A DNA stretch of 64,000 nucleotides from Butyrivibrio sp. (GTDB lineage Bacteria > Bacillota > Clostridia > Lachnospirales > Lachnospiraceae), in assembly GCA_017413105.1 (NCBI GenBank), contig JAFPVA010000204.1, positions 1 through 64,000 on the forward strand. The letters are read 5' to 3'. Each line of letters starts with the position of its first letter. Position 1 is the first letter of the stretch. The translations under genes were made by a program, and so were the position numbers. Under the pieces are notes generated by a model. The model worked only from the letters and a program-made list of their open reading frames with translations. It did no database searches and had not been told where the DNA came from. Below are positions 1 through 64,000 of this stretch, piece after piece.

Positions 1-96
1 TACTTCGAATCCGCAATCAAAGAGCTTTTTCTCCAGTTCCTTGGGTTCCATGTCTATATCAACAAAATCTTTAAGCCAACTTAAAGGTACTAACAT
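1..96 (-). CDS. pheT: Phenylalanine--tRNA ligase beta subunit, N-terminal fragment (runs off the window)
   Basis: The last 32 codons at the left edge translate to a protein beginning MLVPLSWLKDFVDI, which is the characteristic start of bacterial PheT; the rest lies outside the window. PheT pairs with PheS in the alpha2beta2 enzyme that charges tRNA-Phe. The gene begins 18 bases after the pheS stop on the same strand, so the two form one transcript under the T-box leader upstream of pheS. A purine-rich ribosome site (GGGAGGAAG on the minus strand) lies just upstream of the ATG. Confidence 0.9.
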   Translation of the reverse strand, partial: MLVPLSWLKDFVDIDMEPKELEKKLFDCGFEV

Positions 97-114
97 TTTT
101 ATCTTCCTCCCGAT

Positions 115-1161
115 TTATTCGTAGTGATCAATCTGCTTAAGAACATCAAGATCTGACTCATACATAAGCTTAATGTTGTTGATGCCGTATTTAAGCATTG
201 TTGCACGCTCAATACCGATACCAAAAGCAAATCCGCTGTACTCTTCAGAATCAATTCCGCAGTTCTCTAAAACCTTTTTGTTTACAACACCGGCACCAAG
301 AACCTCGATCCAGCCCGTACCTTTGCAAAGGTTACATCCCTTTCCACCGCAGGCAAAACAGCTGCAGTCAACCTCTACTGAAGGCTCTGTGAACGGGAAG
401 TATGACGGACGAAGTCTTGTTGTAGTTCCCTCACCGAAGATCTTCTGGGCAAAGAGCTCAAGAGCGCCCTTAAGATCACAGAGAGTGATATTCTTATCAA
501 CTACAAGACCTTCCATCTGCCAGAACATTGGTGAATGTGTAGCATCATCATCTGAACGGAAAACTCTGCCCGGTGATAAAATCTTGATCGGGGGCTTCTT
601 GTTCTCCATAACATGAATCTGTCCTGCTGATGTCTGTGTTCTCAAAAGGAACTCAGGACTAAGATAGAATGTATCCTGCATATCTCTTGCAGGGTGATCC
701 TTAGGAGTATTAAGAGCAGTAAAATTGTAATAATCGTTCTCAATCTCTGCACCTTCATAAATCTCAAAGCCCATTCCGGCAAAAATATCTATAAGAGTTT
801 CCTTCATCTGTGTTACCGGATGAAGATTCCCTGTATAACGAATCTTGGCAGGCATTGTAACATCCTGCTTCTCTTTCTCGTATCTAAGCTGAAGCTCTTT
901 TGCCTTCATCTTCTTATCAAGTTCCTCGAACTGATCAAGAGCCCACTGCTTAAGTTCATTTACATTCTTACCAAAATCAGCTCTCTCCTCTGCAGGGATG
1001 TTCTTCATCTCCTTCATAAGTGCGCTGATCTTGCCGTTCTTGTTGTCCAAAAAGCTCTTTCTAAGTTCATAAACAAGCTTAGAACTGTCCAGCTTCTCAG
1101 AATTTGCCTTGATTTCTTCACGAATCGCTTCAATTTGCTGACGTAATGCGCTGTTTTCCAA
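115..1161 (-). CDS. pheS: Phenylalanine--tRNA ligase alpha subunit
   Basis: This 348-residue protein is full length for PheS. It has an N-terminal coiled-coil tRNA-binding arm (roughly residues 1-90) and a class II synthetase core with the motif 2 region ([18 protein letters not shown]) and the C-terminal [14 protein letters not shown] motif 3. The subunit binds ATP and phenylalanine and works with PheT in the cytoplasm. The start is an unusual TTG, chosen because AGGAGG lies about 8 bases upstream and no ATG fits better. A T-box leader precedes it, so expression should respond to uncharged tRNA-Phe. Confidence 0.95.
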
Positions 1162-1222
1162 ATCTTTTTCCTCCTAATCATGTGCATTTGCGTGAAGCAG
1201 ACTCGAAAACGCTTCACACGCA

Positions 1223-1262
1223 TAAAAAAATCCCTTGTATAGTTTATAAACTACACAAGGGA
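1223..1262 (-). terminator. T-box-controlled intrinsic terminator of pheST
   Basis: A near-perfect inverted repeat (CCCTTGTGTAGTT pairing with AACTATACAAGGG) is followed on the minus strand by a run of seven T. It lies directly after the T-box sequence, so it is the terminator half of the attenuator. Confidence 0.9.
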
Positions 1263-1545
1263 CGAAATCTCTTTTCCGCGGTACCACCCATGTTCCTGTT
1301 AGAATAAATAATTATATCTCTGCAGGCTCTCATTTAATCCGTAACGAGGATCAACGTTCCAAACTACAAGCACCAATAAATCAAACACATAATAAGTGCC
1401 TTCCCTTGGAATACTCAGGTGCGAAATTTCCAATCAGCTTTTCCTTTGGAGCTCTCAGCCAGCGACTCCAATTCTCTTTAAGGCTTTAGCAGATCTTGTC
1501 GGGGCAAGCCCCACACCATCAATGTATCTGTCTTTTTTATTACCC
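1223..1545 (-). promoter_or_regulatory. T-box riboswitch leader of pheST
   Basis: Read on the minus strand, the roughly 320-base gene-free leader contains the conserved T-box GGGTGGTACCGCGG (complement of 1276-1289). This is the antiterminator bulge that pairs with the tRNA acceptor end, and it is followed by the terminator hairpin. Upstream lie a long stem I region (about 1400-1530) and a candidate UUC phenylalanine specifier in the context GAAATTTCGCACC near 1421-1433. T-box leaders bind their cognate uncharged tRNA and allow readthrough. The specifier is assigned by eye only; the T-box and terminator are certain. Confidence 0.92.
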
Positions 1546-1546
1546 T

Positions 1547-1575
1547 ATTCTATTTTGAGTATTAAAAAAAGTCAA
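1547..1575 (-). promoter_or_regulatory. Promoter of the pheST leader
   Basis: On the minus strand, TTGACT (1570-1575) and TAGAAT (1547-1552) are separated by exactly 17 bases, a good sigma-A-type promoter that starts transcription near 1540 at the beginning of the T-box leader. Confidence 0.75.
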
Positions 1576-1593
1576 GTCCGATTTAATTATCTC

Positions 1594-1622
1594 TTGTTTA
1601 AAACATGCTTTGATGCTAGACT
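1594..1622 (+). promoter_or_regulatory. Candidate promoter of the NifX/FKBP fusion gene
   Basis: TTGTTT (1594-1599) and TAGACT (1617-1622) are separated by 17 bases, ending about 30 bases before the start codon. Both hexamers are imperfect, so this is a candidate only. Confidence 0.4.
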
Positions 1623-1653
1623 AATTTCAATTGTTTTCAGAAAGGAGATATAA

Positions 1654-2601
1654 ATGAGAATAGCTGTAACTTATGATAATGGTGAAGTGTTTCAGCACTT
1701 TGGGCATACAGAAAAGTTTAAAGTCTATGAAGTAGAGGATGGAGAAGTTATTTCCTCAGAAATAATTGATTCAAACGGAAGCGGACACGGTGCTCTTGCC
1801 GGGCTTCTTGCCGGAAAGTCTATTGATGTGCTTATCTGCGGAGGAATAGGCGGTGGCGCAAAGGCTGCACTTGAAGAAAACGGTATTGAAATGTGTGCCG
1901 GAGCATCCGGAAACACTGATGATGTGGTTGAAGCCTATCTTAAGGGCGAGCTTATAGATTCAGGCGTCAACTGCGATCATCACGGCGAAGGCCATACCTG
2001 CGGAGACCACGAAGATGGCTCCCACTGTGGTCATCATGAGGATGAAGCAGATTCCTGCGGCAATTACGGAGAAAACGACGAGGAAGGCTGCGCAGGCTGT
2101 GGAAGTGATGAAAAATCCGGCTGCGGCGGTGGCTGTGGCGGCTGCCATGGTTGCCACTATGAACCTGATTTTGAAGGTCCCAATGTTGGAAAAACTGTTC
2201 GTGCACACTATAAGGGCACTTTCAACGATGGAACTCAATTTGACTCCTCCTATGACAGAGGAGAGCCTCTTGAATTTGTTTGCGGTGCAGGCATGATGAT
2301 CCATGGCTTTGACAAGGCAGTAGCAACAATGGCGGTTGGAGACGTAATTGATATTCATCTTGCTCCTTCAGAAGCTTATGGAGAGCATGATCCGGCAGCC
2401 ATCGTTTCAATGAAGATATCTGAGCTCCCCGGCTCTGAAGACCTCACTGTAGATCAGCAGGTTTACCTTCAGGATTATTACGGAAGACCAATTCCTGTTA
2501 AGGTTATCGCCAAGGATGCTGAGAATATCACTTTTGACGCCAACCATGAGATGGCAGGAAAAGAGCTGAATTTCAAGATTGAGCTTGTAGAAGTACTCTG
2601 A
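1654..2601 (+). CDS. NifX/NifB-type metal-cofactor-binding domain fused to a Cys/His-rich linker and an FKBP-type prolyl isomerase
   Basis: Residues 1-110 match the dinitrogenase iron-molybdenum cofactor (NifX/NafY) fold: MRIAVTYDNGEVFQHFGH at the start and a conserved CGGIGGGAKAAL loop. Residues about 110-175 form a linker with ten cysteines and nine histidines. Residues about 175-315 are a SlyD-like FKBP peptidyl-prolyl isomerase (VRAHYKGTFNDGTQFDSS, MIHGFDKAV, EAYGEHDP). NifX-type domains bind metal clusters and SlyD proteins bind nickel through a Cys/His tail, so a metal-storage or metallochaperone role for a cytoplasmic fusion is inferred, not shown. The start is supported by AGAAAGGAGATATA. 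The gene stands alone and ends at a strong terminator. Confidence 0.85.
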   Translation: MRIAVTYDNGEVFQHFGHTEKFKVYEVEDGEVISSEIIDSNGSGHGALAGLLAGKSIDVLICGGIGGGAKAALEENGIEMCAGASGNTDDVVEAYLKGELIDSGVNCDHHGEGHTCGDHEDGSHCGHHEDEADSCGNYGENDEEGCAGCGSDEKSGCGGGCGGCHGCHYEPDFEGPNVGKTVRAHYKGTFNDGTQFDSSYDRGEPLEFVCGAGMMIHGFDKAVATMAVGDVIDIHLAPSEAYGEHDPAAIVSMKISELPGSEDLTVDQQVYLQDYYGRPIPVKVIAKDAENITFDANHEMAGKELNFKIELVEVL

Positions 2602-2650
2602 TTTTCCGCTCTGACTGAGCAGGTTATAGAAAATTCAGAAGAAAGAAATT

Positions 2651-2697
2651 AAAAACAGTAGGCAGTTCATATACGAATTGCCTACTGTTTTATTTTG
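2651..2697. terminator. Bidirectional intrinsic terminator
   Basis: AAAACAGTAGGCAGTTC and GAATTGCCTACTGTTTT form a perfect 17-bp stem with a short loop. A and T runs on both sides serve both the fusion gene on the plus strand and the minus-strand dehydratase transcript. Confidence 0.88.
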
Positions 2698-2698
2698 C

Positions 2699-2866
2699 TT
2701 ACAGATGCTGGTCTCTCTCTATTTTGTCATAATGCTTCAAAAGCCATGGCTCAATAGCAGCCGTCAGCTTCATATCAAGATTAAAGAAATATACTGTAAA
2801 TGTAACTCCAAAGAATACTGCCAGTATAATTGCTATCACTTTTAAAACATGTAAAAAAACGTTCAT
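2699..2866 (-). CDS. Small single-span membrane protein (55 aa), function unknown
   Basis: The product starts MNVFLHVLKVIAIILAVFFG, has one hydrophobic segment (about residues 4-26) and a polar tail ending in a basic/acidic stretch. The longer reading from 2923 runs back over the dehydratase stop region and is less likely, because GGAGGAG lies directly before the ATG at 2866. It is the last gene of the minus-strand dehydratase group, 25 bases after the second subunit, and shares their terminator. I do not recognise a family. The strong ribosome site and the coupling make it a real gene. Confidence 0.7.
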   Translation of the reverse strand: MNVFLHVLKVIAIILAVFFGVTFTVYFFNLDMKLTAAIEPWLLKHYDKIERDQHL

Positions 2867-2891
2867 TTTCTCCTCCAAAACTTTAGACTGA

Positions 2892-4457
2892 TTACCAGGA
2901 TTTATCATCCGGAAGAACTTCAAGCGACGGATCTAAAGGCTCCTCCTGCATTACTGTACGCATAAAGGAATTGATCTGATCACGAACTCCCTGCCTTGAA
3001 ATAATTCTTGGGTCAAAAAGATCATGTGAAACCCAAACAAGCGGAATATTGTGCTCTCTGGCCTTTTCCTCAAAAAGTCCGTGCATTCCATCAAGAGCCT
3101 TACAACTCATGTGCTCCCAGAGGATGACCATATCTGCGTTGAACATCTCAACAAATTCCCACAGCTCATCCAAAAGAACCTTATAGCCTCCGTGGGTTCT
3201 GTTTCTCATGATCATGTTTTCAGTAAGCCATGCCATATCATAAATAGCCTGCTCTCTGTTCTCCGGCGTATCCTCGGTCACCAGCTCTTTTGTGGAAACC
3301 ATTGAAAGCATATCCGTAAGAGGAACAATTCCCCAACAGTTAAGAAGCCATACCAAAAAATCCATATAATAATGAGACTGTACGCCCCAGACAATAGCTC
3401 TGTGTCGGTACTCCTTGGCTGCCATTTTTTTCTTGGCATAGGCCTGTCTTGCAAGCTTTGTTATCTTTCTGTCGGCCTTTTCAAATGCAGCAACTCTGCC
3501 GCAGATAGCCATGTAATTGGTCTCAGTGTAAAGAGCCAGATTTGAACCAAATACCTGCGGATATGGAGTACGGTTCATTTCCAGCCATTCCAATCGGCAC
3601 TTCGTAGCATAATTCACGCGCTTCGCGCATTCAAAATATGCCTTCCAATCCCATTTAACTCCTGTATGCTTCTCCACAAAGGCAATGGCGTTTCTAATCT
3701 CCTGAGCTGCATATTCCTGTACGTCATCCTCTCTGTGACGAAGAGGTGCTGCCAGCTGAAATACCGGAATTCCGTCCTCATGCTCAAGACGCTGCGAAAT
3801 AACACCATTTCCCAAAAGAGATCCGTCACAGGTAGTATTACACTGAATTGCACAGGCACCCAAAATAGGAGCATCATCGTCAATTGATACTCCGGCCTCT
3901 GCCTCCGGCATAGGACATACATCGCCTGCCAGGCCAAATTCCTGAGCCACATCAATATAGTGGCAGGCAGCGTACTGATTGAGCAGAACCGATACGTAAG
4001 TTGACGGAGTCTCACGGGACAATACTTTCAGTGTCGGAAATCCCATCATTACCGCAGTCATCTCATTTTCGTCTACTAATACTACTTTGTCGGAAAACTT
4101 TTTATCATTGCCAATCCTTCTATCTCCTCTGAAAAGAGAATCCAGAAGCTTTGCCACGTCATCAATGACAAGATCCTGCTCCTCATGGCAGATGCGAAGA
4201 TACTCCCCGCGAAGACCCTGAGTGTGTCTATCTACCATCATGGGAACAGCCAGATAATTGGCCATCCAGCGATAGCGGAACATAGCCTTAACATTCCTTG
4301 GCTTCATGACAAATTTACCCAGCGTCATCATGATCTTAAGCCATCTGGAGTAGTCGTACATCGTATCCACTACTCCTCTCCACTCACGGCGGGTTCTGAC
4401 CTTGGATCCTTCCTTATAAAAATCGCCGAATCTGTCGGCTCCAACCTGCTTAGCCAT
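2892..4457 (-). CDS. 2-hydroxyacyl-CoA dehydratase family protein, larger subunit
   Basis: This 521-residue protein belongs to the HgdA/HgdB - benzoyl-CoA reductase family, which uses [4Fe-4S] clusters and ketyl radical chemistry to remove water from 2-hydroxyacyl-CoA. The visible signature is in the C-terminal half: a Cys-containing segment (WEHMSCKALDGMHGL) followed by VWVSHDLFDPR and a helix with RDQINSF, matching the cluster-ligand and final-strand regions of the family. Further cysteines lie in LGACAIQCNTTC near residue 205. It overlaps the previous gene by 8 bases, so the two are translationally coupled and probably form a heterodimer. The ATP-driven activator (HgdC) is not in the window, and the substrate cannot be inferred. 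Confidence 0.85.
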   Translation of the reverse strand: MAKQVGADRFGDFYKEGSKVRTRREWRGVVDTMYDYSRWLKIMMTLGKFVMKPRNVKAMFRYRWMANYLAVPMMVDRHTQGLRGEYLRICHEEQDLVIDDVAKLLDSLFRGDRRIGNDKKFSDKVVLVDENEMTAVMMGFPTLKVLSRETPSTYVSVLLNQYAACHYIDVAQEFGLAGDVCPMPEAEAGVSIDDDAPILGACAIQCNTTCDGSLLGNGVISQRLEHEDGIPVFQLAAPLRHREDDVQEYAAQEIRNAIAFVEKHTGVKWDWKAYFECAKRVNYATKCRLEWLEMNRTPYPQVFGSNLALYTETNYMAICGRVAAFEKADRKITKLARQAYAKKKMAAKEYRHRAIVWGVQSHYYMDFLVWLLNCWGIVPLTDMLSMVSTKELVTEDTPENREQAIYDMAWLTENMIMRNRTHGGYKVLLDELWEFVEMFNADMVILWEHMSCKALDGMHGLFEEKAREHNIPLVWVSHDLFDPRIISRQGVRDQINSFMRTVMQEEPLDPSLEVLPDDKSW

Positions 4458-5652
4458 TTGCTACCCCCTTTTGAATCTTCTTTATCTCGATGCTCTCGAC
4501 AAAAGCCTGAACTCTTGTCTGCATCTGCCCGGAAGTACCAATAGCGTATGGACGGTCAACTGCAAGAACCGGGTAACCATATTTGTTTCTAAGAATCTGC
4601 GCTCCCATCATTTTCTCATAGGCCCAGGGATCGCAGAATTTCATCTGTTCATATATAATACCGTCAGCCTTATATTCTTTTGCCAGCTCATCCACATAGG
4701 CTCTTCTATGATCCATCTTATCGGTATTCATGAACCTTGGGCATTCCCCCTTGTTCATATAGGCCCTGCAGATCTGTGTAAGAGCATCCTCATCGTCATT
4801 TAGCTCAATGGGATTTCTGCCCGGAAGTGAGCCATAGCAGAAACGATCAGCACATACATAGGCACCTGAATCCTCAATAAGCTTGACAAAATCTGTGTCA
4901 TCCACTTCAGATCCGGCCACGAGAACACGAGCTCTGAAACGATTCTTCTCATCCGGTTCACGAGACTTAAGCTCTTCAAGGGTTTCCTCTAGCTTATCCA
5001 GCAAAAGATACTTAGGTGACACGTATGTCGCAAGTGTTATGACATTGAATTCATAGCCTGTAATTCTCGGGTTTTCTTCCTTTCTGAAGTCCCCGATAGC
5101 TCGAATAAGTTCACAGGTCCTGTTAAACTCTTTAACTGCCTTTCTTATTGCTTCATCAGAAATATCAATTCCATACTTTTCATGCAGTGGTTTCAAAATA
5201 TGGTTTTTACACTGAAGGACATAAAGATTAAGACCGTTGGCATCAGCCTTCATAGGAATTTCCATATACTCGAAAAAGAAATTCTCTTTTCCCTTACCCA
5301 TGGTCTTAAGAAGTTCCATGTTCTCTATACAACGGTTCATCATGGAACATCCATCAGGGGTAATAATGCAATCTGCGAAATTATAGCCGCCCTCAATTGC
5401 ACGCTCCAAAAGAGCCCTGCTATATTCGCAGAGGAAACTCGTCATATAATAAGTAGAAATATCAAGGGAACCTGTTCTTGGCGCCCGTAACCTTGCCGAG
5501 AAGCACCCCTCCAGATTAAGAAGCGGTTCCGGAGTGTTCTCGCATGTGTAAGCCACGCAGACCTTGCCATCTGCCTGGGCCTTCTGAACCAGCTCATTGT
5601 TTGCCTCAAGGAGCAGGTTTTCGAAGAAAATAAGATGCTTTAAATCCTTCAC
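4450..5652 (-). CDS. 2-hydroxyacyl-CoA dehydratase family protein, smaller subunit
   Basis: The 400-residue product shows the family pattern: an early Cys-Pro-containing segment (CVAYTCENTPEPLLNLEGCFSARL, split here only to describe it) near residues 32-55, a PDGCSMMNRC cluster region near residue 100, and the C-terminal pair MKFCDPWAYEKM and PVLAVDRPYA. It should supply one [4Fe-4S] cluster to the dehydratase dimer. The start is GTG, with GGGAG about 11 bases upstream. A good promoter (TTGACA, 17 bases, TAGACT) precedes it. It is the first gene of a three-gene transcript with the larger subunit and a small membrane protein. Confidence 0.85.
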   Translation of the reverse strand: MKDLKHLIFFENLLLEANNELVQKAQADGKVCVAYTCENTPEPLLNLEGCFSARLRAPRTGSLDISTYYMTSFLCEYSRALLERAIEGGYNFADCIITPDGCSMMNRCIENMELLKTMGKGKENFFFEYMEIPMKADANGLNLYVLQCKNHILKPLHEKYGIDISDEAIRKAVKEFNRTCELIRAIGDFRKEENPRITGYEFNVITLATYVSPKYLLLDKLEETLEELKSREPDEKNRFRARVLVAGSEVDDTDFVKLIEDSGAYVCADRFCYGSLPGRNPIELNDDEDALTQICRAYMNKGECPRFMNTDKMDHRRAYVDELAKEYKADGIIYEQMKFCDPWAYEKMMGAQILRNKYGYPVLAVDRPYAIGTSGQMQTRVQAFVESIEIKKIQKGVANG

Positions 5653-5689
5653 TATTTGTAATCTCCCAATACCTATAATATGTATAAAT

Positions 5690-5718
5690 AGTCTAAATGA
5701 TACATGCGATTATGTCAA
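5690..5718 (-). promoter_or_regulatory. Promoter of the dehydratase operon
   Basis: On the minus strand a perfect TTGACA (5713-5718) is followed after 17 bases by TAGACT (5690-5695), about 40 bases before the GTG start. Confidence 0.75.
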
Positions 5719-5787
5719 TTTATTGTGCATATTTCACATGTATTTGCTCAATTTTCACTCAATAGTTTCCATATAAAATCCAAAAAC

Positions 5788-8556
5788 TTATCCAATCATA
5801 GCCTCAATATCCTCATAGCCAAGCACCTCCATCGGTTCAAAATCATCAGAATCCATATATTTATATAGACAAGATAAAAAAGCTTTAGTTTCCGGATATT
5901 GCTGTAAATCCTGAAGTCCCATGGATGAAATCATTATTTTCCCGTTGCCGCATTTAGCCTCTATGAGCTGAGCCATGGGACGAAGATAGGCGTAGCAGTC
6001 CATCTCTGTGATGATCGCATGCTTATATTCCGGCAAAACAAGCGCCCTCTGGGTTGCCATATGCCACCACTGACGATTTGTATAATATTCTGTGGGATAA
6101 TCATTAAATATCGGGTGCTTAACATCAATCAATTGTCCCATGGCGCCTTCCTGGGCCGGGAACGTCCCTACGGACCAGAAATCCGTGGTATATTGGGCTT
6201 TGATCGAACTTGGCATTGCTTCTTTTGTAGAAGGAGGGGTCAGATACACTTTTCCTCCGCGTTCCAGAATCTCTTTTGCCTTTGCATCAAAACATTCCGT
6301 TTCATAAATACTATCCGGCCGTACCGGCTCTTTATCCATATAAACCCATATTGGATAAGTATTTGTACAGTCATATCCTTCGATTGAAAGAATAAGGTCA
6401 AATCTAGTGTTCCTGCTGACATTATTGGTATCAATGCTGATCTTGCCGGCCAAAGTCAGCTCCCCTGCCTTATAACTTCTCTCATGACCTTCTTCACTCT
6501 GCTCCGGAACAATGCTCCCCTTCGCAAATTCTTCGCCCCTCATATCAACCAGCCGATATACGAGTTCTCCGCAGATGTCGTTTTTGCCATAGTTTGCAAC
6601 CTTTACCTCTGCTTCTATAACTTCATTATTTGTATAGGTGTATTTTGGTAAAAGAGCCAGCACCAGCGCATCTTTAAAGAAAGCATGAAATCTGGAAGGC
6701 TCCGCAAAATCATAAGGTTTCTTCTGAAGATGGGTGTTAAGCATACCCACCAGGGCTGTACCCTGCCCCGGAAAGTCCTGAAGTCCCAAGAGCGAAATAC
6801 CTGACATAGCTTTTGTCCTAAGTACCGCCTCAACCTCTTCTCTATAGGCCCAAAGCGCTATTTCACCGGTTGCACTGACACGGTTCTTCCACTCGCTTTC
6901 TGGTATACCAGGCTCAGCCACTTTCTTTTTTATCTGTGACAAATTGTCAGGCCTCGTCACACCTTTGAAATCTTCTATCTCATCAAAATCAGGCAAAATC
7001 TCATACTGTCCGACCTCAAAACCAAATACCGGCTTGCCATATTCTGTTCGTATTTCAGTTAAAGCGTCATCAAAATCTGCCTTCGCATTAGCCGGATTAG
7101 AATTGATGGGGCCTGTATTTCCCGACAGACGAAGTCTCTTATCCCTGAAAGCAGATGCAGTATAAAAATCGCTGTTTTCATCTGCTCCCCTGGCCCCATA
7201 GAAATTATTGGAGCCCCAGGCGTAAAGCCTTGTTTTATCAAGCCTCCGGGCGAGTTCTAAGAGCCTGTGCATCTCGTCAATGCCCTTTTCATCCGTATGA
7301 AGCTCATTGCCCCAGGAAAGCATTACAAATGATGGATGATTCCCATAGGTTTCCAAAATCTCCCTCATCTCTTTTTCATAATATTGCCTGCTTTCCTCTG
7401 TTCCGAAAGCATTTCTTGGGTTCCAATTGGAAAGTTCAGGCTGTATAAGGACTCCCAATTTGTCCGCAGCTTTAAAAGCCGCCTCCGGCGGGCACCAGGA
7501 ATGAAATCTCAGGCAGTTTACGCCATAGGCTTTATAAGTGCCAACTATCTTTTCCCAGCTTCCCTCGTCCATTGGAGGATGCCCTGTTTCCGGGAAAAAT
7601 CCGCAATTTGCTTCGCTCCTTAGAAAAATCCGGCGCCCGTTCAAAGTAAGTCTTCCCTCATTATCATAGGAAAAAGACCTGATTCCGAATTCAGCTTCAG
7701 CCCTTGAAAGAACAGTGTTTTCTGCATCCCCGCCATCCATCATAAGAACTTCTATTCTGTGCAGATTACCCTCATATTCATCCCATTTATTCTCGAAAGC
7801 TTCAACACTTAGCGGAATTTTAGGAAGACGGACAGAAAAAGAATTATCCTCCTCTTCAAGACCTCTGCCAATACCTTTAAACATGACTTCCTTTTCGAAG
7901 CACTCCCCTTTTATCTTAAGCGCAGCATTCTGAACATTCTTATCCAGGCTCATTTCAACACATATCTCAAGCTCTTTTCCCATGGGATAGACAAGAACGT
8001 TTGAAATGAAGCTCTGCTCTTTCTCCTCGACATAGATATCCCCGATAAGCCCATTCCAGTTAGTCTGTGACTCATCTGTCGCAGCTGATGAGAAAACAAT
8101 GTCCTTATAGGGTAATCCCGGATAGGAATTGTCTGAGGTAAGCTCTATTTTGCTTCCTTTGTGCAGCTTTCCGGTAACCTCAAATCTATAGGGCGTGCTA
8201 AGAGTCCCTGAGATGCAGGCCACCTCCTCTTCGTCGATCTTAAGGCTAAGAACCCTGGATCTCTCCACTACCAGAAAATATCTCTTTCCCTCTTCGATTT
8301 CTTCTTTAAACTCCCAAACAAAATGTGCCGGGCCTTCGTAGATATAATTTCTTGTAAGTCTTGAAGTTATGACCCTGTTTTCCTGCATAGTTTCACTGAG
8401 TGTCTTATTTCTTTCCTCAACGTCAGGATGCCATGCCTTTGCTACAACGTCCGGCTCTCCTACCTTGTTCTCATCAAGAGTTCCCGGCAAAAGGACTTCA
8501 ATCCCTGCCTGTTTATCTGTGAACAATCGCCAGATTCCGCCAAGATCAGTTCTCAT
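5788..8556 (-). CDS. Glycoside hydrolase family 2 enzyme (beta-galactosidase/beta-glucuronidase type)
   Basis: The 922-residue protein has the GH2 architecture: an N-terminal jelly-roll sugar-binding domain, an immunoglobulin-like domain, and a TIM-barrel core from about residue 290 (RLTLNGRRIFLRSEANCGFFPETGHP). The acid/base glutamate is in LSWGNELH (about residue 416) and the nucleophile glutamate in GKPVFGFEVGQ (about residue 514). No signal peptide is seen, so it acts on imported oligosaccharides in the cytoplasm. The exact sugar specificity cannot be read from sequence. AGGAGG precedes the ATG. It lies alone between the dehydratase operon and the polymerase genes but fits the other hemicellulose enzymes nearby. 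Confidence 0.88.
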   Translation of the reverse strand: MRTDLGGIWRLFTDKQAGIEVLLPGTLDENKVGEPDVVAKAWHPDVEERNKTLSETMQENRVITSRLTRNYIYEGPAHFVWEFKEEIEEGKRYFLVVERSRVLSLKIDEEEVACISGTLSTPYRFEVTGKLHKGSKIELTSDNSYPGLPYKDIVFSSAATDESQTNWNGLIGDIYVEEKEQSFISNVLVYPMGKELEICVEMSLDKNVQNAALKIKGECFEKEVMFKGIGRGLEEEDNSFSVRLPKIPLSVEAFENKWDEYEGNLHRIEVLMMDGGDAENTVLSRAEAEFGIRSFSYDNEGRLTLNGRRIFLRSEANCGFFPETGHPPMDEGSWEKIVGTYKAYGVNCLRFHSWCPPEAAFKAADKLGVLIQPELSNWNPRNAFGTEESRQYYEKEMREILETYGNHPSFVMLSWGNELHTDEKGIDEMHRLLELARRLDKTRLYAWGSNNFYGARGADENSDFYTASAFRDKRLRLSGNTGPINSNPANAKADFDDALTEIRTEYGKPVFGFEVGQYEILPDFDEIEDFKGVTRPDNLSQIKKKVAEPGIPESEWKNRVSATGEIALWAYREEVEAVLRTKAMSGISLLGLQDFPGQGTALVGMLNTHLQKKPYDFAEPSRFHAFFKDALVLALLPKYTYTNNEVIEAEVKVANYGKNDICGELVYRLVDMRGEEFAKGSIVPEQSEEGHERSYKAGELTLAGKISIDTNNVSRNTRFDLILSIEGYDCTNTYPIWVYMDKEPVRPDSIYETECFDAKAKEILERGGKVYLTPPSTKEAMPSSIKAQYTTDFWSVGTFPAQEGAMGQLIDVKHPIFNDYPTEYYTNRQWWHMATQRALVLPEYKHAIITEMDCYAYLRPMAQLIEAKCGNGKIMISSMGLQDLQQYPETKAFLSCLYKYMDSDDFEPMEVLGYEDIEAMIG

Positions 8557-8653
8557 ATACTTTTCCTCCTATAACCAGCTGAAAGTCAGCCATTCACACA
8601 CGTTTTTTGATATATTGATATATTTATTTTATATGTGATATTGTTTGTATATG

Positions 8654-8863
8654 TTATATATCAATATCCTCATCATTTTTTTCATCATTTTCTATGAATT
8701 TCAATTCATTAAGTCTTGCTGCCTCTGCAATGGCATCATCATAGCCCGTTAGGGCTGCAAATGGCGCAAATTGAGCCGCCCTGTTCTCTAATGGCATTGG
8801 TACATGATTTTTCGATTTGGGCCGGTCCTTATGAATGATATCTGAGTATCTCTCTATTCCCAT
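8654..8863 (-). CDS. YolD-like small protein associated with Y-family polymerase
   Basis: The 69-residue product carries the conserved block [20 protein letters not shown] followed by [12 protein letters not shown], typical of YolD-like proteins that are found beside UmuC/DinB-type polymerases in Firmicutes. Their biochemical role is not established. The gene follows the polymerase by 74 bases on the same strand. The C-terminal tail is acidic. Its ribosome site is weak, so the exact start is less sure. Confidence 0.8.
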
Positions 8864-8937
8864 GTCTTGAATCTAACCTTTCTTCTGATTCAGATTTTCA
8901 CATAATTCATAGCTGGTTCGAAATTCCAGGCTTCAGT

Positions 8938-10482
8938 TTATGCTTTATGACCACCTATCTGATTGTTTCTGTCTCTTCCGGTTGCTCCTTCTTCAAAAGA
9001 AATTCCTTTTAAAATTGCATTTTTCCCGAATTTCTTTTGAATCTGCAAAGCAGCTTCCTGAAGCGCTTTCTCTTTTTCCAGCTTCTCCTTACGAAGTTTT
9101 TTCTCTTCTTCCTCCTTTTTGTAATCCACAAAAAGGCTCATCTGCTGAAAATTAGCGCTTTCTCTCTCCAGTTCTTTTGCCTGAGCTTCACTTATAACAT
9201 GCAATGCTGCAACTCCGAGCCTTCTGACAAGAAGATCCGTATTCACGTGTTCATCGTAGATCTTTAAAGTTGCCTCTGTAATTAACTTTGAAAGACAGGT
9301 GAACTCGCCAATGTTCTCGCTTCCATGGGCATGTTCCGGCACCTCTCTGCCGTAGTAATCTCTATTTACTTTGCCCCTATACTTTCTTTTTATGTCGGGA
9401 TTGGAAAGACTTTCTCTGTCATAGCCAACTGTAAGAACAATCTGGTCCGTGACCTGACCTGCATCCATAAGCTGCATAGCAAGAGCGTCAGCCATTTCAG
9501 CAACAACAATCCTGGCTTTATCCGCAGTATAAGCGCAGTGCAGCACCTGCCCCTGACTTATACTGTTATTGTCAGGCTTGTAGGCCTTTATATGCTCCAT
9601 CGTGCAGGGTTCATACCCCCAGGCATGATCAATGAGCAGCTCCGCATTTATCCCAAAAGCCTTATATAAAAGCTCTTCATTGTGGAAATCTCTCTCATCC
9701 CCAAGACTGCACCTGGCAATATCCCCCATGGTATAAATACCCACTGACGCAAGCTTTTTTGTATATCCTCTACCAACTCTCCAGAAATCCGTTAATGGCA
9801 CATGATCCCAGAGCTTTTCCCGATAACTCAGTTCATCCAGTTCGGCAATCCTAAGGCCATTTTCATCAGGAGTTGCATGTTTTGCCATAATATCCATGGC
9901 AACCTTGCATAGATAGAGGTTAGTTCCTACCCCCGCCGTGGCCGTTATTCCCGTGAGATTCCATACATCCTGCATCATCTGTGCCGCAAGCTGCCTCGGC
10001 GTCTTTCCATATATAGAAAGATATTTTGTCGCATCTATGAATACTTCATCGATACTATAAACATGGATGTCCTCAGGCGCCACGTACTTAAGATAAATCT
10101 TGTAGATCATTGTGCTGACTTCAATGTATCTCGCCATACGCGGTATGGCTGCAATAAAGGAAAGCTTCAGTGAAGGATCTTTTGACAATTCAATATCATC
10201 ATCCGACTCCCCGGAAAATACCTGTCCCGGAGCATTTTTTTGCCGTAGTCTGTTTATTTCCTCAATTTTCTGCTCAACTTCAAAAAGCCTGGCTCTACCG
10301 GGAATCCCCAATTTCTTGAGGCTTGGTGATACTGCCAGGCAAATGGTTTTACTGGTTCTGCTTCTATCTGCCACTACCAGATTTGTAGTCAGCGGATCCC
10401 TATTTAGATCCCTGCACTCCACAGAAGCGTAAAATGACTTCAGATCAATTGCAATATAAGCGCTTTTCCTATCTGTATTCAT
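8938..10482 (-). CDS. Y-family DNA polymerase (UmuC/DinB type)
   Basis: The 514-residue protein begins with the Y-family palm motif AIDLKSFYASVECRD and has the second catalytic motif YSIDEVFIDAT near residue 145. A helix-hairpin region (WRVGRGYTKKLASVGI) and a little-finger-like domain follow, then a Lys/Glu-rich C-terminal tail (about 440-490). Such enzymes carry out translesion DNA synthesis. The YolD-like partner lies downstream. No LexA box was seen upstream. A TATAAT sits only six bases before the ATG and no ribosome site is visible, which suggests a leaderless mRNA. Confidence 0.9.
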   Translation of the reverse strand: MNTDRKSAYIAIDLKSFYASVECRDLNRDPLTTNLVVADRSRTSKTICLAVSPSLKKLGIPGRARLFEVEQKIEEINRLRQKNAPGQVFSGESDDDIELSKDPSLKLSFIAAIPRMARYIEVSTMIYKIYLKYVAPEDIHVYSIDEVFIDATKYLSIYGKTPRQLAAQMMQDVWNLTGITATAGVGTNLYLCKVAMDIMAKHATPDENGLRIAELDELSYREKLWDHVPLTDFWRVGRGYTKKLASVGIYTMGDIARCSLGDERDFHNEELLYKAFGINAELLIDHAWGYEPCTMEHIKAYKPDNNSISQGQVLHCAYTADKARIVVAEMADALAMQLMDAGQVTDQIVLTVGYDRESLSNPDIKRKYRGKVNRDYYGREVPEHAHGSENIGEFTCLSKLITEATLKIYDEHVNTDLLVRRLGVAALHVISEAQAKELERESANFQQMSLFVDYKKEEEEKKLRKEKLEKEKALQEAALQIQKKFGKNAILKGISFEEGATGRDRNNQIGGHKA

Positions 10483-10488
10483 GATATT

Positions 10489-10494
10489 ATTATA
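10489..10494 (-). promoter_or_regulatory. TATAAT placing transcription start at the polymerase start codon
   Basis: On the minus strand TATAAT ends six bases before the ATG, with TTTGGA about 16 bases further upstream. A start about seven bases after the -10 would fall on the A of the ATG. No Shine-Dalgarno sequence lies between. Confidence 0.5.
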
Positions 10495-10530
10495 TCAGAT
10501 ACATAAAATTTCCAAAAACGCATTTTCTAT

Positions 10531-10559
10531 TTGCCTACTATGTAAATATGTTTTATAAT
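10531..10559 (+). promoter_or_regulatory. Promoter of the Rrf2-family regulator
   Basis: TTGCCT (10531-10536) and a perfect TATAAT (10554-10559) are separated by 17 bases, 42 bases before the start codon. Confidence 0.7.
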
Positions 10560-10601
10560 ACTATATAATATCTTATATATTCCCCGGAAAAAGGAGCACC
10601 T

Positions 10602-10997
10602 ATGTTTTCAACCAGAGGACGTTACGCAATAAGAGTAATGATAGATCTTGCACAACAAAACAGTGATGAATTTATACCTCTTAAGGACATTGCCGAAAGG
10701 CAGGATGTATCCAAAAAATATCTTGAGATCATAGCAAAAGAGATGGTCCTTGGCGGTCTTATTCAGGGCGCCAGCGGAAAGCACGGGGGATATAAGCTTG
10801 TTCGCAAGCCGGAAGAATACTCAATAGGAGAGATCATAGAACTCATGGAAGGCACTATGGCTCCTGTCGCATGCCTTGAAGATAACGCTACAGATTGCCC
10901 TAGAGCAGAAAAATGTAGAACCCTCTCCATGTGGAAAGAGTTCTACACACTTGAACGAGATTTCTTTTATGGAAAAAAACTATCTGATCTTATCTAA
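10602..10997 (+). CDS. Rrf2/IscR-family transcriptional regulator
   Basis: The 131-residue protein opens with the Rrf2 winged-helix signature MFSTRGRYAIRVMIDLAQ and contains the recognition region KDIAERQDVSKKYLEIIAK. The C-terminal part keeps three cysteines at 91, 99 and 105, the usual [2Fe-2S] ligand set, so it may sense iron-sulfur status, redox state or NO. AAAAAGGAGCACC precedes the ATG. It is a single gene between the polymerase and the convergent xylanase. No isc/suf genes are next to it, so its targets are unknown. Confidence 0.88.
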   Translation: MFSTRGRYAIRVMIDLAQQNSDEFIPLKDIAERQDVSKKYLEIIAKEMVLGGLIQGASGKHGGYKLVRKPEEYSIGEIIELMEGTMAPVACLEDNATDCPRAEKCRTLSMWKEFYTLERDFFYGKKLSDLI

Positions 10998-11004
10998 TGT
11001 TTTC

Positions 11005-13167
11005 TTAACTGTTAGATAACTGTTTTATCAGGTCAATGGCTGCTGCAGAAGCTACATCACTGGTTCCAAATCCATGATAAGCATCCTCTACGGGAATAAG
11101 CTTAGCATCTGCCATGATTTTTGACGCTTTCTCCGAGCATGAAATCGGTACTATATCATCCTTTGTTCCATGAACTATAACAGTTTTTCCCTTAAAATTA
11201 GCCATTACCTTATATATATCGAAGGACAACAGGTCAGTAAAATATCTTCTACCAACTGTTACCCCCAAAAAGCTTACAGATGACGGAATCTGAAGAAAGC
11301 TTAAAAACAGTTTCATTGATCCATCATGAAGCACATAAGCCGGATAAAGAGCGATCAGCCCTTTAACATCGTTAGGTCTTGTTCCGGCAATATATGTAGC
11401 AACAAAGCCTCCTTGGCTCTCTCCCATGACAAACATTCTTGATTCATCAACATAATCCAAAGATCTTATACCATCAAAGACAATATTAAAATCAGCAGCT
11501 TCCGTAAGGACGGACATATCCAGCATACTTCCGTCACTCTTTACCTCTAATCCACCGCCAATAAAATCAAAGATGTAAGCTACTACGCCCTTTGTGGCCA
11601 AAACTTTGGCAAATTCTCTTGCATAGCCACAACTGGCATTAAATCCATGTGCAATTACTATCCCCGGAAACTTGCCATCTCCAGCAGGTCGATACAGCTC
11701 TCCGTAGATTTTTTTTCCATCTCTGCTGAACTCTTTGACCTCTGATGTCGTTTCCCAAAACTTTTCATCAACTTTTGTTTTAGCTGATGCCTGTCCGCTT
11801 CTTGCTGCGGAGCTTGAAGCGGAAGCATACATTTCATTTTTTACAGTAACCGTCGAGAATGCACTTGCACTATTTGCATGCTCCTCCATGACACCCTTGA
11901 TCTTATAGAAAGCTTCTTTTGGCTCATAATTCTCGTCAAAGATACGGGAATTTGTTGTATCTCCTTCACGATAGTGATCAACCAGGCCAAATAAAGTAAC
12001 GTTCGTTATGTTTGCAGGGCCGCCGCTCTGGGTATCCATTTCATAAAGAAGCTTGAAATACTGCTCGTATTTCTCAGCCTGCTTAAGGAACATGGAAGGA
12101 GTTTCTTTATCAACACCAACGGAAAGCTCGGTAACCTGAATCTCAAGCCCCAACTCAGAGAACTTCTTAATGGCATTTCTGATGTCCTGAATCGGCGGAT
12201 AATCTATTCCCCAGTATCCCTGCATTCCAATTCCGTCAATCAGACCCTTTTCTTTGAGGGAATTGCAAAGAGTATAGATTCCATCAGTCTTAGGTGCCTG
12301 ATATGTATTGTAGTCGTTGTAGAAAAGCTTAACATCGTCTGCCACGTATTTTCTCGCATAGGTGAAAGCCATCTCTACATAATCAGGACCAATTGTATCG
12401 TACCAGGGATTGGGATCCTGACCGCACTTGGTTCTGCACTGGAATTCGCTGTCAGGATCAGCACTTTCCGGATCTACAGCCTCATTTACAACATCCCAGC
12501 AGTATATAACCCCGGGATACTCTTCCTGAACATGTGTAAGGAGCTGTCTTATGTAACTCTCCATTCTGGAAAGCATTGTCTCTTTGTCGACATATTCGCC
12601 ATCATCTGTGTAGCCCTCCCTGAAAAACCATCCGGGAGCCTGTGTATGCCACACAAGAGTATGTCCGCGCATCTTCATATCGTTTTCCTGACACCATTTC
12701 AGGGTAGGATCAATTGACATAAAGTTAAGCGCCGGCTCTTCATTGCCATTCTTCAGATTATCCTGTGATCCAAACTGATCCAGGATATAGCAACTCTTCA
12801 TGAGATTGGTCATGGTACAGCTGTTAAAATGCTTTTTGGATAATTCCATATATTGTGGGATATTCAGGGTCTGATTCTGGAGTGTGCTTCCGTTAATACC
12901 TACCCCGAGAGTAAAATACTCGCTGCAAAGATCCTTGAGCGCAACGTCATCTTCCACTGCCTCTTCTGCGACCTCTTCAGCTTTCTCTTCAGCAGAAGTT
13001 TCTTCTGAAACTGAGCTTTCCGCTACAGCTTCAACGGATGCTTCTTCGGCTACCACTTCTGTGGCATTCTCACTGCCCTGAGTCCCCAGCTCGGGAGCAG
13101 TCTGCTTGCCGCATCCGCATAGCAGAGCCAGTACAAGCGCTCCGCATAATATTCTCTTTCTTTTCAT
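11005..13167 (-). CDS. Lipoprotein GH10 endo-xylanase fused to an alpha/beta-hydrolase esterase
   Basis: The 720-residue protein starts with MKRKRILCGALVLALLCGC, a lipoprotein signal. A Glu/Ala/Ser-rich spacer (about 25-80) follows, then a GH10 barrel with acid/base Glu in WDVVNEAVD (about 228) and nucleophile Glu in VTELSVG (about 344). The C-terminal domain (about 480-720) is a serine hydrolase with IAHGFNAS, the nucleophile elbow GESQGG (Ser about 583), Asp in TKDDIVP and His in AYHGFG. It should cut xylan and remove ester side groups at the cell surface; acetyl versus feruloyl specificity is not decided. The start at 13167 is preferred over the upstream TTG because GGAGG lies just before it. 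Confidence 0.92.
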   Translation of the reverse strand: MKRKRILCGALVLALLCGCGKQTAPELGTQGSENATEVVAEEASVEAVAESSVSEETSAEEKAEEVAEEAVEDDVALKDLCSEYFTLGVGINGSTLQNQTLNIPQYMELSKKHFNSCTMTNLMKSCYILDQFGSQDNLKNGNEEPALNFMSIDPTLKWCQENDMKMRGHTLVWHTQAPGWFFREGYTDDGEYVDKETMLSRMESYIRQLLTHVQEEYPGVIYCWDVVNEAVDPESADPDSEFQCRTKCGQDPNPWYDTIGPDYVEMAFTYARKYVADDVKLFYNDYNTYQAPKTDGIYTLCNSLKEKGLIDGIGMQGYWGIDYPPIQDIRNAIKKFSELGLEIQVTELSVGVDKETPSMFLKQAEKYEQYFKLLYEMDTQSGGPANITNVTLFGLVDHYREGDTTNSRIFDENYEPKEAFYKIKGVMEEHANSASAFSTVTVKNEMYASASSSAARSGQASAKTKVDEKFWETTSEVKEFSRDGKKIYGELYRPAGDGKFPGIVIAHGFNASCGYAREFAKVLATKGVVAYIFDFIGGGLEVKSDGSMLDMSVLTEAADFNIVFDGIRSLDYVDESRMFVMGESQGGFVATYIAGTRPNDVKGLIALYPAYVLHDGSMKLFLSFLQIPSSVSFLGVTVGRRYFTDLLSFDIYKVMANFKGKTVIVHGTKDDIVPISCSEKASKIMADAKLIPVEDAYHGFGTSDVASAAAIDLIKQLSNS

Positions 13168-13329
13168 ATAAGCCTCCAACAAATACTTTTAGCATAAATA
13201 CTATACAGTCGTGAGGCATATTTTTCTACTATTTTCTTGCTAATTTCTATTTATTTTGCAATTATCTGTGATATAGTATTTTTATACTTTGACGTTTTAG
13301 TGTGAAAAAGAGTCTACGGGAGGAAAAAA

Positions 13330-14862
13330 ATGTTTGCAAATTCTTTTTGGGCGCTGCTTCCGGCAATCATCGCCATTGCTCTTGCGCTTATCACCAAGGA
13401 AGTCTACTCATCACTATTCATCGGTATCGTAGTTGGTGGACTTCTCTATTCCTCATTCAGTTTCGAGGGAACTATCCAGCACGTATTTGTTGATGGAATG
13501 ATCGGTCAGCTGTCGGATGGCTGGAATGTGGGAATTCTTATATTCCTTGTTATCTTAGGTTGTATGGTAATGCTCATGAACAGAGCGGGAGGCTCAGCCG
13601 CATTCGGCCGTTGGGCTGTAGCCCATGTTAAAACCAAGACCGGAGCACAGATAGCTACCATTGTTCTGGGCGTACTTATTTTTATCGATGATTATTTTAA
13701 CTGTCTCACCGTTGGCTCAGTTATGAGACCTCTTACAGACAAGCACAAAATCTCAAGAGAAAAGCTCGCATATCTTATCGATGCCACAGCAGCTCCTGTC
13801 TGCATCATAGCTCCTATTTCATCCTGGGCAGCTGCAGTTACGGGCTTTGTTGATGGCGCAAATGGTCTCACACTCTTTGTAAGAGCAATCCCTTACAATT
13901 TCTATGCACTGCTTACAATCGTAATGATGCTTACATTGTCCTATTCGCATTTTGATTACGGTCCAATGAAGCTTGCAGAGCTTAACAGCAAAGTAAACGG
14001 CAATGAAAAGTTTAAGGATAGCCACTCCAGTATTACCGGAGCCGAGGATCAGCCTACTCCTCCCGTATCAACCAAGGGAAAAGTGATCCACCTGGTTCTT
14101 CCTATAGTTACTCTTATAATCTGCTGTATTATCGGAATGATCTATACCGGCGGATTCTTTGAAGGCGAGAACTTTATAGATGCATTTTCAAATTCAGACG
14201 CATCTGTAGGTCTTGTATTTGGTTCCGTTGTTGCCCTGATAATTACAATAATATTCTATCTGCTTACTAGAGTTCTGAGCTTTAATGAATGTATGAATGC
14301 CATCCCTGAAGGTTTTAAGAGCATGGTTCCTGCTATTCTGGTCCTTACCTTTGCCTGGACCCTGAAGGCTATGACAGATTCCCTTGGTGCAAAAGACTAT
14401 GTTGCCGGCCTTGTAGAACAGTTTGTAGGAAGTAACGCTCTCATGAGCATCCTTCCTGCAGTGATCTTCCTGGTAGCTATTTTCCTTGCTTTTGCTACAG
14501 GTACAAGCTGGGGAACTTTTGGAATCCTTATCCCTATCGTTGTAAGTGTATTTGGCGCAGATCTTTCCAATGAACTTATGATCATATCAATCTCAGCCTG
14601 CATGGCAGGCGCTGTCTGCGGAGACCACTGTTCTCCTATTTCAGATACGACCATCATGGCCAGCGCCGGCGCAGAGTGCGATCACATCAAGCACGTATCC
14701 ACTCAGCTTCCATACGCCATGACAGCAGCTGCAGTATCATTCGTAGCATACATATTTGCAGGCTTTATCAGGAACTGGTTTATATGCCTGCCTCTTGGCA
14801 TCGTATTGATGATAGCAACTATCTTTGTCATCAAGAAAAGCCCGCTTGCCAAAAACGCATGA
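13330..14862 (+). CDS. NhaC-family Na+/H+ antiporter
   Basis: The 510-residue protein has about twelve hydrophobic segments and the Na_H_antiporter (NhaC) pattern, including IDDYFNCLTVGSVMRPLTD near residue 120, PISSWAAAVTGF, and a C-terminal ATGTSWGTFGILIPI and CGDHCSPISDTT. These proteins exchange sodium (or a sodium-coupled substrate) for protons at the cytoplasmic membrane. GGGAGG precedes the ATG. It is a single gene, divergent from the xylanase and ending in a clear terminator. Some family members carry amino or organic acids, so the substrate is not certain. Confidence 0.88.
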   Translation: MFANSFWALLPAIIAIALALITKEVYSSLFIGIVVGGLLYSSFSFEGTIQHVFVDGMIGQLSDGWNVGILIFLVILGCMVMLMNRAGGSAAFGRWAVAHVKTKTGAQIATIVLGVLIFIDDYFNCLTVGSVMRPLTDKHKISREKLAYLIDATAAPVCIIAPISSWAAAVTGFVDGANGLTLFVRAIPYNFYALLTIVMMLTLSYSHFDYGPMKLAELNSKVNGNEKFKDSHSSITGAEDQPTPPVSTKGKVIHLVLPIVTLIICCIIGMIYTGGFFEGENFIDAFSNSDASVGLVFGSVVALIITIIFYLLTRVLSFNECMNAIPEGFKSMVPAILVLTFAWTLKAMTDSLGAKDYVAGLVEQFVGSNALMSILPAVIFLVAIFLAFATGTSWGTFGILIPIVVSVFGADLSNELMIISISACMAGAVCGDHCSPISDTTIMASAGAECDHIKHVSTQLPYAMTAAAVSFVAYIFAGFIRNWFICLPLGIVLMIATIFVIKKSPLAKNA

Positions 14863-14885
14863 TAATCTTATAGGCTAGTAAAAAA

Positions 14886-14922
14886 CGCAGGTCTATCCTT
14901 TTTAGATAGATCTGCATTTTTT
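14886..14922 (+). terminator. Intrinsic terminator of the NhaC gene
   Basis: GCAGGTCTATC and GATAGATCTGC form an 11-bp stem (one mismatch) followed by a T run. Confidence 0.8.
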
Positions 14923-14997
14923 AATCTAATAAATATCTGTTGTGATTTTATTTTACTACATCCGCCAAAAGGCGAGTCCAAACACTATTTTCTTATA

Positions 14998-17040
14998 TCA
15001 AAAACTGAACTTTAGCTGCGCATCATTTCTGTAATATACAGGCAAAATCTCAATTGGCGCATCAGCCACGATTTCCTGTCCGCCCTCAAAAGTCTCTCCG
15101 GTAAAGGCATTTGTCCAACTGCAGCCCTTTGGCAGATATACATTTCGCTGAACCTGTCCCTTATGACAAACCGGAGCAATCAGAAGATTTCCTCCAAACA
15201 TGAACTCATCTCTCACTTCCCAAGTCCTTTCGTCCTCCGGAAACTGGTAAAAGAGCCCTCGCATAACAGGTGCTCCTGTCTCAGAGGCTTCCTTCATCAG
15301 AGATCTGGTGTAATCTCTAAGACTCTCCCGAATAGAGATAAAGCGTTTCATGATCTCATAGTTTTCCTCACCAAAGCTCCAAATCTCATTATCTGCTCCT
15401 GTGACCTCACGAACCTCTCCGGCTTTGTTGATTATATCCGTGTGCGGAACTCTGCTTCCGTGCATTCTCATAACCGGACAGAAAGCACCAAACTGGAACC
15501 ATCTTATAAGAAGTTCCTTAAACTCATCCGTTCTCACATCACCGCCGTGAAATCCGCCAATATCCGTAGTCCACCATGGAATTCCGGCAATTCCCATCTG
15601 AATGCCGGCAACTATCTGCTTCCTGAAATCTTCCCAGTTCGACATGATATCGCCGGACCAGACCAAAGTTCCGTACTTCTGACTTCCAACCCAGGCACAG
15701 CGAATAAGATTTACTACCTTGTCCTGGCCATTTTCTCTTTGGCCCTCGTAAAAGAGCTTTGCATACTCTCTGGGATAAATATTTCCAATCTCCATTACGC
15801 TGCCGTCATGGTAATGATAGTTCTCATAATCGTATCCGGTAAATTCAGGCTCTGCCTCGTCAAGCCAAAAGGTGTTGATCCCCAGATCTCCATAATTCTT
15901 CTTGATCTTTTCCCAGACATATTTCCTGGTTCTTGGATTTGTTGCATCAAGAAACAGATTGTCACCATGGAATACCATCTGCACATCCACGCCGGATCTG
16001 CTTTTTACAAGAAGTCCCTGCTGCTTCATTTCGAGGAAATTCTCACTCCTGACATCAACCTGGGGCCAGACAGATACCATACACTCTATTCCCATTTCCT
16101 TGAGCTCATCTATCATTGCCTTTGGATCCGGGAAATACTCCTCATCGAACCTCCAATCACCGCATCTTGGCCAGTGATAGTAATCAATTACGATAACATC
16201 GATGTGAATACCTCTGTTATGGTACTCTCTGGCAACATCAAGTACCTGTTGCTGATTATAGTAGCGGAGTTTACACTGCCAGTAGCCAAGGCCAAATTCC
16301 GGCATCATGGGTGCTCTTCCTGTGACCTCCGTGTAGTTGTATACAATCTCTGCAGGGGTATCCCCTAAGGTAATCCAATAGTCCAATTGTCTGCTCTCTT
16401 CAGCCACCCATTCTGTGGTATCCAGCCCAAAATGTACTTCTCCGATAGCAGGATTATGCCACAAAAAACCATATCCTTTATCAGATAAAACAAAGGGAAT
16501 GCTGGCCTGAGAGTTCCTGTGGGCTAGTTCCAGATTACAGCCCTTTAAATTCATGGTCTCTGTCTGATATTGCCCCATTCCAAAGAGTTTCTCATCCGGG
16601 TCTGAAACAAAACGTGATCTTATCTTATATACATCGCCACCAATTCTCTTATATACCCTTGCCTTAAGAGCCAAAGCATTGCCGTGAGGAATCTCTTTAA
16701 GAAGAACCTTTCCTGTCTTATTATCCAAAAAAGTAATCTGAAGAGTGTTGCCCCAAGGCTGCACATAGCAATCAGCCGTTATTCTTCCATTGCTGATGGA
16801 TGCCCGGCGTCCGGGATCAGTTACATCCCATATATCTCTATCTTTATCACTCTCATGTATTGTTACCTTGACATCATGAGCACTTCTGTCAGGTTCAAGA
16901 AGCGCCGGACTATAGTCCACGATTTCGCCTAAAAACACCGCACGTACCCTGAAGCTGTTTTTCCCCCAGGCTTCTATTTTTAATGTTTCTCCATTTTCCC
17001 TGAAAATAAGACCATCATTTTCTATAGCAAAAAATTGCAT
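14998..17040 (-). CDS. Glycoside hydrolase family 31 (alpha-xylosidase type)
   Basis: The 680-residue cytoplasmic enzyme has an N-terminal beta-sandwich and a GH31 barrel. The nucleophile Asp lies in FWLDEAEPEF (about residue 393) and the acid/base Asp in WSGDIMSNW (about 463). The region IDVIVIDYYHWPRCGDWRFD fits alpha-xylosidases of the YicI type. It would remove alpha-xylose from xyloglucan oligosaccharides. The gene lies 12 bases downstream of the GH127 gene on the same strand, so the two form an operon, probably controlled by the divergent AraC-type regulator. No signal peptide is seen. Confidence 0.9.
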   Translation of the reverse strand: MQFFAIENDGLIFRENGETLKIEAWGKNSFRVRAVFLGEIVDYSPALLEPDRSAHDVKVTIHESDKDRDIWDVTDPGRRASISNGRITADCYVQPWGNTLQITFLDNKTGKVLLKEIPHGNALALKARVYKRIGGDVYKIRSRFVSDPDEKLFGMGQYQTETMNLKGCNLELAHRNSQASIPFVLSDKGYGFLWHNPAIGEVHFGLDTTEWVAEESRQLDYWITLGDTPAEIVYNYTEVTGRAPMMPEFGLGYWQCKLRYYNQQQVLDVAREYHNRGIHIDVIVIDYYHWPRCGDWRFDEEYFPDPKAMIDELKEMGIECMVSVWPQVDVRSENFLEMKQQGLLVKSRSGVDVQMVFHGDNLFLDATNPRTRKYVWEKIKKNYGDLGINTFWLDEAEPEFTGYDYENYHYHDGSVMEIGNIYPREYAKLFYEGQRENGQDKVVNLIRCAWVGSQKYGTLVWSGDIMSNWEDFRKQIVAGIQMGIAGIPWWTTDIGGFHGGDVRTDEFKELLIRWFQFGAFCPVMRMHGSRVPHTDIINKAGEVREVTGADNEIWSFGEENYEIMKRFISIRESLRDYTRSLMKEASETGAPVMRGLFYQFPEDERTWEVRDEFMFGGNLLIAPVCHKGQVQRNVYLPKGCSWTNAFTGETFEGGQEIVADAPIEILPVYYRNDAQLKFSF

Positions 17041-17052
17041 ATTTAACCCCCA

Positions 17053-19020
17053 TTAAACGGTGTATTTCCAATAGATTCCGTAGCTCTCTGTGTACTGGTT
17101 GAAATGAGTAGTAAAAACAAGCGGCTTTGAGACGCCGAAAAGATCAAATTCACAGGAATCAGCCCTCTTTACCAGATATTTATCAATGTTTTCAATAAAG
17201 GCTCCTACTGATTTTTCCCCTGTGATATTAAGTGTATCACTATCCACTGCCTTTTCTGCAGCTACACTGACCCTTACACCGTGATACTTTTCTTTCATCT
17301 TGACATTGCCAAGTCTTGCAGAAAGCACATAAGGGCCATAGCAAAAGGCATAGGTATCAGGTCCATCAGGAAGATTCCAGCAGCTGATTCCCATGGGAAG
17401 TGTTATTTCAAGTACAGCTTCCCCGGAATTCCCGGAGATGATTGAAAGATCTGCGGCAGTAATCTCAAGGAACTTATCACCGCATCCGGCTTCAAACCTC
17501 ATGTCTCCTGCCTTAACGATCATTTTCCCCTTTATCCAGGTTGGAACCCTAAGTAAAAGACTGTCCCGAACCCCTTTACCATCCTTAGAAATTACTTTTA
17601 TCTTTACCTTATCAGATTCTGTAAAATCACACTCCTGCACCAGTTTGTAGTCCTTGTTTTCATACTCTGATGCCAGATACATAGATACTAATAATTTCCC
17701 CGGAGTCGTAAAATAAATACCTCTTTGAAGCTTTGTGAAATTCTCATAGCCCGTTCCTGTACAGCACCAGAAATTGCCATCCAGAGTGTTGAACACCTTC
17801 TGGTACCCGGTTGCCATAGGCTGGAAATAGGTTGTAAAGCCCGTGTCATGGTTCTGTGATGCCATAATGGCATTTATAAGGGTATTCTCTGCATAATCCA
17901 GATATTTCTTATTTCCTGTCACTGCAAACAATCTTCTCGAGAATTTCAGCATATTGTGAGTATTGCAGGTTTCATTATTTACATTTGTTCTCTCTGCATC
18001 CAGCACATTATCTTCGCCAAAATGCTCGTTTTCACTGTTTCCTCCGGTGACATAGGTATGCTTTCCAACCACCATTTCCCAGAAGCTTTCTGCATAAGCA
18101 AGATATTTTTCCTCTGTTCTATCCACTTCATATCTTGCAAGAGCACCGATGAACTTAGGGATTGTGGTGTTTGCATGAGTGTTATTCATCGCATTTTTTT
18201 CGCCGGACAAAACCTTCTCAAAGAGCGCAACCTCATCAAATCTGTGGGCAGCGGATTTTATCCTTTCAGGATCTGCATAAGCCCTCTTATCTCCGCTCTT
18301 TTTAAGATAACTGTTGATATCGTATAATTCATACAGACAGTCGTTCATTCCACCATATTCGATACTGAGTACGGTCTTGTTTGTCTCCTCAGACCAGCTC
18401 TCTGTACGCTTAATGATCCATTCTGCAAGGCTATTATCGACTTCCAGCGCCTTGTCACTGCCAGCCAGGGCAAATGCCGCATTAAGGCCGGTTACAATCT
18501 TGTGCATTGTATACCACGGCACCCATGCCTCAGTAAAAAGATTGGAAAGCCCTTTCTCCACATTATCGAACTGCTGCGCAGGATTATCAGTAAACTCCTT
18601 TGTAGGAAGTGTCGCACCGAAAAGATATCCTTCATATTTCGTTCCATGAGTCTTGTTCTGGCACTCTTTCAAGGCATCAATTATATAATCAAGTCTCTCT
18701 TTTACCTTTGCCTTTTCATCTTCAGACATTCCCGGATTAGCCACAGCCTGAGCCAAAGCCATGATGTAATGCCCAAGAGTATGACCTCCTATCATTCCAT
18801 CTTCCCAGTCCCCGCTGTACCTGGTCTTTCCCTTCATAAAATCCCTGCGTTCAGCTTCATTCATACCTGCAATATAGCCTGCAGTCTCACGGAAACCCGC
18901 AAGGAGCCTGTCCGGATCCAGAAGCAGCATGTTCCTTACCTGGATATGTAATGCCTCGTCATAGTATTTGTCTGTAACCTTTACCTCATCATGAGGCACC
19001 GCTTTCCAATTTGTAACCAT
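17053..19020 (-). CDS. GH127 beta-L-arabinofuranosidase (DUF1680 family)
   Basis: The 655-residue protein keeps the metal/cysteine centre known from the GH127 enzyme HypBA1: Glu and Cys in NNETCNTHNMLKF (about 350) and the double Cys in FWCCTGTGYENF (about 418). Such enzymes use a zinc-coordinated cysteine nucleophile to release beta-L-arabinofuranose. The start at 19020 (MVTNWKAV) is preferred over 19080 because GAAAGGA lies 8 bases before it and the upstream part looks like leader. There is no signal peptide. It is the first gene of an operon with GH31; substrates may be arabinosylated xyloglucan or cell-wall glycoprotein fragments. Confidence 0.9.
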   Translation of the reverse strand: MVTNWKAVPHDEVKVTDKYYDEALHIQVRNMLLLDPDRLLAGFRETAGYIAGMNEAERRDFMKGKTRYSGDWEDGMIGGHTLGHYIMALAQAVANPGMSEDEKAKVKERLDYIIDALKECQNKTHGTKYEGYLFGATLPTKEFTDNPAQQFDNVEKGLSNLFTEAWVPWYTMHKIVTGLNAAFALAGSDKALEVDNSLAEWIIKRTESWSEETNKTVLSIEYGGMNDCLYELYDINSYLKKSGDKRAYADPERIKSAAHRFDEVALFEKVLSGEKNAMNNTHANTTIPKFIGALARYEVDRTEEKYLAYAESFWEMVVGKHTYVTGGNSENEHFGEDNVLDAERTNVNNETCNTHNMLKFSRRLFAVTGNKKYLDYAENTLINAIMASQNHDTGFTTYFQPMATGYQKVFNTLDGNFWCCTGTGYENFTKLQRGIYFTTPGKLLVSMYLASEYENKDYKLVQECDFTESDKVKIKVISKDGKGVRDSLLLRVPTWIKGKMIVKAGDMRFEAGCGDKFLEITAADLSIISGNSGEAVLEITLPMGISCWNLPDGPDTYAFCYGPYVLSARLGNVKMKEKYHGVRVSVAAEKAVDSDTLNITGEKSVGAFIENIDKYLVKRADSCEFDLFGVSKPLVFTTHFNQYTESYGIYWKYTV

Positions 19021-19141
19021 TATAAAAATCCTTTCTTTATCCACCACCATTATTATATGGTTTTTTGAACCAATATGCATTTAACACTCTAAAAAGCTTA
19101 GCATTTTGGATTTTTTGAAAAAATAGGTCAAAGATAGAATC

Positions 19142-19268
19142 GGTGTCATTTTGTAATATCTTTTAAATGTGCTATTCTAGTGGTATTATTAGAACTATAA
19201 CGATTGCGCTGTGTATAATAATGCCTGATATGTGTAATTTTTCTACTTTTGGTATCATTTTGTCATAT
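19142..19268. promoter_or_regulatory. Direct repeat pair in the GH127/AraC divergent region
   Basis: GGTGTCATTTTGTAATAT (19142-19159) and GGTATCATTTTGTCATAT (19251-19268) agree at 16 of 18 positions and lie 109 bases apart between the divergent GH127 and AraC-type genes. Such spaced direct repeats are typical AraC-family sites. Binding by the adjacent regulator is inferred. Confidence 0.5.
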
Positions 19269-19289
19269 TCATGATGAGGGTTTTAATAC

Positions 19290-20177
19290 ATGAAAAAAAG
19301 AAAAACAGAAAAAATGCTGATGGTTTTCCCAAATGACCAGCTCTTTCACTACCTTAGAAGCGGTAAATTCAAGGCATTGTCATCGGATTGGAAGCACGAA
19401 AAAATACCGCTTCAGATTGACTACGAGTTGATAGTAGTAACTGAAGGAACACTTTACATAAAATACATGAATGAAGAATTTACTGTAGAAAAGGGGGAAT
19501 ATCTTATCCTTCCTCCCAGTAATTCAATAAGAGAGGGCTTCAAAAAAGCCTATTGCTCTTTTTACTGGTTGCATTTTACAGTTGATTTAGGTGCGTTCCC
19601 TGCAAGAATCCGTACCGAAGATGCTCCCGCTTATCAAAGAGCAGGCTGTTTTTTAATGCCTCAATCTGCTCTGGTTCCCAGATCAGAAAAGATAGCAGTA
19701 CAAATGAAGCAATTGCAGGACCTTACCCGGAATGACTATCCCGACATAACACTTAATGCACTGACCACTGCAATAGTAACAGAACTATTCGGGCAGCTTT
19801 CAGCCGAGCACACCCTTGAAGCTGACCCGATTGGTAAAAATCAGATTTATTCAGACATTGTGGATTATGTTCATCGCAACATTTCCCGCAACATAAAAAT
19901 AAGTGAGATAGCAGATTCCTTTGGCTATAGTGCCAAGTATCTATCTCACTTATTCACTGAAATTCGAGGTATATCATTAAAACAGTTTATTATGGCCCAG
20001 AAAATGGAAACCGCCAGTTTCTACCTCACGGATAGCGATGCCAGCATCTCAGAAATTGCCGAAAAGCTCGGTTTCTCTGACGTACATAACTTTTCAAGAG
20101 CCTTCAAGAGCGCTATAGGTCTATCACCCAGCACTTACCGGAATACCTACGCCAAGCGCCTGCTGTACCATGTATAA
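19290..20177 (+). CDS. AraC-family transcriptional regulator
   Basis: The 295-residue protein has an N-terminal cupin-like ligand domain (about 20-160, with VEKGEYLILPPSN) and a C-terminal AraC double helix-turn-helix (about 190-290) containing ISEIADSFGYSAKYLSHLF and ISEIAEKLGFSDVHNFSRAF. It probably senses a sugar from hemicellulose and switches on the divergent GH127-GH31 operon; two near-identical direct repeats lie between them. GAGGG precedes the ATG. It ends 17 bases from the convergent PurF-like gene. Confidence 0.9.
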   Translation: MKKRKTEKMLMVFPNDQLFHYLRSGKFKALSSDWKHEKIPLQIDYELIVVTEGTLYIKYMNEEFTVEKGEYLILPPSNSIREGFKKAYCSFYWLHFTVDLGAFPARIRTEDAPAYQRAGCFLMPQSALVPRSEKIAVQMKQLQDLTRNDYPDITLNALTTAIVTELFGQLSAEHTLEADPIGKNQIYSDIVDYVHRNISRNIKISEIADSFGYSAKYLSHLFTEIRGISLKQFIMAQKMETASFYLTDSDASISEIAEKLGFSDVHNFSRAFKSAIGLSPSTYRNTYAKRLLYHV

Positions 20178-20194
20178 TAGTCCTTTATCAGCCT

Positions 20195-21616
20195 TTACTC
20201 CTTGCCGCTCCAGCAATATGTGCAGAGCTTGCACGGCTCAAGCGGAATAGCCTCCACCATGTCATCGAGACGGTGATAATGCAGAGATGTGAAATTCAGC
20301 TCTTTTCTGATTTCCTCAAGCATTGCCTCGTACTGCGGAGAATCAGGGTCTGTATACTTCCTTACAGTATCCTCGTTTGGTGATGGATAGCCCTCAAGCT
20401 TTTCAATAACCCGTCTTGTAATGAGCTCCATCTCGGAATTGGAACGAGAGAAGTTAAGGTACTTACAGCCATAGATAAGAGGAGGACATGCAGGTCTGAT
20501 ATGTACCTCTTTTGCCCCGCTTCTATATAGGAATTCTGTTGTCTCACGCAGCTGCGTTCCTCTTACGATGGAGTCATCTATGAGAAGAAGGCTCTTATTA
20601 TTTATCAGCTGATTTATCGGAATAAGCTTCATCTTGGCGATAAGATCACGTCTTGACTGAATTGTAGGCATAAATGATCTTGGCCAGGTTGGTGTATATT
20701 TTACAAAAGGTCTTGAATAAGGAATTCCTGATCTGTTTGAATAGCCAATTGCATGGGCAACGCCTGAATCCGGCACTCCCGCAACGATATCCGGGTGAAG
20801 CCCCCTCTGCATATCACGCTCCGCAAGCTTACAGCCGCAGCCGTATCTGACATTCTCAACATTCAGTCCCTCATAGGTAGATGCAGGGAATCCATAATAA
20901 ATCCACAGGAACGTACAAACGCGCATCTCATCGAAGGGAGGTGCCACTATTTCTACACTTTCCGGAGTAATAAAAGCAACTTCTCCGGGCCCTAATTCCC
21001 TGTATGGATCATAACCAAGGTTTAAATACGAGAAGCTCTCGAAGCAAACGCAATATCCCTCATCTTTATGTCCAATCTGCACAGGAGTACGGCCAAATCT
21101 GTCTCTTGCAGCATATATTCCTTCGGGGGTCATTAAAAGAAGTGACATAGAGCCCTTGATAATTTCCTGGGCGTAACGTATGCCTTCAACGATAGTTACT
21201 TTCTGATTGATAATAGATGCGACAAGCTCTGTGGGATTGATGTCTCCACCGCTCATCTCAAGGAAATGCGAACGATTGTCAGCAAAGAGTTTGTTGGTGA
21301 TCTCATCTATATTGTTGATCTTACCAACTGTAGTAATAGCATAGGTTCCATGATGAGACCTTACAATAAGTGGCTGAGGCTCAAAATCTGAAATACATCC
21401 GATTCCAAGATTTCCCTCCATTTTCATCATGTCATCTTCAAACTTAGGCCTGAAATAAGACCTCTCAATATTGTGTATTGAACGGTCAAAGCCTTTCTTT
21501 TTATCATACACAGCCAATCCTGCACGACGCGTGCCAAGATGAGAGTGATAGTCAGTACCATAAAAGAGATCAAATACTGCACTTTCACGAGATGCAACAC
21601 CAAAAAATCCGCCCAT
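20195..21616 (-). CDS. Amidophosphoribosyltransferase (PurF) homologue lacking the catalytic N-terminal cysteine
   Basis: The 473-residue protein has the PurF layout: an N-terminal Ntn glutaminase fold (GTDYHSHLGTRRAGLAVY) and a phosphoribosyltransferase domain with the PRPP loop LLLIDDSIVRGTQLRET. Cysteines matching the Bacillus PurF [4Fe-4S] ligands remain (CTFLWIYYG, YGCKYLNF, CKLCTYC). The mature N terminus reads MGGFFGVAS where PurF has Cys-Gly, so the glutamine-hydrolysing nucleophile is missing. It may use ammonia, transfer another group, or regulate. The start at 21616 is set by GGAGG 5 bases upstream; the longer frame from 21748 runs through the cheY terminator. No pur genes are next to it. 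Confidence 0.82.
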   Translation of the reverse strand: MGGFFGVASRESAVFDLFYGTDYHSHLGTRRAGLAVYDKKKGFDRSIHNIERSYFRPKFEDDMMKMEGNLGIGCISDFEPQPLIVRSHHGTYAITTVGKINNIDEITNKLFADNRSHFLEMSGGDINPTELVASIINQKVTIVEGIRYAQEIIKGSMSLLLMTPEGIYAARDRFGRTPVQIGHKDEGYCVCFESFSYLNLGYDPYRELGPGEVAFITPESVEIVAPPFDEMRVCTFLWIYYGFPASTYEGLNVENVRYGCGCKLAERDMQRGLHPDIVAGVPDSGVAHAIGYSNRSGIPYSRPFVKYTPTWPRSFMPTIQSRRDLIAKMKLIPINQLINNKSLLLIDDSIVRGTQLRETTEFLYRSGAKEVHIRPACPPLIYGCKYLNFSRSNSEMELITRRVIEKLEGYPSPNEDTVRKYTDPDSPQYEAMLEEIRKELNFTSLHYHRLDDMVEAIPLEPCKLCTYCWSGKE

Positions 21617-21680
21617 TGGAACCTCCAGATGCAAAAGATATTTATAACTGATACGTGTCTTATCATAACACAATACATAA

Positions 21681-21716
21681 AAAAAGTACCCTTGTTTTTT
21701 AACAAAGGTACTTTTA
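21681..21716 (-). terminator. Intrinsic terminator of the CheY-like gene
   Basis: On the minus strand AAGTACCTTTGTT and AACAAGGGTACTT form a hairpin (one mismatch) followed by a T run. It lies between the CheY-like stop and the PurF-like start, so the latter has its own promoter. Confidence 0.8.
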
Positions 21717-21725
21717 AATATCGTT

Positions 21726-22103
21726 CTATTCCTCGTCAGGATCTCCAAATATTTTGTCTACTGCCTTGATAACGTCTGTGGCTGTAAAGGGTTTTATGAC
21801 AAAGTCCTTGGCCCCTTTCTTTATGGCAAGAACAATCATATTCTCATATTTTTGGTCAGAGCACATTATGACATTTGCCTTAGGGTCATAGGCAATGACC
21901 TCAGTCAGAGCATCTATTCCGTTCATTTTAGGCATATTAATATCAAGAATCATCAGATCGGGCTGTCGGTCCTTATAGTACTGAACCGCCATTGCTCCGT
22001 CTGTAGCCTCTCCGATGATCTGGAACTTCTCGGGATCCAACGCAGCTTTGATCATTTCTCTCATTAAAGTCGTGTCATCAGCTATCAGAATCTTTTTCCT
22101 CAT
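21726..22103 (-). CDS. Single-domain response regulator (CheY-like)
   Basis: The 125-residue protein is one receiver domain with every key residue: the acidic pair Asp9/Asp10 (ILIADD), phospho-acceptor Asp54 (LMILDINMP), Ser82 (MCSDQ) and Lys104 (VIKPF). It lacks an output domain. CheY-type proteins act on the flagellar switch or on other phosphorelay partners. No kinase or che gene is adjacent, though a chemoreceptor lies at 35.6 kb. GGAGAGAC precedes the ATG. It is monocistronic, with a terminator just downstream. Confidence 0.88.
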   Translation of the reverse strand: MRKKILIADDTTLMREMIKAALDPEKFQIIGEATDGAMAVQYYKDRQPDLMILDINMPKMNGIDALTEVIAYDPKANVIMCSDQKYENMIVLAIKKGAKDFVIKPFTATDVIKAVDKIFGDPDEE

Positions 22104-22207
22104 AATGTCTCTCCTTCTTTGGACTATTTCGCTGCCTATACCATATTATGCTATTATTCCTATCAAAATATCAAATTAAAAAGATATAAAAAAGAAATTA
22201 TTATTTT

Positions 22208-23224
22208 TCAAATTCCATAATTATCTATATCATCTTTTGTTATATGTTCCGCATCAAAACCCTTTTCCTTAAGGATAATGGTCTTATCTGCAAGCCTTCC
22301 TCCACTCTCGATAGTCTTTATTATCTCGTCAATATATGTGGCCTGATATGGATTGCATTGCCCAATATAATTCCAATTCTGTCTAAGAACCTCATCCATA
22401 GCCCAGGTGTTACAGTCAAAACTGATTATGATCACATCTTTCCCGGGACCATGGGTAATACCTGCTTCATCTAAGGCTGCAACTGCGCCTCTGGTCATAT
22501 TGTCATTTTCAGAGTAGATTACATTGAAGGTTGTTCCGCTTTTTATAGCCTCTGCAACTATTTCTTTTGCCTTTCCTTCATCCCAGTCTGCGGATCTCTG
22601 AATGGCAATTTTCCAGTTAAAACTGCTATCCACCTTCTCTTTAAGCGCCTCTGTTCTACCCTTTTGTGCAGCACTTCCAAGGGCACCCTGAAGATGAAGG
22701 ATCCTATATTTTATCAGCCCTTGTTCTGCCAGCCAGTCAACTGCCATCTGGCCTTCTACAAGCATGTCAGAGACCACAGACGCCTCATAAAGACTCTCAT
22801 CTGCGTCTATTGTTCTGTCAAAAAGAATGACTCTTACACCCTTTTCTTTTGCCTTTTCCAAGACCTCTGTCCAGCCTTCTGTATCTGCAGCAGCTAAAAG
22901 AAGATAATAAACGCCTCCATCAATCATGTCTTCTGCCATCTGTTTCTGCTCTTCATTATCCATGCTGTAGGCAAAAGAAGCATCATATCCTCTTTCCTCA
23001 GTGAATCTTTTCTGCAGATCAGCTACATTCGCTGCTCTGTAACTGGACTCATTTGGATTCACATTCACAATCCCAACTTTTATAAGCTCACCATTTCGTT
23101 TGGGATTCCAGGCATGCTGCCGTTTAATGCTTCCACACGCCACAAGGGCTAGTGCCATTATCAGCACTAGCCAAAGACAGACTATTTTTTTTCGTTTACG
23201 ATTACTGGGCATACTCGTATTCAT
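22208..23224 (-). CDS. Sugar-binding lipoprotein (periplasmic-binding-protein type 1, galactose/ribose family)
   Basis: The 338-residue protein has a lipoprotein signal (VLIMALALVACG) and a type 1 sugar-binding fold with LLLAAADTEGWTEVLEKAK, VILFDRTI and IYSENDNMTRGAVAALDEAG. No permease or ATPase gene is next to it, so it may serve a transporter encoded elsewhere or a signalling system. Its start overlaps the end of the sortase-fused surface protein gene by 23 bases on the same strand, so translation is likely coupled. An internal ATG at 23212 is an alternative start; neither has a strong ribosome site. Confidence 0.82.
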   Translation of the reverse strand: MNTSMPSNRKRKKIVCLWLVLIMALALVACGSIKRQHAWNPKRNGELIKVGIVNVNPNESSYRAANVADLQKRFTEERGYDASFAYSMDNEEQKQMAEDMIDGGVYYLLLAAADTEGWTEVLEKAKEKGVRVILFDRTIDADESLYEASVVSDMLVEGQMAVDWLAEQGLIKYRILHLQGALGSAAQKGRTEALKEKVDSSFNWKIAIQRSADWDEGKAKEIVAEAIKSGTTFNVIYSENDNMTRGAVAALDEAGITHGPGKDVIIISFDCNTWAMDEVLRQNWNYIGQCNPYQATYIDEIIKTIESGGRLADKTIILKEKGFDAEHITKDDIDNYGI

Positions 23225-26200
23225 CTGTGCGAACTGCGCTTACAATAAGCCTCTCGTCATCCTTGTTGGTACAGGTTGCCAAAGTAACCACATGATCTGC
23301 TTCATTTGCTGTAATTCCGGATTTGCAATAGGAGTCCCGCTCAATCTCTTTTAACATATCGAAATATCCCGTAGGCTCTTTTCCAAATACCCAGAACACG
23401 TCATGACTATCGGCAACTACCTCATAGGCAAAAATCTGATATCTGTAAACCTTATCTTCTGTAAAAATCTGGAAATACTGATGATCCTGGTAATAATCCG
23501 GATTTGTTCTGTAGTAACGAAGCTTTCCAAACATACTAAGATCATGCATATTGTGGCCATAAACTATGCTATGAGGGTCGGTAAAATCAGGTGTTGACTC
23601 ACCATCAATAAAGATAGAGCCTGCTTTTGCCTTCTCTCCGGTATAAGTAGTGCGAAGATACTTGGAATTATCCCCGGAATACATAACAGGATAGCTTATA
23701 TCCTCATTTTCAAAATAAATCCAGCCAACTACATCAGGATATTCCTTCTTGAGTTCCTTAAGGTTAACCTGTGCGCAGTCCCACCAGTTAGTATTCTCGG
23801 CAAAAGACCCCTCTACGTAATCAACGTCCTCGCCATCAGCAACAACTTTCTCTTCGCTATCCTTTGCTGACTCTACATAAGTCTTATCAGCCTTTGAATA
23901 TATAGTCTCCGACTTATGATATTGAAAAAAAGTAGTAGCCAGAACTATAACGGATACGACAGCCACGGCACCTCCAACCATAACAAGTGCTTTTAATCTA
24001 TTCTGCCGAATTTTCTTTAGAATAAACGCCCAGGTGGTGGAAATGACAATTCCGATAAGGAGCAAAATCTTCCTTGCCTTAGTCATAGGTCTCTTTGCTC
24101 TGTCTGTCCCATTTTTCATGTCCATCAGCTCTTTTAATGAACATCCAAAGGTAGCAACTCCTGCCACAAGAAGCAGAACCCAAAGCCATACTACAGGAAG
24201 GTCATCGGAGGTCTTTGGTGCACGTGCTCCGTTTACAGCGCTATCAGAGCCAGAGGCGCTGTTTGCAGCTGCTTTAGAAGAGTCAAGACCAGTGGCATTA
24301 TTCGATGTCCATCCAGCAGTTAAAGTAAAGTCAGTTGTAACCGCTGTATCAAAATTATAGGCAGATGAGGATGATGCCGTTGCAGCAGTTCCCTTAAACC
24401 ATCCCTTAAATGTATATCCCTCCTTAGTAGGGTCAGGTGAAGGCCTAGGAACCTTTTCTCCATTTACAACTTTTACAGTCCACTTCTTGGAACCATCATC
24501 AAATGTTACTGTTTGATACTTTTTAAATATTGCGTAAAGAGTTAGATTTTTAGTAACTGCTGTATCAAAATTATAATATGACGTCGATGAGGTTGAAGAC
24601 GTAGAAGACGTTGTACTCCAACCAGCGAATGCATATCCGTCCTTAGTAGGATCCTTAGGTTTCTCGACCTTGCCACCCATTTTTACTTTTGCTGTCGATA
24701 AAGTTGTACTTCCCTCTTTAAAAGTTACAATAGGATACTGAACCGGCTTATATGCAATTCCAAAGACAGAAAATTTGGCAGAATAAATCTCAATCTTTTT
24801 ATTCTTTTCATCAATAGTATATGCACCATCTGGAGTATTATTTAAGTCAGAATATGTGACATTTCCAAGACTGTCCTTATGGTACCTATATACTCTAATA
24901 TCTTCTTTATCCGTGAAATCAAAGGAAACTTCTAGCTGAATTCTCTTTGGTAACTCATAAACCACCTCGGGAGCATTCTTTCCTACAGTCTTTATTATGC
25001 TTACATCAAAATACTCTGCAGGATATTGTGTTGAAGAAGTTCCGCTAGTTGTTAGCTTATCATATGAAGGAAGCAAATTCTTTATTGCCTTTACTTCAGT
25101 TGAAGATGAAGTTGTACTATCAGTAACCCCTGTAGTAACAAGCATAACATCGACATTCTGAGTTGCAGTACCCAATGATTTTGCATAATCAGACAATTCT
25201 GAACCAACTACTTTGACTGATTTTATCCCTTTGTCGCCACCTCCGTAATATGGATACTCTTCAACTGTCTTTGTAATTTTGGCTAATGCTGTATTTGAGG
25301 ATACTCCTCCTAAAGAAATATCAAATTTTATATTATTAAGATTTCCAACCCATGAAAGACTTATTGCAGCCGGACTAGCTTCTTCGATTGAATAATCTGC
25401 ATAGCTGTCTGGTTCACTATATGGTTTAAATGTCGAAGAACTTCCCATATAGTAACTGCTCTCAGGAGTTTTAGGTATTACTTTTACTGAATATATATCA
25501 TCAGAACCATCATTGACAGCTATTTGTGCCTTCTCAATCGTAGATGTTCCAATAACAGACATGCTCTGTAATCCGTCTGCAGCTGTTGCTTTTTGTTCAA
25601 TGCAATTGCTTCCTACTCCACCGATTTGGCATGTTGCACCAATGGCCTGATTAGGGTAACTTCCATCTGGCTTTGCATTCACATGAAGCACTTTTTCATC
25701 TTCATCAAATGCAAAATGTAAGTACTCTAAATGATACTCATTTGCATTTGAAGTAATATTTTTAAGATCGTCATTTTCTAGGTTACAAAATATTTTCCAA
25801 CCTGCACCATTCTTAGTGGTCTGCTGCATCTTCTTTGTGGAACCAACAACTTGCTCTCCCACAACATCAAATACTATTTTATTACCACCATTATCAACAA
25901 TTGTATATGCAATTGTGCCATTACTAATGTAGCACTGTGTTCCATTAGCTCCACAGTATGCTTTCCAAGATCTTGCATCTCCATCTGGCGTAATTATCTG
26001 CACTGCATTGCTTGGAATACCATTAACAACGCATCTAATCCATTTCCCTTCATACCCAAACGAAGTTCCTGTTCCCTTTTGATGGAAATAATCCTGATTT
26101 GCTAAGTCTATATCTTCCCAGCCGTTCTCATTATTCCCGCTATTCTTTTGCCACTGGAACAGAACGTCATCCGTTGAGTCAGACACTGGCATTCTCAATT

Positions 26201-28652
26201 TAAACTCATGATCGGATAATTTTTCTCCATATGGATATCCCCCATTGAGTTCCTCAACCTCAGAGTCACTCTTATCTGTTATAACTAGTGGATAATCCAG
26301 ATTATTGTATGTAACAGTTATAGTTTTCTCGCCCAAATCTGAGAAAAGCCTCTTAACAATGAGGAAATAATCTCCTGTAGTGGAAGTTTCATACAAGCCA
26401 TCTGTGTTAACAACAGGTCCTGTTCCAGATAGTGCTAACCTTTCAGCAGTAAAGAAGTCTAAATCCGCCTTTGGAATAGATACAGCCGTTATATCTGCAA
26501 TTTTCCCAAACTTATCATCAAACAAATTCTCAAGATTCAAAATTGATGATTTAAGATCATACTTTATAGAATCGGAAATAACAAATAATAAAGAATATGT
26601 CGAGAATCCCTCTGTAACCGCCTCAACAGCCTTATTCTCCTCACCTTCTACTACCGCCACTTCCAGTTTTTGAACTGTGATTTCACCCTCTAAAGATGCC
26701 TTTTCTTCATTATTCTCCTTGTCTTCAGTCTCAGCCTTTTCACCCTCAGCTGCTTCATCGCTCTTCTTTTCTTCAGTATTCTCGGAAGAATCGCTACTTG
26801 AAGCCGCATTTACAGTCTCTTTTGCCTCCCCTGCATTCTCAGTCTCTACAATATGGTAGATTTCCGCATTAAGTTCAGCATTTGAAACCTCTTCAGTCTC
26901 AAATGATACGAATACTCTGCCCTTCTCTGTATCTGGCTCTATCTCATTTCCGTCCTTATCTCTGATCTGGATATCAAAGGTATAGGACTTAACAATATTT
27001 GCACTTTCCTCCATCTGCCCGGCTACAGCATCCTGGACCTTCTTCTCGTCCTCTTCCTGGAGCTTCTGAGCAAACAAAGTAGCACCCTCAGGGAACACAC
27101 CCTTGTCGGCGCGAACACGAATCTTGACGTTGTCTACTGTAACAACTTTGTCAAAATCAAAAATCTCTTCTACTACAGTTACTCTGATCGTTGGAAGGTC
27201 TGCTTCAACATAGTAATAATCCGGGATAACAAGAACCGGGATAAATGTAAACTGTCTTCCTACTACATCAGTAGTAAACTCGCTGTATTCATTCTTAAGA
27301 GGGTCAAGGATCCACTTGATTCCTGATACCATCTCAACGCTTATTTCTTCAGGACTATAAGTAGATATATCTCTCTTAACTGTTTCATATTCATAATTAC
27401 CGGTCCAGGATGTATCTGCAGCAGTAGTGCTGTCCTCTCCAGTAACAGTTTCTGCTGATTTCTCAGTGTCAGCCTTTTCCTCTACTGCCTTCTCCTCAGC
27501 TTTCTCCTCTGCAGGTGCTTCGGATTCATTCTCTGATGCATTTTCTGTATCTTCTTCGAAAACCATCTGTTCTTCTGTAGGAGCTGCTTCTTCCTTTTTG
27601 TTTTCTTCTGAAGACTCGCTATCGGTTTTTTCTACAGAATCTCCACTACTTTCCTCTACTGCTTCAACATCTTCAGCAGCGTGAACAACCAATGCTTTGA
27701 AAACAGATGTTATTTTGCTTATAAGATTCTCTTCAGAACTGCTTTCCTCTGTTCCAGCGCCATCACTTTCGGACTCAGCAGGAGCCTGCTCAGGAGCCTG
27801 CTCAGGAGCCTGCTCAGGAGCTGCTTCACTGGTACTTTCATTATTACTGCTTCCTGCGTCTTCGCTGCTCTGTTCCTGAGGTGCTGCTTCAACATTCTCT
27901 GTTTTGCTACTTTCTGAATTACCTGAATCAGTAGTTGCCTGCTCAGTGGATGCTGCTTCATTAGCTTTATCCTCAGTCTTACTCTCATCCTTAATCGGAC
28001 TTGAAACATTCTGACTCTCGGAAACTGTGCTTTCTTCGCTTATGATTTCTTCTTCAACATACTCTTCCGCTGACTGCTCTTCTGATTTTTCGGAATTACC
28101 CTCAATTGGAGCCCCCTCAGAGTCAAAGAAGATGATCCTCTCTCCATCCTCCAGAAGCATACCTTCCTCTGATGCTTCCTTCTTTTCTGCTTCCTCTACC
28201 TCTTTTTCCTTTTCTTCTGTCTTCTTTTCCTTTTCTTCCTTCTCAGCATCGCGCTCAAGCTGTCTTATCAGTTCTCTTTCTCTGCCAAGCTGCATATTGA
28301 TGCGGTCTTCTCTGTCTTCATCCGCAACAACAGAAATCTCCAGGGTATCAGGGAGATTAAGTTCATTTACATTTCCGCCAACTTTTATCTTTTGGTCTGT
28401 TATTTCCTCAGGAAGCTGCGTAAAGGCTGCTATCTTCACATATTCGACGTCATCAAAATATGAGTCCGGGACACTGGCTTCAGTATTTTCACCAGATTCC
28501 TGACTCTCGCCCTCTTCAGATGCTTCAACGGTCACTTCTTCCGCCGCAGTATCTGCAAGCTCCATATTCTTTTCCACCGCAAGGGACGTAAATCCGACAT
28601 TCGAGAAGAACAGAACATTAACGATTAAAATAGAAAGCAGTCTTTTTTTCAT
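23202..28652 (-). CDS. Giant secreted surface protein with InlB-type repeats fused to a C-terminal class B-type sortase
   Basis: The 1816-residue protein has a signal peptide (1-26) and a long Glu/Ser/Ala-rich acidic region (about 30-420) with an Ala-Pro-Glu-Gln repeat near 290. Beta-rich modules follow, including immunoglobulin-like parts, then two InlB B-type repeats (about 1307-1455: TVTFDDGSKKW, GYTFKGWF). A degenerate sorting-like motif, APKTSDD, precedes a membrane segment (about 1479-1506). After a basic stretch and two more hydrophobic segments (about 1522-1575) comes a sortase domain (1610-1816) with His in YGHNMH, Cys in ATCTN and Arg in SAVR. An adhesin and its own sortase in one chain is unusual; no frameshift is needed to read it. 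Confidence 0.85.
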   Translation of the reverse strand: MKKRLLSILIVNVLFFSNVGFTSLAVEKNMELADTAAEEVTVEASEEGESQESGENTEASVPDSYFDDVEYVKIAAFTQLPEEITDQKIKVGGNVNELNLPDTLEISVVADEDREDRINMQLGRERELIRQLERDAEKEEKEKKTEEKEKEVEEAEKKEASEEGMLLEDGERIIFFDSEGAPIEGNSEKSEEQSAEEYVEEEIISEESTVSESQNVSSPIKDESKTEDKANEAASTEQATTDSGNSESSKTENVEAAPQEQSSEDAGSSNNESTSEAAPEQAPEQAPEQAPAESESDGAGTEESSSEENLISKITSVFKALVVHAAEDVEAVEESSGDSVEKTDSESSEENKKEEAAPTEEQMVFEEDTENASENESEAPAEEKAEEKAVEEKADTEKSAETVTGEDSTTAADTSWTGNYEYETVKRDISTYSPEEISVEMVSGIKWILDPLKNEYSEFTTDVVGRQFTFIPVLVIPDYYYVEADLPTIRVTVVEEIFDFDKVVTVDNVKIRVRADKGVFPEGATLFAQKLQEEDEKKVQDAVAGQMEESANIVKSYTFDIQIRDKDGNEIEPDTEKGRVFVSFETEEVSNAELNAEIYHIVETENAGEAKETVNAASSSDSSENTEEKKSDEAAEGEKAETEDKENNEEKASLEGEITVQKLEVAVVEGEENKAVEAVTEGFSTYSLLFVISDSIKYDLKSSILNLENLFDDKFGKIADITAVSIPKADLDFFTAERLALSGTGPVVNTDGLYETSTTGDYFLIVKRLFSDLGEKTITVTYNNLDYPLVITDKSDSEVEELNGGYPYGEKLSDHEFKLRMPVSDSTDDVLFQWQKNSGNNENGWEDIDLANQDYFHQKGTGTSFGYEGKWIRCVVNGIPSNAVQIITPDGDARSWKAYCGANGTQCYISNGTIAYTIVDNGGNKIVFDVVGEQVVGSTKKMQQTTKNGAGWKIFCNLENDDLKNITSNANEYHLEYLHFAFDEDEKVLHVNAKPDGSYPNQAIGATCQIGGVGSNCIEQKATAADGLQSMSVIGTSTIEKAQIAVNDGSDDIYSVKVIPKTPESSYYMGSSSTFKPYSEPDSYADYSIEEASPAAISLSWVGNLNNIKFDISLGGVSSNTALAKITKTVEEYPYYGGGDKGIKSVKVVGSELSDYAKSLGTATQNVDVMLVTTGVTDSTTSSSTEVKAIKNLLPSYDKLTTSGTSSTQYPAEYFDVSIIKTVGKNAPEVVYELPKRIQLEVSFDFTDKEDIRVYRYHKDSLGNVTYSDLNNTPDGAYTIDEKNKKIEIYSAKFSVFGIAYKPVQYPIVTFKEGSTTLSTAKVKMGGKVEKPKDPTKDGYAFAGWSTTSSTSSTSSTSYYNFDTAVTKNLTLYAIFKKYQTVTFDDGSKKWTVKVVNGEKVPRPSPDPTKEGYTFKGWFKGTAATASSSSAYNFDTAVTTDFTLTAGWTSNNATGLDSSKAAANSASGSDSAVNGARAPKTSDDLPVVWLWVLLLVAGVATFGCSLKELMDMKNGTDRAKRPMTKARKILLLIGIVISTTWAFILKKIRQNRLKALVMVGGAVAVVSVIVLATTFFQYHKSETIYSKADKTYVESAKDSEEKVVADGEDVDYVEGSFAENTNWWDCAQVNLKELKKEYPDVVGWIYFENEDISYPVMYSGDNSKYLRTTYTGEKAKAGSIFIDGESTPDFTDPHSIVYGHNMHDLSMFGKLRYYRTNPDYYQDHQYFQIFTEDKVYRYQIFAYEVVADSHDVFWVFGKEPTGYFDMLKEIERDSYCKSGITANEADHVVTLATCTNKDDERLIVSAVRTDEYEYAQ
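27779..27826 (-). repeat. 12-bp tandem repeat inside the surface-protein gene
   Basis: A 12-base unit (CAGGAGCCTGCT on the plus strand) is repeated three to four times and encodes an Ala-Pro-Glu-Gln repeat. It keeps the reading frame and could vary in copy number. Confidence 0.8.
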
Positions 28653-28880
28653 TTAGTACCCCCCAAATTCATCAACAAGAATTCGTAACCTCTCATAATG
28701 AGATGCTTACTTCTATTTTATCGAAATATTATTACAATATGGTTATGTTTTCGTAAAATTTTATAGACTTTTAATATTTTAGACGACATACATCCTCCCC
28801 CACATCCGCAAAGAACTTTTATCACAATATATGATATAATTATTCCATATTATGATAACCACAAAGGATATTTACTCCAG

Positions 28881-29264
28881 ATGAAAGAAGATAAACCACA
28901 AAAAGAAAAGTTACATAAGAGTTTTGGCTATGCTTTTGAAGGCGTTATCAACACCATTCTTCACGAACGAAATATGCAGATACACTGCTGCGTGACCATT
29001 CTGGTTGTAATATTTGGCTTCATCCTGCGTATTTCTATGATTGAATGGATGATATGTCTGATACTATTTGCGTTAGTACTCAGCCTTGAACTGGTAAATA
29101 CCGCATTAGAGGCTGTTGTTGATCTGGCAACTTCAGAGAGAAAGCCCCTTGCAAAAAAGGCCAAGGACGCAGCGGCCGGGGCGGTCCTCATAAGTGCCAT
29201 TATAGCCGCCATTCTTGGAAGCATTATTTTTTTCCCAAAGCTATGGATTATATTTTTTCCATAA
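28881..29264 (+). CDS. dgkA: Diacylglycerol kinase / undecaprenol kinase (DgkA family)
   Basis: The 127-residue membrane protein has an N-terminal amphipathic helix, three hydrophobic segments and the family core ELVNTALEAVVDL and AKDAAAGAVLISA. In Gram-positive bacteria this family usually phosphorylates undecaprenol for cell-wall lipid recycling. It is the first gene of a group followed by the phasin-like and UbiB-family genes. The ribosome site (AAAGGA) lies rather far from the ATG. A TATAAT at 28835-28840 may be its -10. Confidence 0.88.
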   Translation: MKEDKPQKEKLHKSFGYAFEGVINTILHERNMQIHCCVTILVVIFGFILRISMIEWMICLILFALVLSLELVNTALEAVVDLATSERKPLAKKAKDAAAGAVLISAIIAAILGSIIFFPKLWIIFFP

Positions 29265-29296
29265 TAAATCACACTAATTATCAAGGAGGAACAATC

Positions 29297-29587
29297 ATGG
29301 ATAACAGTTTGACAGATGGACTTAAAAAGATACTGCTCGCAGGAGTTGGTGCAGTGGCTCTTACTGTTGAGAAGGCGGAAGAGATACTGGATGACATGGT
29401 TGAAAAGGGCGAGATAACTGTTGATCAGGGAAAGGCTCTTAACAGTGAATTAAAGCGCACAATAAAAGAGAATCCTATCGTAAAGAGTAACGATAGCAAG
29501 GACCTTTCAAAGGTTGTCGAAGGCTTGTCCAAGGATGAACTGTCAAAGCTTAAAGAACTTATTGCTGAAGCTGAAAACAAGGAATGA
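29297..29587 (+). CDS. Phasin-like small helical protein
   Basis: The 96-residue product begins MDNSLTDGLKKILLAGVGAV, followed by helical, charged sequence (TVEKAEEILDDMVEKGEITV) like the phasin/PHA-granule-associated family often found beside UbiB-like kinases. The C-terminal half is a Lys/Glu coiled coil. The start at 29297 is supported by AAGGAGGAACAATC; the longer reading would overlap dgkA. No polyhydroxyalkanoate genes are present, so the name describes similarity only. It ends 6 bases before the kinase-like gene. Confidence 0.75.
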   Translation: MDNSLTDGLKKILLAGVGAVALTVEKAEEILDDMVEKGEITVDQGKALNSELKRTIKENPIVKSNDSKDLSKVVEGLSKDELSKLKELIAEAENKE

Positions 29588-29593
29588 TGATAT

Positions 29594-31324
29594 ATGCCTG
29601 ATTTGACGGATCTTGTAGGTACTGTTAGAAAAATGGCCAAAGCTCAGACCGACAAGGAAGCTGAAAACACCGAAGACTCCACCCCAAATGACAGCAATAA
29701 TGCTGACAGAAAAAAAGCGGAGGACAGCGAAAGATTCAGGGAAATACGCGCCGTTCTTGCAAAAAATAAAATAACAAGAGGTGTTTCTCCTGAAAAGCTC
29801 CGCATAATCCTTGAGGAACTGGGTCCGACCTATATAAAGCTCGGGCAGATAATGTCTATGCACTCTGACATTCTGCCGGGGCCTTATTGTGCTGAGCTCG
29901 CAAAGCTCAACTATGACGTACCTCCTATGCCATTTTCAGAGGTAATAGAGGTCATCGAAGATTCCTATGGATGTCCCTACACAGATATATTCGAGTGGAT
30001 AGATAAAAAGACCCTTGGATCAGCCTCAATTGCTCAGGTTCACAGGGCAACACTTAAAGCCCCCACTGAAAGCGGGCAAAAAGACGTCATCGTAAAAGTC
30101 CAAAGAAAAGGCGTATATGAGGTTATGTCCAAGGACATAAGTCTTCTGAGAAGACTCGTAAAGCTCATGCCTCCTGTAGGTGACCTTAAGAACATCATAG
30201 ACCTTGATATGGTCATTGATGAAATGTGGGCTGTTGCCAAGGAAGAGATGGACTTCTTTAAAGAAGCCCGCAATATGGCAGAATTTGCCCGAAATAACCG
30301 GGATGTTAAGTATGTAGGGTGTCCCAAGATGTTCATAGAACATACAACGGACAAAGTCCTTGTCATGGAATATATTGGTGGTTGCGCCATAGATGACGTC
30401 GAATATCTGACCGCAAATGGCTACGATCTGGATGAAATCGGAAGAAAATTTGTCAACAATTTCATCAAACAGGTCATGGATGACGGTTTTTTCCATGCAG
30501 ATCCTCATCCGGGCAATGTAAAGGTCCTTGACGGCAAGATCATCTGGATAGATATGGGCATGATGGGAAGGCTTTCTGACAAGGACAGAAGGCTGATGGT
30601 CAGAGGCATTCGCAGTATCGCCATGCATGATATCCAGGCTACAGTAAATGCTGTTATTGACCTGGGAGAAATACACGGGACTCCTGATAGGAACAAGCTA
30701 TACAATGATATTAAGGGATTCCTTGACCAATATGGCTCCACTTCCTTTGGAAGTCTTGATATCGCAGCAGCGCTCCAGTGCCTGATGGATATAATGAAAG
30801 ATAATGGTATTGCTCTGCCTCATGGTATGACCATGCTCTGCAGAGGTCTTGCACACATGCAGGGAGTTTTGGCAACCATAAGTCCTGAGGTCAACATGCT
30901 GGATATTGCCACCTCAAGAATAACGGATGATTTTATTGAAAACATGGATATTAGATCCGAAATTTTGAAATATGGCAGAGCATTTTACAGAGCAGCGGAC
31001 AGAGGAATAGAGATTCCAGCTTTGACCAGTCAGGTAATGAAGGAATATCTTGCAGGTCAGAGCAAGGTAAATATTACGCTGGTTTCATCAAAAAAACTGG
31101 ATGAACTCATTTATTCATCTATCAGAAACGTTGTTATTGGTCTGGGAGTAGCAGCACTTCTTGTGGCTTCCAGCATAATGTGCACCACACAGATGGAGCC
31201 AAAGATTTGGGGAATTCCTCTTCTTGGCGCAATTGGCTATCTTGTAGCTGTATCAGTCAGCGGCTTCCTTATAATAAGGAATATAGCCCTCAAGATTTTG
31301 GCAAGACGCAAGAAAAAGCGGTGA
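29594..31324 (+). CDS. UbiB/ABC1/AarF-family atypical kinase
   Basis: The 576-residue protein has the ABC1/UbiB signatures: the KxGQ motif in GPTYIKLGQIMSMHSDILP (near residue 80), the Ala-rich loop GSASIAQVHRA, a lysine in VIVKVQRKG, the catalytic FFHADPHPGNV and the metal motif WIDMGMMGR. Two C-terminal hydrophobic segments (about 510-565) anchor it to the membrane. Family members have atypical kinase or ATPase activity in lipid or quinone metabolism. An anaerobe without ubiquinone must use it for something else, perhaps lipid homeostasis with the neighbouring dgkA. It follows the phasin-like gene directly. Confidence 0.88.
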   Translation: MPDLTDLVGTVRKMAKAQTDKEAENTEDSTPNDSNNADRKKAEDSERFREIRAVLAKNKITRGVSPEKLRIILEELGPTYIKLGQIMSMHSDILPGPYCAELAKLNYDVPPMPFSEVIEVIEDSYGCPYTDIFEWIDKKTLGSASIAQVHRATLKAPTESGQKDVIVKVQRKGVYEVMSKDISLLRRLVKLMPPVGDLKNIIDLDMVIDEMWAVAKEEMDFFKEARNMAEFARNNRDVKYVGCPKMFIEHTTDKVLVMEYIGGCAIDDVEYLTANGYDLDEIGRKFVNNFIKQVMDDGFFHADPHPGNVKVLDGKIIWIDMGMMGRLSDKDRRLMVRGIRSIAMHDIQATVNAVIDLGEIHGTPDRNKLYNDIKGFLDQYGSTSFGSLDIAAALQCLMDIMKDNGIALPHGMTMLCRGLAHMQGVLATISPEVNMLDIATSRITDDFIENMDIRSEILKYGRAFYRAADRGIEIPALTSQVMKEYLAGQSKVNITLVSSKKLDELIYSSIRNVVIGLGVAALLVASSIMCTTQMEPKIWGIPLLGAIGYLVAVSVSGFLIIRNIALKILARRKKKR

Positions 31325-31374
31325 TTCTGTGCTACAATACAGAGAAAAGCTAATGACAAAAGAAGGAAAACAAC

Positions 31375-31938
31375 ATGAATTTAAAGGAAATCGAAGCCCA
31401 GAGTCGTACTGCTGTATTGGAGATATTAAAAGAAGCCAGACTATCTAAGGGATCCATATTCGTTATTGGATGCTCTTCCAGCGAAATTCTCGGAGACCAG
31501 ATAGGTACTGCCACAAATCTTGATTCCGCTGAAGCCGTTTTTAACGGAATTATACCTGTATTAAAGGAGCAGGGTATTTTCCCGGCAATCCAGTGCTGTG
31601 AACACTTAAACAGAGCTTTAGTTGTTGAAAGAAATATCCTGCAAAAATATGATTTTGAGCAGGTAAACGCCATTCCACAGCCCAACCACGCCGGAGGTGC
31701 TCTGGCTACCGTGGCTTACCAGAGGTTTGATGATCCAATCCTCGTAGAATCCATAAATAGCAAGGCTGATGCCGGGATCGACATCGGCGGTACCATGATA
31801 GGCATGCACATGCACAGCGTAGTAGTTCCCATGCGCATTTCCTTGAGAAAAATAGGAGAAGCTCCTATCATCTGTGCCAGACACAGGCCCAAATATGTAG
31901 GCGGTCAAAGAGCAATCTATGACGAAGCTTTGATGTAA
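31375..31938 (+). CDS. YwlG/TIGR01440-family conserved protein
   Basis: The 187-residue cytoplasmic protein matches the YwlG (DUF436) family throughout, including FVIGCSSSEILGDQIGTATN, QCCEHLNRALV, IPQPNHAGGALATVAYQ and the closing DAGIDIGGTMIGMHMH-VVPMR block. The family's function is not established, although its conserved Cys/His/Asp residues suggest catalysis or metal binding. AGAAGGAAAACAAC precedes the ATG. It follows the UbiB-family gene by 50 bases and may share its transcript; a TACAAT at about 31333 could be a local -10. A terminator follows it. Confidence 0.85.
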   Translation: MNLKEIEAQSRTAVLEILKEARLSKGSIFVIGCSSSEILGDQIGTATNLDSAEAVFNGIIPVLKEQGIFPAIQCCEHLNRALVVERNILQKYDFEQVNAIPQPNHAGGALATVAYQRFDDPILVESINSKADAGIDIGGTMIGMHMHSVVVPMRISLRKIGEAPIICARHRPKYVGGQRAIYDEALM

Positions 31939-31976
31939 AAAAGAAGACCATTCCGAACAGGAATTGGTCTTCTCTT
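31939..31976. terminator. Bidirectional intrinsic terminator
   Basis: AGAAGACCATTCC and GGAATTGGTCTTCT pair with one bulged base around a GAACA loop. A-rich and T-rich flanks serve the YwlG-family gene and the convergent GH115 gene. Confidence 0.82.
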
Positions 31977-31979
31977 TAA

Positions 31980-34118
31980 TTACGCCTTCATCAGTTCAAA
32001 TATCTCATCGTCAGATAAATGTTCCTTTATCCTAAGGATCAGATGTACTTTATCTCCACCGGCATCCTGCTGGAAATGTCTCTGCCACTTGTAAAAATGT
32101 GGCCCGTCTCCGAGGATTCTTAAGTACGACATAAGGCTTCCTGCAACATAAGCAGATTGCTTAATATCAGCTTCGCAGTCATTTTTATAAAAGTTCTGCC
32201 AGATTCCCTGTTCATGGCTCCGCATGATCTTATAACCGTTAGAAAAAGCTTCTTTTGCAAGTCCTGCTTCGTAAAATGCAGAAATATAGTCAATATTCTT
32301 ACTCTCTCCGGTCTCTTCCAAAGCCCCTATAAAACTATTCCTGCTATCTCCGCCACAGAGGCATATCTCAAGCGCTCTGCATATATGGAATGCGCCAAGA
32401 TAACTGTAATACAGGTACTTAACCTGGCATATAAGATTATCCTCAAGTTGCTGCGAAAGGGCCTTTCCATTTGTGTAGCTTTCATTTTCAAGGACCGCTT
32501 TCACATTTTTACATTTCTGCAGATAATCTTCGTAATTCTTTACCCCTTCCAGGTACTTGACGGTATGCCATTTTACCTGGTCCGAGAGACTGTCTGCCTT
32601 AATGAGCCAGTTCAACTCATTAGTCTTCTTTGTTTTTTCAGGTGCTTCTTTGTCAAAAGAGGAAATGAACTGACTTGCAAGGATTCTGGCACCATGATTT
32701 GAAAACTGTTCTCCTGCGTGGTCATCTTCATTAGGTCCGTACTTAACGGAGCACAAGGGCCATAGTCTGTACAATTCCGCAATATCACTTGCTATTTTAA
32801 CATCCTCTGACCTATAGTATTTTTCGCAATAGTCCTCCGTAAATCCATCTGCTGTTTCTTTTGCCTTAGCCTCGTCCATTTCAGGACAGATTTCTCCCCT
32901 CCATATCCTTGCTATAAGATCAAGATAATAAGTATGAGGTTTCACATTTGAACAATTGATGATCCAAAAATCATCAGCACCCCTGTCAAAAACCTCTGCA
33001 AGCTGTCTTATGACAAATTCCGGTGAATTGGGCAGCATGGTCATCATCGCTGCAGCCTGAAGATCGTAAAAAGATGCGTGATAATATATTCCGTGGGAGC
33101 TTTTGTCCTCTTTTTCCGGAAGAGCAGGCACTCTCGGATTATGATTATTCTGCCTTCTTGAAACCATCTTTCCAAAGCCATTATCGGCCCATATCTTTAT
33201 TACATCTTCGGGAATTGACAAAAAGCCGTCTCTATAAAGCTCCATTATTTCTCCGTAAAGGTTCATGCAGCAAACAGCCTCTTTGTCCTGCTCTTTTATC
33301 ATATTGTACTGTTCCAGCATCAGGTCGCTCACAAGCTTTCCCCTGGCCTCCTGCGTATTATAAGCAGGATCATCAACCCAAAACGGCCTGTCCCCCTGAC
33401 CTCTGAAGCCAATATTCCAGATGACCTTCACATCCTTTTGGTCTTCAATTGCCTCTCTCCATAGCCCTCTGAAAAGATCCGAATGCTTATCAAAAGATGC
33501 CTCCAGCTCCGGATAGGCTCTTGCAAACATTCTGGCGCCCATGGGCTCTGCATGATGATGGGTTATCCATAGTCCATAGTCTGCAGCCAATTTCATATAT
33601 TTGTGCGCATTAAAATCCGTCCCGGGTATAGTCATATTGCCGCCGCATCGCAGCAGCGCCTCAAATGCCATCTCCCAGGGCATATTATCGCTGTCTTTCT
33701 TTTTCCAGCCGTCGAACAGCACCTCGTCATTTATGAACCAGCCGCGGTATTTAACCTTAAAAGGCTTAGATTCATAAAAATAGTCCTCCGGAACTTCAAA
33801 TCCTTCCAGTTTTTCTAAAACCTGCTCGTTCCAAAACCAGAACTCATTTACTCCAAGGAAGTACTTGCTCACATGATATATGCCATATATAAGCCCCAAG
33901 TCCTCTGAAGCAGAAATCATAATGCTGTCATTATCGGGAATTTTAACGGTAAAACACTCTGCCGGGATACTCTCATCCACATTCAAATATATGTCTCTTC
34001 CCTTTTTATTCGATTCCAGACAGACATTTTGAATATCTCTTTCAAATGCCTTAACAGCTTTCTGCACGGGTACAGATATATTGATATCGTATGTTATTCT
34101 AGAGTTATTGGTGATCAT
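31980..34118 (-). CDS. Glycoside hydrolase family 115 (alpha-glucuronidase type)
   Basis: The 712-residue protein shows the GH115 pattern: an N-terminal alpha/beta domain (IMISASEDLGLIYGIYHVSKY), FKVKYRGWFINDEV, the barrel segment GLWITHHHAEPMGARMFA and the later NIGFRGQGDRPFW. Known members remove 4-O-methyl-glucuronic acid from internal xylose of glucuronoxylan. There is no signal peptide, so it would act on imported xylo-oligosaccharides, complementing the lipoprotein xylanase at 11-13 kb. GAGGGAA precedes the ATG. It is monocistronic. Its C-terminal part is shorter than in some secreted members. Confidence 0.9.
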   Translation of the reverse strand: MITNNSRITYDINISVPVQKAVKAFERDIQNVCLESNKKGRDIYLNVDESIPAECFTVKIPDNDSIMISASEDLGLIYGIYHVSKYFLGVNEFWFWNEQVLEKLEGFEVPEDYFYESKPFKVKYRGWFINDEVLFDGWKKKDSDNMPWEMAFEALLRCGGNMTIPGTDFNAHKYMKLAADYGLWITHHHAEPMGARMFARAYPELEASFDKHSDLFRGLWREAIEDQKDVKVIWNIGFRGQGDRPFWVDDPAYNTQEARGKLVSDLMLEQYNMIKEQDKEAVCCMNLYGEIMELYRDGFLSIPEDVIKIWADNGFGKMVSRRQNNHNPRVPALPEKEDKSSHGIYYHASFYDLQAAAMMTMLPNSPEFVIRQLAEVFDRGADDFWIINCSNVKPHTYYLDLIARIWRGEICPEMDEAKAKETADGFTEDYCEKYYRSEDVKIASDIAELYRLWPLCSVKYGPNEDDHAGEQFSNHGARILASQFISSFDKEAPEKTKKTNELNWLIKADSLSDQVKWHTVKYLEGVKNYEDYLQKCKNVKAVLENESYTNGKALSQQLEDNLICQVKYLYYSYLGAFHICRALEICLCGGDSRNSFIGALEETGESKNIDYISAFYEAGLAKEAFSNGYKIMRSHEQGIWQNFYKNDCEADIKQSAYVAGSLMSYLRILGDGPHFYKWQRHFQQDAGGDKVHLILRIKEHLSDDEIFELMKA

Positions 34119-34276
34119 AACGTTCCCTCGCTTAATTCACTCTTTTTCCTATATATCTATGATAATAGACTTTCCTGTATTGCGCCATATTTATCATCTT
34201 GATATTATTTAGACTTTTTTAATTTAACATATTCAATTTATTGGACGATAATATATATGCGGTTTATCAACAATAA

Positions 34277-34298
34277 TATTGCCCTGTTATGGGCAATA
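34277..34298. promoter_or_regulatory. Inverted repeat before the solute-binding lipoprotein gene
   Basis: TATTGCCC and GGGCAATA form a perfect 8-bp inverted repeat around TGTTAT, ending 10 bases before the ribosome site of the lipoprotein gene. It could be an operator or a leader hairpin; the sequence alone does not decide. Confidence 0.5.
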
Positions 34299-34323
34299 AA
34301 TACTTATGGAAAGGGTCGATGAG

Positions 34324-35625
34324 ATGAAAAAGATTACTGTTTTCTACCTCATAGCAACGCTTCTTGCCTTATCAATTCTCAGTGGCTGTGGAAAGGTAGA
34401 CGAAGGAACAACTGAAGAAGCATCTACATTCTCCGGAACCATCCGGGTCCTGAACATCAAAAGCGAAGTAAGCGAGCAGATGAGTGCCCTTGCTAAGCAA
34501 TATCAAAAAGAAACCGGAATAGCTGTAGAAATAATGGATGTTCCAGCGGGTGTAGATGCTCAGGCCACCTTAAAAGGATATTATCTGTCAGATCAGATGC
34601 CTGACATCATCGCCTGCGAAGCTTCAGGTTTCTCAAACTGGGAAGGTCTTTTGGTTGATTTAAGTGATCAGGGCTGGGCTTCAAGGACAGATGCCGCATA
34701 TATTGATAGTACCTATGGAACACTTGGATTCCCTTATACCACAGAGGCCATCGGTTTTGCTTATAACGCAAACATTCTTGAGAAATGCGGAGTAGATCCC
34801 TCTTCCATAACTGGTCCCGCCTCCATGAAAGCAGCTTTTGAAGCGATAGAAGCAAAAAAGAGCGAACTTGGTCTTAAGGCTGTTGTCGGATACTGTTCTG
34901 AGCCTGAAAACCTTGGCTGGTCCAGCGGAAACCATATATTCGGAGCGTATCTTGATTCCGGACTCTCCAGATCTGATACAACCTACATTGACCTTCTAAA
35001 TAACGGCGGAACCCTGGATGAATCCAGATTTGGCAACTACGCAGAGATGATAGGTCTTTTCATACAGTATTCCGACCCGGAACTTGTAATAGACGGAACC
35101 TACAATGATCAGGTTCTTAATTTTGCATCAGGAAAATACGCCTTTATAACACAGGGTTCCTGGATAGGCGCTACACTTACCGGCGATGATTCCGAAGCCT
35201 ACAGTAAGGCCGGAAATTTTGCAGTAGGTATGGTACCTTACGCCTTTGAGGACGGAATGGATACGATCCTTACCAGTGCGCCCTCCTGGTGGGCAGTATC
35301 AAAAGAGGGACATGTCGAGGAAGCAAAGGCTTTTCTCCAATGGTGTTCTGAAGATTCCGGCCAGCAGATACTGGTCCAGAACGCCGGTTTCATCAGTCCT
35401 TTTAAGGACTGCAAATATGTAGCCTCCGATCCATTCGCACAGGTTATTTCCGATTATATCTCAGCCGGAAAGACCTCCAGCTGGCATTGGATGGACATGC
35501 CGGAAAATCTGGGACAAAAAGGAATTGCCTTTGCCTTCCAGAAATTCGCATCGGGAGAGCTTGATGCTGCAGGCTTCTTAAAGGAAGTACAGAAGATCAC
35601 CAAAGACTGGTATTCAAAATTATAA
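34324..35625 (+). CDS. Extracellular solute-binding lipoprotein (family 1, sugar type)
   Basis: The 433-residue protein has a lipoprotein signal (LLALSILSGCGK) and an extracellular solute-binding family 1 fold: DMPAD-like PDIIACEASGFSNW, LGFPYTTEAIGFAYNANIL, and WWAVSKEGHVEEAKAFLQWC. It binds a sugar or oligosaccharide outside the membrane. The start at 34324 is preferred because GGAAAGGG lies 8 bases upstream, inside the longer frame. The next gene, 17 bases on, encodes a chemoreceptor, not a permease. This suggests that the lipoprotein may deliver ligand to that receptor. Confidence 0.87.
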   Translation: MKKITVFYLIATLLALSILSGCGKVDEGTTEEASTFSGTIRVLNIKSEVSEQMSALAKQYQKETGIAVEIMDVPAGVDAQATLKGYYLSDQMPDIIACEASGFSNWEGLLVDLSDQGWASRTDAAYIDSTYGTLGFPYTTEAIGFAYNANILEKCGVDPSSITGPASMKAAFEAIEAKKSELGLKAVVGYCSEPENLGWSSGNHIFGAYLDSGLSRSDTTYIDLLNNGGTLDESRFGNYAEMIGLFIQYSDPELVIDGTYNDQVLNFASGKYAFITQGSWIGATLTGDDSEAYSKAGNFAVGMVPYAFEDGMDTILTSAPSWWAVSKEGHVEEAKAFLQWCSEDSGQQILVQNAGFISPFKDCKYVASDPFAQVISDYISAGKTSSWHWMDMPENLGQKGIAFAFQKFASGELDAAGFLKEVQKITKDWYSKL

Positions 35626-35642
35626 GAAAGGAGGCAGATTAG

Positions 35643-37406
35643 ATGAAAGATAATAGTTTAGTAAAAGTAAGTAAAAAAGATTCCATTCTGTTTCAGCTGT
35701 CCTCCTTGAACCTTCTGATGCTTGTTGCATTCGTTGCGGTTATGGCCATGATAATGATGTCTATGAAAACATCAACAGGAAGCAGTATCTCCATGTTTAA
35801 TTCCATGATGACCCTGACTAACCACGAAGCGAATTTAAAATCAGATGTTATGAATCTCTATGATCAGGTCACAGGCTATGTTTCTGCCAGTGCCGTTGAG
35901 ACAAAGGAGGCTCTTTTGCCTCAGATTGAAGTGGCAAAAAAGGCTGTGGAAACAGATATTTCAGACCTATACAGTGATTATGCCACTTCAGATAATACAA
36001 AGGTAACAGAACAGCTGGATGAGATCTCTGCTCAATACAAGAGGCTACTTGCTCTTATCGATTCTGCCATAGCAAAATGCGATGCCGGCGATCAATCCTC
36101 TGCCTACACTATCCTTTTTGATAAAGCAGAGATCCAGAAAATAGCAATTTTCCATTCATCAAAAGTTTTGGATGAGGCAATTTCAGATTCTGCAACGGTC
36201 ACCACAAACCAGATGAATGCGCTATTACAGAGCGGCAATGTAACTGCTATGATCGGCACTATAGTCATTCTGCTTCTCATTGTTGTTAACTTCCTTATAA
36301 GTTACAAGAATATCGTACGAAAGATCCGCTCTATCAGTGATGAAGTAAACACTATGATAACAAATATCGAACAGGGAAAGGGCGATCTTACAGCAAGGAT
36401 TACCACCAGGACCAAATCCGAGCTTTTATTTATTACTACGGGAATCAACCACTTTATCGAAACCCTGCAGGGCATCATGAGAGATGTAAAAAATGGTTCT
36501 ACAGTGCTGACAAGTGCTTCGGAGGAGGTAGCTTCCCAGCTTCGAATAGCCGATGATAGTGTAACCAACACTTCTGCTGCATTAGAAGAACTATCTGCGA
36601 ATATGGAGACTCTTTCAGGCACGGTTGCATCCATAAATGACCGCGTCGAAGATGTAAGAGCTGCATCCCAGGATATCACAAATCAGGCAATGTCAGGTAC
36701 CGATACTGCAATTGCTATCAAACAGGAAGCATTAGACCTGAAGAAGCGCGTAACAGAGAAAAAAGCTGAGGCAGGCGATCAGGTTGCCCAGCTCTCAGCT
36801 ACTCTTTCCAAATCAGTTCAGGATTCCGAACAGGTAAGCCAGATCAATGAACTTACAAACGTAATCCTTGATATTGCAAAACGCACGAACCTTCTTGCCC
36901 TTAACGCTTCAATTGAGGCTGCAAGAGCCGGTGAAGCAGGAAAGGGATTTTCCGTAGTTGCTACAGAGATCAGTTCTCTTGCCGATAACAGCCGTGAAAC
37001 CGCCGCAAACATCCAGGTTATCAGTACACAGGTTACAGAAGCCGTTAACAGGCTTGCAAAGAATGCCCAGGATGCCCTGGATTTCATCAACGGAACTGTT
37101 CTTGGGGATTATGATGAATTTGTTACCACCGGAGAAAAGTACGAGCATACTGCCGATATCATGGATGAGATGCTCCATGAATTCGATAATAAGGCCGAAA
37201 ATCTCAACTCCATCATGACCGAGATGGTTGATTCCGTTCAGATGATCACAGACTCTATTAAAGAGAGTTCTATTGCCATCTCCTCTTCAGCAGAGAACTC
37301 CTCAGAGATTGTCGGTGGTATCAAGAAGATATCCCAGGCCATCGGTAAAAACAATGAGATTACTGAGCAGCTTAGCGATACTACTCAGAAATTCACGTCT
37401 CTGTAA
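35643..37406 (+). CDS. Methyl-accepting chemotaxis protein
   Basis: The 587-residue receptor has a first membrane segment (about 20-42), an extracellular four-helix sensor (about 43-200), a second membrane segment (about 203-222), a HAMP-like region and a long cytoplasmic signalling coil. The conserved hairpin tip reads [18 protein letters not shown] and [18 protein letters not shown]. It would couple a ligand signal to CheA/CheW; no che genes are adjacent. It sits 17 bases after a solute-binding lipoprotein with GAAAGGAGGC as ribosome site. Its 3' end overlaps the convergent acyl-CoA synthetase gene by 22 bases. Confidence 0.92.
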
Positions 37407-39040
37407 TCAGCCTCACGAATCTTTGCCCGGCTTATCTTGCCGGTTGTGGTCCGTGGAAGGTCATTGACGAACTTTACAATTCTGGGGTACTTATAAATTG
37501 CGGCTCTCTTCTTCACGTATTCCTGAAGTTCTGTAGCCAGCTTATTATCCGGTGTATATTCTCCCGAAAGGATAACACTGGCCTTTACAAGGGCTCCCCT
37601 TGTCTTTGATGGATAAGCGGTTACCGCACACTCAAGCACCGCCGGGTGACACATTAAAATGTCTTCCACCTCGGAGGGGCCGATGCGGTAGCCGCTTGAT
37701 TTTATTACATCATCACTGCGACCTGCAAAGAAAAAGGCCCCATCCGTATTCTTTTTTGCCTTATCCCTCGTATGATATACTCCACCTGCCCAGATTTTCT
37801 TATATAGCTCCTCATCTCCAAGGTACCCCTTAAAGATTCCTATAGGCACCTTTCCCTTTTCCGGGGCGATAACAATTTCTCCAACCTCTCCGTCAGGAAC
37901 TTCCCTGCCATCCTCGTCTATAATCCTTATATTGTACAGAGGTGAAGCATAGCCTATGGATCCGGCTTCCTGATTATCCGAGATGCCGGTACATATCTGA
38001 AGTGCTGTTTCCGTCTGTCCAAACCCTTCTCTGACCGATAGCCCTGTAGCTTCAGTAAACTTCTGTGAAACATCCGAAGGCATCGGCTCTCCGGCAGTTG
38101 TAACATAACAAAGGTTACTTAAATCATAGTTAGAAAGATCTTCTCTGACAAAATATTTATATATTGTCGGAGGCGCGCAGAAAGTGCTTATCTTCTCTTC
38201 TTCAATCAGTTTTAACATATCGCCGGCATAGAACTGTTCATAATCATAGACCATGATCGCACTTCCCATGAACCACTGACCGTATAGCTTTCCCCAGGCA
38301 GACTTAGCCCATCCGGAATCTGCCACTGTAAGGTGTAGGCCACCCTTTTTAACCCCATGCCAGTTCTTGGCTGTATAGATATGTGCCAATGGGTAAGAAA
38401 AGTCATGTATTACAGCCTTGGGAGCACCATTTGTACCCGAGGTAAAATAATAGAGCATACTGTCGGATACATTTGTGTCCACTCTTCTCAGGGACGGGGC
38501 ACTATTTAGAATTTGTTTATCAAAAGACGGCTTGTCCCTATAGGGTTCTCCTACCACAAGCTGTATGACATTCAAGTCTTTTATGGCATTTTCTACCCTG
38601 CTGCAAATATCATCTGCATTGACACAGATTATAAGCTTTGCCTTTGCAAGAGATGCCCTATCTCTAATATCCTCCGCAGAAACCATGTGGGAAGTGGGAA
38701 CTGCTACAGCCCCCAGTTTGTGCAGAGCAAGAACGCTTATCCAGAATTCATATCTGCGTTTAAGAAGCAGCATCACGGCGTCTCCGCGGCCAACCCCAAA
38801 GCCTCTTAACATAACAGCTGCTTTGTCTGAAAGCGCCTTAATATCAGAGAAAGTAAAGGTCGTAACCTTTCCATCAGCCGTCTTATGAACAAGGGCTCTT
38901 TCCATTGGGCATTCTATAGCCAGCCTGTCCATCACATCATAGGCAAAATTAAAACTCTCATCATAGCTGAACTTTATAGCTTTTATCTTTCCGTTTTCAT
39001 CAGGGATTTCCCTGTAATATTCCTCATAAATTTCGGACAT
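37385..39040 (-). CDS. AMP-forming acyl-CoA synthetase (medium-chain type)
   Basis: The 551-residue enzyme has the adenylate-forming motifs: [18 protein letters not shown] (phosphate loop), [10 protein letters not shown], a TRD-containing [10 protein letters not shown] segment, [19 protein letters not shown], and the C-terminal lysine motif [13 protein letters not shown]. It activates a carboxylic acid to its CoA thioester. It lies 25 bases downstream of accA on the same strand, so it is probably the last gene of the fatty-acid operon and may recycle free fatty acids. The substrate chain length is inferred from overall likeness only. AAGGA precedes the ATG. Confidence 0.88.
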
Positions 39041-39065
39041 TTTTCTTTATCCTTTTCCAATAAAA

Positions 39066-39821
39066 TCAATAGCCAACCTTCCTGAACTTCCTATATCTGG
39101 CATCCACAAGTTCAGATGCAGGCATTGACATAAGATTTTTGAGTTCTTCCCTTATCTCAGCCGCCAGCTCTTTTTCCCTGCCTTTGTCGCAGATCTTATC
39201 TATCAGTCCAAGACTGTAGAGCTTATTTGCTGTAAGAGAAAGTGCATTCGCCGCCTCATCAGCTCTCTTTGTATCCTTCCATAGGATATTTGCACAGCTT
39301 TCCGGCGAAACAACGCTAAAATAGGCATCTGACATCATCCAGATCCTGTCCGCATGACTAAGAGCCAGAGCGCCTCCGCTGCCACCTTCCCCGATTATGA
39401 TGCTGAGTATTGGTGTCTTTAAATCCGACATCTCCGCAAGATTATCTGCAATTGCCCTGCCCTGGCCGTGTTCCTCTGCATCAATCCCGCAATAAGCACC
39501 TGCTGTATCCACCAAGCACAATATCGGTCTTTTGAATTTCTCGGCCTGCTTCATGAGCCTTAGAGCCTTTCTGTATCCTTCGGGCTTCGCGCTTCCAAAA
39601 TTGTGTTCAATTCTCTCCTCCAGAGCATTCCCTTTTTGTACACCTATAACCGTAACAGGGATGTCCAATACCCATCCAAGCCCTGCAACAATTGCCTTGT
39701 CATCGCCATACAGCCTGTCTCCGTGAAGTTCAATAAAGTCTTTTATCACCAGATCTATATAATCCTGTGCATACAGTCTTCCATCACCTCTGGCTGCAGT
39801 AACTATCTCATAATCATTCAT
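39066..39821 (-). CDS. accA: Acetyl-CoA carboxylase carboxyltransferase alpha subunit
   Basis: The 251-residue protein has the crotonase-like alpha-subunit core: FIELHGDRLYGDDKAIVAGL, GVQKGNALEERI, a PILCLVDTAGAYCGIDAEE loop and IIGEGGSGGALALSHADRIW. With AccD it transfers CO2 from carboxybiotin to acetyl-CoA, giving malonyl-CoA. The start at 39821 sits in ATGAATGA overlapping the accD stop, giving translational coupling; an ATG at 39833 is possible. It is shorter at the N terminus than E. coli AccA, as is usual in clostridia. Confidence 0.92.
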   Translation of the reverse strand: MNDYEIVTAARGDGRLYAQDYIDLVIKDFIELHGDRLYGDDKAIVAGLGWVLDIPVTVIGVQKGNALEERIEHNFGSAKPEGYRKALRLMKQAEKFKRPILCLVDTAGAYCGIDAEEHGQGRAIADNLAEMSDLKTPILSIIIGEGGSGGALALSHADRIWMMSDAYFSVVSPESCANILWKDTKRADEAANALSLTANKLYSLGLIDKICDKGREKELAAEIREELKNLMSMPASELVDARYRKFRKVGY

Positions 39822-40656
39822 ACGGCACCTCATGCAGCTCCAAAAGCCTTTTTATATAATCTTTTTGCTGATTCCTTGGAACTATCGCATCTATAAATCC
39901 GCATTCCAGAACACGCTCTGCCCGCTGAAATCCCTCTGGAAGTTCCTGATTAAGACTCTTCTCAATTACTCTTGGACCGGCAAAGCCTACTCTTGCCCCC
40001 GGCTCTGCCAGCGTAATATCACCCAGCATAGCAAAGCTTGCATCCACTCCTCCGGTGGTCGGATTTGTCAAAAGAACTATATACAGCCCCCCTTTATTGC
40101 TATGTCTTTTAACTGCTGCGGACACCTTCGACATCTGCATCAGAGATATCATTCCCTCCTGCATTCTGGCTCCCCCGGAGACAGTTACCCCAACAACCGG
40201 CAGATTATGCGCCGTTGCATACTCGAACAGCCTTGTGATTTTTTCACCTACAATAGCACCCATGGAACCCATCATAAAATTTGAATCCATTGCAAAAATA
40301 CAAATCTTCATACCGCCGATAGTTGCAGTCCCACAGATAACGCCTTCTTTTTCCCTGCTTTTTTCGATAGCGGCAGATATTTTTTCGCCATATCCCGGAA
40401 ATCTCAAGATATTGCGGGATTCCAGATCGGCATCCAGCTCCACAAAGCTTCTTTTGTCAGTGAGCATCAGTATCCTTCGCCTTGCCCGCACCGGAAAATA
40501 ATATCCGCACTCAGGACAAACAAAGTCATTTTTCCTGATCTTTGCTACTGCCACCAGACTCTGACATTTCTTGCAGGTTATTTTCCTGCTCCTTGTCCTT
40601 ATTCCGTTGTTTTCAAGCTCATTATTAGCCTTAATAAATAAGCGTCTAAGCTCCAT
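39814..40656 (-). CDS. accD: Acetyl-CoA carboxylase carboxyltransferase beta subunit
   Basis: The 280-residue protein has the N-terminal zinc ribbon (CKKCQSLVAV and CPECGYYFPV, near residues 26-50) and the carboxyltransferase core VGVTVSGGARMQEGMISLMQ, followed by TNPTTGGVDASFAMLGDI. It is the partner of AccA. The ATG at 40656 follows the accC stop directly (TAAGTGATG); a GTG at 40659 is the alternative. The ribosome site is weak, in keeping with coupled translation in the operon. Confidence 0.93.
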   Translation of the reverse strand: MELRRLFIKANNELENNGIRTRSRKITCKKCQSLVAVAKIRKNDFVCPECGYYFPVRARRRILMLTDKRSFVELDADLESRNILRFPGYGEKISAAIEKSREKEGVICGTATIGGMKICIFAMDSNFMMGSMGAIVGEKITRLFEYATAHNLPVVGVTVSGGARMQEGMISLMQMSKVSAAVKRHSNKGGLYIVLLTNPTTGGVDASFAMLGDITLAEPGARVGFAGPRVIEKSLNQELPEGFQRAERVLECGFIDAIVPRNQQKDYIKRLLELHEVPYE

Positions 40657-40659
40657 CAC

Positions 40660-41988
40660 TTATAAAACTTTCTGGCAAATGCCTGTATCATAATTTCCAA
40701 CCACAAATCTGACATTGTCCATGAACTTCATGTGCATGTCCCTGTTATTGTCTACTCCAACCAGCACAAATTCAGACAGCGCGCTCTTCATCTTCCTTAT
40801 GGCACCATCCCTCGTATCAGAGCACACAATAAGTTTTCCCAACATTGAGTCGTAGAAAGGTGTCACCTCATAACTTTGGTACAACGCTGAGTCAAATCTG
40901 ACGTCTACACCACCGGGAATATGAAGAAGCTCCACTGTTCCTGTCGAAGGAGCAAAACTTTTTGCATTTTCCGCACAGATTCTGCACTCTATGGCATGTC
41001 TGTTGTGGGCTATATCCTCCTGGATAAAAGGAAGCTCAACTCCTGCTGCAGTTCTTATCTGCCATTCGACAATATCTATTCCGCAGACCATCTCCGTAAC
41101 TGAATGCTCAACCTGCAGTCTGGTGTTCATCTCCATAAAAAAGAACTCATCCTTCAACAAAAGAAATTCAACAGTCCCGACAGTCACATATCCGCATTCC
41201 TTCGCAAGATTTATGGCAGCTTCATACATTTTTTCCCTGACTTCTTCTGACAAAGCAGGTGCAGGACACTCTTCGATCAGCTTCTGATTTTTCCTCTGTA
41301 CAGAACAGTCTCTGTCTCCAAGTGCAAGGACTTTGCCCGCTTTATCAGCAATTATCTGCACCTCCACATGCTTTACATTCTCCAGATATTTTTCCATGAA
41401 AATGGCATCGTCTCCAAAAGAGCTTGCCGATTCCTTTTTTACCTGCTCCAGAGAACTGATAAGCTGATCCTTATCCCGTACTATACGGATCCCTTTTCCG
41501 CCGCCACCTGCTCTGGCCTTTAAGATAACGGGATAGCCTATTCTTTCAGCCCACAAAAAGGCATCTTCGGCGTCCTTAAGCACAGGACTTCCGGGTGTGA
41601 TTGGCACTCCTGCCTTAAGCGCAGTTTCCCTCGCCATCTCTTTTTGCCCCATTCTGCGCATTACCTCCGCCCCGGGACTTATGAGGACAATATCATTTTC
41701 TTCGCACATCTGCGCAAAATCAGGGTTTTCTGAAAGCATCCCGTAACCCGGATGGATTGCCTCTACTCCTACCCTCTTTGCCAAAGTCACTATTGCTCTC
41801 ATATTCAGATAACTGTCTTTTACAAGAGGCCCACCTATGCAATAACTTTCATCGGCCATCTCAGTGTGGAGCGCAGTAGAATCCGCATCAGAATAAATAG
41901 CAACCGTTTTTATTCCCATTTCCTTGCAGGCTCTTATTACTCTTACCGCCACTTCACCTCTGTTCGCAATAAGAATCTTAGAGAACAT
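40660..41988 (-). CDS. accC: Biotin carboxylase subunit of acetyl-CoA carboxylase
   Basis: The 442-residue ATP-grasp enzyme starts MFSKILIANRGEVAVRVIRA and contains the glycine-rich loop ARAGGGGKGIRIVRD, KYLENVKHVEVQIIADK, and FFMEMNTRLQVEHSVTEM. It carboxylates the biotin on AccB using ATP and bicarbonate. The start at 41988 is supported by GGAGGGG upstream and lies just after the fabZ stop; the longer frame to 42033 only reads back into fabZ. Confidence 0.95.
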   Translation of the reverse strand: MFSKILIANRGEVAVRVIRACKEMGIKTVAIYSDADSTALHTEMADESYCIGGPLVKDSYLNMRAIVTLAKRVGVEAIHPGYGMLSENPDFAQMCEENDIVLISPGAEVMRRMGQKEMARETALKAGVPITPGSPVLKDAEDAFLWAERIGYPVILKARAGGGGKGIRIVRDKDQLISSLEQVKKESASSFGDDAIFMEKYLENVKHVEVQIIADKAGKVLALGDRDCSVQRKNQKLIEECPAPALSEEVREKMYEAAINLAKECGYVTVGTVEFLLLKDEFFFMEMNTRLQVEHSVTEMVCGIDIVEWQIRTAAGVELPFIQEDIAHNRHAIECRICAENAKSFAPSTGTVELLHIPGGVDVRFDSALYQSYEVTPFYDSMLGKLIVCSDTRDGAIRKMKSALSEFVLVGVDNNRDMHMKFMDNVRFVVGNYDTGICQKVL

Positions 41989-41989
41989 T

Positions 41990-42424
41990 CTATTCCCCTC
42001 CGCTTGTTGTAGTGATTGCAAAAGAAAAATCACCGCTCATGCACTTCTTTCCCTTAACACTGAGTTCGCCATGAAGCACATACATTGGATGCATGGATTT
42101 TAATAGCTTTGTATCTATCCTTATCTTGTCTCCGGGATGTATCATCCCCCTGAATCTGGCTTTATCAAGGCCGGTATAAACCGGCAAACAGTTTTCCTTA
42201 GATATTTTATCTGCAAACATGATGCAGGCTGACTGCGCCATCATCTCGCACTGTATTACTCCCGGAACTATAGGATTTCCCGGAAAATGCCCCTGTAAAA
42301 AGAATTCATCACCACGGACACTGTAATAACCTGTAGCAGAACCATCCTCATTCAGATACACTTCATCCACAAGGAGCATTGGGTCTCTGTGGGGAAGTAT
42401 TGCTTTTATCTCTTCCTTATTCAT
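41990..42424 (-). CDS. fabZ: 3-hydroxyacyl-[acyl-carrier-protein] dehydratase
   Basis: The 144-residue hot-dog protein has the FabZ signature ILPHRDPMLLVDEVY and the catalytic QGHFPGNPIVPGVIQCEMM (His, with Glu on the following helix). It dehydrates 3-hydroxyacyl-ACP in each elongation round. As in many clostridial operons it lies between accB and accC. AGGATAAGGCG precedes the ATG. Confidence 0.93.
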   Translation of the reverse strand: MNKEEIKAILPHRDPMLLVDEVYLNEDGSATGYYSVRGDEFFLQGHFPGNPIVPGVIQCEMMAQSACIMFADKISKENCLPVYTGLDKARFRGMIHPGDKIRIDTKLLKSMHPMYVLHGELSVKGKKCMSGDFSFAITTTSGGE

Positions 42425-42442
42425 CGCCTTATCCTCTTGCTA

Positions 42443-42886
42443 TCAACTGGCTTTTACCACAAAAAGCGTCTGGTTATACTCAACAAGATCCCCTTCTTTA
42501 GCACAAACCTTGCTGACGATGCCACTCTTTGTGGATTTTACTTCGTTCATCATCTTCATTGCTTCGATAGTACAGAGAACATCCCCTGCTTTTACTGTAT
42601 CTCCTTCTTTGACTGCCTTGTTTTCTCCGCTTGCGGCGTAAAAGATACCCAGCAGCGGGGCTTTTATGGGTTCTCCATCTAAGGTTTCTTCTCTCTTTTT
42701 GTCCTCAGTCATTGAAACTGAGCCATTCATTTTTTCTTTATCCTGAAGGATTTCCTGACTTTCACTATCCGCACTCTGATTTGCAGTATCTTTACGCAGT
42801 TTCAGCTTGAAATCCCCATCCTCTACCACCAGCTCGGAAAGACCAAGGTTTTGGAAAAGAGCTCCGTATTCCTCTAAAGAATTCAT
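42443..42886 (-). CDS. accB: Biotin carboxyl carrier protein of acetyl-CoA carboxylase
   Basis: The 147-residue protein has a charged N-terminal domain, a disordered Lys/Glu/Ser linker (about 35-72) and a biotinyl domain (about 73-147) with Lys111 in the EAMKMM biotinylation motif. It carries CO2 between AccC and AccA/AccD. The ATG at 42886 is preferred over the upstream GTG at 42898, because the GGAG ribosome site lies between them. It is flanked by fabF and fabZ. Confidence 0.93.
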   Translation of the reverse strand: MNSLEEYGALFQNLGLSELVVEDGDFKLKLRKDTANQSADSESQEILQDKEKMNGSVSMTEDKKREETLDGEPIKAPLLGIFYAASGENKAVKEGDTVKAGDVLCTIEAMKMMNEVKSTKSGIVSKVCAKEGDLVEYNQTLFVVKAS

Positions 42887-42901
42887 TTTTTTCTCCACTT
42901 T

Positions 42902-44134
42902 TTATACCTTCTTAAACGCTATGCAGGCATTGTGACCGCCAAATCCAAGAGATGTGCTGAGTGCAAAATCAAGATCTGCCTTTTTTGCTTTATTCACAGT
43001 GTAGTCCAGGTCACATTCTTCATCTTTTTCCCTATAATTGATAGTTGGAGGGACTATTCCCTCGCTAAGAGCCATAACTGAAGCTATAGCCTCCACCGCA
43101 CCTGTCGCTCCCATCATATGTCCTGTCATGGACTTGGTAGAACTGATATGAATATCGTATGCTTTTTTTCCAAACACTTCTTTTATTGCCTTGGTTTCCA
43201 TAGCGTCATTTAAGTGTGTTCCGGTTCCATGCGCATTTATGTAGATCTCATCACTGTCTTTTATTCCGGCCTCTTTTTTTGCGTTACTTATTGCCCTTAT
43301 AGCACCGCTTCCTTCAGGATCAGGCGCCGTAATGTGATAAGCATCCGCCGTATTTCCGTAACCCACAACCTCTGCCAAGATCTTTGCACCACGCTTTTTT
43401 GCATGCTCGTATTCTTCAAGTATGAGAATTCCGGCACCTTCTCCCATTACAAAGCCGCCTCTTCTCTTGTCAAAAGGAATGCTCCCCTCCTCCGGATTCT
43501 CCGAAAGATTAAGGGCCTGACAATTGACAAACCCTGCCATGGCCAGCTCATTTATGGATGCCTCGCTTCCTCCTGCAATTATTGCATCTGCATAGCCATG
43601 CTTTATGGCTCTGTAGGCCTCTCCCAAAGTATGGGTGGATGTAGCACAGGCCGTTACCACCGGAAGTGTAGGTCCTTTTGCTCCGAATTTGATAGATACT
43701 GCTCCGGCAGCCATATTGCTTATCATCATCGGAACAAAAAATGGCGAAACCATTTCAGGTCCTTTCTCTATAAGCTTCCTGGTCTCTCTGATAGTGGTAT
43801 TTATTCCACCGATTCCTGAGCCTATATATACTCCGAGACGCTCCTTATCAATGTCAGATTCCAAAAGACCACTCTGCTCCATTGCCTGCTTTGCAGCTCC
43901 CATGGCGTACTGCATGTAGAGATCTGATTTTCTGATTTCCTGAACCGTATCATAATAATTCTTAGGCTCGAATTCTTTTACTTCCGCATCAAGGCTGACC
44001 TTAAGCCCCTGCGCATCAAATCTTGTTATCTTTCCTACTCCGCAGACACCATTCTTAAGATTATCCCAGAAGGTATCCAGATCATTTCCCACAGGGCTTA
44101 TTACTCCCATCCCCGTCACAACAACTCTACACAT
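42902..44134 (-). CDS. fabF: 3-oxoacyl-[acyl-carrier-protein] synthase II
   Basis: The 410-residue condensing enzyme has the Cys-His-His triad: Cys in PVVTACATSTHTLGEAY, His in YINAHGTGTHLND, and His in KSMTGHMMGATGAVE. It elongates acyl-ACP with malonyl-ACP. The start at 44134 (MCRVVVTGMG) uses GGAGGA located in the short upstream extension and overlaps the end of fabG. No initiating FabH gene is found in this operon, so FabF is its only condensing enzyme. Confidence 0.94.
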   Translation of the reverse strand: MCRVVVTGMGVISPVGNDLDTFWDNLKNGVCGVGKITRFDAQGLKVSLDAEVKEFEPKNYYDTVQEIRKSDLYMQYAMGAAKQAMEQSGLLESDIDKERLGVYIGSGIGGINTTIRETRKLIEKGPEMVSPFFVPMMISNMAAGAVSIKFGAKGPTLPVVTACATSTHTLGEAYRAIKHGYADAIIAGGSEASINELAMAGFVNCQALNLSENPEEGSIPFDKRRGGFVMGEGAGILILEEYEHAKKRGAKILAEVVGYGNTADAYHITAPDPEGSGAIRAISNAKKEAGIKDSDEIYINAHGTGTHLNDAMETKAIKEVFGKKAYDIHISSTKSMTGHMMGATGAVEAIASVMALSEGIVPPTINYREKDEECDLDYTVNKAKKADLDFALSTSLGFGGHNACIAFKKV

Positions 44135-44867
44135 ACATTCCTCCATCTACACGTATCACTTCACCCGTGATATACCCTGACATATCGCTGGCAAGGAAAA
44201 GAGCAAGTTTTGCCACGTCCTCAGGCTTTCCCAGCCTTCCAAGAGTAATCTGATCTTTGATTGCCCTGGTCTGATCTTCATTAAGTTCCGCTGTCATCTC
44301 CGTTGCGATATATCCAGGCGCTATAGCATTACATCTGATATTTTTTCTTCCGTATTCTTTGGCAAAAGACTTTGTAAATCCCACTATTCCCGCCTTTGAA
44401 GCAGCATAATTTGTCTGTCCTTTGTTTCCCATAAGCCCCACAACAGAGCTGATATTTATAACATTTCCGCCCTTGTTTTTTATGAAATTTCTGGTAAAAG
44501 ACCTTGTGACAAAAATGCATCCTTTAAGATTCACATCAATTACATCATCAATATCCTTTACAGAAAGCGCCGGAAGAAGATTGTCCCTTGTAATTCCGGC
44601 GTTATTTACCAGAATGTCGATTTTTCCAAAGTCGTTCAGGATCTCACCTGCTGTCTTTTCAACCTGCTCAGGATCCCGTACGTCGCACGCATATAATTTA
44701 ACGTCGATTTTAAGGCTTTTTAGCTCCTCGATGGTATCATTTGCTGTCTCAGATATTTTCGTGGCTAAAATCGCCAAATTTGCATGATTTTTTGCATATT
44801 CCAAAGCAATAGCCTTTCCTATTCCTCTGGTGCCTCCCGTAATAACAATATTTTTACCTGTCAGCAT
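44127..44867 (-). CDS. fabG: 3-oxoacyl-[acyl-carrier-protein] reductase
   Basis: The 246-residue short-chain dehydrogenase has the nucleotide-binding GGTRGIGKAIALEYAK, the NNAGITRDNLLP segment, and the catalytic Ser/Tyr/Lys in ISSVVGLMGNKGQTNYAASK. It reduces 3-oxoacyl-ACP with NADPH. It overlaps fabD by 7 bases and fabF by 8, so the three are tightly coupled. Confidence 0.94.
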   Translation of the reverse strand: MLTGKNIVITGGTRGIGKAIALEYAKNHANLAILATKISETANDTIEELKSLKIDVKLYACDVRDPEQVEKTAGEILNDFGKIDILVNNAGITRDNLLPALSVKDIDDVIDVNLKGCIFVTRSFTRNFIKNKGGNVINISSVVGLMGNKGQTNYAASKAGIVGFTKSFAKEYGRKNIRCNAIAPGYIATEMTAELNEDQTRAIKDQITLGRLGKPEDVAKLALFLASDMSGYITGEVIRVDGGMYV

Positions 44868-45787
44868 ACTTCTTCCACCGTCTTGTTTAATGTTTCTATG
44901 TCACATACGTTTAAAATTTTGGCGCCCGGAACAGTCCTCTTAACAAATCCCGAAAGTGCTTTTCCCGGACCACATTCAATAAATGTATCCACTCCATCCT
45001 CTGCCATGTTCAGAAGTGTTTCTTCCCAGTGAACACTATTGGATATCTGCTCGGAAAAGGTATCGATAATATCCTCAGCCTCTGAAGCATAAGGCTTTGC
45101 AGTTTTATTTGCATACAGCGGTATATATGTTTTATTTATGTTATATATCTTTTTGGACTTTAATTCTTTCTTCAGTCCTTTAGATGCTTCCTTCATAAAA
45201 GGCGTATGGAACGGCCCTCCTACGGCCAGTTCTATAAAACGTGCGCTTCTTTCTTTAAGCTCTTTTTTTAGTTCTTCAATCTTCTCTTTTTCTCCCGAAA
45301 CAACTATCTGCCCGGGGCAGTTATAATTTACCGGATATACTCCGAAACTCTGACAAAGACGTGAAAGCTCATCTTTATCCATTTTTAACACAGCGATCAT
45401 ACTTCCTTCCTGATCGTCAGCAGCTTTCTGCATAAGCTGTCCACGCTTACATACCAGTTTAAATGCCTGTTCTCTTGGAAGTGCCCCGGAAATAGCCATT
45501 GCAACCGTTTCTCCCAGGGAAAACCCGGCAACCACATCCGGGGTTATTCCCTTATCCATGAGTGCCAGAGCCGCAGCTATATCTGCGAGGAAAAGACATG
45601 GCTGTGTATTTTCAGTTTTTTTAAGTTCCTCCTCGGATCCATTAAACATCTGAGAAAGTGTTCCCGGCCTTATAGACTCCGCTACACCATAAAAATCATG
45701 CACGCAGCCAACTGTTTCAAACAGTTCTTTTCCCATTCCTGCATACTGACTACCCTGGCCATCAAATAAAAATGCAATTTTTCCCAT
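44861..45787 (-). CDS. fabD: Malonyl-CoA--acyl carrier protein transacylase
   Basis: The 308-residue protein has the family opening FLFDGQGSQYAGMGKEL, the nucleophile serine in VAGFSLGETVA (near residue 90), and the histidine in VGGPFHTPFM. It moves malonate from CoA to the carrier protein. It overlaps fabK by 26 bases, and AGGAGG about 20 bases before the ATG lies inside fabK. Confidence 0.93.
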   Translation of the reverse strand: MGKIAFLFDGQGSQYAGMGKELFETVGCVHDFYGVAESIRPGTLSQMFNGSEEELKKTENTQPCLFLADIAAALALMDKGITPDVVAGFSLGETVAMAISGALPREQAFKLVCKRGQLMQKAADDQEGSMIAVLKMDKDELSRLCQSFGVYPVNYNCPGQIVVSGEKEKIEELKKELKERSARFIELAVGGPFHTPFMKEASKGLKKELKSKKIYNINKTYIPLYANKTAKPYASEAEDIIDTFSEQISNSVHWEETLLNMAEDGVDTFIECGPGKALSGFVKRTVPGAKILNVCDIETLNKTVEEVC

Positions 45788-46718
45788 TTATTTCCTGAAT
45801 CCTCCTTTGCGCATCGATGCAAATGCCTTCTATGATTTCCTTACAGGTACCCTCTTCCCTGACAAGGCCTGCAATCTGACCGCACATGCAGGAACCATAC
45901 TTTACATCACCCTCTATTGCCGCTCTTCTTAATGCTCCTGCACCCATTGCCTCCAATTCCTCAGGGGTAGTACCCGGATTCTTTTCCTTCTCCTGAAAAT
46001 CCCTTGTCATCCTGTTTTTTAACGCTCTTACAGGATGCCCGAGGCTCTTTCCGGTCACAATTGTATCTCTGTCTTTGGCAGCAAGGACCTTTTGCTTATA
46101 ATTCTCGTGAACATTGCATTCTTTTGCTGTGAGGAATCTCGTTCCCATCTGTACAGCCTTTGCTCCCAGCATGAAAGCTGCAGCCATTCCTCTTCCATCT
46201 GCAATTCCACCCGCAGCTATAACAGGAATGTTGACTGCATCCACAACCTGAGGCACCAGAGCCATGGTTGTGGTCTCCCCCACGTGGCCTCCGGACTCAC
46301 ATCCTTCGGCCACTACCGCGCAGGCTCCCATTCTTTCTACCATCACTGCCAGAGCAACACTTGCTACCACGCAGATAACCTTTACGCCTGCACTTTTTAG
46401 CTGTTCCATGTACTTGGAAGGATTTCCGGCCCCCGTGGTTACTACCTTTATGTTTTCCTCGCAGACTACCGTTACAGCTTCGTCAATGAATGGACTCATC
46501 AGCATCAGATTTACACCAAATACCTTGTCTGTAAGCTCTTTTGCCTTCCTGATCTGTTCTCTGAGCTGTTCCCCATTTGAATTCATGGCAGCTATGAGCC
46601 CCAATCCGCCAGCGTTTGAAACTGCCGCCGCCAGATCAGCATCAGCTATCCATGCCATACCACCCTGAATCACCGGATATCTGATTCCAAGAAGGTCACA
46701 TATTTCATTCTCGTTCAT
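45762..46718 (-). CDS. fabK: FMN-dependent enoyl-[acyl-carrier-protein] reductase II
   Basis: The 318-residue TIM-barrel flavoprotein begins with LLGIRYPVIQGGMAWIADADLAAAVSNAGG and has the FMN-binding VAEGCESGGHVGE and VIAAGGIADGRGMAAA loops. It carries out the last reduction of the fatty-acid cycle; FabK replaces FabI in many Gram-positive anaerobes and is not blocked by triclosan. AGAGGAG precedes the ATG. It follows acpP by 61 bases. Confidence 0.93.
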   Translation of the reverse strand: MNENEICDLLGIRYPVIQGGMAWIADADLAAAVSNAGGLGLIAAMNSNGEQLREQIRKAKELTDKVFGVNLMLMSPFIDEAVTVVCEENIKVVTTGAGNPSKYMEQLKSAGVKVICVVASVALAVMVERMGACAVVAEGCESGGHVGETTTMALVPQVVDAVNIPVIAAGGIADGRGMAAAFMLGAKAVQMGTRFLTAKECNVHENYKQKVLAAKDRDTIVTGKSLGHPVRALKNRMTRDFQEKEKNPGTTPEELEAMGAGALRRAAIEGDVKYGSCMCGQIAGLVREEGTCKEIIEGICIDAQRRIQEINGKNCIFI

Positions 46719-46779
46719 CTATTATCTCCTCTATAAGCACCGGCTTATATCTGACATAGTAAGGTCGGAATCCGATACC

Positions 46780-47004
46780 TTATGCAGTCTTTTCAATCTG
46801 AGCTACAAGCTTATCTATTGTTGTGATTTCCTGTGAAAGCTCAATCTTGCAATCAAGTTCTTCCTGCATCTGCATAACCAGCTCCATAATATCCAGGGAA
46901 TCCAGACCAATCTCTGTAAATGTGCTTGTTGCTGAGATTTCAGCCTCATCCTTATCAAGATACTCTGCAATTATTCTTGTTATTGTGCCTTTAACGTCTT
47001 TCAT
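46780..47004 (-). CDS. acpP: Acyl carrier protein
   Basis: The 74-residue acidic protein carries the phosphopantetheine-attachment motif EIGLDSLDIMELVMQ with Ser36. It holds the growing acyl chain during fatty-acid synthesis. It is the first gene of the acc/fab operon. AAAGGAGAG precedes the ATG, and a MerR-type promoter lies 60-90 bases upstream. Confidence 0.94.
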   Translation of the reverse strand: MKDVKGTITRIIAEYLDKDEAEISATSTFTEIGLDSLDIMELVMQMQEELDCKIELSQEITTIDKLVAQIEKTA

Positions 47005-47039
47005 TTTTTCTCTCCTTTATCTTTGTTCTTGCTGTTACA

Positions 47040-47068
47040 TTAGACATTTTTCAATTCTTTGATACAAT
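47040..47068 (+). promoter_or_regulatory. Promoter of the MerR-type regulator, overlapping the fab promoter
   Basis: TTAGAC (47040-47045) and TACAAT (47063-47068) are separated by 17 bases and would start transcription near 47075. The -10 hexamer shares five bases with the fab -10 on the other strand, so the two promoters overlap back to back. Confidence 0.55.
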
Positions 47069-47094
47069 AAACTTGGGTGTAACCCCCATGTCAA
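47064..47094 (-). promoter_or_regulatory. acc/fab operon promoter with 19-bp spacer and MerR-type operator
   Basis: On the minus strand a perfect TTGACA (47089-47094) and TATTGT (47064-47069) are separated by 19 bases. The palindrome GGGTGTAACCC (47075-47085) sits in the middle of the spacer. The long spacer with a central palindrome is the classic layout of promoters switched on by MerR-family proteins through DNA untwisting, and a MerR-family gene starts 33 bases away. Confidence 0.75.
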
Positions 47095-47126
47095 CATTCA
47101 TTTTATATTTTTTGAGGGAAAACAAA

Positions 47127-47978
47127 ATGTCAGAAAAGCTAGAAAAACAGGACCAGGAATACATTCTGAGCGTTAGCCAGTTCGCAAAACTTTGTGGAAC
47201 AACAAGAGATACTTTGCGTTTTTATTACGAGCAAAACATTATTACTCCTCGTGTAGACCCCTATAATGGCTATCACTATTATTCACCTTCACAGATTAGT
47301 TCTTTTTTCTTTATCCATACCATGAGGCAGGCGGGCTGTAGTATTAAGGAAATTAGCGAAATAATACATAATTCATCAAGGGAAAAGATAGAAAAGCTTG
47401 TAAATTCAAAAATTTTGGACATGCAAAAAGAGCTGTATCTCATAAATAAAAAGATCAGCGCTCTTCATCTTGGTATGTGGATTCTTGGAAAATACGAGCA
47501 GCACAGAAACGGCTCCCCTTTTATCGATGAAATCCCCGAAATAAGCGTAAGCAAAACCATAATAAGAGATAAAGAAAATGCTTATCACACCGCTGACATA
47601 GCAGGTGATATTTCAATACATCTGTCAAAAGCTACTCCTGAAGCAAGTCTTTCTTCTTTTCCTTCAGGCGTCACAATCAGCTATGATGATCTTATAAAAA
47701 AGCATTATGTCTATAATTCCATAACTACCCTGTCATTTCTTCCTGCCGACAATATCGATACGTTCTATCTTCCCGGGAATCTCGCTGTATGCTGCTACCA
47801 GGATGATTCGTCAAAAGATATCGAGAAAACCTACAAAAAAATCGTTTCATTCATTAAAAAGAACAATTTAAAGGCTACTTCGGATCTTTACGTTATCAGC
47901 CTGATCAATCTCTATGAAAAAGAAAAGCAGCATACATACTTCAAATACATGCTTATCTGCGTAGAGCCTGAAGCCTGA
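47127..47978 (+). CDS. MerR-family transcriptional regulator, probable local regulator of the acc/fab operon
   Basis: The 283-residue protein has an N-terminal MerR winged helix (about 10-80) with SVSQFAKLCGTTRDTLRFYY and PYNGYHYYSPSQIS, and the usual Arg/Tyr turn. A coiled coil (about 85-120) follows, and a C-terminal half resembling GyrI-type small-molecule-binding domains. The start at 47127 is set by GAGGG 8 bases upstream. It is divergent from acpP and the shared region holds a MerR-type operator. Control of fatty-acid synthesis is inferred from this position. In related Firmicutes the neighbouring regulator is usually the MarR-type FabT. Confidence 0.85.
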   Translation: MSEKLEKQDQEYILSVSQFAKLCGTTRDTLRFYYEQNIITPRVDPYNGYHYYSPSQISSFFFIHTMRQAGCSIKEISEIIHNSSREKIEKLVNSKILDMQKELYLINKKISALHLGMWILGKYEQHRNGSPFIDEIPEISVSKTIIRDKENAYHTADIAGDISIHLSKATPEASLSSFPSGVTISYDDLIKKHYVYNSITTLSFLPADNIDTFYLPGNLAVCCYQDDSSKDIEKTYKKIVSFIKKNNLKATSDLYVISLINLYEKEKQHTYFKYMLICVEPEA

Positions 47979-48110
47979 TTTTTTCTAATTTATGTACTAT
48001 ATCTGCCTAATTGTCTTACCATTAGTATTTCAAAATTATTGCTGGATAATGCGAATCATTAATGGTATATTTTGATATTGTACGCAATTTTTTAGGTGAG
48101 GATTTTATTT

Positions 48111-49460
48111 ATGCAAAAAGAAAACAAAATGGGCGTTATGCCTGTAAAACAGCTAATTATATCCATGTCTCTGCCAATGATGATTTCTATGCTTGTGCAG
48201 GCTCTTTACAACGTGGTAGACAGTATCTTCGTAGCAAAACTGTCAGAGGATGCACTTACAGCCGTAACACTGGCATTTCCTATGCAGAATCTCATGATTG
48301 CCCTTGCATCCGGAACAGGCGTCGGTATCAATGCTCTTTTATCCAGATCTCTCGGAGAGAAGAAATTCGAAAACTCCGATGCTGCTGCGAATATGGGACT
48401 TCTTCTCACATTCTTTAATTATTTAGTATTCCTGATCATCGGCATCTTCTTTGCAGGTCCATTCATTCATTCTCAGACCAACATTGAGGCTATTGCAAAC
48501 TATGGTAAGGAATATCTTACAATAATCTGCTGTCTTTCATTTGGTGTCTTTTTCCAGGTTACTTTTGAAAGACTTTTACAGTCTACCGGAAAGACCATAT
48601 ACAGCATGATTACTCAGGCTACTGGTGCATTGATCAATATTATATTTGATCCGCTCCTTATTTTCGGAATCGGTCCTTTTCCTGCACTTGGTGTTGCAGG
48701 AGCAGCCTATGCAACAATACTTGGACAGCTTGTCGCATCAATAATAGGCCTTTTCTGCAATCTGAAATTCAATAATGAGATCCACATCAGCCTGAAAAAA
48801 ATCCTTAAGCCTTCATCAAGAATTATAGGCGAAATTTACTATGTTGGAGTGCCTTCCATCCTGATGATGTCAATTGGTTCTATCATGACTTATCTGATGA
48901 ACAGAATACTTGGAAGCTTCTCTTCCACAGCAACTGCCGTATTTGGTGTTTATTTCAAATTACAGAGTTTCTTCTTTATGCCTGTATTTGGTCTTAATAA
49001 CGGCCTTATTCCTGTACTTGCATATAACTATGGTGCCAGAAATAAGGACAGGATAAAGCAGGCCCTGAGATTTGCTTTAATGCTTGCTGTATCTATCATG
49101 ATCGTAGGTACACTGTGCTTTTTAACAATACCATCCGTTTTGTTATCTATGTTTAATGCTTCAGAAAGCATGGTTGCAATAGGAATTCCAGCTCTTAGGA
49201 TTATCAGCTTATCCTTCCCAATAGCCGGAATATGTATTGCCATGGGCTCTATCTTCCAGGCATTTTCAAAGAGTTTTTATTCACTCTTTGTGTCCATCGG
49301 TCGTCAGCTTGTAGTGCTTATTCCTATTGCATGGCTTCTCTCCTTAACCGGTGTTCTGGACAATGTTTGGTGGGCATTCCCTATAGCAGAACTTGCATCT
49401 GTTGTTCTGTCAACCTTCTTCTTTAAGAAACTGTATTCTTCTACTGTTGCAAAAATGTGA
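48111..49460 (+). CDS. MATE-family multidrug/metabolite efflux transporter
   Basis: The 449-residue protein has about twelve membrane segments and the MATE pattern, with PVKQLIISMSLPMMISMLVQ, YNVVDSIFVAKLSEDALTA near the start and a repeat in the second half (AVFGVYFKLQSFFFMPVFGL). It exports cationic compounds in exchange for sodium or protons. The start at 48111 is preferred over the GTG at 48096, because AGGTGAGG lies 9 bases before it. A short AAACCA/TGGTTT hairpin follows the stop at 49475-49489 and may be a weak terminator. Confidence 0.9.
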   Translation: MQKENKMGVMPVKQLIISMSLPMMISMLVQALYNVVDSIFVAKLSEDALTAVTLAFPMQNLMIALASGTGVGINALLSRSLGEKKFENSDAAANMGLLLTFFNYLVFLIIGIFFAGPFIHSQTNIEAIANYGKEYLTIICCLSFGVFFQVTFERLLQSTGKTIYSMITQATGALINIIFDPLLIFGIGPFPALGVAGAAYATILGQLVASIIGLFCNLKFNNEIHISLKKILKPSSRIIGEIYYVGVPSILMMSIGSIMTYLMNRILGSFSSTATAVFGVYFKLQSFFFMPVFGLNNGLIPVLAYNYGARNKDRIKQALRFALMLAVSIMIVGTLCFLTIPSVLLSMFNASESMVAIGIPALRIISLSFPIAGICIAMGSIFQAFSKSFYSLFVSIGRQLVVLIPIAWLLSLTGVLDNVWWAFPIAELASVVLSTFFFKKLYSSTVAKM

Positions 49461-49587
49461 TTCTCTATACACCCAAACCACCTTGGTTTACAAGTACTTT
49501 TTCTCAAAAAGTGTGTTTTTGTGCGCTTTTTCAGTATTGTGCACTAAAATCCGATACAATTTTTGGCATTTTTTCGCTTTTGCATAC

Positions 49588-49616
49588 TTGTATGGTGCAT
49601 AAAATGGGTGTAGAAT
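49588..49616 (+). promoter_or_regulatory. Promoter of the HU gene
   Basis: TTGTAT (49588-49593) and TAGAAT (49611-49616) are separated by 17 bases, about 45 bases before the HU start. Confidence 0.6.
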
Positions 49617-49661
49617 TTTACATGGTAGTATAAAATACTCAATTTGAGGGAGGTATTAACA

Positions 49662-49946
49662 ATGAATAAAACAGAACTCGTTGATGCTATTGCAAAGGAA
49701 ACCGGTCTTTCTAAGAAAGATTCCGAGAAGGCTGTTAAGGCTTTCACTGAGGCTGTTTCAAAAGAGCTTAAGAAAAAAGGCAAAGTTCAGCTTGTAGGCT
49801 TTGGAACATTCGAAACAGCTAAGAGAGCAGCTAGAACAGGTAAGAATCCTCAGACTGGCGCAGCTATTAAGATTCCTGCAGCAGTTGTTCCTAAGTTCAA
49901 AGCTGGTAAGGCTCTTAAGGACGCTGTTAATGGCAAAAAGAAATAA
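49662..49946 (+). CDS. hup: DNA-binding protein HU
   Basis: The 94-residue histone-like protein begins MNKTELVDAIAKETGLSKKD and has the DNA-clamping arm region VGFGTFETAKRAARTGKNPQ and KIPAAVVPKFKAGKALKDAV. It bends and compacts DNA and often assists replication initiation. GGGAGGT precedes the ATG at 49662; the upstream alternative is only leader. A good promoter and terminator make it monocistronic. It lies about 1.8 kb from parA, near the origin. Confidence 0.95.
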   Translation: MNKTELVDAIAKETGLSKKDSEKAVKAFTEAVSKELKKKGKVQLVGFGTFETAKRAARTGKNPQTGAAIKIPAAVVPKFKAGKALKDAVNGKKK

Positions 49947-49960
49947 TTTATAAAATATGA

Positions 49961-50000
49961 AGACCTCTTGGAGCTTGATCCAAGAGGTCTTTTTATTTTT
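49961..50000 (+). terminator. Intrinsic terminator of HU
   Basis: AGACCTCTTG and CAAGAGGTCT form a perfect 10-bp stem around GAGCTTGATC, followed by TTTTTATTTTT. Confidence 0.9.
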
Positions 50001-50042
50001 ATTAAGTCTAAGTTTAAAGTTTAAATTTCATCTGTTATTGTT

Positions 50043-50927
50043 TTAGTGTCTTTCTCTAAGTCTTTCTTCAAGTGCCTTATGAGCCTGATAAATGTCGTTA
50101 TTTACAGCCCAATCCTTTTCAATAAGATTTCGAATGTACTTTGTAGCAGACATGTTTGAGGCCTTAGCCATATGCTCGACATAATCTCTTAATCCTCTAA
50201 TATCCAAAAGAAGAAATTTGTCTTTCTCATATCTGCTTGTTTTTTCCTGTTTTTCAGCCTTTGTGGTTGTCTTTGGAGAATTTACTACAGGTTCATTTAC
50301 AGGCGCAATTACAGGCTCCTGATACGATAATTGAGGTATATTTCCCATTGACTGCTGATATGTTGTATATATCGGCTGCTGGTAAGCCTGTGGCTGAATC
50401 TGTGGTTGAATATATGCCTGTGGCTGAATTTGTGGCTGAATTTGCGGCTGAATCTGATGCTGAGCCTGAGGTTGATACTGCTGCTGCATTATTGGCTCTG
50501 AGACAATTGGTTGAGTCTGTGCTACCGGTGTTTCCTGTACTGGGGCACTAACATTCACCTCCGGTTCAGGCTGATTAATGTGAGGAACATTTTGTACTGG
50601 CTGAACCGTCGGTTCCGGATGATTATTTACCTGCTCTTGAACTATTGGTTCCTGTTTTTTAGCTGGCTCTTGTTGTTCATTCTTTAGTGTCTCCTCAGAC
50701 GCAGCAACGTTTTCATTGAAAGCAGGTGCTATTTCTTCTACTATTACTACTGGTTCTGGCTCAGGTAATATCTTCGGTTCTTCCTTAACTTCAGTTTTTA
50801 CCTCAGGCTTTTTGGACTCTGCGTTGACTGTTTTAGTCTCTTTTTCATCAAGCCTTGTCATCCCAGCAAAAAGCCCCTTAGATGCCTTATTTACGCCACT
50901 TTTTAATTTATCTGCCTTGCTTGCCAT
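50043..50927 (-). CDS. Probable plasmid partition adaptor (ParB-role protein) with Gln/Pro-rich linker
   Basis: The 294-residue protein has a basic N terminus (KADKLKSGVNKASKGLFAG), which in such adaptors contacts ParA. A long Glu/Pro/Gln/Val-rich unstructured linker (about 35-225) with repeats of the type QPQIQPQ follows, then a C-terminal folded part (about 235-294: KFLLLDIRGLRDYVEHMAKA) that may be a ribbon-helix-helix or helix-turn-helix DNA binder. It has no ParB/Spo0J nuclease-like domain. It starts in the TGATG overlap with parA, so the two are coupled. Its role as centromere binder is inferred from this position. Confidence 0.7.
   Translation of the reverse strand: MASKADKLKSGVNKASKGLFAGMTRLDEKETKTVNAESKKPEVKTEVKEEPKILPEPEPVVIVEEIAPAFNENVAASEETLKNEQQEPAKKQEPIVQEQVNNHPEPTVQPVQNVPHINQPEPEVNVSAPVQETPVAQTQPIVSEPIMQQQYQPQAQHQIQPQIQPQIQPQAYIQPQIQPQAYQQPIYTTYQQSMGNIPQLSYQEPVIAPVNEPVVNSPKTTTKAEKQEKTSRYEKDKFLLLDIRGLRDYVEHMAKASNMSATKYIRNLIEKDWAVNNDIYQAHKALEERLRERH
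50383..50464 (-). repeat. Degenerate repeat encoding the Gln/Pro linker
   Basis: Units close to TGTGGCTGAAT (plus strand) recur about seven times and encode Gln-Pro-Gln-Ile repeats in the ParB-role protein. The reading frame is kept. Confidence 0.7.
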
Positions 50928-51754
50928 CACTCATCCTCCTCAAGGAATTCATCGATAAAATCATCGTAATCTCTTGCTGCCTGGGATCCCCCGGCATATT
51001 CAAACAGATCCATCTTCATTGTCTGCGCTTCCTCTACTGAAACATTAAGCCTGATTTTTGACTTAAATACCTTTGTTTCAAGGAATTTTGCTTTTTCTTC
51101 GATATCTTTTATCCAAATCTTTGAATTAGAGGTATTTCTGACCTTTGTAACCAGTATTCCATCTACTTTGAGCTTATCATTTGTGTAGTCATGGATCTGA
51201 CCGATAAACTTGTAAAGCCTTGATAATCCCTGCAGCGAATATGCTCCCGGTTCAAGAGGAATTATAACTTCATCTGCTACTGTTAAAATATTCATAAGTA
51301 CTACGCCAAGAGCAGGACTACAATCAAACACACAGTAGTCATATTCCTTTTCAATATCTGAAAAAGCCTCTTTAATCAGCCTTTCACGGCCTATTCCTGT
51401 AAATGTCATATCTGCCGATGCCAGATCAATTCCACCTACAATCAGATCCAAATTCTCAGCAATTGGTATAATTGCCTTATTTATATTCTTTTTCCTATCC
51501 ATTACTTCGAATAGCTTTGCAGGTACATTCTTGTAAAAGTATTCCTGCTGCTCTTCAGAAAGCTCCTCAATATCCTCAGGATCCGGATCTATTTCATTAA
51601 GGTCTATTCCTGCTGTCATCGAGAGATTTTCCTGTGGATCTGCATCAACAACCAAGACCCTATATCCTCTTCTGGCAAGGCCTACAGCCATTGCATAACT
51701 AGACGTGGTCTTAGCTACGCCCCCTTTTTGATTACTAAATGCTACTATTCGCAT
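50927..51754 (-). CDS. parA: ParA-family partition ATPase
   Basis: The 275-residue ATPase starts MRIVAFSNQKGGVAKTTSS with the deviant Walker A lysine pair, and continues with VLVVDADPQENLSM and YDYCVFDCSPALGVVLMN. It is close to the Soj/ParA group that moves or positions plasmids and chromosome origins by ATP-dependent nucleoid binding. The start at 51754 is set by GGGAGGAG; the longer reading to 51787 overlaps the promoter leader. No N-terminal DNA-binding extension is present, so repression probably rests with its partner. The promoter contains an 18-bp palindrome. Confidence 0.93.
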   Translation of the reverse strand: MRIVAFSNQKGGVAKTTSSYAMAVGLARRGYRVLVVDADPQENLSMTAGIDLNEIDPDPEDIEELSEEQQEYFYKNVPAKLFEVMDRKKNINKAIIPIAENLDLIVGGIDLASADMTFTGIGRERLIKEAFSDIEKEYDYCVFDCSPALGVVLMNILTVADEVIIPLEPGAYSLQGLSRLYKFIGQIHDYTNDKLKVDGILVTKVRNTSNSKIWIKDIEEKAKFLETKVFKSKIRLNVSVEEAQTMKMDLFEYAGGSQAARDYDDFIDEFLEEDE

Positions 51755-51800
51755 AACTCCTCCCAAATTTATATCTATATGATTCAAGTCAACAGTATTT

Positions 51801-51829
51801 ATTATACTTCATGGAGTATAGTTATTCAA
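51801..51829 (-). promoter_or_regulatory. par operon promoter with internal palindrome
   Basis: On the minus strand TTGAAT (51824-51829) and a perfect TATAAT (51801-51806) are 17 bases apart. The palindrome TATACTTCATGGAGTATA (51803-51820) overlaps the -10, a place where a repressor would block the promoter, as in autoregulated par operons. Confidence 0.65.
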
Positions 51830-51884
51830 TAATTGATATTGAAAATATAGAATATATTCGTTCTAAAGAAGATATACTACAAAT

Positions 51885-51898
51885 ATGTTATATAACAT
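51885..51898. repeat. Palindrome ATGTTATATAACAT upstream of parA
   Basis: This perfect 14-bp palindrome shares its GTTATATAAC core with the 32-bp palindrome after rep (56217-56248) and with a site at 58296-58305. It may be a protein-binding site; in DNA this rich in A+T chance cannot be excluded. Confidence 0.5.
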
Positions 51899-51904
51899 TA
51901 TTCT

Positions 51905-54046
51905 TTCTATTGTTTTACTTTTGATATTTATTTCATGAGCATGTCTTATAGTTTTACAACTAATACTGCTCATTTGTTTATACATATATATTGTATATTA
52001 TATCTATTATATATCTTATATTACTCTCTTTTCACGCGTAGTACTACATTACCCACTATATTTCTTCAGTCATATGCGTTATATCTGTTATATAATACCC
52101 TATTAGTATTTATATTATATAATTTATCTATTTTATTTCTCTTTTTACTTTTATATACGTTATATGTCTCAAATATCTAATACATACCACTATCTAGAAA
52201 ATTATATATCACATATATTTTATTTTATATATTTTGTATCTATAAGTGAAATATGTATAATTATTTTTTTAGCAGCCTGTATTTATATTACACATTTAAA
52301 AAATATGTTCTATATGTGTTATATGTCATTCATCATTAAATACTTTTTATATTTAATATATAACATGTTTATCATATATTATAATCTTATTTTTTCTAAA
52401 AATATTTTGTAAAATACATAATGTTACTATTATATATGTCATATATATACTTTAATTATAATCAATTATTTTCTTAATGCCTGGAGAAGACTTCTACTTT
52501 GTGTTTGCAGTTTAAGTGTGCAATCGTCTCCTTGTTATATATTTTATATATTTTCAATTGTAGAATTCAAATTTAAGATCTGTAATCCAATTCTACATAA
52601 GAAAATATTATGAACTCTATTTCATAAACACCATATATTAGGTATATAAATATGTTGTATTTGCTATATATCATATACATTTCTTTTTTTAAAGTCTATT
52701 TATATATAACATGTAATCATATGTATACTATATGTTTATGTTATTTATGTGTTATTTATATGTTATGTATATCATATAATCTAATGCTAATTATACGTAT
52801 TATATATCAAATCAATATAGCGCCAATATGTTATATATGCTCTATATTGTAAATGCTATGAATATATTATCGATATATAATAGCATTTATGTATTATATA
52901 CTTATATATCTTATGCATCGTGAATACCTCATATGTTTTATATCGCTAATATACAGAATCTATTACATACATAGTATTTGATATATATGTGTATCATAAT
53001 ATATTTATTTATGATATAGATTATAATCATAATATGCAATATGTTGCATATATTAATAATATGATAAATGAAAAAGATATAAAAAATATTATATACATTG
53101 AAAATATGAAAAATATAGTTTATAATATATAGTGATTTGATATGTAATAGATGTGTTATAAAAAAAATATATTATAAAGTATTCATGATGCATATAAATG
53201 AAATATACTTTTTATAAAATTAGTGATCAAGATGCGTGCCAGGTATACTAAACAATAAAATAGCCATCTGGAAGTTCATAATATAGGTGCAACCATTAAA
53301 AAACGCAAAACCATTATTTTTCATCAACTTTTGTAGTGTATTTATTCATTTCGTTTTGTATTGCGTTTTCAGCCAGTGGCGACTAACAATTAGTTGTATA
53401 GAGCCATTAAAAAAATATTATCAAAATATAAATAATTTATAAAAACTAGAAAACATTTTGATGCAATGTAGGCATAATAAGTGCAATTATTCCAGAATCC
53501 GCATAAACACTGGCCTTATTGATAATAAGCGTTATAGTTGCCAAAAAAATAATGTGACTTGCAATATTTCTTGCATTTTAAAAGATTTTGCAGGAACTAT
53601 TAGTAATATAATGATGCAAAATATTTCAAAAAAAATATGGGATTTTCAGCATTATAAAATCTAGTTTTAATAATGTATGTTATCTTAAAATGGTTATCAA
53701 TAATCCGTAAATTGTATTGAACGAAGCGGTCAATATTTTTTTACAAATCCTTGATCATAACTGAAGAAAATCTAAGCAATAGTGTATCATATGTTATATT
53801 TATCTAGCAATTTTTAACTGATCTAGAAACAATTTTCCAATTATCCCTTATATAATCAAAATAGATTTTTGTTGTAATATACCATAATTATTTATAATAT
53901 TAATTTTAGAATTATTTATATTCGGTACCACACGATATTTTATACTGACAATAATTAATTTTAAAATTAATCATAGTAATATCCATATAAACAACTATTT
54001 AGATACATTATTTAAGATCATAAACCTCCAAATTGAATTTATGTTT
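51905..54046. other. A+T-rich gene-free region between parA and the iterons
   Basis: About 2.1 kb with no convincing gene: the open frames here are short, lack ribosome sites and have low-complexity Ile/Tyr/Phe composition. The first 1.3 kb is almost entirely A and T, rich in TATATGTTATAT-type sequence; TATATAACAT(G) copies lie at 52357-52367 and 52703-52713, and ATGTTATATA at 52828-52837. The part from 53.25 kb is less extreme, with no clear feature. Position and composition suit a centromere or DNA-unwinding region next to the origin, but this is inference. Confidence 0.6.
52476..52535. other. Less A+T-rich island with nested inverted repeats
   Basis: Inside the A+T-rich stretch, about 60 bases of ordinary composition contain GGAGA...TCTCC (outer arm) and TTGCA...TGCAA (inner arm). 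This could be a structured RNA or a binding site. No promoter was recognised. Confidence 0.4.
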
Positions 54047-54090
54047 AAAAAGAAAGAACTTGCAGAATTATTTCCCTGCAAGTTCTTTCT
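54047..54090 (-). terminator. Strong hairpin, terminator-like on the minus strand, with no known gene
   Basis: AGAAAGAACTTGCAG (54051-54065) and CTGCAAGTTCTTTCT (54076-54090) form a perfect 15-bp stem with a 10-base loop. On the minus strand it ends in a T run, so it looks like an intrinsic terminator for RNA made leftward from the iteron region, where no gene was found. Confidence 0.65.
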
Positions 54091-54679
54091 AATTTCTGGA
54101 AGAGTATTAGAAAAAGATTACAAAACTAAAGGTGACTAAAAAAGGAATGATCATGAAATTTATTAATTCTATATATAATTTAACAAAATGCAGGATGATA
54201 AAAATAATACATTTTTGACGTATTCAGAAGATATATGCCAGGTTTGATATACAGCCAAAAGTTGTTTATTAAATAATAAATACAACTATTTTTTATTAAT
54301 TAATGTGCGTGGTAAACGCTGTAATCATGCGTATTATTGCGATTAGCAGTGACTAAAAAGGGATTAAAAGGATATAAAAAAGGGAATATTAAGCTATATA
54401 AAAGGGCTGAAAAGGTGAACAAAAAGGGAATATATAGAAATAATAAAAAAGTGTACAAAAAAGGGATTAAAAGCGATGTTTTATGGTATTTAAAGTGTAT
54501 AAAAGGGGAATCAGGAATTAAAGGTGACTAAAAAGGGAATAATTATAATCGAAGTCTTCCGGATCATATAATTAGAATCTATTTATAACCTAAAAAGAAG
54601 TATTGTGTAGTACATAAAAATACTAAAGGTGACTGAAAAGGGAACAAAAATCTCTAAAGGTGAACAAAAAGGGAATTGT

Positions 54680-54688
54680 TTATCCACA
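54680..54688 (+). promoter_or_regulatory. DnaA box TTATCCACA
   Basis: A perfect match to the DnaA box consensus lies between iterons 9 and 10. Iteron plasmids commonly have one or a few such boxes at the origin. Confidence 0.8.
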
Positions 54689-54894
54689 GGAAGTTATGTA
54701 AACGGGTGTGAAAGGTGACTAAAAAGGGATTAATATTAACCATATAAGTCAAACCAATACAGTTTATGGTGATGTAAAGGGGCGCAAATATATCATGAGG
54801 TGCACAAAAAGGGAACAAAAATTACAAACTATTATGGTCAACAAATTATAGGGTATAAAGTACCGTAAAGGCACAATATATGGGCAAAAAATAC

Positions 54895-54922
54895 TTGAAA
54901 GTGACAAAAAAGGGAATATAAT
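54895..54922 (+). promoter_or_regulatory. rep promoter containing an iteron
   Basis: TTGAAA (54895-54900) and TATAAT (54917-54922) are 16 bases apart, and an iteron (54897-54917) fills the spacer. Rep binding here should repress its own gene, the usual autoregulation of iteron replicons. Confidence 0.65.
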
Positions 54923-55037
54923 AATTATTGAAGTAAATAAAAAGGGAATGTTATTTTTCACATTTCATTTTCAGGTGTATAAAAAAGGAATCCTTTTTGG
55001 TGTAATAAAAGGGAACGACCATTATTGTGGGGGAAAT

Positions 55038-56207
55038 ATGCAAGATAAGAAAAGAGAGCAGTTAGTTGTAAGTAAAAGTTACAAGAAATCTAATGAGCTC
55101 ATAAATGCCATGGGAAAAGGGACAGCACTTAGCCAGAAGCTATTTGCAATAGGAATGCAGAATATTAAGATTGATAATACCAACAATGTTGTTGCTACTA
55201 TTTATGGATCTGAACTCAGGAAGATGTTTCATTCCAGTTCAGGTTCGTTATATGAACACATTGAAGCGTTATGTGATAGGCAGATTAAGGGAGCAACTAT
55301 TTTTGACTGGAACTTACTTATGAAAGACCAGAAGAATGGTAAAATCGAGGCTCATCAGGTTGTAACGGATGCTTCTTTCAAAGATGGTACTCTTACTCTT
55401 AGATATAACAACTCTTTAACTGATAAAATAGTTAATCTGCAGAAAAACTACACTGTTTTAAGCCTTGCTGATACATTAAGCTTAAAAAGTGTATACTCGT
55501 TGCGCCTATATGAGATGCTAAAATCAGCGTATGATTACAAAAAAGCCTTGATAAAAGAAGGTGGAGTACTGGCTTTTGAATATAATCTGACAGAACTTAA
55601 GCTTGAACTTGGCATTATTACTTCCGGAGGAAATAAGGAAATAAAAGCGGAGCTGGAAAAAGAACGCCCTGATTACGATAAGATCGATGAACTTGCTGAA
55701 AAGACAGGGCAAACAAAATATAAAGAGTATAAAATCTTTAACAGAAATGTTCTTAGTAAAGCAAAGGATGAGCTTAATAGAAAGACTAGTCTTGATGTGG
55801 ATTATGAACCTATTAAGAGTGGAAGAAGAGCAGCCGGTATAAGATTTTACGTAAGCCAGAAAGAAAATCTTATCACAAATAAGAAAGAGCTTCCTGTTAT
55901 CAACAAAGATGAGATTCTCGATGAGCTCATTGAGCTTTTGCATGGAGATTTTAAGGTAAAAGAGATTCGTGAGATTGCTGAGTTTGCTGGATATGATCTT
56001 GAAAAGATTAGAAAATCCTACGAATATATGCAATCATATGTTACTACAATTGATGTTCCTATAGCATTTATGAAGGAATGCATCAAAAACGAATACTATA
56101 ATAGTAAGGCTGAACCGTTTGTTCCTAAAGAAAACAAATTTAATACTTTTCAACATAATTCAAACGATAATTTTGAAGAACTGGAAAGATTGTTATTGGA
56201 TAATTGA
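55038..56207 (+). CDS. rep: Rep_3-family replication initiator protein
   Basis: The 389-residue protein has two winged-helix halves typical of Rep_3/RepB initiators. The first (about 15-160) contains VSKSYKKSNELINAMGK and LTLRYNNSLTDKIVNLQKNY; the second (about 160-290) contains LKSVYSLRLYEMLKSAYDY. A C-terminal extension to 389 is rich in charged residues and of unknown use. It should bind the iterons directly upstream, open the origin and recruit DnaA and the helicase. The start at 55038 is supported by GTGGGGGAAAT; the upstream frame is made of iterons. Codon use is more A+T-rich than in the left part of the window. Confidence 0.88.
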   Translation: MQDKKREQLVVSKSYKKSNELINAMGKGTALSQKLFAIGMQNIKIDNTNNVVATIYGSELRKMFHSSSGSLYEHIEALCDRQIKGATIFDWNLLMKDQKNGKIEAHQVVTDASFKDGTLTLRYNNSLTDKIVNLQKNYTVLSLADTLSLKSVYSLRLYEMLKSAYDYKKALIKEGGVLAFEYNLTELKLELGIITSGGNKEIKAELEKERPDYDKIDELAEKTGQTKYKEYKIFNRNVLSKAKDELNRKTSLDVDYEPIKSGRRAAGIRFYVSQKENLITNKKELPVINKDEILDELIELLHGDFKVKEIREIAEFAGYDLEKIRKSYEYMQSYVTTIDVPIAFMKECIKNEYYNSKAEPFVPKENKFNTFQHNSNDNFEELERLLLDN

Positions 56208-56216
56208 TATTATACA

Positions 56217-56248
56217 AGGCATATATGTTATATAACATATATGCCTTA
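56217..56248. promoter_or_regulatory. 32-bp perfect palindrome between rep and the AAA ATPase gene
   Basis: AAGGCATATATGTTAT is followed directly by its exact reverse complement. It lies 9 bases after the rep stop and 13 bases before the ribosome site of the next gene. It may act as operator, cruciform or transcription attenuator; there is no loop and no T run, so it is not a normal terminator. Confidence 0.75.
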
Positions 56249-56269
56249 AATTATAAAAAAGGAGGCTGC

Positions 56270-57580
56270 ATGGAAAGAATTGTTTCAAAATTACTGATTT
56301 ACGGAGATTTGCCTGAGGAATCTATTCTTATGCAACTTTCCGGAGTTTGCAGAGAATTGCATAGCGGTGCTTATGATAAAGAAAAGCTGATTGCCAGAAT
56401 ATATAAACAGGTCAAGAGATTGCTTGAACTCGGGACTTCTTGCGCCTTTGACAAAAATCTTTGGCATAATTATCTTACATATCTTTTGATCATGGACGAA
56501 AATCCCTTTACACTTACTTGTGAAAAAGTTGGAAGTAAGGAGGGAAGCGTAAATCATTTTGCTAAAAACGATTTTTTAACATTTCACAAGTTATTTAATT
56601 ATGACTTTTCAGAACTGGAAGAAAAGCTGGGCATAGATTGTTTTTCCTGTATAACGGATTATAAGGCAATTGAGAAGCCTGAACTAATGTATAATACAAA
56701 TGTTAGTGAAAAAGTAAGATGTTTAAGTGAAAAGCTTGAAACAGCAAAAAATGAAGATGACTTTTTTGACTATGTTACAGTTTTTTACAAGGAAATAGGA
56801 GTTGGGGCATTTGGACTTAATAAGGCCTTTAGGCTGAAGGAACTTCCTGGAGAAACAGTCGAATTTAATCCGATCAACAATATGGATTCGGTCGTATTAG
56901 ATGATCTGGTGGGATATGAGCTGCAGAAAGAGAAGCTTATAGCAAATACAAAAGCATTTGTGGAAGGGAAAAAGGCTAATAATGTCCTTCTTTTTGGCGA
57001 TAGTGGAACGGGTAAATCTACCAGCATCAAAGCTATCGTTAATGAATTTTACAAAGATGGACTTAGAATGATAGAAATATATAAGCATCAGTTCAGGCTT
57101 TTGTCCCAGTTAATTTCGCAGATTAAGAATAGAAACTATAAATTCATCATATATATGGATGATCTCTCCTTTGAGGAAGATGAGTCGGATTATAAGTTTT
57201 TGAAAGCGGTCATTGAGGGTGGTGTGGAGACAAAACCTGACAATATTTTGATATATGCAACGTCAAATCGTCGCCATCTTATAAAAGAAACCTGGAAGGA
57301 CAGGAGAGATGTTGAGCAAGACGGTGATATCCATAGATCTGACACTATGGAAGAAAAGCTTTCACTGGCCAATCGATTTGGTGTAACAATTGGGTATTAT
57401 AAGCCATCGAGACAGGAATATTACGAAATTGTAAAAGAACTGACCATAAAAGAAGGCTTGGAAATTCAAGAGGACGAACTGCTTAGAGAAGCAGACAGAT
57501 GGGAACTGAACCACGGAGGCATTTCCGGGAGAACCGCAAGACAATTTGTCAATTATCTGCTATCAAGGGTCCCACTTTAA
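56270..57580 (+). CDS. AAA+ ATPase of the DUF815 type, next to rep
   Basis: The 436-residue protein has an N-terminal helical part (1-200) and an AAA core with DLVGYELQKEKLIANTKAFV, Walker A GDSGTGKSTSIKAIV (about 243), Walker B FIIYMDDLSFEEDE and sensor ATSNRRHLIKE. It matches the DUF815 group of predicted ATPases, whose function is not established. AAAAAGGAGG precedes the ATG. It lies 62 bases after rep with a 32-bp palindrome between them and may be in the same transcript. A helper or loader role in replication is possible but unproven. Confidence 0.85.
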   Translation: MERIVSKLLIYGDLPEESILMQLSGVCRELHSGAYDKEKLIARIYKQVKRLLELGTSCAFDKNLWHNYLTYLLIMDENPFTLTCEKVGSKEGSVNHFAKNDFLTFHKLFNYDFSELEEKLGIDCFSCITDYKAIEKPELMYNTNVSEKVRCLSEKLETAKNEDDFFDYVTVFYKEIGVGAFGLNKAFRLKELPGETVEFNPINNMDSVVLDDLVGYELQKEKLIANTKAFVEGKKANNVLLFGDSGTGKSTSIKAIVNEFYKDGLRMIEIYKHQFRLLSQLISQIKNRNYKFIIYMDDLSFEEDESDYKFLKAVIEGGVETKPDNILIYATSNRRHLIKETWKDRRDVEQDGDIHRSDTMEEKLSLANRFGVTIGYYKPSRQEYYEIVKELTIKEGLEIQEDELLREADRWELNHGGISGRTARQFVNYLLSRVPL

Positions 57581-57778
57581 ATTAGGGCAATCGTTTGCAC
57601 AGCCCTGAAGACTTTCATTTCTTACTTCGCAGGATGCATTTCTGCAATCTCTGCAGCGGAAAGTGTAGTGATATGAATATCTCAATTTGCATGCTCTACA
57701 GCAAAATGGCATCCCGCTGTTACGTGCTATAAAAGTGCGACCGCAGCCTATACATGTTTTTTCAAGATTGTGCGACAT
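57563..57778 (-). CDS. Small cysteine-rich zinc-ribbon protein (71 aa)
   Basis: The product has Cys pairs in CIGCGRTFIARNSGMPFCC, CKLRY, CRDCRNASC and CANDC, giving two probable zinc-binding knuckles. I do not recognise a family. AAGGAGAAACT precedes the ATG. Its 3' end overlaps the convergent ATPase gene by 18 bases. Eleven cysteines in 71 residues rule out a chance frame. Confidence 0.7.
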   Translation of the reverse strand: MSHNLEKTCIGCGRTFIARNSGMPFCCRACKLRYSYHYTFRCRDCRNASCEVRNESLQGCANDCPNLKWDP

Positions 57779-57939
57779 AGTTTCTCCTTAAGAAATACAC
57801 AACACTACAATTCTATTATCAAATGACAGTTTGGCAGATTCAATAAACTGCTGATTAAAAAATCATAATAAAACAATAGATTTTATGGGCGTTTTGGGAT
57901 ATTATTTTGATATTATAAATGAGTTTAAAGGAATTGATT

Positions 57940-58287
57940 ATGCATGAGATGAGCTATATTCTCAAGATGGTAAATATGGCCTGTGAGATAGCTGTAGAGA
58001 ACAACGCAAAAAGGATAAAATCCATAGAAGTGGAAATTGGTAAAACAACAGGCGTTATGCCATATTACATGTATAAATACTATCCGGATGCTATAAAGGG
58101 TACAATTCTGGAAGGGTCAGAGCTTATTTGCAGAGAAGTTCCTGTTAAGGCATTATGTGAGGAATGTAATAATGAATATCTTCCAAGCAGAGAAAATAGA
58201 TATCTTTGTCCAAAATGTGGAGGAAGAAAAGCGCACATTATCGAAGGAAAAGGCGTAGTTCTAAAGAATGTTACTATTGAGGATTGA
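57940..58287 (+). CDS. hypA: HypA-type nickel metallochaperone
   Basis: The 115-residue protein starts MHEMSYILKMV, where the N-terminal Met-His-Glu supplies nickel ligands. It has the zinc domain CEECNNEYLPSRENRYLCPKC with two CxxC motifs. HypA delivers nickel to [NiFe] hydrogenase; neither hydrogenase nor hypB genes are nearby. The start at 57940 is required for the nickel-binding N terminus and is preceded by AAAGGA. The nearby larC suggests a nickel-insertion module of another kind. Confidence 0.88.
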   Translation: MHEMSYILKMVNMACEIAVENNAKRIKSIEVEIGKTTGVMPYYMYKYYPDAIKGTILEGSELICREVPVKALCEECNNEYLPSRENRYLCPKCGGRKAHIIEGKGVVLKNVTIED

Positions 58288-58295
58288 TGATATAA

Positions 58296-58305
58296 GTTAT
58301 ATAAC
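58296..58305. repeat. GTTATATAAC site between hypA and larC
   Basis: A perfect 10-bp palindrome identical to the core of the palindromes at 51885-51898 and 56217-56248. Confidence 0.45.
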
Positions 58306-58375
58306 ACAAATAATATGCATGTCATATTGATGCCATATAAGATATATCATCTGCGACTTATGAATTGGAGGTTAT

Positions 58376-59623
58376 ATGAAAACAATATACCTTGAATGTA
58401 AGATGGGTGCTGCTGGAGATATGCTTACTGCAGCTCTTTTAGGCCTAGTTGAGAATGCAAGTGCGGTAGTAGAGGAACTTAATAGCTTTGGAATACCAGG
58501 AGTTACATACGTACTGGAAAATATGAATAAATGCGGAATTCAAGGAAACCATATAAAAGTTCTTATAAATGGATCCGAGGAAAAACATTCTGATGAGTAT
58601 GAAGAAGAACATATTCATGACAATCACCATCATCATCATGAACATCACGACCATGAACATGAGCACAAACATAGTCATGAGCATAGAACATTATATGAGA
58701 TAGAAGATATTATTGAGAATTTGAATGTATCAAAGGAAGTAAAAAGTGATATTAGAGAGGTGTATGAGTTACTGGCTGAGGCTGAAAGTTCAGTACATGG
58801 AGTGGCTGCAGATCAAATTCATTTCCATGAAGTTGGAAATCTTGATGCCATTGCGGATATAACAGCCGTTTGTTATTTAATGCATGTCCTTGATCCGGAT
58901 AGAGTAGTGGTATCTCCAATAAATGTTGGAAGCGGAACAGTAAAATGTGCACATGGTATATTGCCGGTTCCTGCTCCGGCAACTGCGCTTCTTTTGCAGG
59001 ATATACCAAGTTATGAGAGTGATACTATTGAATCTGAACTTACGACGCCAACAGGAGCAGCTCTAATTAAGTATTTTGCTGATTCATTTGGAAGCCAGCC
59101 ATTAATGACGGTCAGGAAAATAGGTTATGGTATGGGCAAGAAGGAGTTCCCTCAGGCTAATGCGTTAAGAGCACTGATTGGAAAAACAAACGAAGAAAAC
59201 GAGCAGGTTATTGAACTGTCGTGCAATGTAGACGATATGACTGCTGAAGAGATTGGATATGCTACAGAGACCCTGCTAGGGGATGGAGCGTTGGAAGTAT
59301 ATACGGTATCAGCTGATATGAAAAAGAATAGGCCGGGAACGGTTATTCATTGTATCTGCAAGGTGGAAGACAGGGATAAGTTTGTATATGGATTGTTTCT
59401 GCATACCACTACTCTTGGCATTCGAGAAAACATTTGCAATAGATATGTTCTTTCCAGAGAAATAAGCAAAATTGATACCCCTTATGGTGAGGTTAGGATA
59501 AAAAAAGCTTCTGGTTTTAATGTAAATCGCCAGAAGCTTGAATATGATGACCTTGCCGGAATTGCAAATCGTACAGGAAAGTCCTTATTAGATTTGAAAA
59601 ACGAGTTAGGCACAATGCATTAA
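58376..59623 (+). CDS. larC: LarC-type nickel-pincer cofactor biosynthesis protein
   Basis: The 415-residue protein begins YLECKMGAAGDMLTAALLGL and contains QIHFHEVGNLDAIADITAV, PVPAPATALLLQDIP and TPTGAALIKYFAD, all LarC (DUF111) signatures. Between residues about 80 and 108 is a histidine-rich stretch suited to nickel binding. LarC inserts nickel into the pincer nucleotide cofactor of lactate racemase and related enzymes. It is one unbroken frame here, whereas the Lactobacillus plantarum gene is known to need a frameshift. larA, larB and larE are not in the window. TTGGAGGTTAT precedes the ATG. Confidence 0.9.
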   Translation: MKTIYLECKMGAAGDMLTAALLGLVENASAVVEELNSFGIPGVTYVLENMNKCGIQGNHIKVLINGSEEKHSDEYEEEHIHDNHHHHHEHHDHEHEHKHSHEHRTLYEIEDIIENLNVSKEVKSDIREVYELLAEAESSVHGVAADQIHFHEVGNLDAIADITAVCYLMHVLDPDRVVVSPINVGSGTVKCAHGILPVPAPATALLLQDIPSYESDTIESELTTPTGAALIKYFADSFGSQPLMTVRKIGYGMGKKEFPQANALRALIGKTNEENEQVIELSCNVDDMTAEEIGYATETLLGDGALEVYTVSADMKKNRPGTVIHCICKVEDRDKFVYGLFLHTTTLGIRENICNRYVLSREISKIDTPYGEVRIKKASGFNVNRQKLEYDDLAGIANRTGKSLLDLKNELGTMH

Positions 59624-59657
59624 TTATAAATTCAACTATTGTGTTGAGGCGTGATAA

Positions 59658-60884
59658 TTACTGAGATGCGAGCCCTTCTATCTTTTGCTGCGAGATTCGT
59701 ATGGTGTCATCAACAGATTGTTCTCCGTTGATGCATTTTACCAGTTCCTGACCAAATACTTCTTCTATGCTTGACCATTTTGCGGTTCTGGGACGGACTC
59801 TGGAGTTATTGGTTCCTGAATAGATTGCCTCGAAGAAAGGATATTTATCCAAGATAGCTTTATCTCTGAATATGCTTGTTCTGGTAGGGACGCCGCCATA
59901 GTCGAGGGCTTTGACCTGTACGTCCTTACTGGTCAGGTATTTTATGGTTTCAAGGGCCAATTCTTTGTTGGAAGAATTTGATGTGATTCCCATTAACCAA
60001 TTTCCTATTTCACCGGTTGGCAGAACTTCAGAGTTCTTGTCTCTTTTCCCGGGGATTTGTGCTATTTTAGCAGATGCTCCTGTACCGGATATAAACCAGG
60101 ATGGCCAGCCAAGCGCAATGCCAGCTTCTCCGGATGAGATGGCGTTAACCAGATCGTTCTTTTCATAGTTTTCGCCGGTAGAATACAGCTTACAATAAAA
60201 TTCTAATGCATCGCGGCTTTCCTGGCTGTCTAGTATAACATTATGATCTTCAAATATATCTCCGCCATAGGACCATAAAATGGGAAGGAAATCTGAAACG
60301 ATTGGATTTCCGGACTGACCTCTTATGGCATAGCCCTTTTTTCCGGATTTATTTGCTTCTAAACAGCTTTCATAGATACTTTGCCAGTTAGTAAGGTCTA
60401 TATCGGATCCGGTAACGGATTCATTATAGAATATTAGCTGCACATTACCTGAGAATGGGAGTGCATAGGTTGCGCCTAAAGGATAAGGGTCCTTGCCAAG
60501 AAGTCTCGATTTTTCAACGAAGTCTTCGTCATCGGTATATCCGAGCTGAGTGAGATTGCAGAGTATATTTTTTTCAATATACTCCGGCATAAGAGGGTCA
60601 TCGATCATTATTATGTCATAGGAACCGGTTTCCTTTTGGGAATCTTCAATCGTGTTGTTTCTTATGTCATCGGCGCTGAATGAAAGAACGTTCAGTGAGC
60701 AATTATGACTTTCTTCAAAGTCTGCTTTTACTGCATTTATAACATCTGAAAAAGAGCCATCTCTGGCTGCTATGGTGATAGTTGTACGGTTTGTGCTGGC
60801 TGTTCCTCCGGAAGTGTTTCCACAGGCAGCTGTAGAGATGCACAAAATTGAAATAAGGATCATCGAAAATAGTCTTTTTTTCAT
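59658..60884 (-). CDS. Extracellular solute-binding lipoprotein (family 1, sugar type)
   Basis: The 408-residue protein has a lipoprotein signal (MILISILCISTAACG) and a family 1 solute-binding fold: VKADFEESHNCSLNVLSFSADD, YDIIMIDDPLMPEYIEK, YALPFSGNVQLIFYNESV and GIALGWPSWFISG. It likely captures a sugar or oligosaccharide. No permease gene is next to it. The start at 60884 is set by GGAGG 6 bases upstream; the longer frame reads into the regulatory region. It is divergent from the G3E GTPase, and a LacI-like inverted repeat lies in between. Confidence 0.86.
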   Translation of the reverse strand: MKKRLFSMILISILCISTAACGNTSGGTASTNRTTITIAARDGSFSDVINAVKADFEESHNCSLNVLSFSADDIRNNTIEDSQKETGSYDIIMIDDPLMPEYIEKNILCNLTQLGYTDDEDFVEKSRLLGKDPYPLGATYALPFSGNVQLIFYNESVTGSDIDLTNWQSIYESCLEANKSGKKGYAIRGQSGNPIVSDFLPILWSYGGDIFEDHNVILDSQESRDALEFYCKLYSTGENYEKNDLVNAISSGEAGIALGWPSWFISGTGASAKIAQIPGKRDKNSEVLPTGEIGNWLMGITSNSSNKELALETIKYLTSKDVQVKALDYGGVPTRTSIFRDKAILDKYPFFEAIYSGTNNSRVRPRTAKWSSIEEVFGQELVKCINGEQSVDDTIRISQQKIEGLASQ

Positions 60885-60913
60885 GGCATACCTCCGCATA
60901 TTTCCGTAAGTTA

Positions 60914-60940
60914 ATATTACCATAAAGCGTTTGGTAATAT
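60914..60940. promoter_or_regulatory. LacI-type-like operator between the divergent lipoprotein and GTPase genes
   Basis: ATATTACCA and TGGTAATAT form a 9-bp inverted repeat around TAAAGCGTT, giving a centre AAAGCGTTT like LacI/CcpA-family sites. The binding protein is not known. Confidence 0.5.
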
Positions 60941-60982
60941 GTGAAAATAAAATAATCTTATGATAAATTTTTGAGGGGCAAG

Positions 60983-61930
60983 ATGATAAAACTAGATTTA
61001 ATAACTGGATTTTTGGGCGCGGGGAAAACTACTTTTTTGAAACATTATGGAGAGTATCTTGTTTCAAAGGGTGAAAAGATCTGCATTATAGAAAATGATT
61101 TTGGAGCAATCAATATTGACATGGTCTTACTAAAGGAATTGGAAGGTCCTCAATGTAATCTCGAGATGGTAATTGGCGGTGATGGGCCAGAGGCACATAA
61201 GCGCAGGCTAAAGACAAAACTAATTTCCATGGCAATGCTGGGATTTTCCAGAGTTATTATTGAGCCTTCGGGAGTCTATGATGTAGATGAGTTCTTTGAT
61301 CTTTTGTATGAGGAACCTATAGATAAGTGGTATGAAGCGGGAAATGTAATTGCAGTTTTAAATCCAAAACAAAATGAGAACCTGACAGTTAATTCAAGAT
61401 ACCTTTTGATGGCGGAGGCTGCACAGGCAGGGATGATTGTACTAAGCAGGTCGGAACAGTGTAGCCTAGAAGAAAAAGAGAAGGCTATAAACCAACTAAA
61501 TGACGCATTTAGTGAGTTTGGATGTAATAGAATCATAAGACCGAAGGACATCATTGATAAACCGTTTACGAGCCTTGATATATCAGATTTTGAAAAGATA
61601 ATTATATGTGGATTTAATCGATATAATCATGTAAAAATGCCGATTTTTGATACTGGTGAATACCAGACTCTGTTTTATTTTGATTTCAAAATGGACAAGG
61701 CGGAAATAATTGACCAATGTCGTAAAGTTTTTGATGATAACGGGTGCGGAGTGGTTCATAGAATAAAGGGAATAATACAGACAGATGCTGGAGATTTCTA
61801 TGAATTAAATACCACGCGCAATGAAATAATGACTAAAGCGGTCATCAAAACAAGGCCTGTTTTAATTGTTATAGGGGAGAATCTTAACAGGGATAATCTC
61901 GCAAAATACTTAGGTGAACCTACATTGTAA
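60983..61930 (+). CDS. G3E-family (COG0523/CobW-like) P-loop GTPase
   Basis: The 315-residue protein starts KLDLITGFLGAGKTTFLKHY (Walker A) with ENDFGAINIDMVLL and VIIEPSGVYDVDEFFDLL (Walker B region), as in COG0523 GTPases that act as metallochaperones. The usual GCxCC metal motif is missing: the place reads CNLEMVIGGDGPEAH, with one cysteine. It could work in nickel, cobalt or zinc handling, in keeping with hypA and larC 1-3 kb away. The start at 60983 is preferred over TTG 60971 because GAGGGG lies before it. Confidence 0.85.
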   Translation: MIKLDLITGFLGAGKTTFLKHYGEYLVSKGEKICIIENDFGAINIDMVLLKELEGPQCNLEMVIGGDGPEAHKRRLKTKLISMAMLGFSRVIIEPSGVYDVDEFFDLLYEEPIDKWYEAGNVIAVLNPKQNENLTVNSRYLLMAEAAQAGMIVLSRSEQCSLEEKEKAINQLNDAFSEFGCNRIIRPKDIIDKPFTSLDISDFEKIIICGFNRYNHVKMPIFDTGEYQTLFYFDFKMDKAEIIDQCRKVFDDNGCGVVHRIKGIIQTDAGDFYELNTTRNEIMTKAVIKTRPVLIVIGENLNRDNLAKYLGEPTL

Positions 61931-62124
61931 TATTTTGAAGACCAATATATCCTGCTCTTGTTTTTGCGAGAATAAGATTCAGAGGTCAACCAAGCCGTTT
62001 TGATGAGTGCCATTTAATGAAATATAGTGCATTCTTTTTTATATTATTGTATAATTTATCATGAAATGGGTATTTTTCTGAACTTTTAGTCTTCTTTAAT
62101 TTCAAGCTTATGTGGAGCACGAAT

Positions 62125-63522
62125 ATGGACAATATAGGCAACGAAGGAAAAATTGGCTATTCTTCATCTGTTGAATTTGGACCTAGTGACATACTGTATA
62201 TGTTGAAGGATCTTCCAGATGCATGCTGTATTTTTAAGGTTTTAACAGATCCTTTTGGTACAGTTAAGGATATGCTTTTTCTATTTGCGAATGAGAAATA
62301 TGGTCAGATGGTTGGCAAGACATCTGCAGAGCTGATTGGCAGTACATTCTATAAAACTGTTTCAAATAGAGATGAAGATTGGATTAGATATAGCTATCAG
62401 GCGGCTATTCTTCGGCAATCATTTATTATGAGGACATATAATTCACAGTTTGACAAATGGTTTGAATTTTGGGCAGTTCCTGTATATCAAAAAGGGTTTT
62501 GCGCATTTATTATTCATGATGTGACAGCTGCCAAGAAAAATGAAGAAGATTCTGCGTTAACATATAATACTAATAAGCTGATCATTGACTGCGCGACCGC
62601 TGTCTCTTCTGCTGAATTTGGGAAAGGAATCAAGAGAGCTTTAAAGATCATTGGACAAGCTATAGAGGCAGACAGAGTAGAGGTTATTGAAGTTCAGGAT
62701 AAGCAGATAGTTGAATCCTATGTGTGGCTTAGCAGTGCAAGAACCTCAGAACTGCCAACTAAGAAGGAATTTGATAAATATGATATTGTTTCTATATGGG
62801 AGAGCCAGCTAAAAGAGAAGAATATCGTTGTTATAAATGATACGGCGACGCTCTTGGATACGCAGGAATCCTTTTATCATAAAGTTCTGGCAGGTAAAAT
62901 TTCCAGATATATAGTGGTAAGGTTAAAGGATAAGCAGGATGTTATAGGATATCTTATCGCTGATAATCATTCAAACGAACTTTCCATTAATGTTGCAGAT
63001 GTTTTGGAATCCGCAGCAATCTTCTTTGCTGCAGAGATGCGGAACCGGGCTCTTACAAATGAGATGATGTATATGGGAAGTCACGATTCACTTACAGGAC
63101 TTGGCAATAGGTATGCTCTTAATCAGACGCTTCTGATCTTGTCCGAAATGTCAACGAGTGTAGGCGTGTGCTACTCTGATATCAATGGACTTAAGGTATA
63201 TAATGATGAGAAGGGGCATGCTACAGGAGACGAGCTTATTAAAGAAACTGCAAAGATTTTTGCTTCTGTTTTTAAAAAGAAATTTAGTTATAGAATTGGA
63301 GGAGATGAATTCATAGCAATTGTACCAGAGGTAGATGAAGATATATTTAGTGCTATGGTGGAAAAACTTAAACAGAAAATAAAGAAAATATCCATTTCGA
63401 TTGGGGCGGTGTGGTCAGATGATTCTAAGCAGATCAATTCCCTGATTAAAAATGCCGATGAAGCAATGTATGTAAGTAAAGCTGAGTACTATAAAACCCA
63501 CGAGAGAAGGCATAATACATAA
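62125..63522 (+). CDS. Diguanylate cyclase with PAS and GAF-like sensor domains
   Basis: The 465-residue protein has a PAS domain (about 20-130), a GAF-like domain (about 150-310) and a C-terminal GGDEF domain (about 315-460) with the intact active site RIGGDEFIAI and the preceding LTGLGNRYALNQ. It should make c-di-GMP from GTP. The inhibitory RxxD site, expected five residues before GGDEF, is absent (FKKK), so product feedback is unlikely. No membrane segment is present. The start at 62125 is supported by GGAG 8 bases upstream; the ATG at 62110 is the alternative. Confidence 0.88.
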   Translation: MDNIGNEGKIGYSSSVEFGPSDILYMLKDLPDACCIFKVLTDPFGTVKDMLFLFANEKYGQMVGKTSAELIGSTFYKTVSNRDEDWIRYSYQAAILRQSFIMRTYNSQFDKWFEFWAVPVYQKGFCAFIIHDVTAAKKNEEDSALTYNTNKLIIDCATAVSSAEFGKGIKRALKIIGQAIEADRVEVIEVQDKQIVESYVWLSSARTSELPTKKEFDKYDIVSIWESQLKEKNIVVINDTATLLDTQESFYHKVLAGKISRYIVVRLKDKQDVIGYLIADNHSNELSINVADVLESAAIFFAAEMRNRALTNEMMYMGSHDSLTGLGNRYALNQTLLILSEMSTSVGVCYSDINGLKVYNDEKGHATGDELIKETAKIFASVFKKKFSYRIGGDEFIAIVPEVDEDIFSAMVEKLKQKIKKISISIGAVWSDDSKQINSLIKNADEAMYVSKAEYYKTHERRHNT

Positions 63523-63526
63523 GAAA

Positions 63527-63568
63527 AAGAGCTATCGTACGCTTTGGTTACGATAGCTCTAAATTTTT
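63527..63568. terminator. Bidirectional intrinsic terminator
   Basis: AGAGCTATCGTA and TACGATAGCTCT form a perfect 12-bp stem around CGCTTTGGT, with A and T runs for both converging genes. Confidence 0.9.
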
Positions 63569-63572
63569 GTTA

Positions 63573-64000
<428 letters not shown>

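Follow-up and report, generated by a model that had tools for sequence, protein, structure and literature searches.

A predicted sorting substrate and a class B-like sortase joined in one chain in Butyrivibrio

Sortases are usually studied as separate enzymes that reach their substrates through diffusion. A gene in the 64,000-nucleotide stretch of Butyrivibrio sp. DNA analysed here (the window; positions 1 to 64,000 of contig JAFPVA010000204.1, assembly GCA_017413105.1) raises the question of whether a surface adhesin and a sortase are made as a single chain, and how such a chain would work. A natural substrate-enzyme chain is a simple system for testing sortase anchoring of its own chain in cis, and it lets one ask how far a sorting motif drifts once enzyme and site are joined. 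Comparison across genomes shows that a class B-like sortase and a putative substrate for sorting, encoded by adjacent genes elsewhere, have here been joined into one protein.

One frame for adhesin and sortase

The gene runs on the minus strand from an ATG preceded by a G-rich stretch, and its 1816 codons form a single frame with no internal stop between 23202 and 28652, as the sequence-only reading had claimed. The signal peptide, acidic stalk, repeats, APKTSDD motif with membrane segment and full sortase described in that reading were all found in the frame, which is laid out as follows (aa, residues of the protein):

23202..28652, minus: adhesin-sortase fusion gene, 1816 aa; one open frame, recurring in 12/79 genomes of the genus
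28575..28652, minus: signal peptide, aa ~1-26; MKKR plus a hydrophobic stretch, called by eye
27393..28565, minus: acidic low-complexity stalk, aa 30-420; D+E = 31%
24753..27365, minus: conserved adhesin arm, aa 430-1300; 33-56% identity in nine aligned relatives
24531..24728, minus: Listeria-Bacteroides (List_Bact) repeat 1, aa 1309-1374; PF09479
24297..24431, minus: Listeria-Bacteroides (List_Bact) repeat 2, aa 1408-1452; TIGR02543
24204..24224, minus: sorting motif, aa 1477-1483, RAPKTSD; lines up with RAPQTGD in split substrates
24144..24200, minus: first membrane segment (TM1), part of the sorting signal, aa 1485-1503; Kyte-Doolittle 2.18
24015..24071, minus: middle hydrophobic segment, aa 1528-1546; Kyte-Doolittle 1.85, missing in L041, L044 and L045
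23934..23990, minus: TM3, membrane anchor belonging to the sortase, aa 1555-1573; Kyte-Doolittle 2.54, aligning with the TM at the N-terminus of sortases encoded separately
23241..23762, minus: class B-like sortase domain, aa 1631-1804; Pfam, NCBIfam and PDB sequence matches
23553..23555, minus: catalytic His1700; invariant in 13/13 fused and 3/3 split rows
23271..23273, minus: catalytic Cys1794; invariant in 13/13 fused and 3/3 split rows
23250..23252, minus: catalytic Arg1801; invariant in 13/13 fused and 3/3 split rows

A Pfam scan found no family in the adhesin arm (aa 430-1300). Of 21 distinct PDB sequence matches to the protein, the six outside the sortase part were all to internalin B. 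The 15 best of these 21 fell in the sortase part; 12 were named sortase B, SrtB or C60B and the remaining three Lmo2181, BA4783 and hypothetical exported protein, with Lmo2181 (5jcv) as the top match (E 1.2e-27). Also among the solved relatives is 4ux7, which we take to be a Clostridioides difficile structure. The domain scored 44.8 bits against Pfam PF04203 (cut-off 26.6) and 133 bits against the NCBIfam class B profile TIGR03064 (cut-off 153.75). The latter cut-off was missed by all five fused proteins scanned (the window protein, L111, L044, L041 and L039), while among five separate sortases L113 (164.2) and L140 (158.8) passed and L042, L134 and L051 failed. Since the window protein and some of its relatives fall short of it, we call the domain class B-like; the earlier class B-type label agrees with the closest solved structures, which by PDB sequence match are SrtB, but not with this profile. 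Judging from coding changes, strong purifying selection acts on the sortase half; in the five pairs compared, pN/pS was 0.03-0.13 for the sortase and 0.15-0.45 for the arm.

The same architecture was found at 13 loci in 12 of the 79 Butyrivibrio genomes, a count that includes G002 despite its missing 5' part and excludes G107, whose match reaches the contig end. Carriers include isolates, among them the rumen isolate B. proteoclasticus B316T, whose genome is finished and whose fused locus sits on a chromid. The window's assembly is a fragmented draft of 327 contigs (94.9% complete, 7.3% contaminated), which might favour an assembly or sequencing artefact; that explanation is refuted by the 11 other genomes of the genus, among them isolates and finished B316T, and we give it next to no credence. 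A stop or sequencing error between the halves is ruled out by the 12/79 genomes and by finished B316T. Adhesin and sortase are thus a genuine one-chain fusion, and the search of related genomes that had been suggested for this purpose was positive. The carriers are rumen Butyrivibrio.

That homologues might always be split, which would have spoken against the fusion, fails inside Butyrivibrio; yet the halves do occur as separate or out-of-frame ORFs in three genomes of the genus (G058, G019 and G103), on the B316T plasmid pCY360 and in several other genera. In several other Lachnospiraceae, substrate and sortase are adjacent separate genes, and the substrate-then-sortase arrangement was seen in L134, L135, L140, L141, L113 and pCY360. 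Like the window gene, the split Lachnospiraceae cassettes (G290, G216, G195, G103 and pCY360) place homologous sortases beside adhesins with a sorting signal; unlike it, they consist of separate genes, each with its own start. Within Butyrivibrio there may have been either one or two fusion events. A second fusion family, combining a thioester/SpaA adhesin, VPQTGDD and a sortase, adjoins mobile-element genes in at least three other Clostridia families, and VPQTGDD is kept in all three such fusions found. This family is of independent origin, and a substrate-sortase chain has arisen at least twice. Counts of fusions beyond the genus are lower bounds, since no more than five candidates were scored in each genome when the family, class and order were searched. 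A literature search (top-ranked titles, mostly non-subscription) found no natural substrate-sortase fusion. Searches for sorting signals that are restricted to protein ends would overlook such fused surface proteins.

The sorting motif and the membrane segments

The window protein has the hallmarks of a sortase substrate, namely signal peptide, sorting motif, hydrophobic segment and charged tail, although the basic stretch after the sorting signal runs on into the sortase rather than closing the protein. The motif, RAPKTSDD in its longer form (aa 1477-1484), has APKTS in place of the canonical xPxTG pentapeptide, and the putative cut is predicted between Thr1481 and Ser1482. A streptococcal SrtB cuts the adhesin AbpA, the product of a neighbouring gene, at LPKT|S (PMC4974636), and a cut at APKT|S is therefore plausible.

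Mean entropy was 0.73 bits over RAPKTSD and 0.70 over the sortase, against 2.17 over the 20 residues upstream, and P1' was the sole free position of the motif (1.99). Arg and Ala are kept in 13/13 fused loci, Pro in 12/13 (Ala in the other) and Thr in 10/13, the three exceptions (G002, G004a and G104) forming one clade with Met at P1. The P1' Gly is lost in 7/13, with the catalytic triad intact throughout. Canonical xPxTG is present in 3/13 fused loci versus 8/9 split pairs chosen by eye (Fisher p 0.0075, relatedness ignored), which is why the cleavage site may be decaying; the split pair G251 is likewise non-canonical (AAKTL). The nine pairs include the out-of-frame G019 and G058; half of the ten family regions reviewed (G407, G255, G367, G147 and G178) were dropped because no sorting signal was clearly evident next to the sortase. 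None of twenty further regions entered the count, though the upstream genes of L144, L150 and L163 have CWSS-like tails, and the L198 pair was also left out.

The three hydrophobic segments between the halves had earlier been taken to leave the topology unclear. Three of the 13 Butyrivibrio fusions (L041, L044 and L045) have only two membrane segments, as do, by inspection, the three mobile-element fusions. Two segments in these six fusions put the sortase outside and make the middle segment the extra one, which largely accounts for the ambiguity.

Processing, tethering or separate expression

We consider it an even prospect that the sortase, facing outward, anchors the adhesin by cutting RAPxT|x, either in the chain it belongs to or in neighbouring ones. 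The N-terminal arm would be exported until TM1 of the sorting signal halted transfer, leaving RAPxT outside and the basic stretch inside; TM3 would then re-cross the membrane and place the sortase outward, next to the motif. Cleavage in its own chain or in an adjacent copy would join the arm to peptidoglycan and leave an ordinary membrane-bound sortase. Each adhesin would thus come with an enzyme, and the joined arrangement may put up with variation at P1'. In favour of this model are the conserved fusion, the adjacent substrate-then-sortase genes elsewhere, the invariant triad and constrained sortase, the conserved motif, the LPKT|S precedent and the VPQTGDD kept in the mobile-element fusions. 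The loss of Thr or Pro at some loci, the scarcity of canonical xPxTG, the TIGR03064 score below the cut-off and, as described below, candidate internal starts and the possible trans substrate L122 weigh against it.

Alternatively, the arm might never be released, the old sorting signal serving as a mere membrane segment and the sortase acting in trans. The Thr to Met, Pro to Ala and P1' Gly changes beside an intact triad are consistent with such tethering, as is the report that a C. difficile substrate stripped of its SPKTG motif remains in the membrane (PMC5569036). Against it stand the retention of the other motif residues next to freely varying upstream ones and the breadth of class B specificity, which extends to NPQTN, NAKTN and NPKSS (PMC5026354) besides LPKT|S; we hold tethered display to be rather unlikely. 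Motif conservation favours processing, while Thr to Met may favour tethering in the one clade that has it (3/13). Of the sequence-only reading, the real fusion, the sorting-type signal and the complete sortase are borne out.

Tethered display would call for substrates elsewhere in the cell. In the window's own genome, the sole match of the sorting-signal (CWSS) profile at E < 0.1 was the window protein itself. A PF00746 search gave 14 matches at E 10, and the two above the cut-off are LPSTG proteins on a contig (C56) that also encodes a third protein ending in LPQTG and two sortases. One sub-threshold match, L122 at 15.3 bits, ends in GARRSKTED, a TM and KKRKEEN; it and proteins with similar tails in G050, G039 (two) and G014 are possible trans substrates, and L122 speaks to that extent for tethering. 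A narrow APKTGD-type pattern gave two matches, neither with a fitting protein end.

A free sortase might also be made from an internal start alongside the fused chain; the gene would then behave much as the related cassettes do, in which adhesin and sortase form an ordinary pair with separate expression. Scanned at a Shine-Dalgarno match of 4/6, which is what these genes' own starts mostly show, 7/13 loci have weak candidates before TM3 (ATG 1512 in the window gene) but 6/13 have none, and no position is common to all loci. At 5/6 or better there is no candidate before TM3 in 13/13 loci, a scan that fails its own control because most of the genes' true ATG starts fall short of that threshold. 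With the two out-of-frame loci described below also counting against it, we regard this as improbable.

Known systems offer partial parallels. AbpA and SrtB of oral streptococci (PMC4974636) likewise pair an adhesin with a dedicated neighbouring SrtB and a T/S cut in LPKTS, but are two separate proteins, AbpA being an amylase-binding protein. SrtB of C. difficile is also a class B sortase of Clostridia, with (S/P)PxTG substrates and xPKTG-type signals (PMC5569036, PMC5118464); it differs in being a separate enzyme that serves several proteins encoded elsewhere.

Predicted slippage at A10 junctions

In two Butyrivibrio sister species (G058 and G019) the substrate frame ends in a run of ten A (A10), beyond which the sortase is encoded in the -1 frame. 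Changes between them fall 8/3/20 on codon positions 1/2/3 over the first 36 codons of this frame, which is protein-conserved, and the constrained stretch lies upstream of any ATG, GTG or TTG. A protein-conserved frame without a usual start suggests that slippage at A10 makes the fusion in these species; plain substrate would then be made as well. Two features of programmed -1 frameshifting, a slippery run and coding constraint in the -1 frame, are seen in both. On a bolder reading, which we think less likely than not, this sortase is never made in Butyrivibrio except as the C-terminal end of its own substrate, either by permanent in-frame fusion or, in two species, by slippage at a conserved A10 run that would set the ratio of plain adhesin to adhesin-sortase: a self-sorting adhesin with a frameshift-set enzyme dose.

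Programmed frameshifting or slippage is exemplified by dnaX. Genes of that type share with G058 and G019 an A run that ends one frame, with the remaining protein in -1; unlike them, the frameshift here is a prediction, and no downstream stimulatory RNA structure beyond shuffles was found in the four stretches at the junctions (z-scores -1.22, 1.00, -0.57 and -0.22). The runs could instead be run-length errors in two plain in-frame fusions. Lengthening the run by one base would bring both halves into one frame, homopolymers are prone to error, both genomes are many-contig drafts, and only 2/79 genomes of the genus have the junction. A search of viral contigs and plasmids found none. Yet run length is identical in two species that are 68% identical over the genes, and no other A or T run of at least 10 occurs in the 29 loci (311,340 bases); we think errors a somewhat unlikely explanation. 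Frameshift-controlled enzyme dosage could be examined directly at the A10 junction. The run-length question bears on the frameshift claim only and leaves the window gene unaffected.

The fused gene and its split relatives

The sequence-only reading had placed an adhesin and a class B-type sortase in one chain, and we confirmed that both are encoded in a single uninterrupted frame. The host draft assembly, of which the window is contig C168, comprises 4.45 Mb in 327 contigs (completeness 94.9%, contamination 7.3%), and its eight closest named relatives all belong to Butyrivibrio.

Features of the fusion and of the genes after it
23202-28652, minus: fusion gene, 1816 aa, one open frame
Start of the protein: N-terminal hydrophobic signal
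aa 30-420: acidic stalk, 31% D+E
aa 430-1300: conserved arm, no Pfam match
Within the protein: two Listeria-Bacteroides repeats
aa 1477-1484: sorting motif RAPKTSDD
Within the protein: three hydrophobic segments
aa 1631-1804: sortase
22208-23224, minus: periplasmic sugar-binding-type lipoprotein gene (PF13407), 23-base overlap with the fusion end
21726-22103, minus: lone receiver-domain gene, after the lipoprotein gene

Similar lipoprotein and receiver genes follow the fusion at locus L035. At L040, L042, L043, L110 and L111 it has receiver or two-component genes nearby.

Across 79 genomes of the genus, the sortase is part of a long open frame (1094-1816 aa) at 13 places in 12 genomes. The shortest frame, in G002, is ended by a contig edge and was still counted; a match in G107 that ends at a contig edge is not among the 13. 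A search of 397 Lachnospiraceae genomes gave a match at E 1e-45 in 80, and among the 87 places listed only the window had a frame above 452 aa. In other Lachnospiraceae a separate sortase directly follows an adhesin with a sorting signal: AAPKTGD with 60 bases between the genes (G290), KAPKTGD with a 4-base overlap (G216), GAPKTGD (G195) and the unusual AAKTLD (G251). Such split pairs also occur within Butyrivibrio, in G103 and on plasmid pCY360 of B. proteoclasticus B316T. In G100, the contig C3 sortase agrees in position with that on pCY360, and contig C2, at 302,358 bases, is as large as chromid BPc2 of the finished B316T genome (PMC2914790); the adherence section of that paper makes no mention of a fused sortase.

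The sortase tree groups 11 fused rows with G107 in one clade (support 95/96; 89/98 in a larger tree). G050 and G053 may represent a second fusion event in Butyrivibrio: at the junction they carry a Pro-rich stalk but no middle hydrophobic segment. The G050 protein (L044 557-5680, plus strand) is a fused adhesin with an NCBIfam choice-of-anchor L domain (NF038133) and carries a whole sortase in the anchor's place. In G054, a single 582-aa frame (L049 3726-5474, plus strand) has two separate sortase-domain matches, a tandem double sortase.

Constraint, topology and mode of action

The enzyme half of the fusion is clearly maintained: in the five fused pairs compared, pN/pS was 0.03 to 0.13 for the sortase, 0.15 to 0.45 for the arm and 0.14 to 0.47 for the junction, and the catalytic His, Cys and Arg are unchanged in 13/13 fused loci. 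Between L037 and L038 (from G002 and G004), arm and sortase hardly differ, with pS of 0.20 and 0.06, but the junction has diverged (pS 0.59), as if it had been swapped by recombination. Motif columns in the 13 fused loci retain R in 13, A in 13, P in 12, T in 10, D in 11 and Gly at P1' in six, with Thr replaced by Met in three; mean entropy was 0.73 bits for the motif, 0.70 for the sortase, 1.25 for the sorting-signal membrane segment (TM1) and 2.17 for the 20 upstream residues. The motif is thus maintained, save at P1' and in a single Thr-to-Met clade. Canonical xPxTG occurs in 3/13 fused loci versus 8/9 split pairs, the latter picked by eye and including the out-of-frame pairs of G058 and G019. 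Recorded class B motifs include NPQTN, NAKTN and NPKSS (PMC5026354), and a streptococcal SrtB cleaves LPKTS between Thr and Ser (PMC4974636).

Three hydrophobic segments had left the topology unclear. In alignments, segment 1 matches the terminal TM of the split substrates, and segment 3 (TM3) matches the TM at the N-terminus of stand-alone sortases. L041, L044 and L045, and by inspection the three mobile-element fusions described below, have two segments only. Two membrane crossings put motif and sortase both on the outer side, and we therefore infer that the middle segment, which has basic residues on its flanks, does not cross.

We give roughly even chances to the fusion being a self-sorting adhesin, acting in cis or between copies; every step of this mechanism is inferred. 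The main rival is tethered display with the sortase acting in trans, which may apply to the Thr-to-Met clade. A sorting-signal profile search of the window's genome gave no second match below E 0.1, and the LPxTG proteins of contig C56 adjoin two sortases of their own. A trans substrate might be L122 (contig C187): its Pfam anchor match is under the cut-off and it ends in GARRSKTED, a TM and KKRKEEN. A separate free sortase may also be produced, since internal start candidates before TM3 with 4/6 Shine-Dalgarno matches to AGGAGG, the strength mostly seen at these genes' own starts, are present at 7/13 loci, among them the window (ATG 1512); six loci have none at 4/6, and no position is common to all.

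Large proteins with GARR-x-(K/R)TED, a TM and a basic tail comprise, besides L122, L171, L182, L183 and L188 in relatives, and this tail is possibly a further Butyrivibrio sorting signal. The contig C56 locus (L114) is a pilin-like island made up of three LPxTG proteins and the two sortases mentioned above.

The A10 junctions of G058 and G019

The substrate frame of G058 and G019 closes with GDFKKKR and a stop, written TTC AAA AAA AAA AGA TAA, and the sortase sits in the -1 frame relative to it. In that -1 frame, no ATG, GTG or TTG occurs between the nearest preceding stop codon and the A10 run, nor between the run and the first possible starts, GTG at the 15th codon (L042) and ATG at the 36th (L043). 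Between the two genomes, the first 36 codons of the -1 frame show 8/3/20 changes at positions 1/2/3 (chi-square p 0.0006), with pS 0.63 and pN 0.20; for the first 14 codons, before any such start in both species, the values are 0.67 and 0.10. The remaining two frames give pS 0.20 and 0.12 and pN 0.33 and 0.34. By eye, the translated -1 stretch is similar to the fused proteins' middle hydrophobic segment.

AGAGG lies just upstream of the run in both genomes (by eye), and folding found no stable RNA structure downstream. A ribosomal -1 shift or polymerase slippage at A10 would explain these observations, as would a run-length error in both drafts, in which case G058 and G019 would be plain fusions. 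The 29 Butyrivibrio loci (311,340 bases) contain two runs of at least 10 A or T, both at these junctions, and of 30 KKK tripeptides in the ORFs of these loci only the two at the junctions have the nine-A spelling. A 28-base stretch across the run is identical in both species, versus 68% identity overall, and two other 24-base identical runs exist between the loci.

A second fusion family

A class-wide search of 391 genomes gave a match at E 1e-35 in 26, the long frames among the matches listed being the window, G053 and G545 (1670 aa). In the order of G545 (394 genomes), 10 had a match at E 1e-50, and three long frames were among the matches listed (G545, G1238 and G1219, from three families). 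These share 66-76% identity and a layout of thioester domain, eight or nine SpaA domains, VPQTGDD, TM, basic loop, TM and sortase. Their sortases are set apart from those of Butyrivibrio in the tree (100/99), and all 17 matches of L197, from this family, to Butyrivibrio proteins fall at its aa 1334-1650, with none in the arm; we therefore read the second-family fusion as being of separate origin. The poorly covered row G926 falls among the second-family sortases, and L206, the one locus checked, has as neighbours an NlpC/P60 gene and a mobile-element gene of the CD1107-like type.
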